64,000 nucleotides of DNA, from the NCBI GenBank assembly GCA_963575745.1, contig CAUYUJ010001744.1, positions 33,608 to 97,607 on the forward strand, given 5' to 3'. Positions 1-64,000 of this stretch are shown here, one piece after another. The stretch's first letter is position 1. Every line of letters starts with the position of its first letter. This DNA comes from Prorocentrum cordatum (taxonomy: Eukaryota > Sar > Dinophyceae > Prorocentrales > Prorocentraceae). A model generated the notes under the pieces. That model worked only from the letters and a program-made list of their open reading frames with translations, ran no database searches and had not been told where the DNA came from. A program made the position numbers and the translations under genes.

Positions 1-601
1 TGGGCCCCAGGATCCTGAAGTCCACCCGCGCGGCGAAGATGACCTCCCACTCGGCGTCCTCCGCCCGCGCGCGGAGGGTCTCTGACATCTCGCCCAGCTC
101 ATCAGGGTTCCCGAGGGTCCACTCGGGGGTCTCCAGCACATCTCGGATCTAGCCGGCACGCACCTCCGTGGCCAGCGCCGACCCGTTGGCGTGCTTTGAC
201 GGCAGGGCGATCATGAGGCGTTCTCTACCGAGCTTCTCGGCGGGGTGCACCCCTTCGCCCGCGTAACTGAACGCCGACGACAAGAGCTCAGACTGCCACT
301 CCAGGTTCGGCATCTCGTCGCTGCACGGCTCAAGGAAAACACACTCGCTCCTTGCCAGGTGCTGCAAAACCTCAACCTGCACCCAGCAAGCAGGACCGAG
401 GAAGTGGCGGGCGCTGTCACCCTTCAACAACGGATGCTTGCCTCCGCAGCGGTACCTGAATCCCAGCGCCTGCATCACCAAAAACAGCCAACCGTTCATG
501 TCGTCATTCGCCGCCGACGTCACCATGTCCACGATGCAACCCTGGTCGAACTCCAGCTTCAAGTCACAGACCTGAACGAGAACGCAGGGCAGCGGCATCA
601 T
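1..601 (-). pseudogene. Unrecognised coding fragment with in-frame stop, running off left edge
   Basis: The minus frame is open for 150 codons from 601 and stops at a TAG at 149-151. The same frame then stays open to the window edge, reading IRDVLETPEWTLGNPDELGE and onward. The composition is protein-like (mixed hydrophobic and acidic residues, one CGG-type cysteine cluster), unlike the low-complexity shadows elsewhere. I do not recognise a family. The stop may be a premature stop in a decayed gene, or the end of an exon in an unspliced gene. It lies directly downstream of the acidic frame at 598-1443 and is probably part of the same locus, but in a different frame. Coding is likely by continuity; function is unknown. 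Confidence 0.45.
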
Positions 602-1443
602 GTCGCGGCGACCGCTCCCTGCAACAGTGTTTTGGGATTCGCCGACCGTCCATCAGTAGAAGGTCCGCAATCAGAGGCCAGCGGCCTCGCCTGAAGTAAG
701 ACATGACATAACTTGCCATCTCGCGGAAATACGTGGTCTGGGGCCAGAGGCCCCGCCTGCAAAAAATCATGATGTATTACGTCAGCCCCAAGATGCATCA
801 CGCAGCATCCAACTTCACGGCGCGGAAACCCACGCACCCGCTGGAGCACACCTGCACCTCGCAAATCATCAGGGCGTGGAAAGATACGAATTACTGGCAG
901 CTCGTCGTCAGAGAAGGCATAGTCGCAAGCCTCTTTGCACTCCACCTCGTCAAAAACTGGCGGGCCAGCGATCTCGGTCTCCTCGCTGCCGTCAGAGGAG
1001 TCCGTGCGGTCGCCGCGCTCTACCTCCTCTGTCATGCACGATGCTGTTTGTTCTTTCGGCCGCTCCTGTACTTGCCCCTGCTCGGGCCCTTGCCCCGGCC
1101 CTCGGCTCGGGCGGGCTGAGGGCCCCTGTCGCAGGGCCAGGGGCGCAGCGCCCCCGGCGGGCCCTGCCTGACTGGGCTGCGTTCCACCAAGGGCAGGGCG
1201 AACACCACGCGGCGCGGCGGGCCCACGGCGCCTGGCCTCGGGCGCAGGCTGCACCTCCGCGGCGGCCCCGGGCTCGAGCCGCGATCCGCGGCCTTCGCCA
1301 GGGGGGGCGACGATGGCGCCCGAGCGCGCTGCGGCGAGGGCAGCGCTCTCCCGGGGCTCGGGGCGCCTGCCTCTGCAGCCCGACTCGAGGCGCGCGGCCC
1401 CTCCGCCCCCGCGGGCGCGGAAGGCGGGGCTCCAGCCCTTCAT
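598..1443 (-). pseudogene. Ala/Pro-rich then acidic ORF, same broken locus
   Basis: This is a 281-codon open minus frame. Residues 1-135 are Ala/Pro/Arg/Gly-rich. From about residue 135 it becomes acidic and serine-rich (MTEEVERGDRTDSSDGSEET), then carries two diverged tandem copies of a short motif (DFLQAGPLAPDHVF and VLLQARPLASDCG) encoded by repeats near 670-760. No known domain is recognised. The frame shifts by one relative to the fragment at 1-601, near 600, so either an intron or a frameshift separates them. It could be a retroelement gag-like protein or a cellular gene. Confidence 0.35.
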
Positions 1444-1536
1444 CCTGCAGCGCCTCGGCCGCGACCCTTGCCATCGCGTCAGCTAGCCTCCCGCTGCGAC
1501 GCCATCGGCTTCGGCGCCTCGTTCAGCGCCTGGGCC

Positions 1537-2147
1537 CTAGGCCTCGCCGAGGCGGTCCCTCAGCTTCGCGCCCTCCGAGCAAGTTGCCGCGGTCGACGCC
1601 GGCTCTGCCCGCGAGGCCAGTCCGACAACCGCGGGGTCCACCAGCGCGAGGTGCTGCGCCACCTGCCAGCGCCCGCCCTTGGCTGCCTGCTCGCTGGCGT
1701 TCAGCCCCTGCGCCGGCATGTCGCGCAAGCGCGGCAACTCTCCCCGAGTGGGGGCGTCCAGGCACTTGCCTATCATCCTCATCTCGTGCACGTGGCGAAC
1801 GCCCCCCTCGCTCTGGGGATGGGCCCCATGCCGCGCGCCTGCGCCGTGCGGCACCCCGTTCGCACTCAGGCTGTCCAGCTCGTTGTAGTCGACGGCCCCG
1901 CCCCGCTGTGCCAAGTACTTGCGAATGTGCTTCAGATCCGCTGCCATCATCGCTCCTGGACCGGAGCGTGCTCGGCGTTGTACTCGGCGGCGGGAACCAG
2001 CGGGTAGGGCCTCGTCAAAAGTGATTCGTCGGAGGCGTCGCGGTTGCGATTCTGGCCCCCGCGGCGGAGCCTACGTAGGCCCTCCAGCGCATCGTCAGTT
2101 CCCTCGGCGACCGACTCCGTCATGTGGCGCTTGCGCCTCAGCCGCAC
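1537..2147 (-). pseudogene. Middle part of the same broken minus-strand locus
   Basis: Two overlapping minus frames carry protein-like sequence. Frame 2147-1947 is basic (MRLRRKRHMTESVAEGTDDA). Frame 1950-1537 starts MMAADLKHIRKYLAQRGGAV. The helix-rich segment DLKHIRKYLAQRGGAVDYNEL looks like a small helical or winged-helix module, but I cannot assign it to a family. Frame changes at about 2140 and 1950 mean frameshifts or introns are needed to join it to its neighbours. Confidence 0.3.
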
Positions 2148-3298
2148 TCGCAGCCCCTGGATCGTCCCCTGAGCTGCTCCTCGTTCTGCGCACCGCCGCC
2201 TCCGCCGTCAGCTCCAACGGCCGCCGCTGGACCGCCAGCGCCGCCTCCTTCGGGGCCCATGCCAACGGCGGCGCCGCCGTCACCAGCAGAGGCTCTCCTG
2301 GCACCGCCTCTAGCGGCCGCACCGTCGGTCAGGGCAGCAGCAGCCGGCGGGGCGCCCAACCCCGCACCAGTGGTAGCCTTCACCTCCATCATGCCCGAGT
2401 GCACCACGTTCCTGATGGCCCACTGGGTGGCAAGGTGGCAGGTCCCAACCGCCTGCTCGCACAAATCCGGGACCGACGCGCCCATGGCGCACAGCCCCTG
2501 CGGCACGGGCCAAAAGTGCCCCTGGCTGCAGGCCTCCACCGTCGCCCCCACGAACTGGCCTGCAGCCCCCGCGGGCCAGGCTCATGACATGCGGGACTCC
2601 GCGATTTCGCAAGGCTGGCCCCACAGGTCGCACATGACGATCTCCAGCATCGCTCCATGGAGGAGCTGCAGCTGCTGCAGCGCGCAGGGGGCCAGCGGCG
2701 GGTAGATCCAAGGCCCACGACCGCCTCCACAGCCCGCTGGTGCCGCCACCGGGGGCATGCCGAATGGCTCGCCGCACGGAGGCAGGCTATCGGGCACCCC
2801 AGGCATGCCTCCAGCCGCCGCCCTGCCGGGGCAGCCTCTGGCCAAGCCCAACTGCTCAGCTCCGCCAGCGGCGCCCCACGGCGGCACGCCCCAGCTGCCC
2901 GCGGGACCACCCGCGGTGGGGGCTGGCGGCGGCGCGCCAGCAGGAGGTGAAGCTCCCACGGCCAGCGGCACCAGGAGGACCTGCGAGCGCGCCGACTCGA
3001 GGCAGCCCAGGGGCGCCGCCCACCGTCCCTCCCGCGCCAACGGCAGCCCCAGCCACGGCTGCAGGAACACTTCGCACCGTGCCGCGGGCGGCTCCTCTCC
3101 CAGCCGCAGCGCCAGCAGGCCCTCTCCGGACGGCGCCGCGTGCTGGGGCGAGCTCGACCATGCCACCCATCGCCGGCTCGGCAGCCCGCGCGCCGCCAGC
3201 TCCAGCTTTTCCTGCGGCGCCTCCAGCGCCTCCAGCGCCTGCGACCGCCGCGGCCTTGGCGAGGCGCGGCGGAGGCGGGGGCAGCAACCCGCCCACAC
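2138..3298 (-). pseudogene. Pro/Ala/Gly-rich N-terminal part of the same locus, in-frame TGA
   Basis: One minus frame stays open from 3298 to 2138 except for a TGA at 2582-2584. Both sides read as the same kind of protein: LQQLQLLHGAMLEIVMCDLW before the stop and GHFWPVPQGLCAMGASVPDL after it. The upstream half is Pro/Ala/Gly-rich low complexity. In GC-rich DNA long frames arise by chance, so only the less biased stretch (about 2400-2760) is good evidence of coding. No family is recognised. Confidence 0.33.
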
Positions 3299-3655
3299 CA
3301 GAAGGCAGGGCCGTCAGCGCCCCCGCCAGCGCCAACGCCCAGTAGGCCGCCCGCGGGCCCCACCAGCGCGCCGCCGCCGCCTGCGCCATCCTCGCCCGAC
3401 GGAACCTGCCGCCCAACATCACGAGGGCGGGCTGGCGCGGCAGCGGCACGCCCCGCGGCGAAGCTGCCGCGGGCCCAGGCCCAGCTCAACGAGCGGCCAT
3501 CTCGCGCCACGAGGCGAAGGCCTGGGCCGCGACCCTGGGGGGGTTGTAGCGGGTAGCCCCCCCCCCAGGGAAACCCTTTTTTAGCCAAAGCGGCTGCGGG
3601 GGAGGCGGCAAAAGGATGGACGCATCAAGGGGGCACGCCAGGGGAGATAAATCGC
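3299..3655. other. GC-rich stretch, no gene seen
   Basis: GC-rich, with homopolymer C runs near 3560. Long frames here are shadows of base composition. Confidence 0.5.
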
Positions 3656-3787
3656 ATGAGAAACTCAATGATATACACACATGCGTACACATACGTAAAT
3701 CTGTGTAAACATGCATATATATATATACATATATATAAATATATATATACTAGAACCACGCGCGCTTCGCGCGCGCTTAGGTTCTAG
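3656..3787. repeat. TA-rich microsatellite and hairpin
   Basis: The TA/CATA-rich tract runs to about 3749. A hairpin follows at 3750-3787: CTAGAACC pairs with GGTTCTAG at the outside, and a GCGCGC inner stem closes on a TTC loop. The same GGTTCTAG end recurs near 5490-5500, so it may mark an element boundary. Confidence 0.7.
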
Positions 3788-4216
3788 CGCAGACGCTGGC
3801 GACTGCAATGTCGAATGGTCTGAGCCTTCTTTGCCCGTCTTGGGGCCGTCCTGAGGGTCTCTTGGGTGGTCTTTGGGCGGTCTTGGGAGGCTCTTCGGCG
3901 CTCTTGGACCGGTGGAAGCTCGAAAACACGAGAAGCCAAGAACATTGAAAAGACCATTGAACATATACGACTTTGGCCTCTTCGGGCCGTACCGTGATAC
4001 CTATCAGACTTCTTGGGGTCTCTTGGAGGCCACCTGCGAGCCTCGAGAGCCGTCGGAAGGCTGACTTGGGCTGCTCGGGAGCGTCTTCGGCCATCCTTTC
4101 GCATTCTGGGGGCTCCTGGGGGGCGTCTTGGGCCCTCCTGGAGCGCTGTGGAGGCTGCCCGGAAAGGCTGGGGGAGCGGTGCCGGGAGCCTCCCCGAGAT
4201 GTGGCCATATCTTTTC

Positions 4217-4250
4217 AGCGCGTTCCGGGAGCATCTTCCCGGAACGCGCT
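4217..4250. repeat. Perfect hairpin in left arm
   Basis: A 14-bp stem AGCGCGTTCCGGGA pairs with its reverse complement across a 6-base loop. The same hairpin occurs in the right arm at 4531-4564. A diverged form is at about 4312-4344, and another at 6547-6580 outside the inverted repeat. Confidence 0.85.
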
Positions 4251-4530
4251 CGTGGCAGGGCGCCCACGTCCGAGGACGCTGGCATGGGACACCGCAGCGC
4301 GTGATCATTCCAGCGCGTTCTGGCGAAGACCGTCCGGAACGTGCTTGGGCAAGCGCTGGGTTTGGGGAAGGCGAGTGGGAACCGTTCGGGCAGTTTGGGA
4401 TGCTCGGGGCAAGAGGCGGCAGCCATCCTCATACGACATGCAGTCTTCCTAGAACCCGCCGGAACGCCTGGAATGATCACGCGCTGCGGTGTCCCATGCC
4501 AGCGTCCTCGGACGTGGGCGCCCTGCCACG

Positions 4531-4564
4531 AGCGCGTTCCGGGAAGATGCTCCCGGAACGCGCT
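4531..4564. repeat. Perfect hairpin in right arm
   Basis: Mirror copy of the 4217-4250 hairpin, with an identical 14-bp stem. Confidence 0.85.
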
Positions 4565-4960
4565 GAAAAAATATGGCCACTTCTCGGGGACGCTCCCGGC
4601 ACCGCTCCCCCAGCCTTTCCGGGCAGCCTCCACAGCGCTCCAGGAGGGCCCAAGACGCCCCCCAGGAGCCTCCAGAATGCGAAAGGATGGCCGAAGACGC
4701 TCCCGAGCAGCCCAAGTCAGCCTTCCGACGGCTCTCGAGGCTCGCAGGTGACCTCCAAGAGACCCCAAGATGTCTGATAGGTATCACGGTACGGCCCGAA
4801 GAGGCCAAAGTCGTGCATGTTCAATGGTCTTGTCAATGTTTTTGGCTTCTCGCGTTTTCGAACTTCCAACGGTCCAAGAGCGCCGAATAGCCTCCCAAGA
4901 CCGCCCCAAGACCACTCAAGAGACCCTCAGGACGGCCCCAAGACGGGCCAAGACGGCTTC

Positions 4961-5436
4961 CAGACTGCCGAAGAGGCGCCCAGGACCACCCCAGAACAGG
5001 CCCAAGATGGGCCCAAGAGCAGGAGCAGGAGGCCTCCAGAGACCTCCGAGAGGCCTCGGGGACCCCCCAGAGGCCCCCAACACCCCCCCATCCTTGAGAG
5101 GCCCCAAAGAGACCCCGACGAGGCTCCTAGACCAGCCCAAGAGAGCTGCGAGAGCCGTCCCGAGAGAGCCCAAAGAGGGTAAAATCGTTGATTTCCCATG
5201 GTTTGTCTTATGTTTTTCGCCTTCTCACGTTTTCCCGCTTCCAGCCCTCAAAGATAGAGGACTTGGGAAACAAGAGAAGGAATTCCAAGAATTCCTACTC
5301 GTGGGTCCTACATATCCCCTGACATCTGGCCGGTACCGCGCCTCCTGGCTTCTTAACGTTTTCGCGGAGTCTCCGAAGGCCCCAAGGAATCCGGGAATTG
5401 TGGATTTGGGTTAGATGCTCATCCATTCAGGACTCA
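4961..5436. repeat. CCAAGA-type degenerate repeat
   Basis: Short degenerate repeats of the CCAAGACGGCC type continue from the inverted repeat to about 5180, followed by non-repetitive sequence to 5436. Open frames here (for example 4770-5414) are rich in PPRPPK-like low complexity and are not taken as genes. Confidence 0.6.
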
Positions 5437-5492
5437 GGACAGTATGCCCGGGCCCGGGCGTACTGTCCAGGACACCCTGAGCGCACGCTCAG
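5437..5492. repeat. Two adjacent near-perfect palindromes
   Basis: 5437-5468 is a 32-bp palindrome (GGACAGTA, then a GC core of GCCCGGGCCCGGGC, then TACTGTCC) with one mismatched pair. 5475-5492 is a second one (CCTGAGCG-CA-CGCTCAGG). GGTTCTAG follows. Confidence 0.85.
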
Positions 5493-7260
5493 GTTCTAGC
5501 CCAGGCCGGGGGGGCGCTGGACGATCTTGGACAACGCTATCAAGCACAGGCGCGCGACGGCATCTGAGGAGCTTCTGGGGTGTTCCGCATGCTTCGTCAA
5601 CTGGTTGTTGGAGGCACCTCTTGAGTGCTTCTTGGGGGGGCGTCTGAGGGTCCCTGGGGGCATCGGTTCTGGAATCTGAAGCCGTCATTGGCCGTCTTGG
5701 CTGCGTGGAGGCCCGACTTGAGGCCACCTGCGGCCAGATTGAGGCAATCCGGAAGCCTTCCGGGGGCCTCCTGGAAGCAGTTTTGACGCATCGAGGGCAC
5801 TCTTGGCCTATTTCAAAGCCTCTTGGACGTCTCCTAGGGGCCTTTTAGGCCCTCGGGAAACTTTTGGGGTCCTCGTCGGACCAATTGGGAGCCTCTTGCG
5901 GCCTCCTGTGGGCCTTTCGGAGGAACGCTCTGCTGTTGGGTCGCGTTCCCCTTCTTGGGCCTCTCTTGGGGCACTTGGGGCCCTCTCGGGCCGTCTTGGG
6001 CGCCTCAAGCACCGTGCTGGGGCCCTCGCGGGCCGTCTTGGGGCCCTCTTGGAGGCCTATTCCTCTATATGGGAGCGGTATTGGAAGCCTCTTGGGCCGT
6101 CTTGGAGCATCGGGATGCCAAAAGGCAGAAAAAAATAAAACCCGTCAAAACCCAATCGTAAAACAATGAGTTGTGCCTCTTGGGGCCACCTTGGGAGATC
6201 TCTTGGAACCTCGTCGGCCCTCTTGGGAGCTTCTTGGGGGACTCTTGGATCCGATTGGGGGCCTCTTGGGACTTCCCGAGAACCTCTCGGGGTAGAAAGC
6301 TCGGATTCTCGGTTTGTGTTTCCCTTCTTGGGCCACTCTTGGGGCCGTCTTGGGGCCCTCTCGGGCCGTCTTGGGCGCCTCAGGCACCGCCTTGGGGCCC
6401 TCGGTGGCCGCCCAGGGCCCTCTTGAAAGCCTCTTCGGCTATCTTGGAGCTGTCTTGGAGGCCTCTTCCTCCTCCTCGTCCCCTCCTCCTCCTCCTCCTC
6501 CTCCCTCTCCAACTCTCTCTACTCCTGATCTTCCTCCTCCTCCTGCAGCGTGTTCCGGAAAGCTCCCGCCGGAACATGCTGTGCACAAGTGCTGTCACTG
6601 CTCCCGCCACCGTGCCCTGAGTGGTGGGTCAGAGGCCTCATGGGTGTTGGTTTGGATCTCGTGGTTGGCCTGTCGGGGACGTCGTGAAGGCAGTTTCGCA
6701 TCTTCTCGGTAGCCGTTTTGGGACCGTTGTGGGGCCTCCTCGGGGCTGTTTTGTAGCCTCTTTAGGCTTCGTTTGGGCCTCCTGGGTGCCTCTTGGGGGC
6801 CTCCTGGGGCCTCTTGGGGGCTCCTTGGGGCCTCATGGGGCACTGTTCAAGCGCGGGAGGGTCGAATTTTGGAGTCGTGATCCCCCTCTTGGGCGCATCT
6901 TGGGGCCGTCTTGGGGCTCTGTTGGGCTGTCTTGGGCGACTCTGGGGCCGTCTTGGGGCCCTCTTGGGCCGTCTTGGGGCGATCTTAGGGGCCTATTGAG
7001 CCGTCTTGGAACGTCGGACAGCCGGAAAGGCTGGAAGGCCAAAATCGTTCGAAAACCTACGTAAAATTGACGATTTCGGCCTCTTGAAGCGCTCTCGTGG
7101 AGTGCCTTGGGGGGCCTCTCGGGCCGAATGGGCCTATCTTGGGCGTCCTGGAGCGGTCTTTCGGCGACTCGGGGCCCGCTTGGGCCGTCGTGGGGGCCTC
7201 TGGAGGCCCTCCTGGACTATTTTGGCCCTCCCATGGGGGTCGGAGACGGCGGCCTCCGAG
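5493..7260. repeat. TCTTGG-type degenerate repeat field
   Basis: Dense degenerate units of the form GGCC(G/C)TCTTGGG, often spaced about 11-24 bp, run through 5690-6470 and 6780-7260. A TCC-rich stretch lies at 6468-6545 and a hairpin at 6547-6580 (AGCGTGTTCCGG pairing with CCGGAACATGCT). The reverse complement of the unit fills 4680-5170, 31680-32095 and 43260-43925. Long plus frames such as 6171-6620 consist of [13 protein letters not shown]-like low complexity and are repeat-derived. Confidence 0.75.
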
Positions 7261-7364
7261 GCCCAGGACGCGAATACCCTGTAAAAACACAGGGAAAATG
7301 AGCCCTGGTCCTCCCATGGAGGGTCGAGGCAGCTGTTTTCGAGCCCCGGGCCTGCTCCCCCGGG

Positions 7365-7418
<54 letters not shown>

Positions 7419-7506
7419 GCACACATCTACATCTACATCTACATTTGCATCTACATCTACAAATACATATACATATACATATGCATTGCATATACATATA
7501 CATATG

Positions 7507-7546
<40 letters not shown>

Positions 7547-7577
7547 CACATACACATACACATACACGTATACAAAC

Positions 7578-7619
<42 letters not shown>

Positions 7620-7925
7620 GCATATGCATATGCATATACATATATATATACATAGACATACACATACACATATACATATACATTTACATATACAGATACA
7701 TATGCATATGCCTATACATATACACAAACAAATGCATATACCTATATATACACATACATACATATATAATTATACACATACATACATACATACATACATG
7801 CATACATGCATACATGCATACATGCATACATGCATGCATGCATGCAAGCATGCAAGCATGCATACATACATACGTACATACATACATACATGCCTACATG
7901 TATATATACACATGTATATCAATAG
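7365..7925. repeat. (TA)n, (CATATA)n and (CATA)n microsatellite block
   Basis: The (TA)n tract is at 7365-7412, CATATA-type hexanucleotide at about 7420-7770, and CATA/CATG tetranucleotide at about 7770-7905. Frames through it are repeat-encoded (YVYVYV and IHIHIH). Confidence 0.95.
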
Positions 7926-8124
7926 AGAAAACATTTGAGAGAGAAAGAGAGAGGTCTGCCCGTGCGTGTGGGTCCTGGTGACCGCTCGCGTCCTTGGCGG
8001 GATGGGGTGGGTTCTGCCGCGGGAGCTGGGCCCTCGCGCGGCCCCCGGGGTTGGGCAAGGGGGGGTCTCGGTCTCGGGGGTGGGCGCACCGCCCGCAGTG
8101 CTGTGGCCGCTCTCTCTTGAAGCG

Positions 8125-8455
8125 GTGCGACAGCCTCCTTCGATCTGCATCATCAGCATCGTCACCAGCATCATCGACCTCATCATCACAACATCGTCGT
8201 CATCAAGACCGCCGTCATCACAATCGGCACTGCATTGCGATCATCAACAGCATCACAACCAGCATCAGAAGCGTCATCGTCATCGTCATCATCATTATCA
8301 TAATCGCACTCGCCATCGTCATCATTGTGAACATCATCATCACCATCCCGATCATCACCATACTCAGCATCACAACTGGCATCCTGCTCACCATCTGCAG
8401 CAACATCAACATCAGCATCGTCACCATCGTCGTGGGCACCCTCATCACCATGTTT
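8125..8455. repeat. CAT-trinucleotide-rich microsatellite
   Basis: Interrupted (ATC/CAT)n. The GC-rich 7930-8124 stretch before it shows nothing recognisable. Confidence 0.9.
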
Positions 8456-8639
8456 CCTCCTCACCCCCCTCGTACCTTCTCGTCCCTCTCACCTGTTCCC
8501 TTTCCCTCGTCCTCCCGCTGACGTCCTGCTCCTTCTCGTTCTTCCTCCGTCACGCAGGCACCCCAACCACTGGTCACAGGAAGATCAAACCACAAAAACT
8601 GGAAGCGGCGTTGGAATAGGATGTAGCCATGCAGAGCTC

Positions 8640-8815
8640 GGCGGCGAGCCTGGGGGCCTCTCGAAAGGCTCGGAAGTCCCCCGGCCATCTGAGAAGTTGT
8701 CTGAGCCTTCCCACGAAGAAACAGAAAACGTCGCAGAAGGCACGAGGGCCACTGAGAAGTCCAGCCGCTGTCTGAGAAGGCCTTCTCCTCCTCTCCTCCC
8801 CCCTCGCTCACCGCC
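8640..8815. mobile_element. MITE-like family B, copy 1
   Basis: The element is 176 bp, bounded by a GGCGGCGAGC end and its inverse (CCCTCGCTCACCGCC). The interior has repeated CTGAGAAG/CTTCTC palindromic motifs. Related copies are at 33462-33633 and 47824-47965. There is no coding capacity. Confidence 0.7.
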
Positions 8816-9225
8816 GAAGAGTATGCTGCACGAGATGCAGGCCTGAGTGCCCGCATGAAACCGCCTTGTGCTCAGGCAATGGCGCCGCGTTCGGTGCTAC
8901 TGCGGCCAAGTCCCGAGAGCACACGCCCCCCCCCCGAGCGCGGGAGCGCGCGGCATCGGGGAGGGAAGAAGAAGGTGCGGTTGCGCCAGGAGTTCCGAGA
9001 AGGAAAAGGGGGAGGTTCATGATTTGCCATAGAAGGACCACTAACCCTTTCGGAGGGGGTCTAAGCTGGGAGAGCCCAGAACATTAGGAATGGGGGGTCT
9101 GTTCTGCAGATGCATCAGACCAAACCGCCCAGATGCATTATCCCTTATGCACGGACGGGGACCTAAGAGAGTCCACGTCTTCACTCTGTTATTATGGATA
9201 GGGTTTTGTATCCTCGATGAGGGAA
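8816..9225. other. No feature seen
   Basis: No repeat family, coding signal or RNA gene recognised. Confidence 0.4.
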
Positions 9226-9400
9226 GTTAGATGCTCGTTGGGGGAAACTACCTGAAGCCACTCGCTCCACTGACACGTCGATGCTGTGCCGAATGTCGAT
9301 GCCCTTGAAGCGAATTCGAATCGTACTTGAGTCGAGCTACAGCCGAACAGTAGTCGAACTCGAGTCGAGCAGATCCGTTAGACGGGCAGTCTACGTCGTC
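9226..9400. mobile_element. Family G element, copy 1 (diverged)
   Basis: It begins TTAGATGCTCGTTGGGG, carries GAGTCGAGCT-type repeats, and contains the conserved CAGATCCGTTAGACGGG segment near its right side. These features are shared with 57764-57983 and 58130-58345. The right terminal repeat is not clear in this copy. Confidence 0.5.
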
Positions 9401-9537
9401 GCAGCCTACTCGAGTCGAACAAATCCGAACCTTGCAGCCTACAGCCGACGTCGTCGCCGTGACGCCTTCTCCCCGCTCCCTCCTCGCGTCGCTACTTTGA
9501 AGTTCCCCACGCAGGAGCTGACTTCCCCCTCCGCTGG

Positions 9538-9755
9538 AGGCCTCCCAAATTCGGTCCGAGTTGATGGGGTCGGAGGATCGCGCCGCACCGCCGATGCATC
9601 GCCCAAGCATCGCCGATGCATCGGCACCGCCGACGATGCACCGACGACGTCGGCTCGGAGAAAATCGGGCCCCACATCGAGCCGCATCGCCGATGCACCG
9701 GCGATGCGGCGCGACCCTCCGACCCCATCTACTCCGACCCCTGTCTGGGAGGCCT
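9538..9755. mobile_element. MITE-like family A, copy 1
   Basis: Ends AGGCCTCCCA and TGGGAGGCCT are inverted repeats. The match continues inward for about 50 bp (GATGGGGTCGGAGGATCGCG against its inverse). The interior is built of CATCGCCGATGCATCGGCGATG-like self-complementary octamers around a CGACGTCGG centre. Five full copies are in the window. There is no ORF of its own. Confidence 0.85.
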
Positions 9756-9805
9756 AGGTCCACCCACCCCCGCAGCTGGCCAGGTGTGGTGATGCTGGGG
9801 GCTGG

Positions 9806-9989
9806 CATGGGGGAAACAGGTCCTGAGGGAAACGGGTCCTGCACCCCAGGGCCTTCGGGCCTTCCCCCAGGACGAGACGTTCGTCTGGAGTCGTTGTTTG
9901 CAAATCCTGGGGCCCGCGGAGGGCGCCGAGCTCCCTAGAACGGCGATAAGCAGCAGGACTCGTTTCCCTCAGGACCCGTCTCCCCCATG
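9806..9989. mobile_element. Foldback element Q
   Basis: A 184-bp element with about 37-bp inverted ends, CATGGGGGAAACAGGTCCTG at the left and its near-inverse at 9953-9989. No second copy recognised. Confidence 0.75.
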
Positions 9990-10011
9990 GCGATGGGGGG
10001 CAGGGCAGCCT

Positions 10012-10466
10012 TAGGCCGGTCCTCCTGCAGGCGGATTCTGGAAACACTTGGAGGATTGCCACACACACAAACGCACAAGCCCAAAAAAAAACAGAATTTA
10101 TCACACAATCGTATTTGGAATGTTTTTTTTTTTACGATTTTGGATGGGACGATTTTGGACGATTTGGGAATGTTCTTTTTTGGACGATTTTGGATGTTTG
10201 GACGATTTTGGACGATTTTGGACGGTTCTGGACGATTTGGGAATGTTTTCTTTTTTTTGTACGATTTTGGATCTTTGGACGATTTGGGACGGTTTTGGAC
10301 GATTTTGAAACGTTCCTTTTTTGTACGATTCTGGATGTTTGGACGACTTGGGACGATGTTGGACGATTTTGGAATGTTCCTGTTTTGAGCGATTCTGGAT
10401 TTTTCAAGTAAGCCTATTCTTGGACGATCTTGGAATGCTCCTCCTGTGGAGGGACACGCCCGACCC
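10012..10466. mobile_element. Family S element, long form with GGACGATTTT repeats
   Basis: The left end AGGCCGGTCCTCCTGCAGG and the right end GGAGGGACACGCCCGACC resemble the inverted ends of the 158-bp element at 46662-46819. The interior (10110-10440) is an array of about 10-bp units of the GGACGATTTT type in several longer blocks. T- and A-rich runs give a local low-GC island. Confidence 0.6.
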
Positions 10467-10654
10467 CAGGGCAGCAGGGCCGGGCCGCCGAGCCCCAGCG
10501 CCATCGGGCCCCGGGCGCCGTGGGACCCCCCCCCCCGGCGGCCCGCGCCGCCCCCCCCGCGGAGGCGCGCCCGCGCCTCCTCCTCGGCGCGCGCGACCAC
10601 GGAGGCGCCGGTGGCCCCGAGGGCGGCCTGCGCCGAGCCCCCAAGGGGGGACGA
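10467..10654. other. GC-rich stretch, no gene seen
   Basis: Very GC-rich. Open frames are compositional. Confidence 0.4.
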
Positions 10655-10859
10655 ACGCGGGCGACGAACGACGAACGACGATCGACAATCGACGACGACA
10701 GTCGACGATCGACGACGACGACGACGTGCAACGCGGGCGACGAACGACGAACGACGATCGACAATCGACGACGACAGTCGACGATCGACGACGACGACGA
10801 CGTGCAACGCGTGCGACGAACGACGAACGACGATCGACAATCGACGACGACAGTCGACG

Positions 10860-10882
<23 letters not shown>
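10655..10882. repeat. Three near-identical 76-bp tandem units
   Basis: Units start at 10655, 10731 and 10807, exactly 76 bp apart and almost identical. Each contains GAACGACGAACGACGATCGA and ends in (GAC)n. (GAC)n continues to about 10940. The near-identity implies a recent duplication. Confidence 0.95.
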
Positions 10883-10894
<12 letters not shown>

Positions 10895-11207
10895 CGGCGA
10901 CGACGACGACGACTTCGACCACGGCGGCGACGCCGATAACGAGGGAAGAACTCCGACGTGTTGCGCTCTCCTGGGACTCCATAGGGGCCCCCTTCGCCGC
11001 ACCTGGATCCGCCCTTGAGGTCCCGACCGGGACGCGCCCTCGGAAAGGCGAGAGGGTGCCGGCCTTGAAGCAGACCAAGACGCTCCTCCGTCCCACGGGC
11101 CCCCTGCCCTGCCACACCCACGAGGGGGTCTCCCGTGCACCCTCCAGGACCCGTACCGCGCGAAAGCGTGGAGCGTCCTGAGCGACATGCCAGACCTGGG
11201 CGAGACG

Positions 11208-11383
11208 TACACTCGACCAGGGTAGTAAAGATGCGCCGAAGGATGCACGGGCCTTGGAACGCCATGTTGACGTTTTCCGCGCGGAGCGCAGCAGAACGCC
11301 GAAGGAGGCCGAATACCGAAGGGGCAGGGATGCAAGGCTAGCCTTGGAAAGTTGCCCCATCCTTACCATCATGGCTGACTGTA
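11208..11383. mobile_element. MITE-like family D, copy 1
   Basis: The element is 176 bp with inverted ends related to TACAGTCGACCCG and GGCTGACTGTA, followed inward by AAGGATG/CATCCTT. The interior GGGCCTTGGAACGCCATGTT is shared with copies at 25808-25985 and, inverted, at 35137-35312. Confidence 0.75.
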
Positions 11384-11489
11384 TGCTGGTGAGCTGACGG
11401 TGCCGACCCCGCCCACCCCTGAGGAGCAGAACCCATTCGGGCCACCCAGGAGGGTCTGCGTGCGGCCCGGCCTACCTGGCACTAGCAGG

Positions 11490-11750
11490 GATGGCGGCTG
11501 AGGACGGCGTCGTCGTCGTCGTCGGTCGTCGTCCTTCGTCGTCCGCTCTCATCTGTCGTCGTCGATCGTCGTCCAATGTCGTCGTCGTCAAGAATCGTCG
11601 TCGTCGTCGTCAGACGTCGTCGATCGTCGGTCGTCGGTCGTCGGTCGTCGGTTGTCGGTCGTCGTCGTCCGTCGTCGTAATCGTCGTCGTCATCACCATC
11701 GTCATCGTCGTCGTCCGCGTCGTCGCTATCGTCATCGTCAGGCGTCTCCC
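11490..11750. repeat. (CGT)n-rich microsatellite
   Basis: Interrupted GTC/CGT trinucleotide tract. Confidence 0.9.
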
Positions 11751-13220
11751 ATAGCCAGTCCCAGACGCCGCGAGCGAAATTCGTGGCGTTTTAAGAACCT
11801 CCGCCCACACCTACCCCCGTAACGCTTTTCGCCAGAGGATCATGCCAGGGGTTCCACGCAGAGCCACAACTCCCAGGAACCAATCCCAACGTGAAGCTTG
11901 TCTGAGTCCACGTACAACCCTTCAAGCACGCATGACAACACATGCTGAGAGGCGAAATTCGGGGACGTTGCCCACAAGAACGAGGCATAACCTCAGGAGC
12001 TGCCGAAATCCCAGAACTGGTAACGACTGATGCCAAGGAAATAGCATGCGCGAAACATATAACGGCATCCGTCTAAAAGCAGCCGGAACCGTTGTCAGAC
12101 ATCGCCCCTCTAATTACGTGCCGTCCTGATGTGACCCTTCCACGCGAAAAACGAAGAGGGGCATGGTCCTCGGCCGCTTCCTGGCGCTTCTCGTCAGCCT
12201 CCTCTTCCTTGGCCACCTGCACATGTTTGCAGGGAGTGGGTGGTAAGACTGCGGGGATAATGAAGGGCGGGAAGGGAGAGAGAGGGCAGGTGGCAAAAAG
12301 GGGGGCGACAGGGGACGAGAGGATGGTGCAGCATGGTGCCGCACGCGGCAGCGCAATCTATCCGAGCTCGCGTAGGGGGGCGCTGGACACAGTGCGCGAC
12401 ATCCCGCCTGCCTCGCTGAGGTACATACGGTTCCACGCAAGGGTTAGGTTGCATCTCGGGGCTGGCACGCATACAACTGCGAACCAAGCAAAGCACGCTC
12501 TGGTTTGCAACATGCCAGCCGTGAGGAAGACACGGGGGGGAAGAGAACGGCGAAAACGATCAACCCTGCGACATGTTCATTACACTGGGACCGTTGACGT
12601 GTTGTAATAATGATCGGCCTCTCGCCTGTTTACCTCCCCCGTCCTTGTGTCAACAACTCGTAGATGTGAGGGCACTTTACCTTGAAGCAGCACACCGTAA
12701 CACGTATACTAAAATTATCTTGGTGGTGATGTTGGTGCCAACGTGGTCGTTGGCGTGCGAACCGAAGTTGAGGTGGGAACGCTCGTAGGTTGCATGCCTG
12801 ATTCGATTCGAGCTCCACTGGCGACGTGTCGAGGACAAGTGCACCACTGACTACCTTGGACACCGCGCACGCAGCTCACGCCAGTGGTTTGCTGGCACGC
12901 GTTCCACAGCGTACAAAGCTCACTGCGAACGGCACAACGCCCAACAAGTGAGATATAACCTGGCGCCCCTGTACTCTGGGAGAACGCAGGGACACCACGG
13001 TGTGGCCTCGAACGTTAGGGGCCGTGCCCCCGGAGAGGAAGGGAAAGCGATGAGAGACCGAGAGCACACTTGTTGGGGTCACCGGCCGCGGGGCGATCAC
13101 GCGGCGGTCGGGCGTCTCCCGGGACGCGGAAGCGACCGCAAACTGAAGGCAAATGGAGCAGAGGGGCGAGAGACAAGAGGGCGGCCGCAAAGGGCGGAGG
13201 GACAGGAGTCGGGCAATTAG
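11751..13220. other. Long stretch with no recognised feature
   Basis: Moderate GC. Open frames on both strands (for example plus 12092-12607 and minus 12876-13304) are short, lack recognisable motifs and overlap each other, so none is called. No tandem repeat or inverted-repeat element was seen. Confidence 0.4.
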
Positions 13221-13368
13221 AGGGGCGACTACAGAATTGATGCACCCAAGGATTGATTTCCTCGTCGAATCTACGAACAATGCTCGCAGAGCTACAAATA
13301 TCATACGTATGTTCAGGGCTTCGACGGGAAGACGAATTTGGGGTAAGTCAATTCTGTAGTCGACCCCT
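13221..13368. mobile_element. MITE-like family F, copy 1
   Basis: A 148-bp element with inverted ends AGGGGCGACTACAGAATTGA and TCTGTAGTCGACCCCT. A second copy of 146 bp is at 48868-49013 with shared interior CCTCGTCGA and ATTGCTCG-like segments. Confidence 0.85.
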
Positions 13369-13964
13369 TACCCGAAGGAGGCCCCTTTCAGGCCCTGAAG
13401 TTATTCGTCAGCGGTGCGGCGGCGTCAAGCCCTGCTCCCAGAACGGGGACCGAGGAGGATACGATGTTTTGGGTCTGCGTCGAGTGGGGCCCAGCAGGCG
13501 GCCAAGCAAACGGCGGGACGCAGCCGCTGCGAATTGGGGCATACAAGTCGGTCGGAATAGGGAAAAACATGAGGCAGGAGGGCGGATTAGTAGATTGGGC
13601 TCAGGACCTCCCAGAGAATATGAAAACACAGCAAAGCAGATCGGCTCTAGAAGTAGGAGGGCGCTTGAAGCAGCTTGGGATCTGGGACTCAAAAATTTGC
13701 GCAAGCTCTGCGGGCCACACTGGCCCACAGCCACAGCGTCCGTCGGGGCCGCGCGCGGCAGCCGAAGCAAGCGGGAGCACAAAGGAGCGAGCAGGCACGA
13801 GCCAGGACAGGGCAGGGCCACACCACCATCTGTCTCCTCCGTCGCCTTCCTCAATCAACACCGTCACCGCGGAAACGCCAGAAGCAGCATGCGTTCGCCC
13901 CCTTGCCCTCCTGCTGCCCGGAGAGGCCGAGGCCCCAGATGCAGCCAGTCGGCATCTGGGCCCC
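13369..13964. other. No feature seen
   Basis: Overlapping GC-rich frames on both strands, none with recognisable motifs. Confidence 0.35.
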
Positions 13965-14100
13965 TGGAGGGAGGGCGGGAGGGAGAGAGGGAGGAGGAGG
14001 AGGAGGAGGAGGGAGGAGGAGGACGAGGACGAGGGAGGAGGAGGAGGAGGACGAGGAGGAGGAGGAGAAGAACGAGGAGGAGGAGGAGTGAGTGAGCGAG
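13965..14100. repeat. (GAG)n microsatellite
   Basis: Interrupted GAG/GGA tract. Confidence 0.9.
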
Positions 14101-14159
14101 CAATGCCCACGTCGTGGGATCCGACGGGCGGCGGCGGCCGCCACCCGCGCAGCCCCTCC

Positions 14160-14262
14160 TCAGTCGAAGTAGAGCTGGGGCTGCCTCTGGAGCATCGCGA
14201 GGGCCTCGGCGCAGGCAGCGTGGCGCACGAACTCGCCGTGCCAGAAACCAGCATGCAGTACT
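14160..14262 (-). CDS. Possible terminal exon or C-terminal coding fragment
   Basis: On the minus strand, downstream of LINE-1, one frame reads HAGFWHGEFVRHAACAEALA, continues MLQRQPQLYFD, and ends in TGA at 14160-14162. The composition is unlike the repeat shadows around it. A CAG-like acceptor context lies just upstream near 14258. It may be a cellular 3' exon or part of the LINE-1 3' region. The assignment is tentative. Confidence 0.25.
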
Positions 14263-14292
14263 GGCCGTCAGTCGGACTCACCAGTACACCAA

Positions 14293-14600
14293 TTACGTGT
14301 CAATGTCCCCTGCTTTGCCGCCAGCACTAACTGGCCTGGCCTTCTCCTCAGACGTGCTCACGAACGAATTTCGCCCAAGGATAGTGTTGCGCTCATCTTC
14401 CCGGCGCTGCCGCTCAAGCTCCCTATGCTTGATACGCTCGTGCAGGGCCGCCATGCGCACCTCGAATATATAGGGGCCCTCGGGATCAGCACGCTTGATT
14501 GACGTGGTGACCGTGACTGGCTTGGCCACCTCGCGCGCTATCCTCTTGAGCTGGACGGTGGCATCGATGAACTTGGCAAGCTTCTTATGAGACCCACTCC
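14293..14600 (-). pseudogene. LINE-1 C-terminal helical tail, shifted frame
   Basis: After a frameshift near 14600 the reading continues as SGSHKKLAKFIDATVQLKRI, then a charged helix ALHERIKHRELERQRREDER, ending at 14293. It is assigned to LINE-1 by position and composition. Confidence 0.5.
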
Positions 14601-14875
14601 TTGCCGCAAGTTGTGGAGGACCGCAGCCCCCTTCGTTGTCGGTGGCACATGCAGGAGCGCAACTTGAGCTTCCTCCGCTGCTGTGCCCAAGCTCCACATC
14701 CAACGCATACGAAAACTGTGCCGCCGCTGACCGAGGTAAGATCCCCCTTCTGGTTGACAGCAATCAGCTTGTGGCCAAGCGGCGCCTGGAGGATATCCAC
14801 CAAGAAAGACGGCGTGCCTCGGCAACCTGTGAACTCTCCACGCTCACCTTGTCGCCTGAGCTGGAGGCACTGGGA
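14585..14875 (-). pseudogene. LINE-1 C-terminal cysteine-rich module
   Basis: Same frame as RT and RNase H. It contains VDILQAPLGHKLIAVNQKGD then FVCVGCGAWAQQRRKLKLRS and CMC, a CxxCGAxA...CxC putative zinc module. It ends with TAA at 14585-14587. Confidence 0.75.
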
Positions 14876-15919
14876 TCACTGCTGCCCCATAACCGCGTCA
14901 ATCCACTGATGCCACCCTTGCGTGCGGGTGCTGCGTACCTTCTTGAAACCTGTGGTCGCCCTCTTCCAGCGCTCCTCACCCTTGGGATAAAGCGGCAGGA
15001 TGTGCGCTACGAGCTTGGTGAGGTCAGACACGCGCTTCTGACTCTCGTCCATCGCCTCCTGGAACGTTGGATCGACCTGGGGATGCATCTCTGCTCCAGC
15101 GCGTGCAAACCTGTCGGCCACAACGCTCGCATCGGTGAGCCTGCGAATCTCAGGGGTGAGCTGCGCATACTCTTCGCCCGAACGATGAGCCTTCACGTGC
15201 GCCACTCTCTCGATGTACTTGCACCCGTCCATGTCCTGAGCAAAGGCCATGACCCCGCCGCAGATGGAATTGACTGCAACCTGCTTCTCCGCTGGCGCCA
15301 TTCGTGCTTTGACTGTGCCCATGAAATCCGCATGGGCCCAACAGCGACGATCAGCAAATTGGCCAGTGAATGCAAGCGCAAGGTACTCCGCCATAGCCGA
15401 CGACTGTGGCAACGTAGCGGGGACAGGCGCGTACATTGAGCACAATGGCAGATCTGAGTCAGGATGGAGCAGCGCCACTGCCCAGCCAGCCCTCTGCAGC
15501 GTTGCCAAGGCCGGCTTGGAGCACGAGCCGTCGATCGCAAACTCGGCCAGCTCGACCTCCGCCTCCAGGCAATGTGCCACCATCGTTTCAGGGGTGGCGA
15601 GTGAGTTATTGCCCTGGGCTTCCACAACACAAGCCTGCACTCCAGCATTCATCGGGGGAATGTCCTGATCCTGAAACGTGAAGCAGCCACTCAGATGTCG
15701 CCGTTCATCGGGATGGTCGCGTATCCACTGGAGAAGCTCGGGTCCGACATCAGCCTCTCGTCGAGCTTCAGCAATATGTGGAAGGGGGCAGTCTGCTAGC
15801 CTGTGCGCAAGTGCGTCCATGGCCCCGCACTCGCACTTCCCATCCGCGATGTATCCTTCAGATCTGGCTCGAGCCTTTGTCCAGACACCTGCGACAGCAC
15901 GCGTGTAGATACAGAGTTT
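14876..15919 (-). pseudogene. LINE-1 RNase H domain
   Basis: The N-terminal CECGAMDALAHRLADCPLPH is a cysteine/histidine knot like those that follow RT in many LINEs. The RNase H fold has its acidic residues in order: FAIDGSC (first Asp), SAMAEYLALAF (Glu), HADFMG (second Asp), then VKAHRSGEEYAQL and DASVVADRFARAG. The domain would degrade the RNA of the RNA-DNA hybrid. The frame ends at TGA 14876-14878 but remains in register with the downstream zinc module. Confidence 0.88.
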
Positions 15920-16342
15920 CTAATGAGCATTGTACTTCCGACTCTTGGGCCTCGCCTGCATACGAAGAAAACCGAAAGACACTCGCATATTATCCTGAGC
16001 AAACCATTTCAGCCCAAGACGTAGTTCATGTTGGCGAACCAGGCCAGCTTCCAAAAGCTCCAGCAGCATCGGGGGAGTGAGTTGATCAATGCGAACCTGC
16101 TCACCGACATGGTTTGTCCACTCTTCCCCCGTGACTGGATGCCAACCTGCACGCTGAATGGACAAGGCCGCTCGTTGAAGGGGGCCCTTCGTCATCGACC
16201 ATTTGGGTAGCACTCCTGCATCCTGGACTGCCGCTTTCCACCAGCTGAATAGAGTCGCCGCCGATGCGATTGAAACGTGGGGCTGGACCTCTGATGTCCA
16301 CAGCATACGGCACCATTGAAGAGCAGGGGAGAATGCTTCCTT
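15920..16342 (-). pseudogene. LINE-1 post-RT region
   Basis: This continues the RT frame without a shift (MLWTSEVQPHVSIASAATLF) and includes a helical ATLFSWWKAAVQDAG segment. TAG 15920-15922 ends it; the frame then continues unchanged through KCECGAMDALAHRLADCP. Confidence 0.75.
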
Positions 16343-17395
16343 TCATGCAGGGTCCCCCAAAAGTACCAGCTTTGCACTAGCAGACACGCATCCGCGGTGC
16401 GGCTTATGGTACTTGTGGTAGCTCCTACGGAGCCTGTCCAGCTCGCCGCCATCGACGCCGTTCACCTCGATCCCGTACGTGAGCGCAGGACGCGCCCCTG
16501 TGCGGTACACTCGCCCGACTCCGGCCGTTGCCTGAGTCGGTATAGCACGACGGAACTTCTGGAGATTGCGAAGCCGCTGCGAGTGATGCTTGGGTCTCTG
16601 CCTGTACTTGCCTCTGTTATTGGGAGCTCCTCGCGCCCTTCCTCCAGTGAAATCCGCGCCGAGATACGGCGCGGTCCTCGTGCCAGCCTTGCCATCGACC
16701 CCAAGTCTGTGCACAATCTCGTTGGTGATGTCCTGAGAGCCCCCCACGACCGCGAACTTATCGTCCAGCTTGGCCCCAAGTCTTTGAGCCGTAGCCTGGA
16801 AACCTTCGGCAGCAGCGACCGCCAATTCGATGGCCATCTTCTGGGAGCCGCTCTCCAGGCCGAGGGAGGCGTCGTCGATGTAGGACGAGAACCGCACAAG
16901 GGGAAACAAGGATACATACCTGTCGTATTCCTCAACCGCATGCGCCTTGATAACTATGTCCGCATAGCCATCCCCAGCAGGTATGCCGTCAACTGCATGA
17001 ACAGGTCGTCCTCCGTGGTGTGTGCGAAGACGAATGGCGCGCGGCCCCTTCCATTGGTTGTAGACCAGCTTGAGCTGCGCGGTCGAGGCCCCGAGCCTGG
17101 TGAGCTTGTCTCTCACGCTGTCCAGGGGTATCGTCTCAGAGTACTTGCTGTAGTCGGCGATCACCGTGGCAGCGCGACGGCCCTGCACCCCGCTCGCCTC
17201 CGTCTTGGCCGCGAGGAGCCACGCGCTATCGATGGCGCTCCTGCCTGAAGAAGCCCCCCAGCACTTCCTTTCGATGTGCCTCTGCAGGTCACTGAGCGCT
17301 GGCCGACGTGCGCGCTGCCATGCCCGATAGCTGACAGAATATAAAATGATGAGCCTGTGCCCTCCCATGCTCTTTGGCAGCATGGGCATTACCAT
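16343..17395 (-). pseudogene. LINE-1 reverse transcriptase domain
   Basis: The 350-codon frame has the RT blocks in order. RT0/1-like GGHRLIILYSVSYRAW is at residues 11-26. Motif A ADYSKYSETIPL is at 80-91 with Asp81. Motif B GIPAGDGYAD is at 137-146, where the usual PQG is PAG. The catalytic YIDD is at 172-175. A KLDDKFAVVGGS thumb-side segment follows. It ends at TGA 16343-16345, but the same frame continues KEAFSPALQW into the next segment, so the stop is probably a mutated Trp or Arg codon. The domain would copy element RNA at the nicked target. Confidence 0.93.
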
Positions 17396-17460
17396 CCAGG
17401 TGAGCTGCCGAGGTAACAGCCCGATCCGTTCACTGGCCCCCCACAGGCAACCAAGGACAC

Positions 17461-18258
17461 CTAGTGCAGCATCGCTGAGATGCGGAAAGTGAGAAGGATG
17501 AAATCCGTCCAGGCTACTCGAAGTCCTCGTGGGGAAGGAACGTGATGCCCGACGGATCTGGCACGGGTAGCCCGAACCAAAGCTGAACGGTCAGGCACCC
17601 ATGCCTCAGGCGCTGTAGTGGACGCCTTCCACAACTTCGCGTACTTGTCCTCCATGTCCTCGACGATGCGCTGGGGGCGCGCTGAGAACACGCTGTGCCT
17701 GTCGGTGACGACCGTGGGAGCCTGTACGTGCTTGTAAGCCGTGACTCGGTGTAGCCTGCCTGCTCCGTTATGGCTGGCACCGTCGCACTGCGCCTTCCAA
17801 CTAGCACCACTATCACGATCAGCGGCCTGCTTTGCAAGGTGCACGTCCACATCGGCCTCTTCCAGCCGCCAGTTGATGTCCGACGCCGGGGTTGCCGCCG
17901 ACGGTAACAGTCGTCGGGCTTGCGCCACCGTAGCGTCTAGGCGATGATCCGCACCTTGACCAGGGTATTGCGTAGCATTGAAGCCGTGGACCTCGTCGCT
18001 CGCCTTCTCCTTGTTACCAGCAACGTTGGAAGCCTTTAGCATCGCAATGCTCTGCAGCCCGTCTTGACGCCATTTCCAGCCATCAGCAATACTCTGAATA
18101 CCTTCGGCATCTTTACCTTCATAAATGTATTCCACCCACTTCGGACGGACGGCATTGGCGTAGCTCCTGCACGCTTGGCATCGGCACCAGTGAGGTGACA
18201 CAGACGCTCGCCCATCTTGGCAGCAAAGTTGGCCCACGCCTGCCCGAGAAAATGCCAT
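17461..18258 (-). pseudogene. LINE-1 linker between endonuclease and RT
   Basis: The frame from 18258 carries VRPKWVEYIYEGKDAEGIQS, helical segments and ARPQRIVEDMEDKYAKLWKA. A shifted frame ends LWFGLPVPDPSGITFLPHED before 17514. It links the endonuclease and polymerase domains. At least two frameshifts are needed. Confidence 0.65.
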
Positions 18259-19220
18259 GCCGCATCAACCTCTCCATTCAAAGAATTGTCCACAGCTGCC
18301 TCTGCATAGCATCGCTCAGCATCCCATTCAGGCTCAGGACGCATAGGCCCGTGAACGATGGCCGCGTCGAGCTTCGGGCAGCCCGTCTGCGTCAGGTACT
18401 GCAGCTTGTGCCCGATTGTGGCCCTCTCCACTAGGACAGGCCGATGAGGTTTTACCGGCCATTTCCGATCCACACGAATCTCCTTGAGCAGCCGCACTGC
18501 CGCTGACGTCATCGCGAAAAACTCGATGGTGGCGCTGGCCCTCGCAGTGCGGCATGTTATATCTGATGGCTGGACAATCGCAACATTCGCATCCTTCGTG
18601 AATGTGGACTCTTCAACCTCAAGCGCGGACATGTTCCAATCACCTCCAATGATACAAGGGGATAGCTGCGCCGCCATGGCCAAGCCTATAGTCATCAGAA
18701 TATTGGCATTTTTCTCTGGCATACTTTCCGCAGTTTGCAAATGCACATTGAAAAGGTTGAACGACGGCCGCCCAGGAACATCAATCACAACGTGCTGAGC
18801 CCGATGGGGAACCAGCTCGGACCCAAAAGCACTGCTGCTCTGGGTCTGGCCCTGCCCCACCTTCAGGTGGCCCTCGGGGTAGACAGGCCCGCGCAGACCA
18901 ACGCCAATCCGCGCGAAAACAGCAACTCCAGCAGAGGCCAGTTTCCCCCCGCTCTTCTCCCCAGGAACGATGATAGCTTGCCAGCCATTCCCTCGTGACC
19001 ACGTACTCATAGCTTCGCGCTCCCAGTCGAGATAGCCAATCTCCTGAGCCATGGCGATGAGAGAAGATGTGGCCTGCAGTCGCTTCTTTAACGTCGACTT
19101 GCCCGCATTGGGGTTGAAGATCTCTATGACATGCGACCCCGCAGCTTCAGCTGGAGGAGAGGGGGCCACGGTCTGGGACTGAGATATCCGCAGCCCTGAT
19201 ACACGGGCCAGTCTGGTAGT
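18036..19220 (-). pseudogene. LINE-1 APE-like endonuclease domain
   Basis: The frame gives an endonuclease/exonuclease/phosphatase fold. It has STWSRGNGWQAIIVPGEKSG then SAGVAVFARIGVGLRG, a central beta-strand stretch FNLFNVHLQTAES, the metal and catalytic GGDWNM (complement of 18632-18650), and the C-terminal KPHRPV (complement of 18436-18456), equivalent to the SDHxPV-type histidine motif. In active LINEs this domain nicks the target site. The N-terminal 200 codons of the same open frame overlap the ORF1-like region in another frame and are not coding. The frame stops at 18036. Confidence 0.87.
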
Positions 19221-19221
19221 A

Positions 19222-19863
19222 CTACCCACCCAGTCCCCCAGTCCTGGCTGCACCACCACCTGCGAGTTTCCTGTGTCTGGTATTCTGGACGTTCTGCACC
19301 ATCTCCATGGACTGGTCATTGGTAACGGAGATCTCGCCAGACTCGGCATTGTGCATGTTGGCCCAGAGCGACTCAATCTCCGCCTTCTCGAACAGGAAAT
19401 TTGTGGGCCGCTTGCTTCGGTCAGGGGGGTCTGCACTACAGGGTCCACCAGTTGCGCCTTGGCGGCTCCCGTTGGCGTTGCCGCTGCCGTCAGCAAAGAA
19501 ACCATCAGCAGAAGAAACAGCATCAGCTTGCTCGAACTTGGTCTGCGCTTTCTTCCGCAGCATGGACTGCACCCTCGCCCAGTGAGGGTGTGCCACGGGC
19601 TGGTCAACGAACCCGCGCACGGCAACCGCATCGGCATCCTCACCCTGGAACTCGGCATCCTCAGTGTCGAAAGTGAATAGGTCCTCGGGCAGCTGGGGCG
19701 CGAAGACTTCCTTGGCACCAGGCAACTTCGACGCATGCTGGGCCACCTGCTGCTCGAGCGCCATAGTATAAGCCTCCTTGGCCTCAACCGCAGCCATCTT
19801 GGCATTGATGTCGCTCTGCATCTGCAAGAGATTATTCTCCATGTCCTCAATATCCTTCCTGCC
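19222..19863 (-). pseudogene. LINE-1 ORF1-like continuation
   Basis: The same frame as the segment ending at the 19864 TAG continues GRKDIEDMENNLLQMQSDIN and further into 206 codons from 19842. It begins with coiled coil and becomes acidic and phenylalanine-containing (PEDLFTFDTEDAEFQGEDA). It ends in a Gly/Ala-rich tail, where the reading shifts by one into the endonuclease frame at about 19220. No catalytic motif. Confidence 0.7.
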
Positions 19864-20709
19864 CTAGGTGATCTGGCCGCGCACGCGCTCCAGCTTGTGC
19901 AGCGCCTGCAAGCGACTTGAGCTGCTTGACCTGCTCGCGGAGCTTCTCCAACTCCGCCTTGGCGAGCTTGGCCATCTCGCCGTCCTCCTGGCCGAGAGAG
20001 CTGAGGTCCTTGAGCATGCGCTCGTGGATGTTGATCTTCTCCTGGAAAGCAGCGCGCTTGGTAAAGTTATCGTCCTTCGAGGGCTCAGCGGCACCGACGA
20101 TTTCCATGTCGTAATCTGCAGGAGCCTGAGAGCCGTTGGCCTTGCGGGCGGCAGCCAGAAACGCCCTCGTCTCGCTGAGCTCTTGCTCCATCTTCTTGAG
20201 ATCCTTGTTCCACGGTGCCACCTTGGGATTCTGCAGTCCAGCTCCTCCAGCACGCTGTGCTGGCGACTTGGCTGCAGTAGCTGCCTCCTTGTCCGCCTTC
20301 CGCGCCTTGACCTGCACGTGCTGCGGCGCATGCTTGCCACACTGGCAGACGACCTTCGACGCCCAGTGCGTGCTGCACCCGCACGATGGGCAACCCCAGT
20401 GCGGCTTCTTCGGGCCGCGGAGGATCCTTGGCTGAGGTGAAAGGGGCGGCGCCATCCTGCCAGGTGACGATCCGTGGTGTCCTCGTAACCGTCGGGCGGC
20501 GCCCTCCAGCTGCGCGAGCAAACGGGGCGAACTGCGCCCCGCCCAGGCGTGCAGGAGGGCGCGATCCGCCGCACGGCGAAGTCGCGCTCGATGATGGGCG
20601 GCGTCCTCACGGGGAGACGCCGTGGCCGAGCGCTGGTCTCGGCGCGCGCGGGGGGGGCCCTCGCCTGCGCTGGCAGGCTCCTGCAGGGGCGGCACCTCTC
20701 GAGCCGAAA
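19864..20709 (-). pseudogene. LINE-1 ORF1-like: zinc ribbon and coiled coil
   Basis: A frame is open from the spliced-leader relic to 19847; it starts at a TTG within the relic, and the first good ATG is at 20455. At about residues 105-130 it carries WGCPSCGCSTHWASKVVCQC, a CxxC...CxC zinc-ribbon-like cluster. After this comes a Lys/Ala-rich linker, then a long charged helix with coiled-coil character (AFQEKINIHERMLKDLSSLG and KLAKAELEKLREQVKQLKS). One frameshift near 19910 moves the helix into the frame LHKLERVRGQIT, which meets a TAG at 19864-19866. A role in binding the element RNA, as for other LINE ORF1 proteins, is inferred. Confidence 0.75.
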
Positions 20710-20731
20710 CTTGAGCCAAAATGGTTACGGG
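20710..20731 (-). other. Relic of the dinoflagellate spliced leader (DinoSL)
   Basis: The minus strand reads CCGTAACCATTTTGG followed by CTCAAG. This matches 20 of 21 bases of the conserved core of the DinoSL (CCGTAGCCATTTTGG, then CTCAAG); the sole difference is G to A at the seventh position of the 22-mer. The 5' D position is C. It is joined directly to the open frame of LINE-1. The DinoSL is added to nuclear mRNAs by trans-splicing, so a genomic copy at a coding 5' end indicates reinsertion of a processed transcript. A chance match of 20 of 21 at this location is very unlikely. Confidence 0.93.
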
Positions 20732-20962
20732 AAAGGAGGAGGAGGAGAAGGAGGCGGAGGAGGAGGAGGAGGAGGAGGAGAAAGCGGAGGAGGAGAGAGA
20801 AGGGAGGAGGGAGGAAGGGAGAGGAAGAGGAGCGAACCCGAGCCGAAGGAACGCCCGAGTCGCGCGTGTTCCTCTGGGGTGCTCCTCCGGAGAGGGCGAC
20901 GAGAGGAGGGTGGACGGGAGGAGAGAGAGAAAGAGAGAGAGAGAGAGAGATCCCCAGAGGTG
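20732..20962. repeat. (GGA)n and (GA)n microsatellite, abutting the LINE-1 5' end
   Basis: (GGA)n at about 20736-20835 and GA-rich tract at 20925-20952. It begins at the very base after the spliced-leader relic. Confidence 0.9.
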
Positions 20963-21087
20963 CCCCTATGCGTGGCTGCACCTCCAGCAGGGAGCCCCCC
21001 GACACGAGCCACGCTGCCCGGGGGAGGCGGGCGGGCTCGGAGGGCCCGGCCGCGCCTCGCCCCCCCTCCCAGCAGAGAAAGCGGCGC

Positions 21088-21148
21088 GCGGTCCTGCGCC
21101 GCCTCCTGAGTCGCTTCGATGGCCACGTCCCTCTTGACGGCCTCGGCC
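21088..21148 (-). other. Conserved peptide-coding segment O, copy 1
   Basis: The minus strand encodes AVKRDVAIEATQEAAQDR. The segment at 47188-47246 encodes the same peptide with Val for Ile, and nearly all nucleotide differences are at third codon positions. See findings. Confidence 0.5.
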
Positions 21149-21205
21149 CCCGGAGGTCGAGGGAGGACGAGAGGTCTGGCTGCCGCTCAGTGGGCCAGGG
21201 CGGGT

Positions 21206-21450
21206 GGCGTCGGAGGATCGCACCGCATCGCCCCTGCAGCTTCGGTGGCAACTCATGGGAGCATCCCATACCATCTCGTAGACTCTTGCGAGTCGGCGCT
21301 GATCGACGCGAACCGACGCCAACTCGACGCCAGTCGACGTTGAGTCGGCGCTATCTCATCGACTACTGGACACTCTTCGACGCTGACGCACTCCAAAGAC
21401 GGAACTGCAAGCGCACGCGAGGCTCCTGTTATCTGCTGCCGAACGTATCT
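21206..21450. mobile_element. Family K element (with a fragment of family A)
   Basis: 21206-21240 matches one end of family A (GTCGGAGGATCGCACCGCAT). From about 21245 the sequence (GATCGACGCGAACCGACGCC, GTCGGCGCT, AGACGGAACTGCAAGCG) resembles 41140-41285, including CTCATGGGAGC against CTCCCATGACTCG at opposite ends. The boundaries are approximate. Confidence 0.45.
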
Positions 21451-22371
21451 GAGACGTCGGCGCTGAGCAGATTCGGGGCGCACTGCCGACACCCGAGGAG
21501 CCCTCCACAGGCCCCCCACATCCAACCAACCTCGCACCTCGGGCCTCACCAGGGCCGAGTGGCCTCCCCTGCCTCTTCTGGTCACAGTCGCGCATGGGCT
21601 TACGAGAAACTCACCAGGAGAACACGAGAAAAAGACAGGAAGACCCCCGAACCCTTTGCAAAATCCAACTGGTCAATACTCAACCGGTCGATCTATATCA
21701 CATTGTCATCGCCCACATCGTCGTCTTCACCATCATCACTATCCGCATCCTGAGCCCCAACAATTCTGACTCGCCTCACCCACCTCATGGCCCGAGAACT
21801 GCTGGAGTAGCCCGAGAGGGCCATTGGGTGATCTCGGCATCCCATCCATCTCAAGCCTCCACGGGTTGCAGCTCGCCTGCGCCAATGACGAACGTCCCCC
21901 GCGAACCGAGAACACCAGGCAGCTCGCCCCTTAGCCCCCCGCCAGCCCCACGCCAAGGGGGGGGACATTATCTACGGGCGCAGCGGAAGACCCAACACTG
22001 CATTGCGTGGCATGCCCGCACCGACCACGACTCCTCACAGGCCCTACCTTCATTCCGCCTTTCGCCACTTCCTCTTCGTCCTCGTCCTCCGTCCTCCCTC
22101 TTACCCGTCCCCCCCCGTCGTCCAGCTCCTACGGCTCCTCCTTCCGCCGCCTCCTCCCTCTCCCACTCCCTGATCGTACTCAGCCTTCTCCGCCCTCCTC
22201 GTCGTCCACCTCCTCATTCTCCTCCTCGTCCGACGCCTTCCCTCTCTTCCTCCTTTTCCTCCTCCCCCTCCCCACCAGTCGCCCCCCCTCACGACGTCGC
22301 TATCCTCCTTCCCCCACCGCCCCCCTCCTCTTCCACCTTATCCGCTTCCTTATCCGAAGTGTACAGAGAGC
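21451..22371. other. No gene seen; pyrimidine-rich strand from 22060
   Basis: 21451-22059 shows no recognised feature. 22060-22345 is TCC/CTC-rich on the plus strand, and open frames there are Pro/Ser-rich low complexity. Confidence 0.5.
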
Positions 22372-22411
22372 GTGGCACATAGTGTGACAGCCCTGGCGTG
22401 GCACATAGTGC
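22372..22411 (+). repeat. Short direct repeat GCGTGGCACATAGTG
   Basis: Two copies of GCGTGGCACATAGTG about 27 bp apart, immediately before the minisatellite. Confidence 0.8.
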
Positions 22412-22427
22412 TGCTCGGTTACGTCTG

Positions 22428-23632
22428 GGAAATATCCTCACAGCCCGGCCTTAAAACTGCCAACGACATACCCTCACGCCCCTCGCTTAAAACGGCCAGC
22501 GAAACATTCTCACACCCCTCGCTCGAAACTGCCAGCGAGATATCCTCACCGCCCCTGGCCTAAAACTGCCAGCTAAATATCCACACCCCCTGGACTACAA
22601 ACTGCCAGCGAAATATCCTCAGCCCCCTCGCTTGAAACTGCCAGCAAAATATCCTCAACCCCCTGACGTCAGAAATATCATCACACACAACTGAAAACTG
22701 CTAGCGAGATATCTTCACCCCCTAGCCTAAAACTGCCAGCGAAATATCCTCCCCGCCCTGGCTTCACACTGCCAGCGAAATATCCTCACACCCCTCAGAA
22801 AAATATCCTCACCCCTGGCCTAAAACTGCCGGCAAAATATCCACACCACCCCTGGCCAAAAACTGCCAGCGAAATGTCCTCACACCACTCGCTTGAAACT
22901 GCCAGCAAAATATCCCCAACCCCTATGACTTAAAACTGCCAGCGGAACATCCATAACCTGCGGCCTGAAAATTGCCAGTGAACTATCATCACACCCCTCG
23001 CTTAAAACTGCCAGCGAAATATCCTCAACAACCCTCGCTTCAAACTGCCCGCTAAACATCCTTAAACCCCTGACATAAAACTGCCAGCAATCTATCCTCA
23101 GCCCCCTCGCTTGAAACCGCCAGCGAAATATCCGAATCGCCCCTGGCCTAAAACTGCCAGCTCAATATCCTCACTCCCTGGCCTAACACTGCCAGCGAAA
23201 TACCCTCCACCCACGGCCTTAAAACTGTCAGCGACATATCCTTAACCTCCCTGGCCTAAAACTGCCATCGAAATCTCCTCACCCCCTGGCTGAAAAATTG
23301 CCACCGACATATCCTCACGCCCCTGACTTGAAAGTTCAAACCAAATATTCCCACCCCTCGCTTGAAACTGCCAGCGAAATATCTTCACCGCCCCTGGCCT
23401 AAACCTGCAAGCTACATATCCTCAGCCCCTGGCCTAAAGCTGCCAGCGAAATATCCTCAACCCCTGGCCTTACAACTGCCAGCGACATATCCTCACCGCC
23501 CCTGGCCCAAAACTGCCAGTTAAATATCCTCACACCCTGGACTCAAAACTGCCAGCGAAATATCCTAAACCCACGGCCTCGAAACTGCCAGCAAAATATC
23601 CTCACTCCTGGAAATAAAACTGCCATCTAACG
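22428..23632 (+). repeat. 1.2-kb degenerate minisatellite, unit about 37 bp
   Basis: Roughly 32 units with the core AAACTGCCAGCGAAATATCC followed by TCACCCCCTGGCCTAA. Units vary by substitutions and small indels and all are in one orientation. There is no long reading frame through the array. A (CAGT)n stub follows at 23653-23672. Confidence 0.95.
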
Positions 23633-24385
23633 GCATTGGTGATGCAGCCGTCAGTTCAGTCAGTCAGTCAGTTAAACAGTCAATCTAAAATCAAATTTCT
23701 GGTTGCGCCCGTAAACCAAGATTCTATATGGCTTGCACCGCCCCTCCTTTGGCAACTTTGCACCATCTTGTGTTTCCTGGGCCATCCTCGGCATCCACCC
23801 CGTGGCCCCCAGTCGGGCGGTCCAAAGACTTCAGTTGGGAGGACGCGGTTGGTCCGAGAGGCGAGAGGCCACAATCGCAATCAAATGTCACGGGCAAGTC
23901 GAGGCAAAATCGACCGAAATCTGTGGCTCAGGCCTTGTGGACGAAACAGGCTGCCCAACACGTAGTCTTGTAAGCGCTTGACCCCAAGCCACGCTCCACC
24001 CCGTCCACCCCGCCGCAGACCCTCCCCCTGCGCCTCCGCTGCGTCGGCCTGATCGTCGGAGGAGTTGGCCTGCTCCTGATGGGCGTCGCACACGCTGCGT
24101 GCCGTGTGGGAATATGACGGCCCAGTGGTGACGTACTGGTCAGATTATCAGCGTCCCCCATTCGAGCACAGCCCGCAGCACAGGACAAGCCAAGAACCAG
24201 CACGTCAACATACGCACTCGTGACAACACTAAGTCTAGCTGCGCCCATCGCACCAAGTCGCGTCCGGCGCCGCAGGCTCAAAAGAAACCTGCAACGACGA
24301 GCGCGATCGAACCAGCGGCAGGACACTCGCTTGCTGGAAACCGCGATAGAGGGGAACAGAGAACGACATAAACATAAACACAAGT
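23633..24385. other. No feature recognised
   Basis: Moderate GC. Short frames only. Confidence 0.4.
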
Positions 24386-24535
24386 TGTCGAACGTCCGCG
24401 CGAATCTGTTGTGGATCGGCGCTGGATCCCCCTGGCGGCGCCTCCGGCGGCGCCCCTGGCGCGCTCTGCGCGCCAGGGTGGAGGGTCCAACGCAAATTCA
24501 CGGAATCTGGGCGGACCTCCAAGAAATCATGCTTA
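24386..24535. mobile_element. MITE-like family C, copy 1
   Basis: Inverted ends (GTCCGCGCGAATCT and AATCTGGGCGGACCT) flank GGATC and a GC-rich palindromic centre (GGCGCGC, GCGCGCC). It is one of six copies. Confidence 0.65.
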
Positions 24536-25807
24536 TGCCGTTTTTCCCTCCTCGAGGCAAGGAGAGGAGCTTCGCTGCTCGAGCCGTAGACAGCACCGCG
24601 TTCCCCCCGCCGCGGCGCGGCCCCGGGGAGAACAGCAGGGGCATCGGCACCGCTGGTTCGAGGCTTCCGCCCGCATGGGGCACGGAAAACATGGGCACGA
24701 TGCTCAACAACAAATGTTGTCCAAAACGGACGACGGCCGCTGTTGGGCAGGCGGCCATCTGTCTGCGGTGGACAACGTCCAAGGCGACACCGACAGGAAG
24801 TCCTCTGCAAAATGAACAGGATCTGGTGTCAGTCGAAGGCGGCCGCGGGGTTCTGAGCTGGTTGGACCTCGGGGAAATATGTCAAAACGGATATAAAAGA
24901 CAAATCCGTTCAAAATTTGTGTCCAGACCCCTCCATGGGTCCATCTGGTGCAACAAATCACCCCAGGTCCGTTTTTGACCGTCCCAGGACCTGGAAACAG
25001 CCCCCAGAGACCGAAAAAGGCGAAAACCTCCTCGAACACAAACATCGGACATCGCCCCCTCTTGCCTGGGCGCTGGAACCGATGCTGGGCCACCTCAGAC
25101 CCCCAGCCAGCTCCAAGCCGTTAGCATTCGTACCCATTAGCTTCGCATCTCCACTTCGATCGTACCGACCCACCGACACCCTCGAGACTGGTGCGGCGAT
25201 GGATCTGCACGACGCGCCCTGCAGCCCGCATCTGAAGACGGACGTTCCCGTCGCGGCTGGTGGATCCGACGCAGCGAGGCGCTGGGGCTGGACACGGTCG
25301 GGTCTACTACCACTCAGAATTGAGAGGGGGGGTGTCCAAAGGCGTGCCTGGCGCACGCAGCAAGAACAGAGGACCGGACCGGAGCCAGCGCACGTGGAGG
25401 GTGCCTCTGGACGCCCGAAGTGGGTACGGACCAACGCCCCGAACACACGCGCACACACGCGCCAACGACGAGACAACGTCTGCAATTGACTGTCTCCACC
25501 GCCCGTTCGGCGGCGCGCAGAGGGGCGGGGCGCCCGGGAGCGGTCTGCTGCGAACGCAGGGGCCCCCCTCCTCCTGGACGGGATCCCAAGGAGCTGCCGG
25601 GAGGGGGCGGAAGGCCCCCCCCTCCTGAGACCCGCGAGCACTCCCCACCCCACCCCGCGAGGCCCCCTCCCCGCGAGCCCCTCCCCCCCCGGGGAGTCCC
25701 CCCCCCGCGAGCCCCCCCCCACCCGCGGTTCCCAGGGAGCCGCGTCCTGGGCGCGCCGAAGGCCTGTGCGGCAGGCCCGTGCGTGGTGGACTGGCCGGCC
25801 GAGAAGA
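24536..25807. other. No gene called
   Basis: Frames such as minus 24958-26106 and plus 24917-25489 lack motifs and overlap. 25610-25740 is C-rich. No repeat family recognised. Confidence 0.4.
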
Positions 25808-25985
25808 TACAGTCGGCCCGTATCAGAAGGATGCGCGAGAAGGATGCGAGGGCCTTGGACGCCCATGTCGAAGCTTTTCGAGCGCGGCGCGGCGAACGAA
25901 AAGTGGCCAAGGATGGACAGAGGAGGCAGGGATGCGAGGGTGCCCCTGGGGAGGTTGCCCATCCTCACGATGTGGGCTGACTGTA
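25808..25985. mobile_element. MITE-like family D, copy 2
   Basis: The element is 178 bp with ends TACAGTCGGCCCGTAT and GGGCTGACTGTA, and a shared interior GGGCCTTGGACGCCCATGTC. Confidence 0.8.
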
Positions 25986-26007
25986 GAGGCCTCCTTGAGT
26001 GACTGCC

Positions 26008-26246
26008 ACCAGACCACCGCGACCTGACCCGAAGACCCAAGGTTCGGGTTTGGCGGGGTACGGGTTCCACATGTGTTTTGTCCATGTTCTCCGAGCACCA
26101 GACCACCCCAACCTGACACGAAGACCTAGGGTTCGTTCGGCTTGGCGGGGTACGGGTTCCAACCGTGATTTGTTTTTAAATTTCCCCGACACCCTCCCCA
26201 CACACACACTGGCATTTGGGCCTTCGGGTTGGGTTGGGGTGGCTTG
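26008..26246. repeat. Roughly 90-bp duplication with a third inverted partial copy
   Basis: Two direct copies (AGACCACC at 26011 and 26100; TTGGCGGGGTACGGGTTCCA in both) are followed by an inverted partial copy near 26216-26246 (CCTTCGGGTTGGGTTGGGGT). Confidence 0.75.
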
Positions 26247-26251
26247 GTGGG

Positions 26252-26447
26252 TGGCGAGCGATACATGGGGTCGGAGTAGATAGGCTCGGAGGGTCGCGCC
26301 TCATCGCCGATACATCGGCGATGCATCGTCGACGTCGGCGACATCGACGTGCAGCAAATCGGGCTCCGCACCCGGCCGCGTCGCCGATGCATCGGCGATG
26401 CGGCGCGATCCCCCGACCCTTCGACTCCGACCCCATTTAGGAGGCCC
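26252..26447. mobile_element. MITE-like family A, copy 2
   Basis: ATGGGGTCGGAGTAGAT at the left and CGACTCCGACCCCAT at the right are inverted, around CATCGCCGATGCATCGGCGAT-type cores. The outer GGCCTCC end is intact only at the right. Confidence 0.8.
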
Positions 26448-27495
26448 AGCGAAGAGGGATCCGGCCAAGCGTTAGTGGTAATACTGTCAATGCTGAACGT
26501 GATAGGCTGATCGTTTCGTCACCACCTCAAAGGCAAGGTGCCGCGCGTCCGCCCTCGCCTCCCACCGTGAGCCAAACCGCCGTGGGAGCGGGGCGCCTGC
26601 ATCATCTTCGAGCGAGCGAGCGAGAGCATTCAAGTGGCGTCAGCAGAGCAGCAAAATCATGGTCAGTTCACTGCGTCGAATGATACATGACAGACCTCTT
26701 GATCTTTCACACAAGGCCGCCCAGCTGCCAGGAGCGCCCAGAAGTTACACCGCAGAGCGCCCGCCTGGGAAGAACCCCGCCCCCCACCTCGACAAAGGCC
26801 CGCCTCGGGCTGGCCCCAGGGTCCCCCGTTGGGCAGAGCCCTGCCTCGGGTCAGAGGCTCGGCAATGGTCCGTGCGAGGCAAGTCCGCTCAAATGGGCTC
26901 GTATGGGTCTCCGCTCAGATGGGCTCGTGTGGCCCAGTGGAGGTGAGGCCCAGAGGCGAAGCGCTCGCCTCCACTGGGCTGCGTATGGGTCTCCCTGGCC
27001 TCCCTCCCGCTCGCAGCTGAATGGGAGCCCCCGTGTCGGGGGGTCCTGGGTTGGTCAGCCTCCCTCGTGGCGGTGGAGCGGGCCCAGGCCCCCCGCAAGG
27101 CACTGGCACATCCATCCGTTGCTAGTGCGGCTGCCTGTTGTCAGGTTTTGGAGGCGCTGGGCGTGGAGCTACTTGATGAAAGGCGACAAAAATGAACGGA
27201 GGGGGGAGGGGGGGGGGAACGTGCACCTTTGGCGCCCTCTTTTGGACCCAGGGGGTCCCTCCAGGGCACAGAAAGGGCCACCCATGATCGCCCGCACCTT
27301 CCCGCCCGAATCCGCAGCCCCCGCAGGAGGCCACCAGCCATGAGCACGCCTGCCCGAGGCCACGAGGCACAGGAGGCCCAAAGGGCAGAATGTGGACGGG
27401 CACTCCTGCTCCTCCGACGCCACTGCCCCCCCACGACGCAGCACCCGCCACGACTGCCCGAGGCCACAAAAGGGAGGCCAAAAGGCAACATGCGG
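26448..27495. other. No gene seen; hairpin at 26932-26979
   Basis: GCCCAGTGGAGGTGAG (26932-26947) pairs with CTCGCCTCCACTGGGC (26964-26979). The rest shows no recognised feature. Confidence 0.5.
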
Positions 27496-27640
27496 ATACA
27501 GCAGGAGCTCCGCCACGAGAAACCTTCCACAAGAAACCGAGCCTCGAAACCCGTGGGGTCGAAAAATCACCGAGGCCCGGGAACACCAGGGCACCCTGGA
27601 GGCAAGCCGGGTGTGTTGCTGCCCCCCCCTACGCCACGCC
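27496..27640. mobile_element. Family E element, copy 1
   Basis: It contains CCTTCCACAAGAAACCGA and CAGGGCACCCTGGAGGCAAG, shared in order with 41280-41465 and 49142-49319. Ends are approximate. Confidence 0.6.
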
Positions 27641-28994
27641 CGCTCCGCCCCCCCCCCCCGCCTCGCGCTGGACCCGGGGAGCCACGTGCCGCCCCCGGAC
27701 CGAGGGGACGCGCTCCCGCTGGAAGGCGGCGGCGGCGGTGTGCAGCGCGCGGGCCCCCTCTGCCCGGGACCCTGGGCCGGGGGGTCGGCCTGGCCAGGCC
27801 TGCGATGCGAGTCCTCCAGTGCCGAGGGGGGCCAACCTACAGAGGCCGGAAGCGTCGAAGCGCCTCGTCCCCGCCTCCTCCCAGAAGGTAGACCGGCCGA
27901 GAAGGATCCGCCCGCCCCTTGGACGCTCGCGGTGCACAAACCCATGGACACGGACGACGCACCCAGAATCCTCATCCAACGCTGCCGCCGTGGTGGCCCC
28001 GTCCATACCACGGGGGCGGGCTGCACCTCGCCGTTGACGGGTGCCACCAGAGTCCTGCCCCCCTCCCCCCCTGCTGCCCATCCCAGGAGGATGTCCCGAA
28101 CAGATCAGGGCGGAGTGGGTTCCAACATGTCGGCGTGGGGGGGGGTGGGGGGCGCGCTCCAGGGCTCCAGGACTGCTGCCTGCGCATCCCAAGGAGTGGC
28201 GTCCTGTGAGAACCAGTCAAACGGAGCCTCTTCCGAGAGCTCGTGGTCTGGCGCGGGGGGGCGTCCCTGGGCTCGGGGGGTCTGCTGCTGCCCATCCCCA
28301 GAGGGCGGCTTGCACACACAAGTCAGGTCGGTGCCTCCTTCAACAACACTTCGGCGCTCGGGGGGGGGGGAGCGCTTCTGGCCTCCGGGACAGTCGGGTG
28401 CGCCGAGAAGAGCGGGCAGAAACAGAGGGGGGCTAGGGCATCGTGGCCCGAGGCATGTGCGCGGACAGGGGTGGGGCAGCGAGAGCACTGAAAAAGCCGA
28501 GAAGAGGAGGCCACGAAAGCAGGGAGACTGAGTGGCCCTGGCCATGGTATCCACACACACTTGTTCCTTCGGCGGCGAGGCAGAGTTGGCTGCACCAGCG
28601 CAAGAGCAAACACACCACACACACACACACACCCTCACCCCCTTTTTTGGACGCCTCCGAAATCAGAACGGCATCCGCGAGAAAATAAGTGGGCCCTGGC
28701 TGAAGAGACGCTGGAGGCCCGAGCAAATCCAGAGATCTGGAAATCGGTGGTCTTGGGAGGGGGGAGAAATGCATGACGGGGGGATCGAGGAAGTGAGGGA
28801 GGGAGGGAGGCAATGCTGAGAAAATGCTCAGTAACATGGGCACGCACGCCTGTCGTGGCGGGCCCGAGACCCTGAGCCGACACGCCAAGCCCCCGGTGGA
28901 CACCAGGTCGAAACAGGGTCTGTTTCGTACTGTCTTGTTGACCCACAGTCCATCTTCGCGACGAGAGAAGTCAGCAGCAGTCGCTTACACCTGG
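27641..28994. other. No gene seen
   Basis: GC-rich, with runs of G and C and a (CA)n tract at 28610-28635. Open frames are compositional. Confidence 0.4.
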
Positions 28995-29215
28995 TCATAA
29001 TCATTACCTGCAGCCTCATCATCATTACCATCACTATCATCAGCATCAGCATCCATCAGCATCAGCATCATCATCATCATCAGCAGCATGATCATCATCA
29101 GCATCAGCAGCATCAGCATCAGCATCAGCATCATGAGCAGCAGCATCATGAGCAGCAGCATCATCATCAGCATCATCAAAATCATCGTCAGCATCATCAT
29201 CGACATAATACGAAT

Positions 29216-29269
<54 letters not shown>

Positions 29270-29530
29270 GTCCATCAACATAATCATCATCAGCAGCATT
29301 ATGTTTCGAATCGGAATCATCATCATCTTCATCGGCATCATCACTATAACCAGCATCATAATAATCAGCATCATAAGAATCAGCATCATAATACTCAGCA
29401 TCATCACTATCACCAACATCAGCATAATCATAATCAGAAGCAGCATCACCATCATCAGCATCACCAGCAACATAATGCTCATCATCATAATCAGCATCAT
29501 CACTTTCACCATCATCATCATCATCATCAG

Positions 29531-29584
<54 letters not shown>

Positions 29585-30894
29585 AATCAGCATCATCATC
29601 ATCAGAAGCAGCATCATCATCACTATCATCATCATCAGCATCAGCATCACCATGATCGTCGGCATCGTCATCATCGCCATCATCATCATCAGCAGCAGCA
29701 ACAGCAGCAACAACAGCAGCAGTAGCAGCGTCCTCCTCCTCCTCCTCCTCGTCCCTCTTCCCCTCACTCCAAACATGAAGAGGTCCTCGTACACCTCGTT
29801 CATCGACGCGTTCGACGCGACGAACTGCGAGCTGGCGTTCTCCTCCGCCTGGCTCGGCCAGCCGAAATTCATCGCCCACTATGCGCTACCCGATCCTGGT
29901 CCTTTTCCTCATTGCCATCGTCTTGGCCATGATCAGCATAATCATCATCACCACCACAATCAGCATCATCATCATCATCATCATCATCAGCATCATCATC
30001 AGTTGCATCTTCATCACCACCACCACCACCACCACCTTCATCATCATCACCACCACCAACGACACCATCAGCATGACAATCATAACTAGCAGAAACACGA
30101 TCATCAGCACCAGCACAAGCAACATCAGCATCCTCATCAGCATCAGCATCATCATTATCAGCATCGTCCGTATCATCATCAACAATCGGGTCATCATCCT
30201 ATTCGCCATCATTGTTGTCATAATCATCAGCAGCAGCAGCCGCGGCATTATCATCCTCCTCAGAATCCTCAGCATTGTCAGCATCATGTCAGCATCATCA
30301 TCATCATCAGCATCATCCGCATCAACATTATCATCATCAACATCATCGTCCTTCCAACCGTCGTCATCAACACCATTGGTATCAGCGTCATCATCATCAT
30401 CAGCATCAGCATCAGCATCGTCAGCATCATCAGCATTATTATCGGCATTCAAATCGTCGTCATCATCATCACCATCGTCATCATTGTCATCAGCATCATC
30501 ATCAGCATCGGCATCAACAGCATCATCATAGTCAGAAGCATCATCACTAACATCACCAGCTTCAGCATTATCATCCTCGGCCTGATCCTCAGCATCAGCA
30601 CCCTCCCCACCATCGTGCTCATCATCACCATCGGCAGTATCATCAGCAGTAGCATCAGCATAAGGATTACAGCAGCATCATCATGAGCATCAGCATCAGT
30701 ATCATCATCCTCATCACCATCATCACCAACAGCAGCATCCTCATCAGCATCATCATTATCAACATCAGCATCAGCATCAGCATCATCATCATCAGCATCA
30801 TCATCATCGGCATCATCATCGGCATCATCATCAGCATTATCAACATCATAGTCAGCAGCATCCCTATCCTCCTCCTCCTCATCATCAGCACTAG

Positions 30895-30953
<59 letters not shown>

Positions 30954-31440
30954 CAATCCGACCACCACCACCACCGTCACCATCGCCAGCGTGAGCATCA
31001 TCAGCAGCAGAATCATCATCAGCATCAGTATCATCGTCATCATCATCATCATCATCATCATCGTCATCATCATCATCATAATCGTCATCATCGTTAGCAT
31101 CAGCATCATCAACATAATCATCATCAGCATCATCGGCATCATCATCATCACCACCATCACCCTCATCCTCGCCATCATCCCCACCCGCCTCCTCATCATC
31201 ACCATCAACATCAACATCATCATCATCATCATCATCACAATCCGACCACCACCACCACCACCATCACGATCGCCAGCGTCAGTATCATCATCAGAAACAG
31301 CATCATCAATATTTGCATCATAATCATCATTATCATCCTCATCATCATCATCATCCTCATCAGCATCATCAGCATCATCATCATCGTCAGCATCATCATC
31401 ATCGTCAGCATCATCATCATTATCATCAGCCACCGTGCCA
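28995..31440. repeat. 2.4-kb CAT-trinucleotide satellite
   Basis: Nearly continuous (CAT)n with CAG/CGT/CAC variants at 28995-29740, 29935-30660 and 30661-31440, broken by a non-repetitive island at 29741-29934. The blocks ATCACAATCCGACCACCACC (30949 and 31228) and GTCACCATCGCCAGCGT-like (30975 and about 31262) occur twice, showing segmental duplication inside the array. Frames through it are runs of Ile, Met or Asp. Confidence 0.95.
29741..29934 (+). other. Non-repetitive island inside CAT satellite, possible coding fragment
   Basis: After a (TCC)n stub the plus strand reads MKRSSYTSFIDAFDATNCEL, then AFSSAWLGQPKFIAHYALPD. The composition is protein-like and quite unlike its surroundings. 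The nucleotide sequence is C/G-ending in codon third positions, as in dinoflagellate genes. It may be an exon relic. No family recognised. Confidence 0.3.
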
Positions 31441-31679
31441 TGTGCACGTGTGGGCATGCTAGACTGCGCCTCTGCTGTCTGGCACAGTTTCTTTAATAAG
31501 TTCTATGGCGGGCCCGATCCCAGGCTTGCGAGCGTCGTTGTAAAATGTCCACCTCTTTTCAACCGACTGGGGCACGGTTTCGAGACGCTTCTATCTTTCC
31601 AGACCCCCCCCGAGCGGATAAACATAGAGTGAGCAACACATCAACCTAAAAACACATTAAATCATAATAAATCGTCAAA
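31441..31679. other. No feature seen
   Basis: Non-repetitive sequence with an A-rich part at 31620-31690. Confidence 0.4.
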
Positions 31680-32095
31680 ATACAGAAAAAAACGCCCCAA
31701 GGCAAACAGCTTCGCCCCAGCGCAATCAAAAAGCCTCCAAGGCAGCCCAAGACTGCCCAAGAAGACCTCCACACACTTCAAGAGAGCCCCAGTATGGCCT
31801 AAGATGGTCTCAAGACGGCCCCAGAGGTCCCCACAACGGGCTCGGAAGCTCCAAGAGGACGCCTAAGAGGCCCTCGAAAGCAATCACAAATCTCAATTCC
31901 ATTAGGGTTTTGACGGATGTCAGCATACCGGCCCTTTCTGGCTTCAGAAAACCCAGGACGGCCCAGAAGGTCCCCAAGAGAGGTCCAAGACAGCCCAACA
32001 GGGTCCTCCGAGGGGCCCCCCTACAGGACACCAAACGCCTCCAACACGAACCTCAAGGGCTTCCAAGAGACCCCCGAAGCCCCAGAGAAGCTCCA
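31680..32095. repeat. CCAAGA-type degenerate repeat
   Basis: CCCAAGA(C/G)-type units in the plus orientation. Same family as 4680-5170 and 43260-43925, inverse of 5690-7260. Confidence 0.75.
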
Positions 32096-32184
32096 ACATG
32101 AGTCTTTCACTCAAACACCTGTATGCTGTGCTGCCGCGCTGGCGCGGTGGCGGGGCGTACCGCAGGCAGCTGGATAATTATTGA

Positions 32185-32520
32185 TAGTGTCATTGCCACC
32201 ATCATCATCATCATCGTCAGCATCACAATCATCATCATCATCATGCTCATCATCATAATAATCATCAGCATCATCATAATCATCATCAGCATCATCATCA
32301 CCGCCACCACCAACATCATCAGCATCAGCTTTATTATCTACAGCATACGTAACATGATCATCGTCATCGTGATGAACATCGTCACCATCATAAACATCGG
32401 CATGATCGTCATCGCCTCTCCTCATCCCTCTGCTCCTGCTCCTCATCATCATCATCCTCATCATCAGCAGCAGCACTATCACCGCCGCAGCATCATCATC
32501 AGCATCATCAGCATTCTCCA
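32185..32520. repeat. CAT-rich microsatellite
   Basis: Interrupted (CAT)n with CAG variants. Confidence 0.9.
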
Positions 32521-32887
32521 GAATTTCGAGGCGAATCCAGACGTGGCGCAAAGTACGCGCTGGAAGGGTGCAACAATGCCCAAAGCGCAGAAAAGAGCCG
32601 CCATCGACAACTCGATGGTCGCGTCTCCTGGTCGATCCTCGATCCCCCCGAGGCCCTGGATATGTCCATGCCCTGGACGTGTCCAAACCATCGACTGGGG
32701 GACGCACCCCCAGGACCTCAAGCTAGATGTGGATGGCTCCTGCCCCGCGGAGGGGGGGGGGTCCTGAACGTTTTGGTGGAACACTCCGGGGGCGGGGCAA
32801 GGGGGGGGGCAGAAAGGCACCATGTCCAGCGGTCCAACGCAAGCTGAGGTCCTCGTGGGAAAGTCTCCAAACCGCTGGATCGGGGGA

Positions 32888-33022
32888 AGCCAAAAAAGGG
32901 ACCGATGCTGCTGCTCCCTGGACCTCTCCAAGGGGCGCGTTTGGATCAGGATCTCGAGGCGAATCCAGCGGTGGCGACGAAGGCCTCCCAGGAGGCCCAA
33001 ACAAGGGAAAACGAGGGGAGGG
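32888..33022 (+). repeat. Dispersed repeat I, copy 1
   Basis: About 75% similar by eye to 48040-48184. Shared landmarks in order are CAAAAAA.GGACCGAT, GCTGCTCCC.GACCTCTCCA, GTGGCGACGA and GAAAACGAG. There is no obvious terminal repeat. Confidence 0.65.
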
Positions 33023-33200
33023 TAGCGGTAACTGTGGGTACAGGGCAGCTTTGAATACATAGGATGTTTAAAAGAAAATAGGATTTTTAACACATGATTA
33101 ATGCATGAATGAATTCATGCATGAGCTCATCGTTGTTTGTAGTACTAAATCCATGCATTTTTATACATGATCCGCACGCGGAGCATGTACTAAAAACGGC
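33023..33200. other. Low-GC island with palindrome
   Basis: AT-rich relative to its surroundings. ATGCATGAA-TGAA-TTCATGCAT at 33101-33122 is a perfect 9-bp stem with a 4-base loop. Confidence 0.7.
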
Positions 33201-33461
33201 GCTGTACCTTCCCCTCCTGGGCTGGATGTCGAAACATCCACGGCGTCAGGGAGATCCCTCCTGCGCCCGTGCGCGCCTCCTTGCCCTCGAGCGCGGCCTC
33301 CTCCGAGGCGACGCCGCCGAAGGCGGCGGCCTGCTCGGACTCCAGCTCGTCCTGCGCCTGCCGACGCCGGGGGGGACGGAGGAGGAAGACCTCGAGCGGT
33401 GAGGCCTCGGGCTGCGCACAGTCCGCCCCCCCCCAGGGGTCGTCCCGGCTGGCCCCAGCTC

Positions 33462-33633
33462 GGCGGCGAGCGAGGGGGGACACGAGAGGGAGAAGGCCTT
33501 CTCGGAAGGCGGCGGGACTTCTCGGAAGCCCTCGGGCCTTCTGAGAGGTTTTCTGTGCCTCAGGGGAGGCTGAGAGCACCTCTCAGAAGGCCGGGGCCCG
33601 CCCCTTCCCACCTTCCCCCCCGCGCCCGCCGCC
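33462..33633. mobile_element. MITE-like family B, copy 2
   Basis: Left end GGCGGCGAGCGAGGGGGGA; right end is the degenerate inverse (CGCGCCCGCCGCC). The interior carries CTTCTCGGAAG palindromes. Confidence 0.7.
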
Positions 33634-34170
33634 GAGCAGCAGGCCGCCCGATCCCAGCTGGCCCGAGCAGGCCCCCGAGTCGTCGGCCTCCAGCGGCGCC
33701 CCCTGGGCGCTCCACCCCGCAGGGCTGCCGTGCTGAGGCCGCCCGCTCGAGGGCTGCTCGGGGGCGGTCTGCTCCGGCCAGCCGGGGCTGCTCGGGGGGG
33801 CCAGCGGAGGTCCGCCAGGACTGCCAGGGTCGGGGGCGCGCCAACACGGATTAGCGACCCCATGGATCTGGCGCGCGGTCGCCAACTCCATGGACCAGGG
33901 GAGGTGCCCTCCCCAGAATGCGGCCAGCGCCGCCTCGCTCGGCGGCGGGAATCCGCGACTTCCCATGGAAACGGCACCCGTCGCTGATCCACGTCCCCTT
34001 GAGCCATGCTTGCGATCGCCTGATCTGGGGGGCCAGCTGAGGTCAGCCAGGACTACCTGGGGGGGCTGTCTGTGCGCAACCCGCCGCCTGACCCAGGTCG
34101 CCAAACTTCGCGCATCCCGCCCACCTTCGCGCACCGCGCCGGGCGGTGCGCGGCGCCTCGATGCGCGTCG
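33634..34170 (-). other. GC-rich region with open minus frame, coding unclear
   Basis: A 183-codon minus frame (34134-33583) includes SMGSRGFPPPSEAALAAFWG. Two direct repeats (GGCCAGC.GAGGTC.GCCAGG at 33800 and 34030) encode VLADL.WPPR in different frames. The evidence is not sufficient to call a gene. Confidence 0.25.
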
Positions 34171-34179
34171 CGCGGAGAT

Positions 34180-34671
34180 CTACGCGCCCCCGCGAGGCCG
34201 CCCTGGAGAAGGGCAGCTCTCCAGCCGAGGACACAACGCGCGAAGCACGCTTGTCTTCGCTCCCCTGAAGGTTACTTCGCTTTTCAATCTCGCGTTTCCC
34301 CCAAACCCTCCTGCTCCCCGATCCGCAGATGTCGGAATGTCGCCCCGAAGCAGCCACATTGTCGGAGGCACTGAGCATCTGGCGAGGCCCCACAGATCGC
34401 CCACTGACACGGGTGTTTGTGCTGCATTCCTTGATAGATAAACGGCAAAAGCCTCCTCCCTCCCTGCAATCGCACTACTCATGCCTCGATTCAAGGATCC
34501 TGCATTGGCTGCGACCGAGTTTGACAGATCAAGGAGAACAAACACGCGCAACATATTTAAGGAATGAACTGACAGCCCCATACGTTGCCCACCTGTAAGA
34601 ACGATTGTCATTCCAGCTTTCCCAATCCGTTCCGAACACTTGTCGCCCATAGAGGACCATGGCCGAATCAA
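34180..34671 (-). CDS. Weak hypothetical ORF
   Basis: A 163-codon minus frame in sequence of moderate GC, where a chance open frame of this length is less expected. It starts MIRPWSSMGDKCSERIGKAG. No motif, signal or family recognised. It may be spurious. Confidence 0.2.
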   Translation of the reverse strand: MIRPWSSMGDKCSERIGKAGMTIVLTGGQRMGLSVHSLNMLRVFVLLDLSNSVAANAGSLNRGMSSAIAGREEAFAVYLSRNAAQTPVSVGDLWGLARCSVPPTMWLLRGDIPTSADRGAGGFGGNARLKSEVTFRGAKTSVLRALCPRLESCPSPGRPRGGA

Positions 34672-34804
34672 TAACTAGACTGATCGATATCTACCGAACA
34701 ACAACGCACTCGCGCCCAGTGGTCCGCAATCCGTCTCGTTCTCGGACCCATGAGTCAGAAACTCATGCTTCATAGCGAAATGGGCGATCACGAAAATGCA
34801 CGAA

Positions 34805-34958
34805 ACGACGACGACGACGACGACGACGACAACGACGACGACTTGACGGCGACGGCGACGACGACGACGACTGCGCCTGCGACGTTGACTGCGACTGAGA
34901 CGACGACGACGAAAAAGACGAATCTAGAGACGACGACGACCGACGACAACAACACCAA

Positions 34959-35036
<78 letters not shown>

Positions 35037-35100
35037 ATCGGGTGGGCGGGTCGGGCGGGCGGGCAGGGCTGGCGGGCGGGCAGGGCGTGGCTTGCGGGCG
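34805..35100. repeat. (GAC)n microsatellite and GGGC-rich tail
   Basis: Pure (GAC)n at 34961-35034, interrupted copies before it, and a (GGGC)n-like tract at 35040-35095. Confidence 0.95.
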
Positions 35101-35136
35101 CGGTAAAGAGAAAGGATGGCCCCTCAACGCCCGCCA

Positions 35137-35312
35137 CTACAGTCGACCCGCATGGGAAGGATGAGCGATTTTCAAAGGTTAACTTGCATCCTTGCCACCT
35201 CGGCCCATCCTTGGCGACCTTCGCTGGCCAACCCCACTCGAAAAACGTCAGCATGGCCTTCCAAGGCCCTTGAATCCTTACCGCGCGTCCTTATGGTACG
35301 GGCTGACTGCAG
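35137..35312. mobile_element. MITE-like family D, copy 3 (inverted)
   Basis: The element is 176 bp with ends CTACAGTCGACCCG and CGGGCTGACTGCAG. Its interior is in the opposite orientation to copies 1 and 2. Confidence 0.8.
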
Positions 35313-35427
35313 TGGGGGCTGGGAGGGGGGTTGTAGCCGTCTTCGGGCGGGAGGTGGAGGCCCCTCCCCCCCCTGGCCTGGAGGCGTTGGTGCATCCGGA
35401 CGCCCCCCCCTGGCCCAAGCGCACGTG

Positions 35428-35600
35428 AATGAACGGGCCCAGGGACACACAAACAAATACACACAAATACCAACATTCCCCTATTTTCTCATGGTTGCTG
35501 GATTGTTGTCTTCCCCCCAACCTCACATAGTTTCCCATAATTATGTTCCGAGGGATCGACGATGAATTGTGTCTGTGTTGTTTCCCCTCCTGAGTGAAAC
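35428..35600 (+). repeat. Dispersed repeat H, copy 1
   Basis: Shared in order with 61806-61978: GGACACACAAACAAATACAC, TTGTCTTCCCCCC, TCGACGATGAATTGTGTCTG and TCCTGA. Roughly 75% identity by eye. Ends not defined. Confidence 0.7.
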
Positions 35601-35934
35601 GCGCAGATGTCTTAACAGGCTGCTCACCACGCCGCACAGAGGCCTGCGGTGACCGCCTGATACGTCACCATGCAGCCGACGGGGGTGCAGCCCTGCTAAA
35701 ATCTGGTCGTCCCACTCATCGGGCTGCTCTCCTGATTCAGAACTACTGGCCGTCGGAGCCGCTGCCAAACCAGCATCCACCCTCTACTTCGGACGCCCTC
35801 CGCGTATCGTCCGCCGCACCGCCCCGCTTGGGGACCGCACTCATCCTGCGCGTCGTCGTCGCCCTCGTCGTCAACACCTGGCGCTGGTGTCGTTCGGACA
35901 CTTTCACAGCCATGATTTGGCAGCGCATAGACGA
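35601..35934. other. No feature seen
   Basis: Overlapping short frames on both strands without motifs. Confidence 0.35.
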
Positions 35935-36044
35935 GGGAAGGCTTCTTGGAAGGAGGCTGCTTCTCAGAAGGCGCGGGCCTTGTCTGCAGATGTAAGGCCA
36001 GCGCCTGATAAGAAGCAGCCTCACTCCTCAGAAGAAACCTTCCC
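35935..36044. mobile_element. Foldback family R, copy 1
   Basis: The left arm GGGAAGGCTTCTTGGAAGG continues GAGGCTGCTTCTCAGAAG and pairs with the right arm over about 45 bp around a GTCTGCAGATGTA loop. A second copy, inverted, is at 60924-61033. Confidence 0.8.
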
Positions 36045-36121
36045 TCTCCCCCTACCCCCTCTGCACGTGGCCGAAGGATCACAATACCCATCCTCATCCC
36101 CATCACATAAGCATAAACTGT

Positions 36122-36239
36122 TGGCGCTCCGCGCGGATTTCTTGGATCTGCGCCAGACCCCCCTCCCTGGCGCGCGCCGGGGGCGCCGCCGGGGGGGGGT
36201 GGGGCCAGCGTGGATCCAAGAAGTCCGCGCGGAGCGCCA
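36122..36239. mobile_element. MITE-like family C, copy 2
   Basis: The best-preserved copy, 118 bp. Its ends TGGCGCTCCGCGCGGATTTC and the exact inverse (one mismatch in 27 bp) continue into GGATC. Confidence 0.92.
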
Positions 36240-36504
36240 GAAGTATGTTTTTATCCTCGAATCACCCCCGCCATCAGCACTACCACGACCCCCACCAGTC
36301 CGACCAGCCATAACTGGGGGAGCTGTGGCCCTCACCCCCCATGGGGGAACCCATCGCATCGACGATCCCTCGAGAGGGATGTCGAAATCGATGGGCCCCC
36401 CTAGGCGGGTAAAGATCACAGCTCCCCCAGTTGTGGCTGGTCTGCCAGCACCATCTCAGCACCATTTGAGCAAAGACCGACCGTCCCGGCATTCCTATAG
36501 TCAT

Positions 36505-36665
36505 ACCACGAAATGTTCTTAGACTTAGATCCCAACAATGTTCTAATAACAAAAACAATGTTCTTAGAACATAAACCCGATGTGTTAAAACAAGACAGTC
36601 CCAGCCAGAAATATTCTAAGAACACTTCGTGGGAACCGCAAACAGGTTCTTAGAACATCATTGTT
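36505..36665. repeat. Low-GC island with clustered TGTTCTTAGAACA palindromes
   Basis: Five full or partial copies of the palindrome TGTTCTTAGAACA (AATGTTCTTAGA, ATGTTCTAATAACA, ATGTTCTTAGAACAT, ATTCTAAGAACA, GTTCTTAGAACAT) within 160 bp of AT-rich DNA inside GC-rich surroundings. Confidence 0.85.
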
Positions 36666-36714
36666 TGGTGGGGCTATAGGCGAGCCGGGACGCTTCGCCA
36701 CTGCTTGAACCATC

Positions 36715-37000
36715 GACCGTGAGCCGCCGCTGGGGCGACGCCGAGAAACAAACGAGGCCGACTGCGCCGACCTCCGCGCGTGAGCCCCCCCCCCGTCAGG
36801 TCGTGCGCGAGCGCCCCCGTTTTCAAGTCCGCGTGCCGCGCGGGAGGCCCGCGGAAGCCGCCGCGTGTGGGTCGCTGCGTCACCTTGCGTGAGACCCCCC
36901 CGCGTCGCTCACAAATTCGGCACCCCGTGAGCCGGCGCTTGGGCTCCCGGTCCGCTCGACCGTGAGCCCCTCGACCGTGAGCCGCCGCTTGGGCTCCGGC
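36715..37000. repeat. Short repeats of CCGTGAGCCGCCGCTTGGGCTC type
   Basis: CCGTGAGCCGCCGCT-like units at 36718, 36926 and 36976, with a CGACCGTGAGCCCCT doublet at 36957-36975. Surrounding GC-rich frames are not called. Confidence 0.6.
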
Positions 37001-37885
37001 TGCGCGCCCCCGGGGCAGGCGCAGGGGCCCCCCCGCTCGTGCGGGCCCACGGCCTCGGGCGACGCCGCGCGCCGGCAGCACGGGCTCCACGCAGCAGCGG
37101 GCACGGACCTCGCGCCAGGCCCCATGGTGCGAGGCGGGTTTTTCTATCCAGATCCACCGCCTGGGAACCCACGTCCTGGTGCCCCAACGGGCGGTGGACA
37201 TGGATCTAATTCGGCCCCTGGGGGCCCGGATCTGTCCACATGCGCCGCCTGCCGAGGCTCCGAGAACTGACCCTCCAGGCGGTGGTCATGTACAAATTCC
37301 CGCCTCGGACATGGGCGGCCAGCGGGAAGGGGCGAAGGCGAGCAGCGGCGGCTGCTCACGCGGCGCCAGGGCGGCCGCGGCACCGCCGGCGAGAAGGGGG
37401 GGGGCTCCGTCGCGGCCGACCCCGCCCGCGGGCGCACGCGGCTGGCCAGCCCTGCTTCACAGACGTGCTGCCATGGGAGCCGCAAGGGGCGCCTGGGGGG
37501 CGGCTGCTCGCCGCGTCTCCAGGGGCGAGGCCCGGCAGGGGCGCTCGGAGCTCGGAGCCGGTGGCCGAGGAGGCTGGCGAGAGGCACCGAAGCGGGCGCG
37601 GCGTGGCTGGCGGTGGAGGTCGGCGAGCTCGGAGGCCGCGCGGCTCGCGGGCGCGTGGCCGACAAGCAGACCCGCCAGGCCTCGAGGGGCCTGGCGGGAG
37701 GCTGGAGAGGGGCTCCCCCTCCTCAAGGAACAGGAGCAGGCCCCATGCAAAACGAATGGTGCTCCACCCCCCCCTGCTTGCCAAGCCCCCCTCCCTCCGC
37801 TGGCCCTCGGCCCCCTGTGGGCAAGGGAGGGGGGGGGGGGGGGGAAAAACAAGAACAGCATCCCCCCCACACCTCCGCGTGTCTC
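37001..37885. other. GC-rich stretch, no gene called
   Basis: Long frames on both strands are compositional. A G run lies at 37829-37842. Confidence 0.4.
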
Positions 37886-38262
37886 GCCAGCGAGCGTCGA
37901 CGACGCCGACGCCCACGACGACGACGACCGCATCGGAGGAAAAAGGCGATAGCGACCTCCACGACACAGACGACTGGGACGACTCCAGAATCGACAACGA
38001 CCGAACGACGACGACGACGACGACTGCGACGACGACGACGACGACGGCAACGACGACGACGACGGCGGCAACAACGGCGGCGGCTGCGACGACAACGACG
38101 ACGAATGCGACGACGATGACGACGACTGCGATGACGACGACGAAGACGACGACAAGGACCTCGACCTCGACCTCGACCTCGATGTCAACCTCGACATCGA
38201 CCTCGACGACGGCGACGACGACGAAGAATACGAGCTGTGAGGATCGATGGCGACTATGACTA

Positions 38263-38298
<36 letters not shown>

Positions 38299-38300
38299 CG
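37886..38300. repeat. (GAC)n-rich microsatellite
   Basis: Interrupted (GAC)n with a CTCGAC hexanucleotide stretch at 38158-38205. Confidence 0.95.
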
Positions 38301-38475
38301 CGGGGCATTCAAGCCGTCATGCAATCGAGCGGTCGGCCCATTAGGGCGCGTCGGGCGGGCGAACCTCACGCGACGCGCTCCGCCACAGCAGGGCTCGCCA
38401 GCGCGGCGCGCGGGGAGCCGCGCCGGCACACTCAGCGGCGCAACCTAAGCTCAGGTAGGGGACTGAAACTGGCGG

Positions 38476-39195
38476 ATGGGCGGCCGAGCTCCCGCTCTGG
38501 TCACCATCCTGCCCAACGTGGAGGGCCGGCGTCGCACTGTTTTCGTGAGGTGCGACGCCTTCAGATTTCCTTCGGCGATGCCGAGGTATCCGACGAACGC
38601 GCGGATCCACGCCGCGCTGGGGAGGCTGCGCCGCGAGCTGCGCCCCAGTAGCAGCAAGCTGCTGGAGGCGCCCCAGCCGCTGGCCAGCGAGGTCGGGCAG
38701 CCGACGGAGGAGCCCTCCCCCGATGGAGCGCAGCATGGGCGCGAGACCGCGCTCTCGCCGCCCCGAGGGGGGCGTGCGTCCGCCCAGCGGGGCGTGGAGG
38801 CTCGCGGCAGAGGGCCACTGAGCGTCTGGGACCCCCTAAGAAGCGCGGGGAGGCGGCTGCGAGCGAGCGGCGGTGGAGCTCGCGGCACACCTGCCCTCAG
38901 CGAGTGTAGCGTGGCTCGCACTGCAGCAGAAAGGCGCAGCTCCTAGCCAGCATTCGCAGGCTGGGGAGCCGAGCCAGCGGTGCTTCGTGCAGAGGCCGAG
39001 GCGCGCCTGCGGACTATGGACTTCCACAGCTCGCAAGCCGAACGCCGAGCGCAAGCAGCCTCGTCGAGGGGCCGAGGAACGCTGATGATCGCTGCCCAGA
39101 GCCTGCCATGGCGGCTCCTTTCTGTGAGGAGCCCCCGCCGAACGTCGCGAGGCCAGGGGGCATCCGAGGGGGCAAATCATGTGAGCTGGTACTGA
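38476..39195 (+). pseudogene. Hypothetical ORF with one in-frame stop
   Basis: The plus frame from 38476 is open to a TAG at 38944-38946, and the same frame then continues to 39195 (240 codons in all). It includes TVFVRCDAFRFPSAMPRYPT, a helical RIHAALGRLRREL, and after the stop RAEAEARLRTMDFHSSQAER. Persistence of one frame through mixed composition is the only evidence for coding. No family recognised. Confidence 0.3.
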
Positions 39196-39459
39196 TGGAG
39201 GCGAGCCAAATGCAGAGGGCAGTGAGCCTTCTGTCAGGGCTGCTGCCCTCGGGTACGCGCCATACCGTAGCCAGCCATCGCTATAATTAGGAGGAAAACA
39301 AACCTACCTCGCTTTTGACCACCCTCGCTTCCAAGAGATACCAAACGATGCCAGATTGCAGCCTGTACTGGTCAGGCCGCTTGACGGGGAGGCGCGTGGT
39401 ATGGCTTGGTTTTGCCTGGAAGCGAAAGCGGGGTAGGTAATTCACGCTCTGAATAATCA
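39196..39459. other. No feature seen
   Basis: Moderate GC. Nothing recognised. Confidence 0.35.
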
Positions 39460-39640
39460 CAATCACGAGGTCGTCATCGTCGTCGTCACCGCCAGCAACG
39501 ACACCGTCGTCCCATCGTGACACCCGCCGTCATCAAGCAGTGGCATCACAACCACCACCGCCGCTGTCACCATCAATCGACCGCGCCGTCCCCGCCGCCA
39601 CAGCCACCTCCGTCGCCGCCGTCGCAGCCTGCCACCAACG
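39460..39640. repeat. CGT/ACC trinucleotide-rich stretch
   Basis: Interrupted trinucleotide repeats. 39640-40659 after it is GC-rich with no gene called. Confidence 0.6.
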
Positions 39641-40674
39641 GCACCCTCTCGGCGCCGTGATCCGAGAGGCCCCGCTCGCGCCCCCACACGGAGCACAGGA
39701 CTTCGTACGGCCCCGCCGCCCCTCCCCGGCGCCCGACCCGGCTACCCGGCGGCGCGGCCGCCTTCTGGGCAGCCTCCTGGCGCGCCTCGTCGGCCTCATC
39801 CTCCTTGGCATCCTGGGGTCGTGCGGCGCCCTCGCTGGCCCGCTGGGGTGCTGCTCCGGGGGTCTCTTCTGGAAACGGTGCCAAGGGATGGCGGGTGTTG
39901 GTCACTGACTCTCGCCGGTCGCCGGTGACCGGCCAGAGCTGGAATCCATACACTGGAATCCTCCTCCTTGGCCGCCTTCGGGGGGGGGGGGCTCTCCCCA
40001 AGGAGGAGGCGGAACAGGTGGCAGGGCAGGTCTGCCCCCCCACCCTCTTGCCCCCATGCTGCTGCTGCGCTCGCCCCTGGCGGGCTTCGGCTCATCCCTG
40101 GCGGGGCTTCACCGCCACAACCGCGCCAGCACTGGGCCGGCGTGGCCCGAGCCTGCGGACAGCCATCTCCTCATGCCTGGAGGGTGGAAAGACACCCCCC
40201 CGTACCCCACGCCCAGCGCCGGGAGGGGGGAAGGAGGAGGGAGGGCGCAAGACGCGTGAGGCGAATGGGGGGGTGAACGGGGCGAGGAGGCAGGAGACGG
40301 AGCGGCAGGGCGGACGAGCAGGGTGACGGGGAGAGGGAGAGGAGGACGAGGACCTCGAACCCCTGGCCCTCAGCGGGGAGGAGGAGCTCAGCGCTGGACG
40401 ACATTTCTCGCCAGACCCCCGACGTCATGATTTTGCCTCAACTTCGGCCCCAAGAGCTCTCGACCCATCCCCTGGGACCGGCTTGTCATCCTGAGTCGTT
40501 TCTTGGACCGCCCCGAGGCCCCTCAGGACCCCCAGAGATAAGAAATAGCCAAAAATCTCCAGTCGTGACCTGATGAACGCGGCGGATGGGCTGCGGCGGG
40601 CGAGGCACGGAGAGGACGAGAAGGGCGCAAGGTGCGGGGCGTAGGGAGCCTCCATCCTGCATCCTCCTTCTCCG

Positions 40675-40864
40675 TCCTCCGCCCCTTCCTCCTCCTCCTC
40701 CTCCTCCTCCTCCTCCTCCTCCTCCTCCTCCTCCTCCTCCTCCTCCTCCTCCTCCTCCGCCCCTCCTGCTTGTTCTTATTATCATTATTCTTCTTCACCT
40801 CCGCCTCCTCCTCCTCCTCCTCCTCCTCCTCCTCCTCCTCCTCCTCCTCCTCCTCCTCCTCCTC
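40675..40864. repeat. (TCC)n microsatellite in two blocks
   Basis: Pure (TCC)n at about 40689-40760 and 40803-40864, separated by a 40-bp T-rich spacer. Frames are poly-Leu, poly-Pro, poly-Ser or poly-Arg. Confidence 0.95.
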
Positions 40865-40984
40865 AGGGTGTCTGGGTCGCAGGGCCGACCGCGGCGACGG
40901 CGGCCGAGCGAGCGGCGGCCGGTCGGACGGCCGTGGCCACACGGCGCCCCGTGCCGCGTGCGGGCCCACGCCATGTGCGGCGCG

Positions 40985-41105
40985 CGCTCGCCGGCGGCCC
41001 CGCCCCGCCCGGGTGCGCACCACTGGCGGCCCCGCCCCGCCCGGGTGCGCCCCCCCGGCGGCCCCGCTTCGCCTGGGTGCGCCCCCCCCTGCGGCCCCGC
41101 GCCGG
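40985..41105 (+). repeat. About 33-bp tandem repeat
   Basis: About four units of GGCGGCCCCGCCCCGCC followed by CGGGTGCGC(A/C)C. In one frame it gives PGCAP-type peptides. Confidence 0.8.
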
Positions 41106-41139
41106 GCCCGGCAGCCCCGGCGGGCTGCACGAGCTGCAG

Positions 41140-41285
41140 CTCACCTGCAAGCTACATCGACGCTGAACCGACGCGACCCGACACCAGATCGGCGCTGCCT
41201 CGTCGGCATACCACACGCTAGAACGCCTGTGCACTCGAGAGACGGCATTGCGAGGGCATACAGAAGGCTCCCATGACTCGCTACA
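41140..41285. mobile_element. Family K element, copy 2
   Basis: Resembles 21245-21450 (TCGACGCTGAACCGACGCGA, TCGGCGCTGCCTCGTCG, AGACGGCATTGCGAGGGCA). Boundaries approximate. Confidence 0.45.
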
Positions 41286-41465
41286 ATAGGGGCCAGTCCA
41301 CAAGGAGCCTTCCACAAGAAACCCAGCCCTGAGACCCCAGGACGTCCATCGAGTTCTGGTGTGGGAACGTCACGCTTCCCATCGCAAAACCAACGGAACC
41401 CAAGAAACCCAGGGCACCCTGGAGGCAAGCGTGGTGTTTCTTGGCATAGGTCTCCACTCTACCCA
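41286..41465. mobile_element. Family E element, copy 2
   Basis: CCTTCCACAAGAAACCCAGC, CCTGAGACCCCAGGACGTCC and CAGGGCACCCTGGAGGCAAG are shared with the other copies. Confidence 0.7.
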
Positions 41466-41945
41466 GATCCCCTGTTTTTGGCTTCTGGGAGCCTCACGCG
41501 GCCGCGGGGCCGCCAGAAAACGAGTCCCAGGGAATAGCTCGAGAGACCTCTGGGGGTCGAAGCTGCGAAAGAGTCATGACGACGGGGGCACGGGCTACCC
41601 GCGCCCTCGCGGCCTGGGCTCCAGGGCGCGATCTCGCGCATGCGCGGTCGCATGGGCACGTTCCGCGCGGGGCACTCCGCTGGCAGAGCGCCCCGTATCC
41701 ACGGGGTGGCGGCCCGCGGGCCCGGCCCACGAGGCCGTGGACGCCGATGCGAGTCCCGCCCACCACGGGTGGCTGATAGAGAAACCCCAAAGCATGGCAT
41801 GAACGAGAACTCTCGGAGCTCCGCGCGGCGTGCGCCCGCGTTCGCGAAGGGCTCGGCCCACTCACCACCTTAGAGTAGCGCGTGCTGGTCGACGGCCGAG
41901 CCACTGCTGTGATGGTGTGCGCGCCAGACTAATCGGTGTTCTGCG
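41466..41945. other. No gene called
   Basis: Overlapping frames on both strands without motifs. Confidence 0.35.
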
Positions 41946-42293
41946 TGATCTCGCTCTGTCTGTGCCGAGTCGGATTTAGGGATTCTTTCGGTGGCGCGGG
42001 AGCGTCTCGAAGGCTTGGAGTGTGAAGTCGTCGTGAGGGCTGATCGGAACTCTGGCCCCGAGGCGATTGATGGGTTAGATCTCGCGGATAAGCTCAGAGC
42101 GGCTGTGGTCATTACCGCCCAGCGCGCCCATCTGCCCAGTTCTGGACCCCCCGACCGCGTCGACGTTTTCTGTTGCCTCGAAGGAGGAAGAGGAAGAAGA
42201 GTAGGAGGGGGAGGGGCAGGAGGAGGAGGAGGAGCAGGAGGAGGAGGAGGAGGACCAGTGCAAACCCAAAACTCATCAACGATGGTGCAATAA
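41946..42293 (+). CDS. Weak hypothetical ORF ending in a GGA tract
   Basis: The plus frame reads ESDLGILSVARERLEGLECE, VVVRADRNSGPEAIDGLDLA and onward before the (GGA)n tract at 42180-42256. It has no ATG upstream of 41991 and no recognised family. The mixed composition makes it a candidate exon fragment only. Confidence 0.2.
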
Positions 42294-42325
42294 ACCCTCC
42301 CTCCAAGTCCCACCAGCACTTTAGG
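42258..42325 (-). mobile_element. SINE-like family N, copy 1, with (TCC)n tail
   Basis: The minus strand reads GGGACTTGGAGGGAGGGTTT, ATTG, then TTTTGGGTTTGCACTGGTCC, then (TCC)n down to 42180. The plus-strand segment at 62480-62545 has the same order and the same type of tail. Confidence 0.6.
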
Positions 42326-42349
42326 GCGTAGGTGGTCTAGGGCGTTTTG

Positions 42350-42880
42350 TTTCCAATATGCCCCTCTTCACCTTCGGGGAGGGGTGTTGTCACTGATCCC
42401 TATTAATATACACCCCCTCCCCCGCCCGGCCGGCGGTCAACCAGAACCCATTCCGACCCCATGCGCCTCCCCCACACCGATTCTTTCAAAAAACCATACA
42501 ACACGCACTCTGTCTACACATTTGGAGCATGTGCGGCCTATCCGATGCGGCCACCCCCCACCATCCTGTCAAAAAACATACAAAGTACACTTTGGGGCAG
42601 AGTCTTGAGTCATGTTCGTGAGGCCCGCAAGCACTGTATTGTTTTGACAGGGACGGCGGGAGTGTCAGCACGCAGGGCTACCATCCCTGACAAAAACAAT
42701 ACAACATACACCTCGCGGCTAAGTCAGGATCATGCGCGGCCACACAGCGATCACTGTCAAGTGGTTTTTGACAGGGACGGCGGGGGTGGTGGCGAGTGGC
42801 CTGCTGTGCACAATCCCACCAGACACAATGATGGGCACAGGTGTTCGACGAGGATGGCGGGGGCCGACATGTTTCCCGAT
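42350..42880. other. Non-coding stretch with a TTTTGACAGGGACGGCGGG repeat
   Basis: TTTTGACAGGGACGGCGGG occurs at about 42642 and 42766. 42636-42660 and 42690-42712 form an inverted repeat (TGTATTGTTTTGACAGGGA against its inverse). No coding signal. Confidence 0.5.
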
Positions 42881-42884
42881 GTGT

Positions 42885-43110
42885 GCTGTCACCTGCGCAG
42901 GCGCCCCTGACGCACTCTGCACGTGCCCCGAACGTAGCGCACCTGGCGCGGCTGGAGTGTGCGGCAGACATGGCGCACTCGGAGCACGTGGCGCATCTGG
43001 CGCACCAGGCGTACCTGGCACGCTCGGGCCCAGGGGTGCCTGGCGCGCGTGGCGCCCCTGGCACGCGTGGCGCACCTCGCCCAAGCGTCGCGCACCTGGG
43101 GTCGGCTTTG
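42885..43110 (+). repeat. Short GGCGCACCTGGCGC-type repeats
   Basis: Degenerate 9-15-bp units (GTGGCGCATCTGGCGCACC, GTACCTGGCACG). One plus frame reads as collagen-like GAxGxPG triplets (GARGASGAPGVPGTLGPRG), which is a product of the repeat. Confidence 0.75.
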
Positions 43111-43244
43111 GTTACCAATAACTGTCCATCCAAAAACGACCGCTGAACATGCTCAGGCTCGGGTGTTACTTATGTGTTGGGAGAGCGGGTGGGAGTGAGC
43201 TAGACGGCTTGCGGGCGGGTGGGTAGCTTGACCTCTCCCCCTAC

Positions 43245-43925
43245 CACCTCCCCTGGACCTGGACGAGGGGGTCCCCCGAGGGGTCGGAGCGTCCAAGATG
43301 GTCCAAGATGGCTCCAAGAGCGCCTCGGAGAGCCCAAGATGAGGTCAAAGATGGCTCGAGATATCCAAAGATGCCTCAAGATCGCTCCCAAGATACTCCA
43401 AGAGGCCCCAAGACCGCTCCAAGACGGCTCCAAAAGGCCAAAGAGCTCCCCAAGGAGGCCCCGAAGAGGCCAAAAGCCGTCCATTCGATGTGTTGTTGTG
43501 TGAGTTCTTGATTTGTGATTTGTTTGGTTTCTAGATTCCTCGCCTTTTCGCTTGCGATAGCCATCCGCCTCCTGATGGCTCCCAGATGGCCCCAGAGGGC
43601 CCCGGGAGAGACCAAGAAGAGCCCCAAGACTGCCCAAAGAGCGCCCAAGAGCGCTCCAAGAGCGCCCCGAGAGCGCCCCCCCCACGAGGCGACTGTTGGA
43701 GCTCCCAAGGGGGGACCCGAATTGAAGCGCCCTCTTGTTCGATCGATGTCCTCCGAGATGGCCCCAAGAGCGTCCCATGAAGCTCCCCAGAGCGCTGCCC
43801 CAAGAGGGCTCCAAGAGGCGCCCAGGCGGCCGCAAGAGGCGCCCAAGATGTCTCCAAGAGGCTCCCAAGAGATCCCAAGGAGGCGTCAAGAGGATCCCCG
43901 AGGCACCCAGGACGCTCAAAGACGG
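43245..43925. repeat. CCAAGA-type degenerate repeat
   Basis: Units such as CCAAGA(T/G)GGCTCCAAGA and GAGCGCC, interrupted at 43490-43570 by a T-rich non-repeat segment. Long frames are repeat shadows. Confidence 0.75.
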
Positions 43926-43937
43926 GGCTCACCAAGA

Positions 43938-44060
43938 TGCCCCCTCCTCCTCCTCCTCCTCCTCCTCCTCCTCCTCCTCCTCCTTGTCCACTGTCTATTC
44001 CTCCTTCATCTTCGCCCTCCTCCTTCTCCTCCTCCTTCCTCTCCTCCACCATCCCCCCCT
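43938..44060. repeat. (TCC)n microsatellite
   Basis: Pure to 43983, interrupted after. Confidence 0.95.
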
Positions 44061-44099
44061 CTTGGGGTATCGGACGGCTTCCCCCGCCCTTTGTTGTCC

Positions 44100-44379
44100 A
44101 GCATGCTCCAATACTTCCCTGATCACTTCAACTCCCCTGGGCATCGTTTCTGGATGGGTTGGCGGGGATGCGCGAAACGTCAACAACTCTCTCTTCTCAG
44201 GTCCCTGCGGACCTGCGGAAGTGCTCGGTTGGAAGACAACCGTCTGCAGATCTGCCTGCAACCGTACCAAAACACCCTTCCTGGGACTCCGTGCCAGACA
44301 ACTACTCCTGGGGCCTCAACACGCAAATCAACGCGCCTGACGTCAACGGCAATGTTCACTGGAAATACTGGAACCTGTT
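44100..44379 (+). other. Non-repetitive segment, possible exon fragment
   Basis: A plus frame reads VPADLRKCSVGRQPSADLPA, continues PDNYSWGLNTQINAPDVNGN and HWKYWNLL, and runs into the 83-bp repeat. An in-frame CAG acceptor-like site precedes VPADL near 44199. Coding is only suggested. Confidence 0.22.
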
Positions 44380-44775
44380 GAGACGAGTGTATGCGGCACG
44401 AAAAAGAGAGCCGCAATCTGAACAAACACCGACCCCACCCGCGAAACTCTTGCACACGTTTGAGATTCCTGTGCGTGGCGCTTCGGCGCGGAACACAATT
44501 TGAAAAACGGGCCGCCCTCCATCCGTGCAGCTCCTGCAAACGTTTGAGGCTCATGTGCGGGGCGCCAAGGCGAGAACCACGTTTTGAAAACGGGCCACCC
44601 TCTACGCGTGCAACCCTTGCAAATGTTTAAGAATAATGCGCGCGGTGCCAGAGCGAGAACCATATTTTGAAAATGGCGCGTCCTCCATCCATGGAACTCC
44701 TGCAAGCTTTTGAAACGAATGTGCGCGGCGCCAAAGCGAGAACCACCTTTTGAAAACGGCCCGCCCTCCATCCGT
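44380..44775 (+). repeat. 83-bp tandem repeat, about 4.5 units
   Basis: TTTTGAAAACGGGCC-type landmarks fall at 44499, 44582, 44665 and 44748, exactly 83 bp apart, with a diverged earlier unit near 44416. Each unit contains CCGCCCTCCATCCGTGCA, CTCCTGCAAACGTTTGA and GCGCGGCGCCAAGGCGAGAA. An inverted array of the same unit is at 61978-62235. Confidence 0.93.
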
Positions 44776-44779
44776 GAAG

Positions 44780-44912
44780 CTGCTACATCTTCTCAGCTGA
44801 AGGATCATAAGCGGTGAGGAGGCCTCAAGCGAAACGCACGGTCCGCCTAAGCGTCTCGGGGTGCGACAGGGAGGAGTTATCCATAAGGAAGAGGGATGAA
44901 GAAGGGGGATAA
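44780..44912 (+). mobile_element. SINE-like family M, copy 1, with (GGA)n tail
   Basis: GGGGTGCGACAGGGAGGAG and TATCCATAAGGAAGAGGGAT match 61140-61190 on the minus strand. The segment runs directly into (GGA)n at 44915-45085. The upstream limit is uncertain. Confidence 0.6.
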
Positions 44913-44914
44913 TC

Positions 44915-45085
44915 AAGGAGGAGGAGGACGACGAGGAGGACGAGAAGGAAGAGAAGGAGGAGGAGGAGGAGGAGGAGGAGGAGGAGGAGGAGGAGGAGGA
45001 GGAGGAAGGGGAGGAGGAGGAGGAGGGAGGGGAGGAGGAAGGGGAGGAGGAGGAGGAGGAGGAGGAGGAGGAGGAGGAGGCGGAG
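44915..45085. repeat. (GGA)n microsatellite
   Basis: Nearly pure GGA with GGAA and GGGA interruptions. Confidence 0.95.
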
Positions 45086-46260
45086 ACGGATGAGATTTCG
45101 GTGGTTGGTGATTCCAGCATCTCCCCACCCCTGCCCGAGTCTCTGCGGTTTCGGGGCTCGCTGGCAGAGCTCGAATCCCAGGCGTCCGCCGCAGGGCCAG
45201 GCCGCCCGTGCTCCCGCCGGTGGGGCCTGCTCCTCGGGGAGACTCCTCGCGAGGCTCTGGTCCTGCAGACTGGCTACTGTGAGGATATACGTGGAGCTCA
45301 GTCCACGAAACACCCCAAACCTGCGAGCGAAAAGCGCAGTGAATCTCGCGTGGGTGCGGCTTTTCACACACTCCGCTTGGAGTTCACAGCAAAATCCAGA
45401 ACTTAATTCGGAGGAAGGTCTGGGGCTCTTCCGTATTCCTTGTTCATCCGATCGGAATCCGCTCTGCGAAGTTGCCGCCATGAAACTGTTGGAGTCAGGC
45501 TCTTCAGGTGGCGGAGGAGGCTCCCCTCGCGGATCAGCATGGCGATGGCTGTACAGCTCAGCGTTTGACCGCCCACAAGTGCAGGAGTGGGCCGATTCGG
45601 CTTTGAAGGACCTTCCCCGAGTGCTCGGAGGTGGTTCTCAGGGCCACTGGGGATGCGAGGCGAGAGGCCGCAGCTTCAGTTAGAACATCGGTCTGAAGGA
45701 CACGCCCCGGGCCGATCGCAGAGGCGCAGCCTCTGCGACTCCTCAGTCGCGCCTCTGTGCCGGGAGCTCACGCAGCCTCGTTCATACATCCTCCTGCTTC
45801 GGTCGCTGTCCCGAAGAAGCTGGGCTGGCTGCCCTTCTCGGTGCAGGTCGGCGGATGGCCCTGAGCTGCTGGCCGACCTCCACCAGCTCGTTTCCCATGC
45901 CGCTCAGGAGGCCGATGACGCTGGGAAGGCAACCGCGGCGACGGCGCATGAGCAGCGAGCGATCTTCGCGAGCCTCAGGCTCGGCTAGTTACCAGAACCC
46001 CGAGCATGTGTGGGATGATCGTCACAGGTCCCGCCTCCCTCCTGGTGTTGTTCACTGGTCGTCGTTCACTGGTTTAGGCCAGTGCTCAAGCACTAACAGA
46101 AAGGGCGCACACACGCGTGGAGTAGTGAATGTGCACCTGAAACAACAAAATAACCAAGGGATCGAGAACACGGAACGAGGAAGAGTACTGCATCCTCGCA
46201 CTGTTGTTCATTACTCCTTCGCTTCATCTCTCTGCTACTCTTCGAGATAAGGAGGGAGGC
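45086..46260. other. No gene called; weak plus frames
   Basis: Plus frames 45090-45683 and 45587-45988 include ALKDLPRVLGGGSQGHW and ELLADLHQLVSHAAQEADDA, the latter a plausible amphipathic helix. No family recognised and no clear start. Confidence 0.25.
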
Positions 46261-46617
46261 TCGCTCAGCGCGATCTGAAAGGGGGGATCGGCTCGGGCGC
46301 TGGTGCTCGCATCACATTCTGGAGCGCGCCCCTGTTCCAAACCCTTGGGCCTTCGAGCGATCTCAAAGAAACACCCGACCTATGATGCTGCCAATGTGGA
46401 CGAGCTCCGTGGTCCTCGGTTGCATTTGAGATGGCATCACCTTGAGGGCTCTGGCGCTCCTGGCTTGCCGCGATGGAAACCCCCGGTGACCCTCCACTCC
46501 AGGGCTCTTGAGATATCATGGCCTTGCTGGGCCAGCCCACGGGGGGGGTCCGACCCATCGGGGCGCCTCGAGGCTGGCATCGCATTCGGAGGACGCGCCC
46601 GTTAGAGGGGCGCTTTG

Positions 46618-46864
46618 CGTCAGGAGCTCAGTTTCCGCAGAGAATATAATGTACTAGCTTTAGGTCGGGCCTGTCCCCCTACAGGGGGATTTTGGGTGAA
46701 AAATAAGAAAGACCCAAACAATACCCCCAAACTGCTCAAAAATAGTCAACAAACATTGTACCCAGACTATCCTTTGACTATTTTTGAATATTCCCCCTGT
46801 AGAGGGACAGGCCCGACCTACGTCAGGAGCTCAGTTTCCCCAGGAGAGTATAATGGACTAGCTG
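46618..46864. mobile_element. Family S element with 42-bp direct flanking repeats
   Basis: A 158-bp element at 46662-46819 has inverted ends AGGTCGGGCCTGTCCC and GGGACAGGCCCGACCT (match of about 28 bp) and an A/T-rich interior with ACTATT palindromes. It is flanked by near-identical direct repeats of about 42 bp (CGTCAGGAGCTCAGTTTCC, TATAATG, ACTAGCT) at 46618-46659 and 46821-46863. Confidence 0.88.
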
Positions 46865-47605
46865 GGCAGCTGGGGCCCGGCGAGGGACGCGGCATGTCGC
46901 GTTGAGAACAGATTTCCGCCCGGTGTCGCCTCTTCGGGGGCTGGAGCTGGAACAAGCGGGCATCGAGAAGGCCGCCCGCCAGCATTACAGTCGGGACGGA
47001 TTGCACAGAACTCCCGCGAGTGCCGACTCTCCTCCGAGGGCAGCCCGTGCACCAGACGTGCAGAGACCACGAGACGCAGTGGACAGGGCACGAGGATACC
47101 CATACTTTCCTGGGGTCGACCGACACAGTGACCAGACCCGACTGACAAGGAGGAGGAGGGAGAGGAGGAGGCGGAGAACCCTGCCAGGTCGCGGTCCTGC
47201 GCCGCCTCCTGGGTCGCCTCCACGGCGACGTCCCTTTTGACGGCCTGCACAAGCGGGGGCGGGGCACAGCGGCAGCGGCATGAATTTGCAACAATGCGTC
47301 TCTGAGCCCCACAACGGGGCCTGCATGAAATACCGTCGAGCTCACTAACACCACAAGCAACGCTAACTACGGCAAGGGACACCTTCTTGGACCCACGAGC
47401 ACCTGGATGAACGAGCAGTGGCGAATCATCCGTGGGAAAGCCTAGGGCCCAGGGAATAGCGAGCCCATTCCGACACCAGACTGTTCCCTGTTTCAACATA
47501 TAGACTGTGTCACGCGGCAGATTACGCCATGAAGACATGAACTGGCTTCTGGGGCCGCGTGGACCGATCTATGTTTAGAAGATTCTCAGGTAGAGCCCGA
47601 GTAAA
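46865..47605. other. No gene called; contains conserved peptide segment O copy 2
   Basis: 47188-47246 on the minus strand encodes AVKRDVAVEATQEAAQDR, matching 21088-21148. The minus frame around it (47538-46858) is open for 226 codons but has no recognised domain. Confidence 0.4.
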
Positions 47606-47799
47606 TGAGGCCAGAGGGGCGCGCCGCATCGTCGGCGCATCGCCGACGCATGGGCGATGCATCAACGACATTCGCGAAGCATCGGCCACGACTCAAGCGC
47701 TGAAAGGATCGGGCTCCGCATCGAACGGCATCGCCGATGCATCAGCGAAGTAACGGCGACCCTCCGACCCCATCTGCTCTGACTCCATCTGAGAGGCCG
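47606..47799. mobile_element. MITE-like family A, copy 3
   Basis: ATGAGGCC at the left and GAGAGGCC at the right; GGGGCGCGCCGCATCGTCGG against CCTCCGACCCCATCTGCTCT; interior CATCGCCGATGCATC cores. The left half is more diverged than the right. Confidence 0.75.
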
Positions 47800-47823
47800 A
47801 GAACGTTTGAGCGATCTCCAGTA

Positions 47824-47965
47824 GGCGGCGAGCGAGGGCTCGGAAGACCCCCCGCCTTCTGTTCCCCTAAAAAAAGAGTTGTCAGAAGGCGCGAGGGTTT
47901 CTGAGAAGTCCCGCCGCCTTCTGGGAGGTCCTTGTCCTTCTGACTTCCCCCCCTCGCTCGCCGCC
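47824..47965. mobile_element. MITE-like family B, copy 3
   Basis: A 142-bp element with perfect 15-bp inverted ends GGCGGCGAGCGAGGG, and CTTCTG/CAGAAG palindromes inside. Confidence 0.9.
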
Positions 47966-48039
47966 GATCCAGTCCCCGCTCCCCTGGGGAGCAGCGTTTC
48001 GCCGCGCGCCAATCTTCCTGGGCCCCGGGGCCTGAGGGG

Positions 48040-48184
48040 GGACACAAAAAAAACACCGATACCGCTGCTCCCCAGACCTCTCCAGGGGTGCGCTCTGAAC
48101 AACACTTCGGGGCGATATCTGGCCGTGGCGACGAGGGGATCCCATGAGGCCCCCCAAAAAAGAGAACACGAGAGAAGGGCAGAG
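48040..48184 (+). repeat. Dispersed repeat I, copy 2
   Basis: See 32888-33022. Same landmarks in the same order. Confidence 0.65.
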
Positions 48185-48650
48185 GTCCTGCACTCACCCG
48201 CCTCACGCCTCTCATTCCCACACCCCTGTTTCCTAGACCTGGAACTGCTGGAGCTTGGAATCCAGCTGCTGGCTTACGTCCTCACCACGCTCCTCTTGGT
48301 AGAGGCATGGGTACTCTGGATCGCTGAATAACCCCCCCCCCCTGGAGTGCCCGGGGGTGTTGGCCGCGGCTTGTCCGCGGGGGTGCCGGGGGGGGGTATG
48401 GGGTTCGTTCCCTTCCCCGCTGGGGCGCGGGGGTGGTGCCCAAAAGGGGGTTGGCCGCCCCGCGTTTTCACGCTCGTCCCCCCCCGGCTGATTAACAAAA
48501 AGCTCGGAGCACCTGTTCCTCCTCCAGCCCCCGGGGAGCAGCGTTCCGCCACGTGCCGACCCTCTCGTTGGTCCGGGGGGCCCCGGGAGCGGCCCTTTGG
48601 GGGGCGTTTGGGGGCAGAAAGAAGTGCCATGCTTCGAGCTGGAAATCCAG
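48185..48650. other. No gene called
   Basis: GC-rich with C and G runs at 48331-48400. No recognised element. Confidence 0.4.
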
Positions 48651-48867
48651 AGGCCTCCTGAATGGGGTCCGTGTAGATGTGGTCGGAGGATCGCGCCGCA
48701 TCGCCAATGCATCGGCGATGCATCGGCGATGCACCGCCGACGTCGGCGACGCATCGGCGAAGTCGGCGTGGAGAAAATCGGGCTCCGCAGCGAGCCGCAT
48801 CATCGATGCATCAGCGATGCGGCGCGAACCTCCAACCCTATCTATCCCAACCCCATCGAGGAGGCCT
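48651..48867. mobile_element. MITE-like family A, copy 4
   Basis: AGGCCTCCTGAATGGGG to GAGGAGGCCT, a full-length 217-bp copy with the typical CATCGCCAATGCATCGGCGA core and CGCCGACGTCGGCG centre. Confidence 0.88.
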
Positions 48868-49013
48868 AGGGGATCGACTACAGAATCGATTTACAAAAAA
48901 ACTGAGTCCCTCGTCGAGTCATACGTAGAAGATTGCTCGTAGATCTGCGCGCTTCTCACAGATTCGACGAACACATCAATGCTTGGGTGAATCGGTTCTG
49001 CAGTCGATCCCCT
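48868..49013. mobile_element. MITE-like family F, copy 2, directly abutting family A copy 4
   Basis: A 146-bp element with inverted ends AGGGGATCGACTACAGAATC and GTTCTGCAGTCGATCCCCT. No base separates it from the family A element to its left. Confidence 0.9.
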
Positions 49014-49021
49014 GCTCGAAT

Positions 49022-49133
49022 GCTGGAGGTCCGGGCTGACTTCTTGGATCGGCGCTGCAGCCCCCCCGGCGGCGCTCGGCGCGCCAGAGCGGCGCGGGCC
49101 CAGCGCTGGTCCAAGCAGCCCGCGCGGGCTCCT
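49022..49133. mobile_element. MITE-like family C, copy 3
   Basis: Ends GGAGGTCCGGGCTGACTTC and GCCCGCGCGGGCTCCTGG, with CTTGGATC/GGTCCAAG inside and a GC-rich palindromic centre. Confidence 0.7.
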
Positions 49134-49141
49134 GGGAAGCG

Positions 49142-49319
49142 TACAGTAAGAGCTCGACCACGCGAAATCTTCCACAGGAAACCAAACCCTGAGACCCCCG
49201 ACGTCCGTTGATCTTTGGCGCGAATGGTCACGCCCTGCATAGCAAAGCCGTCGAAACACAAGAAACCAGAGCACCCTAGAGTCGAGCAGGGTGCTTCGTT
49301 GCATGGGTGTCCACTGTAT
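49142..49319. mobile_element. Family E element, copy 3
   Basis: TACAGTAAGAGCTC at the left and TCCACTGTA at the right. Interior ATCTTCCACAGGAAACCA, CCTGAGACCCCCGACGTCCG and AGAGCACCCTAG correspond to the other copies. Confidence 0.75.
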
Positions 49320-49552
49320 GCGCACTTCCTCGGAGGGATACCGAGATCAACAAAATAACCTCAGCTCAAAAAGCCAACGTGCCCTGGATAATGGGGGGCG
49401 GACCGCGCGGGGAGACGGCTTCCACCCAGACCCACTCAGGACCGCATGTCCCCCCCCCCTGGTGCGCGCCCAACGGATCCCGTGGAGCAGCGCTCCCGCG
49501 ACACGGGCAGGGATCGCGCCGCCAGTCGCCAGGTACCTGCCTGGCGAAAGTC
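49320..49552. other. No feature seen
   Basis: Short overlapping frames only. Confidence 0.35.
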
Positions 49553-49700
49553 TCCTCCTCCTCCTCCTCCTCCTCCTGCTCCTCCTTCTCCTCCTCCGCC
49601 TCCAACTCCTCGTCGTCCTCCTCGTCCTCCTCCTCCTCCTCCTCCTGCTCCTCCTCCTCCTCCTCCTCATCATCATCGTCCTCCTCCTCCTCCTCCCGAC
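49553..49700. repeat. (TCC)n microsatellite
   Basis: Interrupted TCC/TGC/CGT repeats. Confidence 0.95.
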
Positions 49701-49738
49701 ACGAGTAGAGGAACAAACACAGCACACACAAACCTAAT

Positions 49739-49880
49739 GTCTCGGAGGTCCGCTCGGATTTCTTGCATCTGCCCTGGCACGCCCTCTCAGGTACACGGAG
49801 AGCGCCAGGGGCAGCCACAGAAAAGCCGCCAGTAAGGCCCAGCGCCGATCCAAGAAATACGCGCGGGGCTCCGAGAAATT
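49739..49880. mobile_element. MITE-like family C, copy 4
   Basis: TGTCTCGGAGGTCCGCTCGG and the inverse of GGGGCTCCGAGAAAT, with TTTCTTG/CAAGAAA inside. Confidence 0.8.
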
Positions 49881-49889
49881 ATGTTTGGG

Positions 49890-50390
49890 TGGCGACATGC
49901 GAACCCTACCCCCACCAACCATCGACTCTCCTGGAACGATGAAGGGCGGACGCGGGGTTTGGTTGACGACACGTGTTCGACGAATTCCGAGCCCTACCCC
50001 CGCCGCCCATCGAGTTGCCTGAATCGTCGATCGGTGAAGGTAGGACCCAGATTCCGCCGCCGAATGATTAGTCAACTTTTCTTATTCGGCGTTTCGACAT
50101 TGGGCCAAAGGGGGGGGAGGGGGGGTCTGGCTCCAGATCTCTCCTGAATGCGACTGTTTGCAACAGTGCGTCCTACGGGGGAGGCCCCACCTGCTCGAAA
50201 CAGGCGCCCAAAACAGCCAAGACCTACTCCAGGGGGGGGGAGGGAAGGGGGAGGGGGGCTGCGAGGGCCCCCGCCGATAGGCTAAACAAGACATAAGAAA
50301 CCGATCACCTTCCCCCCGGCGCCCATCGAGTTGCCTGAATCGTTGATCGGTGAAGGTAGGGCCCGGATTTCGCCGCCGAATGTTTCCGCC
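49890..50390. repeat. Direct repeat P, about 75 bp, two good copies and one diverged
   Basis: CATCGAGTTGCCTGAATCGT then GATCGGTGAAGGTAGG and CGCCGCCGAATG recur at 50009-50066 and 50328-50382. A diverged copy (CCTACCCCCACCAACCATCG) begins near 49907. Two copies translate to HSAAxSGxYLHRSTIQATRW on the minus strand. Confidence 0.85.
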
Positions 50391-51960
50391 GTTCCTGTTC
50401 GCTCTTCGCACGACAGCGCGCGGGGAGGCAGGCTTTGCGAGGGCCAGCGGCGCCAGCCTGCGCGGGGCGGGTGCGCAACGCGCGGCCGGGGCAGCCGCTC
50501 GCGGACCAACTGCCAACTGCCCCGCACGGGACAGATACAGTCCACGCGTAGAAGAAGGATGCAAATGGCAAGGTTGCCAGGGCCTTGAAGTCCAATTGAG
50601 TGACGATTTGAAAAGCGGGTCTTACGAGAGATGACATAACGACGTTACGCGCCACGTTCAAGACAAAACGCTCACGCGCGACCTCGGAAAACTTTCGCGC
50701 GAACGTCGACGCAATCGAACCCGTTCTCTGCCGTCGCCCAGGCGAACCCACTGGGGGTGTCCGATACCCCAGCGCCGATTGGACCCGCGGGAGTAAGGTC
50801 CGCGCTGGTGGTCACAGAGCAGCGCGTGGGCGGGTGGCCGGTGACACTGTGCGCGCGTCTCTCTGGAGAGACCTGGTGCACGGGTGCGCAGCAGGAACCC
50901 ACGGAGTTCGGGCAAACCGCCAATACGAAGAGACCGGCAGCAGGCGCAGAGAAAGCACCAGCCGAAGGCCGCAGGCCGCAGCCGCCCAGCTGGAGCACAC
51001 ACCTCTCCTCGAGCCCGGCGATGGGTCGCAATCCCAGGGTTACCTGCGACGAGACACGTTCAAAGCCAATCCACAAGACATTTGTTGCTCGAGCTGGCGA
51101 TGGGTCGCCATCTCCAGGGGAACGCGGCGCGTTTATGTTAAATTGGCCACGTCGTGTGGAGCATGCCCTGAACCGATAGGTCCTGATGTCAATCTGGCGG
51201 TGAGGCCACACCTCCGAGCAGCCCAGGCGAGGGGTTGCAGGAGAAGTGGCGCGAAGAGGCACGAGGGCGACACCTGGTCCCGAACACGTTCCTCCGCGTG
51301 GGCAGTGGCACCACTGCCGCGAGCGCTCAAGCGGGATGAGACGCGTGGATGGAAGGCATGCGGCGAGCCCGCCCCGCCGCATGCACGCAAGAAGCCGCTG
51401 TAAGCCCCGAAATGGAGGAGACGCACCCGCAGCACGGAGCGCGCGCGCAGCCGGCAATGGCCCCGAAGGGCGGCGTTCCGAAGAGGTCCGGGGAGGGAGG
51501 GCCAGAAGTCGGGGGCGGCCAAGAGGGGGGCCGTCCAGGAGGGGGGGGGGGCGCAAATGATGGCTGGCGGCATGTGCGCGGCCCCAAGGGGGGGCCGTGG
51601 ACGCACTGAAATAAGAAGAGGCGCCATGAAATCTGAGGAGATATCATGGCCCCCGCCATGGTATCCACCCACCCTCTCAGTCATGAACCCCCTCTTGGCC
51701 GCCCCCGAAGAAGGCAGAGAGAGAGAGAGAAAGAGAAAGACCTGCGCGCGCAGCCAGGAGGAGACCGGCGCGTCACGCAGGCGTTTGTGAAGATCCGACA
51801 GTGGCAGCCAGGGTGCACGCCGGGAAACGACATGCACCCAAAGCACGCTGCCGTGAGCGCCGCAACGGCCGCCGTGCGAAGCCGATGGCCAGGGCGAGCA
51901 ACGAGGCAACGGCGGCGGTGGTGCCCCGAATCGGCTGGGCGCCCAGCCGAATCGATGGCT
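50391..51960. other. No gene called; partial family D end at 50527-50590
   Basis: TACAGTCCACGCG then AAGAAGGATGC and GGGCCTTGAAG (50527-50590) resemble one half of family D. 51018-51130 holds a short duplication (GGCGATGGGTCGC, 79 bp apart). Minus frames over 51 kb are Pro/Arg/Ala-rich without motifs. Confidence 0.4.
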
Positions 51961-51969
51961 GCCGGGTGG

Positions 51970-52040
51970 AAAAGGAGGAGGAGGAGGAAGAGGAGGAGGA
52001 GGAGGAGGAAGAGGAGGAAGAGGAGGAGGAGGAGGCCGGC
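51970..52040. repeat. (GGA)n microsatellite
   Basis: GGAGGA and GGAAGA repeats. Confidence 0.9.
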
Positions 52041-52348
52041 TGGCTGGCTCTGCATTGGGCCTCGGGCTGACGAGTGCAGCCGCTGAAACATATCAGAAGC
52101 AAGCGTGCGATATGTACGACCTGCAGTGCGCGCGCGATACGAAATGAGAACTTGTCCTCCCCTATGGGAGCCCCGAGTTGCCTCCGCTCTACCATCTGCG
52201 GCTTGACTCGAGAAATCTGATTTGCTCGGTCCGGCTAAATTTCGAAAAGCGTGATAACTCAGCTGATGCTAAATTGGTCCGCTGCTGGATCTGCTGCTGC
52301 ACGCTGCTCGGAAAACAAATGGAGGGAGGGGCCGAAGTCGGCGGAGGA

Positions 52349-52405
52349 GCGGGCAGAAACCGACCACGTTGGAATGACAATGGTCGGTTTTGCGTCTGCC
52401 GAAGG
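52349..52405. repeat. Short foldback family J, copy 1
   Basis: AAACCGACCA and TGGTCGGTTT are separated by 14 bases, in a shared GCGGGCAG...CCGAAGG frame. Copy 2 is at 55381-55436 inside LINE-2. Confidence 0.8.
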
Positions 52406-52429
52406 AGGGAGGCGGAAGCAGGATCATTC

Positions 52430-53539
52430 ACCTGACGCCTTGCGCCGACTCTCGATCTGCCGCTCTCGGCGGTGCCGCTCCGAGCGCTCACCTTCAGCGC
52501 TGCAGCAACGGTGGCCAGCGGCTCGTCCGCGCCCGTCGTGGCTGCACTGCCTGGCACCGCAAGCCCAGCCGCGGCCCCCGCCGAGCCAGCAACCACCTTC
52601 TCGGCGCGCCAGCGAGGCGGCCCCTCCGCACTGCTGCGCACTGCACCAGCCGCGACCCTGCCAGCGCGCGATGTCCAAGCTGTCCCCCAGAACAGCGCGA
52701 GCGAGAACGGGGACCAGGCGCAGCGCCATCTGCATCCCCATGGCGGGCAGCTTGTCCAAGGCGTCTGGCGGCTGCCCGTAGCTCTGCACTAGAGCGTCTC
52801 GGGCGTCGGCGCGCCTGCCACGCTGGCGGGGCGCCGCTGCGCCAGCCGGCAGGGTCGCGCCCGCGGTGGCTGACTGCGCTGCCGCGGCGCCGCGGGGATC
52901 GCTGCTGCGGCCACCGCCCCCGCGCGGGCGGCGCGAGCGAGCGCCGCGGCTGGCGCTCGCGGGGCCATCTCGGCCGCCGCGCGCTGGCGCGGCTCGGCGG
53001 CTGCGGGGGCAGGAGCGGCCCTTGGCGGTCTCCAACGCCTGCGAGCTCAGGTGGGAGGCCATGCTTGCCGCCAGCGAGGGCCAGCCGGGGCGCGGGCTGC
53101 GGCACGGGCTGTTCGAGCAAATGCGCCTGCAGAGCCTCGAGGGTTTCGAAGGGCCCCCCGACCGAACAGGCGAACTCCAGGCTGGTTGAAAGGCCGCTCA
53201 AGGCTGACACCGCGATCGAGGCCAAGGAGCAAACCACGGGCGGGGGCTCGATGACCTGGCGGTGGTACGGGGACCGCCGAGCTGGGCATCTCCGAGTCAG
53301 GCAGGCTGTCACCGCGCGTTCTTGGGCTATTCGACGAATTCTGAAAGCGCTAGCACAGTGCAGACACTGGTTGGCGACGACGATAGCGCGAACGATAGAA
53401 CGACACCCATGCCCAGCATCTTTCTGAAACCTCTGGCGCGCGAGCAACGCACGGCGAGTCGCAAACTCGCGCCCGCATGGGGGGGGGGGGGGGGGGCAGG
53501 CCCCAGCAGCTCGCAGCGCCACAGCGGCGGCGGCGGCGG
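52430..53539 (-). pseudogene. LINE-2 C-terminal zinc-finger region and tail
   Basis: EFATRRALLARQRFQKDAGH then NQCLHCASAFRIRRIAQERA and CLTRRCP give CxxC and terminal Cys spacing of a degenerate Cys/His finger pair. Farther on, FACSVGGPFETLEALQAHLL resembles a third finger. A shifted frame ends with PAMGMQMALRLVPVLARAVL. The 3' end of the element is set by where coding similarity stops, near 52430. Confidence 0.6.
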
Positions 53540-54620
53540 GGGCGCGTCCTCGGCAGCGGGGGGCGGCTGCCAGCCAGGCGGCGGGATCGCCGCCGCGCGA
53601 GCCTGCGCCCGCAGCAGGCCAGGGACCAGCGTCAGGTAGCGCTCGCGGAGCTCCTCGTTGCCGAACAGCGCGACGACGTTCAGGGCACCACGCGGAGTCT
53701 GGAGGTCCTCCAGCAGCGCGGTGCCCTCCACGGTCGCCAGCAACGCCTCCATGTCCGCGACGAACCGCAGCGCGTACTGGTTGGCGCCGACGAGGACCGA
53801 GCCGTCGACGTCGAGGGCAGGGGCGGGCTCCAGCGGCACCTCGCCGAAGACCACCGCGAGCTCCTGAGGATGTTGATCAGGTAGACGAAGCCGTCGACGA
53901 TGCGGGCGTAGGCGACGAACTCGAAGTTCACCTCGCGCGGGCGCTATGCCCAGCCTCTTCAGCACCGCCACGTCGGTCATCGCCCTGTAGCGCAGAAGGG
54001 GCCTGCCGTTGGCCGCCAGCGCCTGCTGGCCGTCATCATCCGTGAGGATCGGGATCTCCTGGCAGGCGGCTCCCGCAAGCATGCGGCCTCCCAGGCTGGC
54101 CAGCACCTTGCCGATCTGCAGCTGCTGCGACTCGCTGAGCACGAGCACGTTCACGCCGCTCAGCGCCGCCTCCTCCACCACCGCACCGAACGCGATGCGC
54201 GCGCGGCGCCAGACGCGGTTGCGAGCCCAGAAGCGCCCCGTGCAGTAAAACCCCCTGCGGGCAGCTTGCAGACGTCGCCGAAGTTCGGCCTGCGCGCTGC
54301 CCGGAAGAGAAGTCTGGATGCCGAGGGCCACGACGTCGCACTGCACGACGCCCTCGATGGACTCCGCACCGCTGAAGAACATCCGCGCCACGCGCTGGGA
54401 GCGCTCCCCGAGGAAGCACGGCGACGTGTGGCCGTAGGGCTGCAAGGCGCGCTTCAGCTCGCAGTGCGAGTGGCGCGAGACGAAGCCCGCGTTGCGCGCG
54501 GAGGTGACGACGCTCGCGCGGTTGATGTCGTCGGCGCAGATCCTCGTGCCAAGTGGAACAGCTACGTCAAGTAGCGGACACCACGCTATGCAAATTGACT
54601 CGCTCGGCCAGATCGTCGCG
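53540..54620 (-). pseudogene. LINE-2 RT catalytic CADD box and thumb/connection
   Basis: LLDVAVPLGTRICADDINRA places the catalytic box (CADD in place of YADD) near the complement of 54527-54538. HCELKRALQPYGHTSPCFLG follows, then GFYCTGRFWARNRVWRRARI, ALSGVNVLVLSESQQLQIGK and LGGRMLAGAAC. The frame continues with AVLKRLGIAPARGELRVRRL and the acidic helical VVFGEVPLEPAPALDVDGSV. The upstream part of this 537-codon frame (above 54620) overlaps the motif A/B segment in another frame and is not coding. Confidence 0.85.
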
Positions 54621-54668
54621 CCAATGTCGACCCGGGGCGCGGGCGGCAAGAGGGGCTGGCTCTTCCAC

Positions 54669-55233
54669 TCACTCCTCGCAGGTGGTCGGGGGCTCGAGAA
54701 GCTCGACGGCGGCCCAGGCGGCGGCGCGAAGACGACGAAGCCACGTCGCGATGGGATAGCGGAAGGTCGTCGCGAGGAAGGGCGCCGCGGGCGCGTCGCC
54801 CATGAAGGCCCCGCAGCGGTTGTGAAGGTCCTGAGCGCCGTCGGCGCCCTCGGCGCGGAAGGTGCTAAACTCGTGGCGCTGGTGGAAATAATCGGCATCC
54901 TCGGGGCGCGCCGCCGCCTCGACCGTCTGCCGCAGGGCACCCAGGTCGGAGGGGCCGAACGCGTTGCTCATGTCCTCCTTAGCGGCCAGGGTCGAAATTC
55001 CTCGGCGACGAAGGCGACAGAAAAGACCTTCCTGGCAAAGGAGTGCCCCTTCGCGGTTGCGGCCGCGTAGGTACCCATGCTCGCGCGGAGGGGGCGGCCA
55101 GGTGGGGCCCGTTGAAGTTGCGCCTTGTACCACGGTGCCCCGACTCTGCACAGGCCATGGATGTAGCGCTTGGCCTGGAACTCGGACTTGCCATTGTCCT
55201 TGTCGAGGCCTGTGGTGGCGGAGTGGCGCCAAA
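54669..55233 (-). pseudogene. LINE-2 RT palm: motifs A and B
   Basis: After KSEFQAKRYIHGLCRVGAPW in one frame, a second frame gives motif A as LAAKEDMSNAFGPSDLGAL (Asp in the KEDMSNAF box, near 54970). Motif B follows as RCGAFMGDAPAAPFLATTF near 54780, close to the GxxMGDxxAPxLF pattern of LINE polymerases. Confidence 0.82.
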
Positions 55234-55999
55234 TCAACGGCACGCGACGCACTCGCCGAATGTGGCCAACAAATGGTCTTCAACGCGCGCTCCGTGATGG
55301 GCGCGTCGTGCTCCTCGATGTCGTGGCTGAGCCCGCGTCGATCTCCTGCGAGCCGATGGCGAGGCTGCAGAACAGCGCGAGCGGGCAGGAACCGACCATT
55401 GTGGGACGAAAGTGGTCGGTTTTGCGGCGGCCGAAGGGGTTCGCCATCCTCCTATCGGCGTCGCCAGCACGACGGCGGCGCGGCTGCAAGCTGCAGCGCG
55501 TCCGCGGCAGCGCGCCACTGCCAACAGCCGGTAGAGGTTCGCCATCCCCCGCATCATCAACATCGCCAGGGCGGCGCGGACATCGCCGTCGTCGGCCGCC
55601 ATACCGACGCCAGGGCCCCAGCGCGAGACGAAGGACTTCAGTGGGGGCGCCGTGGAGGCGCGGCTCGCCGCCGCGGGGCTTTGGAGAGCATCTCGATCAT
55701 ATGCTCGAAGCCCTCGCGGGCGATCTCGAGGTGATCGCAGGCGAACGTCGGCGTGCGCGGCAGCTGGTCGGTCGACGCACTGCCGGCGGTACTCGGCGAA
55801 GTCGATGGGGGCCGCGTCGAGGCCACCGTCGGCGCCAGCCTGCGCGAAGTGCTGCACGATCTCGGCGCGCCACGGGACGAAGGCGTCGGCCGCGTTGTAG
55901 CGGCGGCGGCGAGGGCCCTTGCACTGGGCGGCCAGCAGATGGCTGCGGCGCCACCTCGGCGAAATGCCGCTTCCGCCAGGCCTCGTCGATGTCGGCGAC
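55234..55999 (-). pseudogene. LINE-2 RT N-terminal region, interrupted by foldback J
   Basis: Three frames must be joined: YNAADAFVPWRAEIVQHFAQ, FACDHLEIAREGFEHMIEML, and PPLKSFVSRWGPGVGMAADD followed by LMMRGMANLYRLL. This corresponds to the fingers region leading to RT motif 0. The foldback element at 55381-55436 falls where conserved RT block 1 should be, and coding similarity fades on both sides. Confidence 0.65.
55381..55436. repeat. Short foldback family J, copy 2, inside LINE-2
   Basis: AACCGACCA...TGGTCGGTT in the same GCGGGCAG...CCGAAGG surroundings as 52349-52405. Confidence 0.8.
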
Positions 56000-57330
56000 G
56001 AGCAGTTCCACCCGGGCGTCGGCGGACGCGCGGCGGCGGGCGCGGAGGCGCCGTAACGCGCGCGCCAAAGCGAGCGGCGCCACGAGGGAGTCGCTTCCCC
56101 CCTCGCGTAGGTCACGCCGCGCAGCGAGAAGGCGAAGGCGGCCCTCGCGAAGCCGCTGAAGGCGAGGATGAACGGTAGCCTTGCCCGCGAAGCCCTTCTG
56201 CGCGATGTCGGGCACCTGCTGGGTCCAACGGCCCAAGGCCTCGTCGGGGACCTTCGCGGAGTACAGCTCGTGGAAGCAGTCGGGGCGCTGGCTGAAGGCG
56301 CCCCCCAGCTCGCGAACGAAGGCCTCGACGCCCACGCCGTGCTTCAGCGCCTGGCCGAGGCGATGGAAGTCCCACGAGATCCGATTCATGGAGGGGGCAG
56401 GGGCCGTCAGCGCATAGACGACGTCGGCCAGGACGGGGTCGTGGCCCTGCATGCCAGGACAAGGTATCAACTTGAGGCGCAGGTTGCAATGCTTGAGCGG
56501 CTTAACCACGCGGACCGACGGCACCTGCCAGGAGAAGATGGCCATGTGGTCGATGTGCGAAGCGCTGCGCACCCCGTGGTAGGTCGGGCCGATGTCGAAG
56601 TCGCCGGTGGCCACCCGCATGGCGAAGCGCCCGAGCAGCCCCAGCATCTTGTGGCCAGCGTAAGGCTGGACCTGGCGGCCGAACTGGCCGAGCGCGTCGG
56701 AGCGGATCTCCTCGTGGACCTGCTGCCCACGATGGCGGAGCCCGTGGCAATCGTTGAGGTCGAAGCCGAAGATGACGGCGGACCTGCCCCGCGCCCACGT
56801 CAGGGTCTTCTCGATCCAGTCGCAGAGGGCGCCCACCGTGGAGCGGTAGTGGTAGTGCTGCGTGCCCATCGGCGCCGACTCGGACGCCTGCCTCCGACTC
56901 GACGGTCGCGGGGGGCAGCAGACCATCGGCACCGAGATGTCGAGGCGCCCGCTGCGCAAGCGCGCGAGGGCGACGCGACCTCGCAACTTCGCGGGCACGG
57001 GCGGGGCGCCCGCGATGCGGGGGGCGCGGAACACGCGGCGGCGCAAGAGGATGGCGCAGCCGCAGCCTCTTTTGACATGTGGCCCAAGACTCCAGCCATA
57101 TCGAAGCGCCGCACGAAACGGAAACACAAGACACATGGTGTCGAGTTCGCCACGGGGTTCTGCAGTACCACTGAGGCAAATCACATCGACGAAACGAAAC
57201 TCAGCAGAAATCTGAAACAGCCGCTCCTCGGTGCTAGCGTTCTGGGCGCTCCAGTGAATGAACTTCATGCTGTGCCAGATGCGCCAGATCATCGCTGCAG
57301 GAAGCCGGCGCCTCGCCGCAAAGGGAGCAC
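56000..57330 (-). pseudogene. LINE-2 endonuclease domain
   Basis: The open frame contains MKFIHWSAQNASTEERLFQI then FVDVICLSGTAEPRG, matching the N-terminal strand and helix of EEP endonucleases. GCGCAILLRRRVF follows. The metal-binding VIFGFDLND lies at the complement of 56752-56783, and SHIDHMAIFS at 56540-56563 is equivalent to the SxIDYI motif. The C-terminal region ends with helices and RRRASADARVELLVADIDEA before the frame shifts near 55970. The part of this frame above about 57330 is repeat-derived (GGA tract). Confidence 0.85.
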
Positions 57331-57399
57331 GCGCCGTGCGCGGCGCGATGCATGGATGCACGCCCTGCTGCGCTGCCGCCCCTGGAACGCCGTGCTCGG

Positions 57400-57590
57400 G
57401 CAGGGGGGGGGGGGAGGGGGGGGGGGGGGGGGGGGGGGGGAGGGGGGGGAGGAGGGGGAGGAGGAGGGGGAGGAGGAGGAGGAGGAGGAGGAGCAAGAGG
57501 AGGAGGAGGAGGAGGAGGAGGAGGAGGAGGAGGAGGAGGAGGAGGGGGGGGGGGAGGAGGAGGAGGAGGAAGGGGGAAGAGAGGTGGTCC
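57400..57590. repeat. Poly-G and (GGA)n tract
   Basis: G runs at 57403-57448 and 57543-57554, otherwise (GGA)n. Frames through it are poly-Gly, poly-Glu, poly-Pro or poly-Leu. Confidence 0.95.
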
Positions 57591-57763
57591 ATGCAGCGAC
57601 AGCAACGCCCCGAACACGTCAGAGGCCGCACGCCGACGTGCGAAGCGCCAGTGCCGACGCGCGAGCGGTGGCTGCCAGGCATGCCAGCAGAGACGGGGCG
57701 GCATCCACCGCAGCCGTGGCCCAGGAAGCGCACTGCGAAGGGCAGCGGCCCACCGCGCGCAAA

Positions 57764-57983
57764 CTTGGATGCTTATTCTACGGGCCTTCCTGGAGGCACT
57801 CGCTCCACTCGAGAAACGAAGCTGCGTCGAACGCCCGTCGATTCGAGTCGACCCTGAGTCGAACCTGAGTCGAAACCGACTCGAACTCTGAGTCGAGCTT
57901 GAGTCGAACTGGGACGAACTAGAGTGGAACAGATCTGTTAGGTGGGCCTCCAAAGAAAATTTTCCAAAACGAATATCTAGGCC
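57764..57983. mobile_element. Family G element, copy 2
   Basis: CTTGGATGCTTATTCTACGG at the left and GAATATCTAGG at the right, with GAGTCGAACCTGAGTCGAAAC repeat units and the AACAGATCTGTTAGGTGGGC segment. Inverted ends are degenerate. Confidence 0.7.
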
Positions 57984-58129
57984 AACCCGGAGATCCGCGC
58001 CGAGCCAGCCCAGCCTGCCGACCCGACCAAAGGCAGGCCAGCCTGCGCCGAGCGAGGAAACAAGCATGCCTGCGTTGCCCCACGGCGGTGTGCTGAAGAA
58101 TGCGCGCCGACGCGGCGTGTGAAAAGCAT

Positions 58130-58345
58130 GCTTGGACGCTCATTCTGGGGACCTTCCTGGAGCCCCTCCCTCCACTCGCGTCGATGTTGCGATATGTTGC
58201 GTCAAACGACCGTCGACCTGAGTCGACCTTGAGTCGAGCTCGAGTCGAGCTTGAGTCGAGCTAGAGTCGAACTGGAGTCGATCTAGGAGTTAAACGGATC
58301 TGTTAGGTGGCCCCCCAGGAAGGTCCCCAGACCGAGCATCTAAGC
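58130..58345. mobile_element. Family G element, copy 3
   Basis: A 216-bp copy with good inverted ends (GCTTGGACGCTC, TGGGGACCTTCCTGG and the inverse CCAGGAAGGTCCCCA, GAGCATCTAAGC), GAGTCGAGCTTGAGTCGAGC repeats inside, and CGGATCTGTTAGGTGG. Confidence 0.88.
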
Positions 58346-59555
58346 AGGCAGACCAAAGGCCATTTGGCGACACGCAAGAGTGACCCTAGGCAAGAGTGCC
58401 GTTTGGTGCGCGGCCTTAGGGGGGCCCGTGGGGGCCTGGAGCAACCGCGCAAGCCGAGGCCGTCGGATTGCATCAACGATCGGTGGTGCGCGCTTCGATA
58501 AATCCCTAGCGCCAGCAGGCAATTGAGGACTTCCGCCAATTCGTTCCGGGCGCCCCAGAACACCCGCCCGAGGGCTCTGCGAAGCCAGACGTAATCGGGC
58601 GCCACCGCGGAATGTTCTGGCACTGCCGGGCCGCATCGTGATGACGTCTGACCGGGTCCGGCGTCAAGGCCGAAACTGGGCCGAAACTTGCCCCCCCCGC
58701 GGCCGCAAATAAGTTTTAATAGTAAAGAATTGAAGTGCAAAGCGCGGAATGCGAGAAGTTATTCAAAGATCGTCAAAGTTAGTCAAAGTTATTCCAGGAC
58801 GATTTGGGGCTGGTCCCAAAGCGGAGAGCACGTCGCCCGCTCGACCGGGCCCCCCCTCGCCAAACGAAGCACGCGGCAGATTACACCGTGCATGCGTTGT
58901 GGTGAACTGCGAGGGGCGCACCCTGAATCAAGCGCGCTCTGATGCGATCGCAGACTCGTGCAGCGCGCGCCGACACGAGGCCGAGCGCACTCCTCAAGAA
59001 AATCTGTCCGACCCCAATAGGCCCAACACTAAAGGTCACTCTGGCCAAGGATCACTCTTACGTGCAGCCACCACGGGCCTGCCAGCCGGGCAAGCCTTCG
59101 AGGCGGCCGTCCAGCCTGCGCCGAAATGGGAAGGAGGAGCGGTGGCCTGGGCGGGAGCCAGGCCACAGCTGGCATGCGAGAGGGGTGGCGGACGGACTCG
59201 GCACGAGCCGAGAGAAAGGACCCCGCGGCACCAGAGGCGCGCAGCTCGGGGGCGGGCCCCGCGAGGCTGCCCTCGCCGCCCCCGAGGGGAGGCCGCGGGG
59301 AGAGAGCGGCGGCACGGCGGCACCCGGCGGGCAGTGCAGTCCGGCCTGGCCCTCCGGCCAGGCCAGGCGCATGCGAAGCGCCGCCCAGCAGCAGCACGAC
59401 GGAGCTCTGCTGCGTCCCTGCTCGCAGCGCACACCGCCAGAGGCGGCGGAGAGCTTGAGAGATCCACATACCAAAAGTGTGGGCAGCCCTCTGGGCCTCC
59501 AGCCCCGCTGGTGGCCGCCCAGCTTAGACGAACCCCAAAAAAAACCGAAACATCA
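58346..59555. other. No gene called
   Basis: Overlapping GC-rich frames on both strands. A TTATTCAAAGATCGTCAAAG-type short repeat lies at 58756-58800. Nothing recognised. Confidence 0.4.
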
Positions 59556-59695
59556 TTTCTCGGAGGTCCGCGCAGATGTCTCGGATCCGCGCTGGGCCCC
59601 CTCCGTGGCGCGCGGAGCGCGCCACGGGCGGCGCCGGAGGCACCCTCAGGGGAGCCCAGCGCGGAGTCAAGAAATGCGAGCGGACCTTCGAGAAA
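59556..59695. mobile_element. MITE-like family C, copy 5
   Basis: A 140-bp element with inverted ends TTTCTCGGAGGTCCGCGCAG and its inverse, matching over about 46 bp, and a GC-rich palindromic centre. Confidence 0.88.
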
Positions 59696-59909
59696 GTATG
59701 TTTACGCAGTGTGTTATTCGATTGAGGGCAGCCCATCAGGCCTTCATCCCCTTCGGGAGCCGCATGCCCGGCGCCAAGCCAAAGGTCCCGACCTCCTCCC
59801 TGGGGTAGTCTTGAAGCACGGATCCATGTCTGATGGCCCCGAGGCCCGATCACGTGCCCCGGAGGCCGACGTCGACGAAAATCGCGAGGAATTGAATAGA
59901 AAAAACTTT

Positions 59910-60040
59910 TGGCGCTCCGCGCGGATGTCTGGGATCTGCACTGGACCACCCCACCCTGGTGCGCGAAGCGTTCCAGAGGCGGCGCCGGAGGCGCCGCCGG
60001 GGAAGGGGGCATGGCATACACGAAATCTGCGCAGAGCGCA
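59910..60040. mobile_element. MITE-like family C, copy 6
   Basis: TGGCGCTCCGCGCGGATGTC at the left; right end GAAATCTGCGCAGAGCGCA is the diverged inverse. Confidence 0.75.
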
Positions 60041-60054
60041 AAAAAACGCTCATG

Positions 60055-60180
60055 GCGCTGATTAGTATTCTTCTTATTTCTAGTAATATTATTCTTCTTC
60101 GTATGAACATTAGTATAAGTATTATCATTATTAGCATTCGTCTTATTCTTTTTCTCCTTGGTGCTATTCTTCTTCGACTG
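60055..60180. other. Low-GC stretch of ATT/CTT repeats
   Basis: Interrupted TTATT/CTTCTT repeats, no coding signal. 60181-60900 after it is GC-rich with no gene called. Confidence 0.6.
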
Positions 60181-60923
60181 GAGCAGTGACAGCCTCGGAG
60201 ATCTGGGAGGCCCGTCGGTGGCCGCCTCGCTGGCGCCCGAGCCGAAGGGTCCCCCCAGGCGCCCGCGGCCCCGCGGCCGAGGGGCGGCGGCCGAGGGCCG
60301 GCGGCCCGGGCGGAGGCCAGGCCGGCGGCGCCTGCACGCAGCGGCGGGAGCCCTGGGCGGCAGCGCGCAGGGCGCCGGCAGGCGAGATGCCTCGAGTGCA
60401 GGAGGGGGAGCCAGAGGAGGAACGAAGCCTCCTTTGGGCGCCAGAAGCTCGAGTGGGGAACACGGGGAAGTTCCAGCAGATCTAGGAAACAGACGTGGAA
60501 TGGTCAGTAGATCGTCTGCACACTCTGCGCGCATTTCGTAGGGTGCCTCGAGGGCAGGCCCTTCTGGCCTGCCCGGCGTTCAGCCCTGCCCTGTCGATGG
60601 ACACCCGGGAGTTCAGGGGAGGCCTCCGCCGGTGGGCCTGTAGAGCGTATCGCCGATGACGCCCGTGCTGCTCTGAATGGAGCGCCCGGGACGGTGCCCT
60701 GCTGAGGGTCGAGGGCGGCCGTGGGCAGCGATTCAGTGGCTCAGTCCCGGCGCTGACGCTTCGACGTTGGGGCGCCGTGCTGACACGACTGCATCATCAT
60801 GTCGTCATATACGCTCCATCATCACCATGACGTATCAGAAACAGCAGCATACAGGTAGTTGGCATCGCCGTCATCAGACCGTCAGCATCAACCTGGCGGC
60901 GCGCAGAAGGGGGTCCGGGGGAG

Positions 60924-61033
60924 GGGGAAGTCTTCTTAGAAGGAGGCTGCTTCTTAGAAGACGCTGGCCCTACATCTACAGACAAGGCTCGCGCCATCCA
61001 AGAAGCAGGGATGCTTCTAAGAAGCTTCCCCCC
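60924..61033. mobile_element. Foldback family R, copy 2
   Basis: Arms around CCTACATCTACAGACAAGG. The loop and arms are the reverse complement of copy 1 (35935-36044). Confidence 0.8.
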
Positions 61034-61134
61034 CTGACCTTACCCCCCTTGGCGCGTGACTGGTCAACAGCATCAGCACAAGCTCCAGCACCATCATCAT
61101 CGCCACCTCGTATCATCATCAGCAGCAAAATCAT

Positions 61135-61250
61135 CGACATCATCCTCGATCCCTTCTTCTTGTGGATAGCTCCTCCCTGTCGCACCCCGAGGCCGGTCGA
61201 GAGGGCGGGCCAGGCGTCTCGCCAGATGCTTCCTGACCATGCTTGATCCT
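61135..61250 (-). mobile_element. SINE-like family M, copy 2, with (ATG)n tail
   Basis: The minus strand reads GGGGTGCGACAGGGAGGAG, then TATCCACAAGAAGAAGGGAT, then an interrupted (ATG)n tract down to about 61060. Confidence 0.6.
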
Positions 61251-61304
61251 GAAACCAAAAAATTGCAACAGTTTCACAAAAATTATCCCAGTGCGACCCT
61301 ACCT

Positions 61305-61370
61305 AGGAGTTGGAGCCTCTAGGAAAGCAACATTAGTAGGAGTTGGAGCCTCTAGGAAAGCAACAGTCGT
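61305..61370 (+). repeat. 32-bp direct duplication
   Basis: AGGAGTTGGAGCCTCTAGGA then AAGCAACA occurs twice, 32 bp apart. Confidence 0.9.
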
Positions 61371-61399
61371 AGGAGCAACAGCAGCAATAGTGGATGCTG

Positions 61400-61585
61400 T
61401 GTTGCGCTATGCTATGCTATGCTATGATATGCTATGCTATGGTATGGTTTGGTATGCGATGCTATGCTATGCTATGCTATGCTGCGCAATGCTATGCTGG
61501 GCTAGGCTAGGCTAGGCTATAATATGCTATGCTGCGCTATGCTATGCTGCGCTGTGCTATGCTATGCTATGCTATGCTATGCGTT
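61400..61585 (+). repeat. (CTATG)n pentanucleotide repeat
   Basis: CTATG units with CTGCG, GTATG and CTAGG variants. 61586-61710 continues as a TTTGCY/TTTGCT hexanucleotide-like tract. Confidence 0.95.
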
Positions 61586-61805
61586 TGATTTGCCTTCGCT
61601 TTTGCCTTCACTTTTGCCTTTGCTTTTGCTTTTGCTTGGCACCCAAGGAGCGCAACTGGGGGAGCCGCGCGTTTGCTTTTACCTTTGCTGTTGCTTTTGC
61701 TTGGCTCCCAGGGGACTGGGGGAACCGCCCGGGGCGGGGTGCACTGCCCGGCCCCTTTAAGCTACAGAGTAAGAACCCTTTCTAGGCAGAGCCTAGGTAG
61801 GGAAT

Positions 61806-61977
61806 GAAGGGGCCCTGGGACACACAAATAAATACACACAAATAACCGGACTCCCCATATGTTCCCATATGTTCTGGGTTTTTGTCTTCCCCCCCCACTT
61901 CCCATACTTTCCTATATTTTCCTGGGAGTCGACGATTAATTGTGTCTGTGTGTTTTTTCCTCTCCTGAAAAAAGGTG
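61806..61977 (+). repeat. Dispersed repeat H, copy 2
   Basis: See 35428-35600. Confidence 0.7.
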
Positions 61978-62235
61978 GGTGGTTTTCAAAATGATGCTCT
62001 CGCCGCAGCGCCGCGCACATCCGTCGTGTAAATTTGTAACCGCGTCACGGCCGCAGGGCGGTCCGCTTTCAGAACGTGGCTCTTTCGCTCTGGCGCCGCG
62101 CACGTGCGTCCGAAAATAGTCAAGTGAGTTCACAGACGGAGGGCGGTTCCTTTTCAAAATGTGGCTCTGGGCTCTGCGCCGAGCACATCCGTTGTAAGAC
62201 CCTACAACCAGTTTCAAATATTCCCATGGTCGCCA
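61978..62235 (-). repeat. 83-bp repeat, inverted array of about 3 units
   Basis: GGGCGGTCCGCTTTCAGAAC and CTCTGGCGCCGCGCACGTG are the inverse of the 44380-44775 unit. Spacing is about 80-90 bp and units are more diverged. Confidence 0.8.
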
Positions 62236-62479
62236 TCCCAAAAACTGCGTTCTGGCATAATGTGGGACTGCCAAGGCGCGACGAGTACGTTGATTCGTGG
62301 TCTGGAAGCCCTAAAATGGCAAGAATGGTGTTCTGGTACGATTCATGATCGTTCAGACGCAACAATAACGGTTCGCGGCGTTGAAAACACAGGAATACTG
62401 TTATGGCACAGCTCGGGATGTTCAAACACTTGTATTCCAACAGGAAACTTCCCTGTGAAAATGAATACTTGCAGGGGCC
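62236..62479. other. No feature seen
   Basis: Moderate GC, no recognised element. Confidence 0.4.
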
Positions 62480-62550
62480 TAGGAAGAGGGAACTTGGAGG
62501 GAGGGTTTATTGTAATAGCGCTAATAAGCCTTGGGTCTAAACTGGTTCCC
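62480..62550 (+). mobile_element. SINE-like family N, copy 2, with TCC/CAT tail
   Basis: GGAACTTGGAGGGAGGGTTT, ATTG, CTTGGGTCTAAACTGGTTCC then TCCTCCTCCTCATCATCG. Confidence 0.65.
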
Positions 62551-62554
62551 GTCC

Positions 62555-62769
62555 TCCTCCTCATCATCGTCGCCGTCGCCGTCGTCGTCGCTGGCGGCGA
62601 CGGCATCGACATCAACATCAGCATCATCCCCGTCATCATGAACTTCATCAACACTCCAATCATCAACAGCATCATCATAACCAGCATCAGCATCATCAGC
62701 ATCATCAGACTCGTCATCAGCATCGTCATCATCATCGGCATCATCATCAGTATCATCATCATGATCATG

Positions 62770-62806
<37 letters not shown>

Positions 62807-62965
62807 GCAGCAGCATCATCATCATTGTCGTCGTCATCATCACCACCACCATCTCATCAGCATCGGCATCCGTCACGTCATCATCAACTACCCTGATTAT
62901 CACCGTCATCGCCTGCCTGGTCACCATCACGTCATCATCGCCGACGTCGCCACATCCACATCCAC
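62555..62965. repeat. CAT-rich microsatellite
   Basis: Interrupted (CAT)n with CGT and CAC variants. 62966-63416 after it is GC-rich with no gene called. Confidence 0.92.
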
Positions 62966-63416
62966 CGGCATGCGCCCCCCAGAACCTCCATCGGCCAGAC
63001 TGGCACCACGTCCCGAGCGCCGAGTGGCACGAAGGCGTCCACCCCGCTCGAGGGGCGGCACCGCCACTGGCCGCGCCGCCCCGAGGCTGGGAAGGAGCCA
63101 CCCTTGATGGGCCTGTTCTCCACAACCACCACCACCACAATAAGCTGGAGGGGGGAAGGAGGTGGAGGATAAGGAGGAGGAAGACGAAGAGGGGGAGGAC
63201 CTCCCTCCCCCCTTCAACTTAAGGTGGTGGTGGTCGAAAAGAGGCCCATCAACCCTCAGGCCGCTATCCCCCAGAGAGACCATGCAACGATCTGCGACTC
63301 GCGACAACGCCCAGGGCCGGCCCCGTCCCCCCTGGCCCCCATGGCCACGATTCGCACCGGCGCCGACTGGGACTCGGCCTTCTCGGGCATTCCCAGACGG
63401 AGCCAGCGCGAATCTA

Positions 63417-63646
63417 GAGGGCTCCTACATGGGGTCCGAATGGACGGGGCCAGAGGATTGTACCGCAACGCCAATGCATCGGCGGTGCATCGGCGATGCA
63501 TCGGCGACGTCAGCGCTGCATCGGCGACGTCGGCGTGGAGAAAGTCGGGCTCCGCATGGAGCCGCATCGCCGATGCATCGGGGATGCGACACGATCCTCC
63601 GACCCTGGTCCAACCCCATCCACTCTGGCCCCATCTGGGAGGCCTA
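63417..63646. mobile_element. MITE-like family A, copy 5
   Basis: A 230-bp copy. The left end is AGAGGGCTCCTACATGGGG and the right end CCCATCTGGGAGGCCT. Core ATGCATCGGCGATGCATCGG, centre diverged. Confidence 0.82.
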
Positions 63647-63654
63647 GATCATGC

Positions 63655-63840
63655 CCGCTGTCGCATTGGGATTGAAAACGGTCTCGCAGCGCCCCCCCCG
63701 AGCACGCACGCGCGCGCCTCCTCCGTGGCGGCCTGGTCCACGGCGGTGGGCTTGGCCTGCGCGCCGCCGCTGCGCCCGCCGCGGACCCCCCCCCTCCTCC
63801 GGCGCCCCCTGCCCCTCCGGGCCATATACTGACCCGGGTC
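63655..63840. other. GC-rich stretch, no gene called
   Basis: Nothing recognised. Confidence 0.35.
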
Positions 63841-63841
63841 A

Positions 63842-64000
63842 ATGCAAGCCTGGGTCAGCCAGGCCTTGCAGGGTCCTGCAAGATCCTGCGGGATCCTGCA
63901 AGATCCTGCAGGATCCTTACAGGGTCCTGCAGGATCCTGCAGGATCCTGCACCCAAGCCCGGGTCGGTGCACACCTGGCTCTGCAGGATCCTGCAAAGTC
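63842..64000 (+). repeat. GATCCTGCAG tandem repeat at right edge
   Basis: 10-bp units (GATCCTGCAG with AAGATCCTGC and GGGTCCTGCA variants) with one 30-bp interruption, running off the window edge. GGGTCAGCC/GGGTCAATGC segments precede it. Confidence 0.92.

Follow-up and report, generated by a model that had tools for sequence, protein, structure and literature searches.

The window, meaning the whole 64-kb stretch of DNA that was analyzed (GC content of 62%), carries on its minus strand a retrotransposon copy that runs from a junction with a spliced-leader (SL) sequence to about position 14089. Judged by its sequence, the copy belongs to a family of dinoflagellate non-LTR retrotransposons (LINEs) and is full-length, at about 6.6 kb, but decayed. 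It is interrupted by frameshifts and stops, and no second copy was found within the 64-kb window. The name LINE-1 given to it in the preliminary description is a label only and does not imply a mammalian-type L1 identity. The parts of the copy and its flanks are as follows.

20734 to 20832, minus strand: (CTC)n pyrimidine-rich tract directly 5' of the insert (found by TRF); such tracts are target DNA in copies where this is readable
20710 to 20730, minus strand: DinoSL relic, 20 of 21 bases; the exact SL stands at the same junction in copies L046, L058, and L061
20709 to 20710, minus strand: putative splice junction, SL ...CAAG / TTTCGG; most other copies read ...YAG / TTTCGG
20456 to 20709, minus strand: conserved 254-base 5' leader, beginning TTTCGGCTCG, with a predicted 5' terminal stem
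19215 to 20455, minus strand: ORF1, with its ATG at 20455 and its frame broken in the window copy (end approximate, taken from L054)
18350 to 19150, minus strand: putative AP-endonuclease-like region of ORF2 (GGDWNM, PHRP), recognized by eye, limits approximate
16343 to 17590, minus strand: reverse transcriptase of ORF2 (PF00078; SYIDD), E value of 4.9e-5, under the curated cut-off
15100 to 15550, minus strand: RNase H-like region of ORF2 (IDGS..AEY..D..HVKAHRS), recognized by eye, limits approximate
14089 to 14162, minus strand: element 3' end, ...GGATCCCACGACGTGGGCATTGCTCGCTCACTCA, without poly(A), common to close full-length copies, limits approximate
13990 to 14088, minus strand: (CTC)n tract directly 3' of the insert (found by TRF)

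The sequence CCGTAACCATTTTGGCTCAAG at positions 20730 to 20710 of the minus strand is the DinoSL core with a single mismatch, a G-to-A change within the internal CCGTAG. It was the only site in the 64-kb window that matched the SL with three or fewer mismatches, the second-best site having five, and no match of this quality arose in any of 100 shuffled versions of the window. The relic directly abuts the conserved 5' terminus of the LINE, which confirms the initial observation that an SL-like segment is followed at once by the LINE's open frame.

By eye, ORF1 has a zinc-ribbon-like start followed by a coiled-coil-like remainder. The Pfam search gave no match for the AP-endonuclease and RNase H-like regions, and the structure model of the former had a mean pLDDT of 30 and was unusable. 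For PF00078, the window copy and copy L054 scored just under the cut-off, and the relative P0001 scored above it (E value of 5.9e-13), so that through P0001 the family possesses a LINE-type reverse transcriptase. Relatives of the window reverse transcriptase were absent from viral contigs. At the 5' end, a fold predicted with RNAalifold from 21 copies pairs the initial UUUCGGC with a GCCGAGA about 70 bases on (window position 20709 to about 20630). An HDV-like ribozyme was considered for this end but is not supported: the predicted fold is a nested stem, and Rfam returned no family at E values up to 1 in positions 20300 to 20850. Elsewhere, the window holds large simple or satellite-like arrays at 7365 to 7910, 29016 to 31428, 10654 to 10878, and 22429 to 23605; the units of these arrays are ATACAT, TCA, 76 bases, and 36/73 bases.

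Copies of the element were then compared across the 4.13-Gb source genome. Searching with positions 20900 to 20400 gave 40 places, the best 40 of 219 candidates, which were read as the window, 20 full copies, and 19 snippets; one of the 40, L078, lacked the 5' end, leaving 39 copies for comparison. In all 39, the element started at one and the same base, with TTTCGG or a close variant. The sequence immediately before it was a pyrimidine stretch plus AG in 28 copies, a pyrimidine stretch plus AA in 2 (L049 and L077), the SL in 4, other sequence plus AG in 3, and other sequence without AG in 2 (L070 and L074). AG thus preceded TTTCGG in 31 of the 35 copies that lacked the SL. At least 80% of the upstream 30 bases were pyrimidines in 33 of the 39 copies, compared to 2.06% of window positions (2633 of 127940, a background that includes the element's own flanks). 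A second query without the SL and the tract (20709 to 20410; best 40 of 125 candidates) recovered 39 of the same 40 places, and the class proportions were therefore not produced by the first query. The preliminary description had named two signs against its reading, namely conserved sequence shared upstream of the junction by other copies and absence of the SL from all of them. Neither was seen: among the 21 copies with 1.5 kb of upstream sequence, an all-against-all comparison yielded eight scattered matches, none of them less than 190 bases from the junction in both copies and so none adjoining it, and three of the 38 copies besides the window have the SL. Immediately behind the SL stand 12 bases, TTTCGGCTCGAG, that agree with the SL end at 10 positions. 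They were considered as an older second SL in tandem; this was rejected because all 39 copies, with or without the SL, start with this sequence or close variants of it, making it the element's own 5' end.

Insertion sites distinguished target DNA from insert. Target-site duplications of variable length (14 to 17 bases), as expected of a LINE, could be read in seven copies (L047, L049, L053, L054, L056, L063, and L082). Those at the 3' tails of all but L082 measured 15 to 17 bases. In L047, L053, L056, and L063 the duplication stops just before AG/TTTCGG, and no AG follows its 3' copy; in L049, AA stands between duplication and TTTCGG. The L054 duplication lies outside pyrimidine sequence and is 14 bases long, or 16 with an AG whose assignment is ambiguous. 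In L082, the clearest case, the duplication, TCCAGGGGCCACCTG, is not within pyrimidine sequence; AG/TTTCGG follows its 5' copy and GCGCTAG its 3' copy, and because these following bases differ, the AG belongs to the insert. From these sites, the AG is the insert's own first dinucleotide, as could be told in five copies (L047, L053, L056, L063, and L082), and the pyrimidine tract is target DNA where duplications are readable. The register of the duplication was masked by CTC tracts in L050, L052, L055, and L057, as well as in the window and L046, both of which have CTC on either side of the insert. Duplications of useful length were found in none of L048, L051, L058 to L062, L064, and L065, a set that includes the SL copies L058 and L061. 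The 3' region fetched for L077 consisted of N in the stretches printed, and no duplication was read there. A 3' end was located in 13 of the 21 copies examined (all but L048, L051, L059 to L062, L064, and L065), and a pyrimidine tract followed 12 of these 13, a count of which five copies are not independent, as five copies already known to have the pyrimidine repeat supplied the references for the tails. The 3' tails were (TTC)n, (CAT)n, (TC)n, or CTCACTCA, simple repeats of the kind that end LINEs, and poly(A) was present in none of the 3' ends read. Read together, the copies show that the family prefers pyrimidine tracts as insertion targets, mostly (CTC)n as read on the sense strand. Cis-splicing of host exons to the LINE, considered for L051 and L054, was ruled out for L054 by its clean target duplication.

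Because the insert's AG comes to lie directly behind pyrimidines, insertion into such a tract builds the form of a 3' splice acceptor. Host read-through transcripts would be trans-spliced at this acceptor into capped mRNAs that contain the element from its first base onward, and some of these SL-bearing mRNAs would then serve target-primed reverse transcription that continues through to the SL, giving rise to the SL copies. Most of the copies that begin with AG and lack the SL would come, less surely, from a second, unspliced RNA beginning at the AG itself, which may be a transcript initiated at the first purine after the tract. We consider this combined account, with landing in a tract and the element's own AG forming the acceptor, retroposed trans-spliced RNA giving the SL copies, and a second RNA giving the AG-start copies, to be the best explanation of the aligned copies and quite likely correct; the AG-start copies probably derive from RNAs starting at AG. 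The four SL-free copies without AG (L049, L070, L074, and L077) count against it.

The origin of the AG-start copies could be explained in two other ways. They may also have come from the trans-spliced mRNA if reverse transcription stopped two bases inside the SL, which itself ends in AG. This would account for the AG being part of the insert and would need only one kind of RNA. However, CAAG, TCAAG, or CTCAAG preceded TTTCGG in none of the 35 copies without the SL, whereas CTC microhomology should favor CTCAAG, and we judge this explanation unlikely. Alternatively, an unspliced read-through RNA that included the parental tract may have been joined through CTC homology at the new site, given that CTC tracts are found at both parents and targets. 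The base before the AG seemed linked to subfamily in the first 21 copies, with five TAG and one CAG in copies of the L059 type and eight CAG, one TAG, one GAG, and one CAA in the other types. In the second batch, however, the L059 type was mixed (four TAG and seven CAG). In addition, the distinctive part of the duplication ends about 5 bases from the AG in L047, L053, and L056, and L082 has the AG but no tract, making such an origin distinctly improbable.

The SL is joined exactly at TTTCGG in the window, L046, L058 (where the junction reads GTTCGG), and L061, and it is letter-perfect in the latter three. On a tree of 20 copies built from the first 6 kb, with L051 left out, these four copies require four separate gains of the SL, and well-supported branches leave no smaller number; the placement of L061, whose branch is long, is unsure. 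The SL was accordingly added more than once, at the point where sister copies have an acceptor-like YAG. This pattern reads as the signature of splicing and not of a leader inherited by descent. Together with the pyrimidine-AG acceptor form at the position of the SL junction in 28 of 39 copies, the joining of the SL at one base and its four gains support the original proposal that LINE transcripts are trans-spliced and that the spliced RNA is retroposed at full length.

The companion proposal, in which the SL supplies an identical leader to every copy and acts as a portable 5' untranslated region, did not hold, as only 4 of the 39 copies have the SL. Among the other copies compared, 3 of 38 begin with the SL. 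A fixed, heritable SL handed from copy to copy would agree with its presence in four copies, three of them exact, but it is largely refuted by the 35 copies without it, by the scattering of the SL copies over the tree with a gain needed for each, and by the lack of any tandem SL among the 20 fully fetched copies, and it now has very little probability. LINE enzymes are able to switch templates, and the join could in principle have been made by the reverse transcriptase switching onto SL RNA. Such switching should yield SL intron sequence or scattered joins, but in four copies the exact end of the SL exon meets the exact first base after the AG, and we regard this as equally improbable. That chance or misassembly produced the join is scarcely credible even for a GC-rich, repeat-rich draft assembly with N gaps, given the shuffling result above and the identical junction in four contigs.

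Whether the leader is translated was a separate issue. The first methionine of the ORF1 relative P0003, named Prorocentrum cordatum, and that of L054 fall at the same place as the window ATG at 20455, and positions 20456 to 20709 were therefore taken as a 254-base leader. In L053 and L055 there is no methionine ahead of the conserved motif, that is, the ORF1 methionine is missing. Upstream of the ATG, 20 of 21 copies keep the ORF1 frame open as far as the 5' end, which it meets in the three possible frames in 9, 11, and 1 of the 21. The leader varies much like coding sequence in the ORF1 frame: across 10 copies, variation at the three codon positions was 0.345, 0.259, and 0.595, compared to 0.727, 0.528, and 1.322 in ORF1. 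The leader may thus be translated. With respect to the SL itself, the earlier statement that the frame reads through it (VTILAQV) was correct as to the open frame, but translation of the SL as a feature of the element was not borne out, as ORF1 starts at an ATG of its own behind the 254-base leader and the frame at the 5' end varies between copies. All four SL copies are in frame 2 (Fisher P = 0.02), and L058 has a stop in its leader; the shared frame is suggestive at most. A predicted metagenome protein from MGnify, P0006, matches the leader translated in the ORF1 frame; upstream of the leader region it reads PVSFLAVV, and the window reads PVTILAQV through the SL.

Some copies appear to be young. 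L052 and L054 share 99.4% identity across 6.7 kb, and L054 has both of its frames open, which suggests recent activity. The EukProt protein P0007, assigned there to Pyramimonas sp. AAC.1, shares 99.4% identity with L054 across 344 amino acids, and P0002 and P0004, from the same EukProt entry, are up to 88% and 94% identical to copies in the source genome. We take the source of P0007 to be a transcriptome, and if it is, LINEs of the L054 type are transcribed. The Pyramimonas label may reflect contamination.

The same machinery may have a wider role. According to the accessible part of one study (PMC6050394), retrogenes make up 22 to 23% of the genes in two Symbiodinium genomes, and the responsible element is called unknown, with LTR elements favored as mediators. 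In the source genome, the exact SL is preceded within 8 bases by CTCCTCCTC (CTC) at 1948 minus-strand sites and by GAGGAGGAG (GAG) at 744; forward-strand counts, which contain overlaps, were 4446 and 1514. Either repeat sequence occupies 0.6 to 0.8% of positions in the sequences examined. The difference between 1948 and 744 (binomial P below 1e-100) demonstrates an orientation bias only and not an enrichment, the GAG count, which was intended as a near-zero control, being itself large; the exact SL directly downstream of (GAG)n, opposite to the LINE orientation, is thus frequent genome-wide. The bias fits insertion in the orientation of the LINE, and it could also result from the retention of relics that can be spliced again. 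Directly downstream of the LINE copy L053, at the end of its duplication (8367 onward), another exact SL relic lies in a CTC tract, followed by other sequence. In our view, the bias and this adjoining relic speak for a possible link between the LINE and retrogenes. We put forward tentatively, as a possibility, that a LINE that builds its own splice site could rely on host read-through for its expression and need no promoter and that its machinery, or that of its kin, also inserts host mRNAs tagged with the SL into CTC tracts, which would make it one source of dinoflagellate retrogenes. A LINE that shows signs of trans-splicing and retroposition of its own transcripts, along with a young pair of copies, makes the question of retrogene origin testable. 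As a separate observation, a contig of 22% GC from a viral collection (L001, IMGVR_UViG_3300045993_001077), the only one among 37 loci, holds two exact 19-base DinoSL stretches (2746 to 2764 and 2893 to 2911, minus strand) 147 bp apart. One of them lies 45 bases ahead of the ATG of a 254-amino-acid open reading frame (1936 to 2700), which looks like an SL-tagged host cDNA in a virus-like contig.

The comparisons that follow draw on the accessible portions of the papers cited. SL relics have been described on retrogenes and viral inserts of dinoflagellates, as have fusions of SL exons to transposons in Schistosoma. DinoSL-relic retrogenes (DinoRL; PMC12014239, PMC6050394, and PMC3229502) likewise have a genomic SL relic 5' of a retroposed, trans-spliced mRNA. 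Here, by contrast, the retroposed RNA is that of the LINE itself, sister copies show the acceptor-like site, and duplications can be read at insertion sites. In Schistosoma mansoni (PMC5832876), a genomic SL exon is similarly fused to retrotransposons and was read as possibly trans-spliced and retrotranscribed, but assembly chimeras remained possible there, and the study as accessible contains neither an acceptor-building insertion nor a comparison of sister copies. Endogenous DinoRNAV elements (PMC10235124) also have relict DinoSL near the inserts, with LINE-mediated retroposition proposed, but their cargo is viral, and the role of LINEs is argued there from proximity and from abundance across genera. 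LINEs that target microsatellites or specific sites (PMC4640811 and PMC2887409) are likewise tied to simple repeats or fixed targets; in the Prorocentrum family, unlike these, the repeat is the pyrimidine part of a splice acceptor that the element completes. In the literature searched, which covered few subscription papers and some sources in part, we found no LINE that completes a trans-splice acceptor upon insertion. A counterpart in expression is the trypanosomatid L1Tc/ingi group (PMC8190864), which also comprises LINEs in a genome with polycistronic, SL-trans-spliced transcription. L1Tc makes unspliced RNAs from its own +1 by means of an internal promoter, Pr77, a 77-base sequence that is also an HDV-like ribozyme, and these unspliced transcripts in a trans-splicing genome are a parallel for the unspliced AG-start RNA proposed here. 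The Prorocentrum LINE differs in that its 5' leader has no Rfam match and its border has an acceptor-like site instead, which suggests another way for a LINE to obtain its 5' end where transcripts are trans-spliced, unlike the promoter-ribozyme of trypanosomes.
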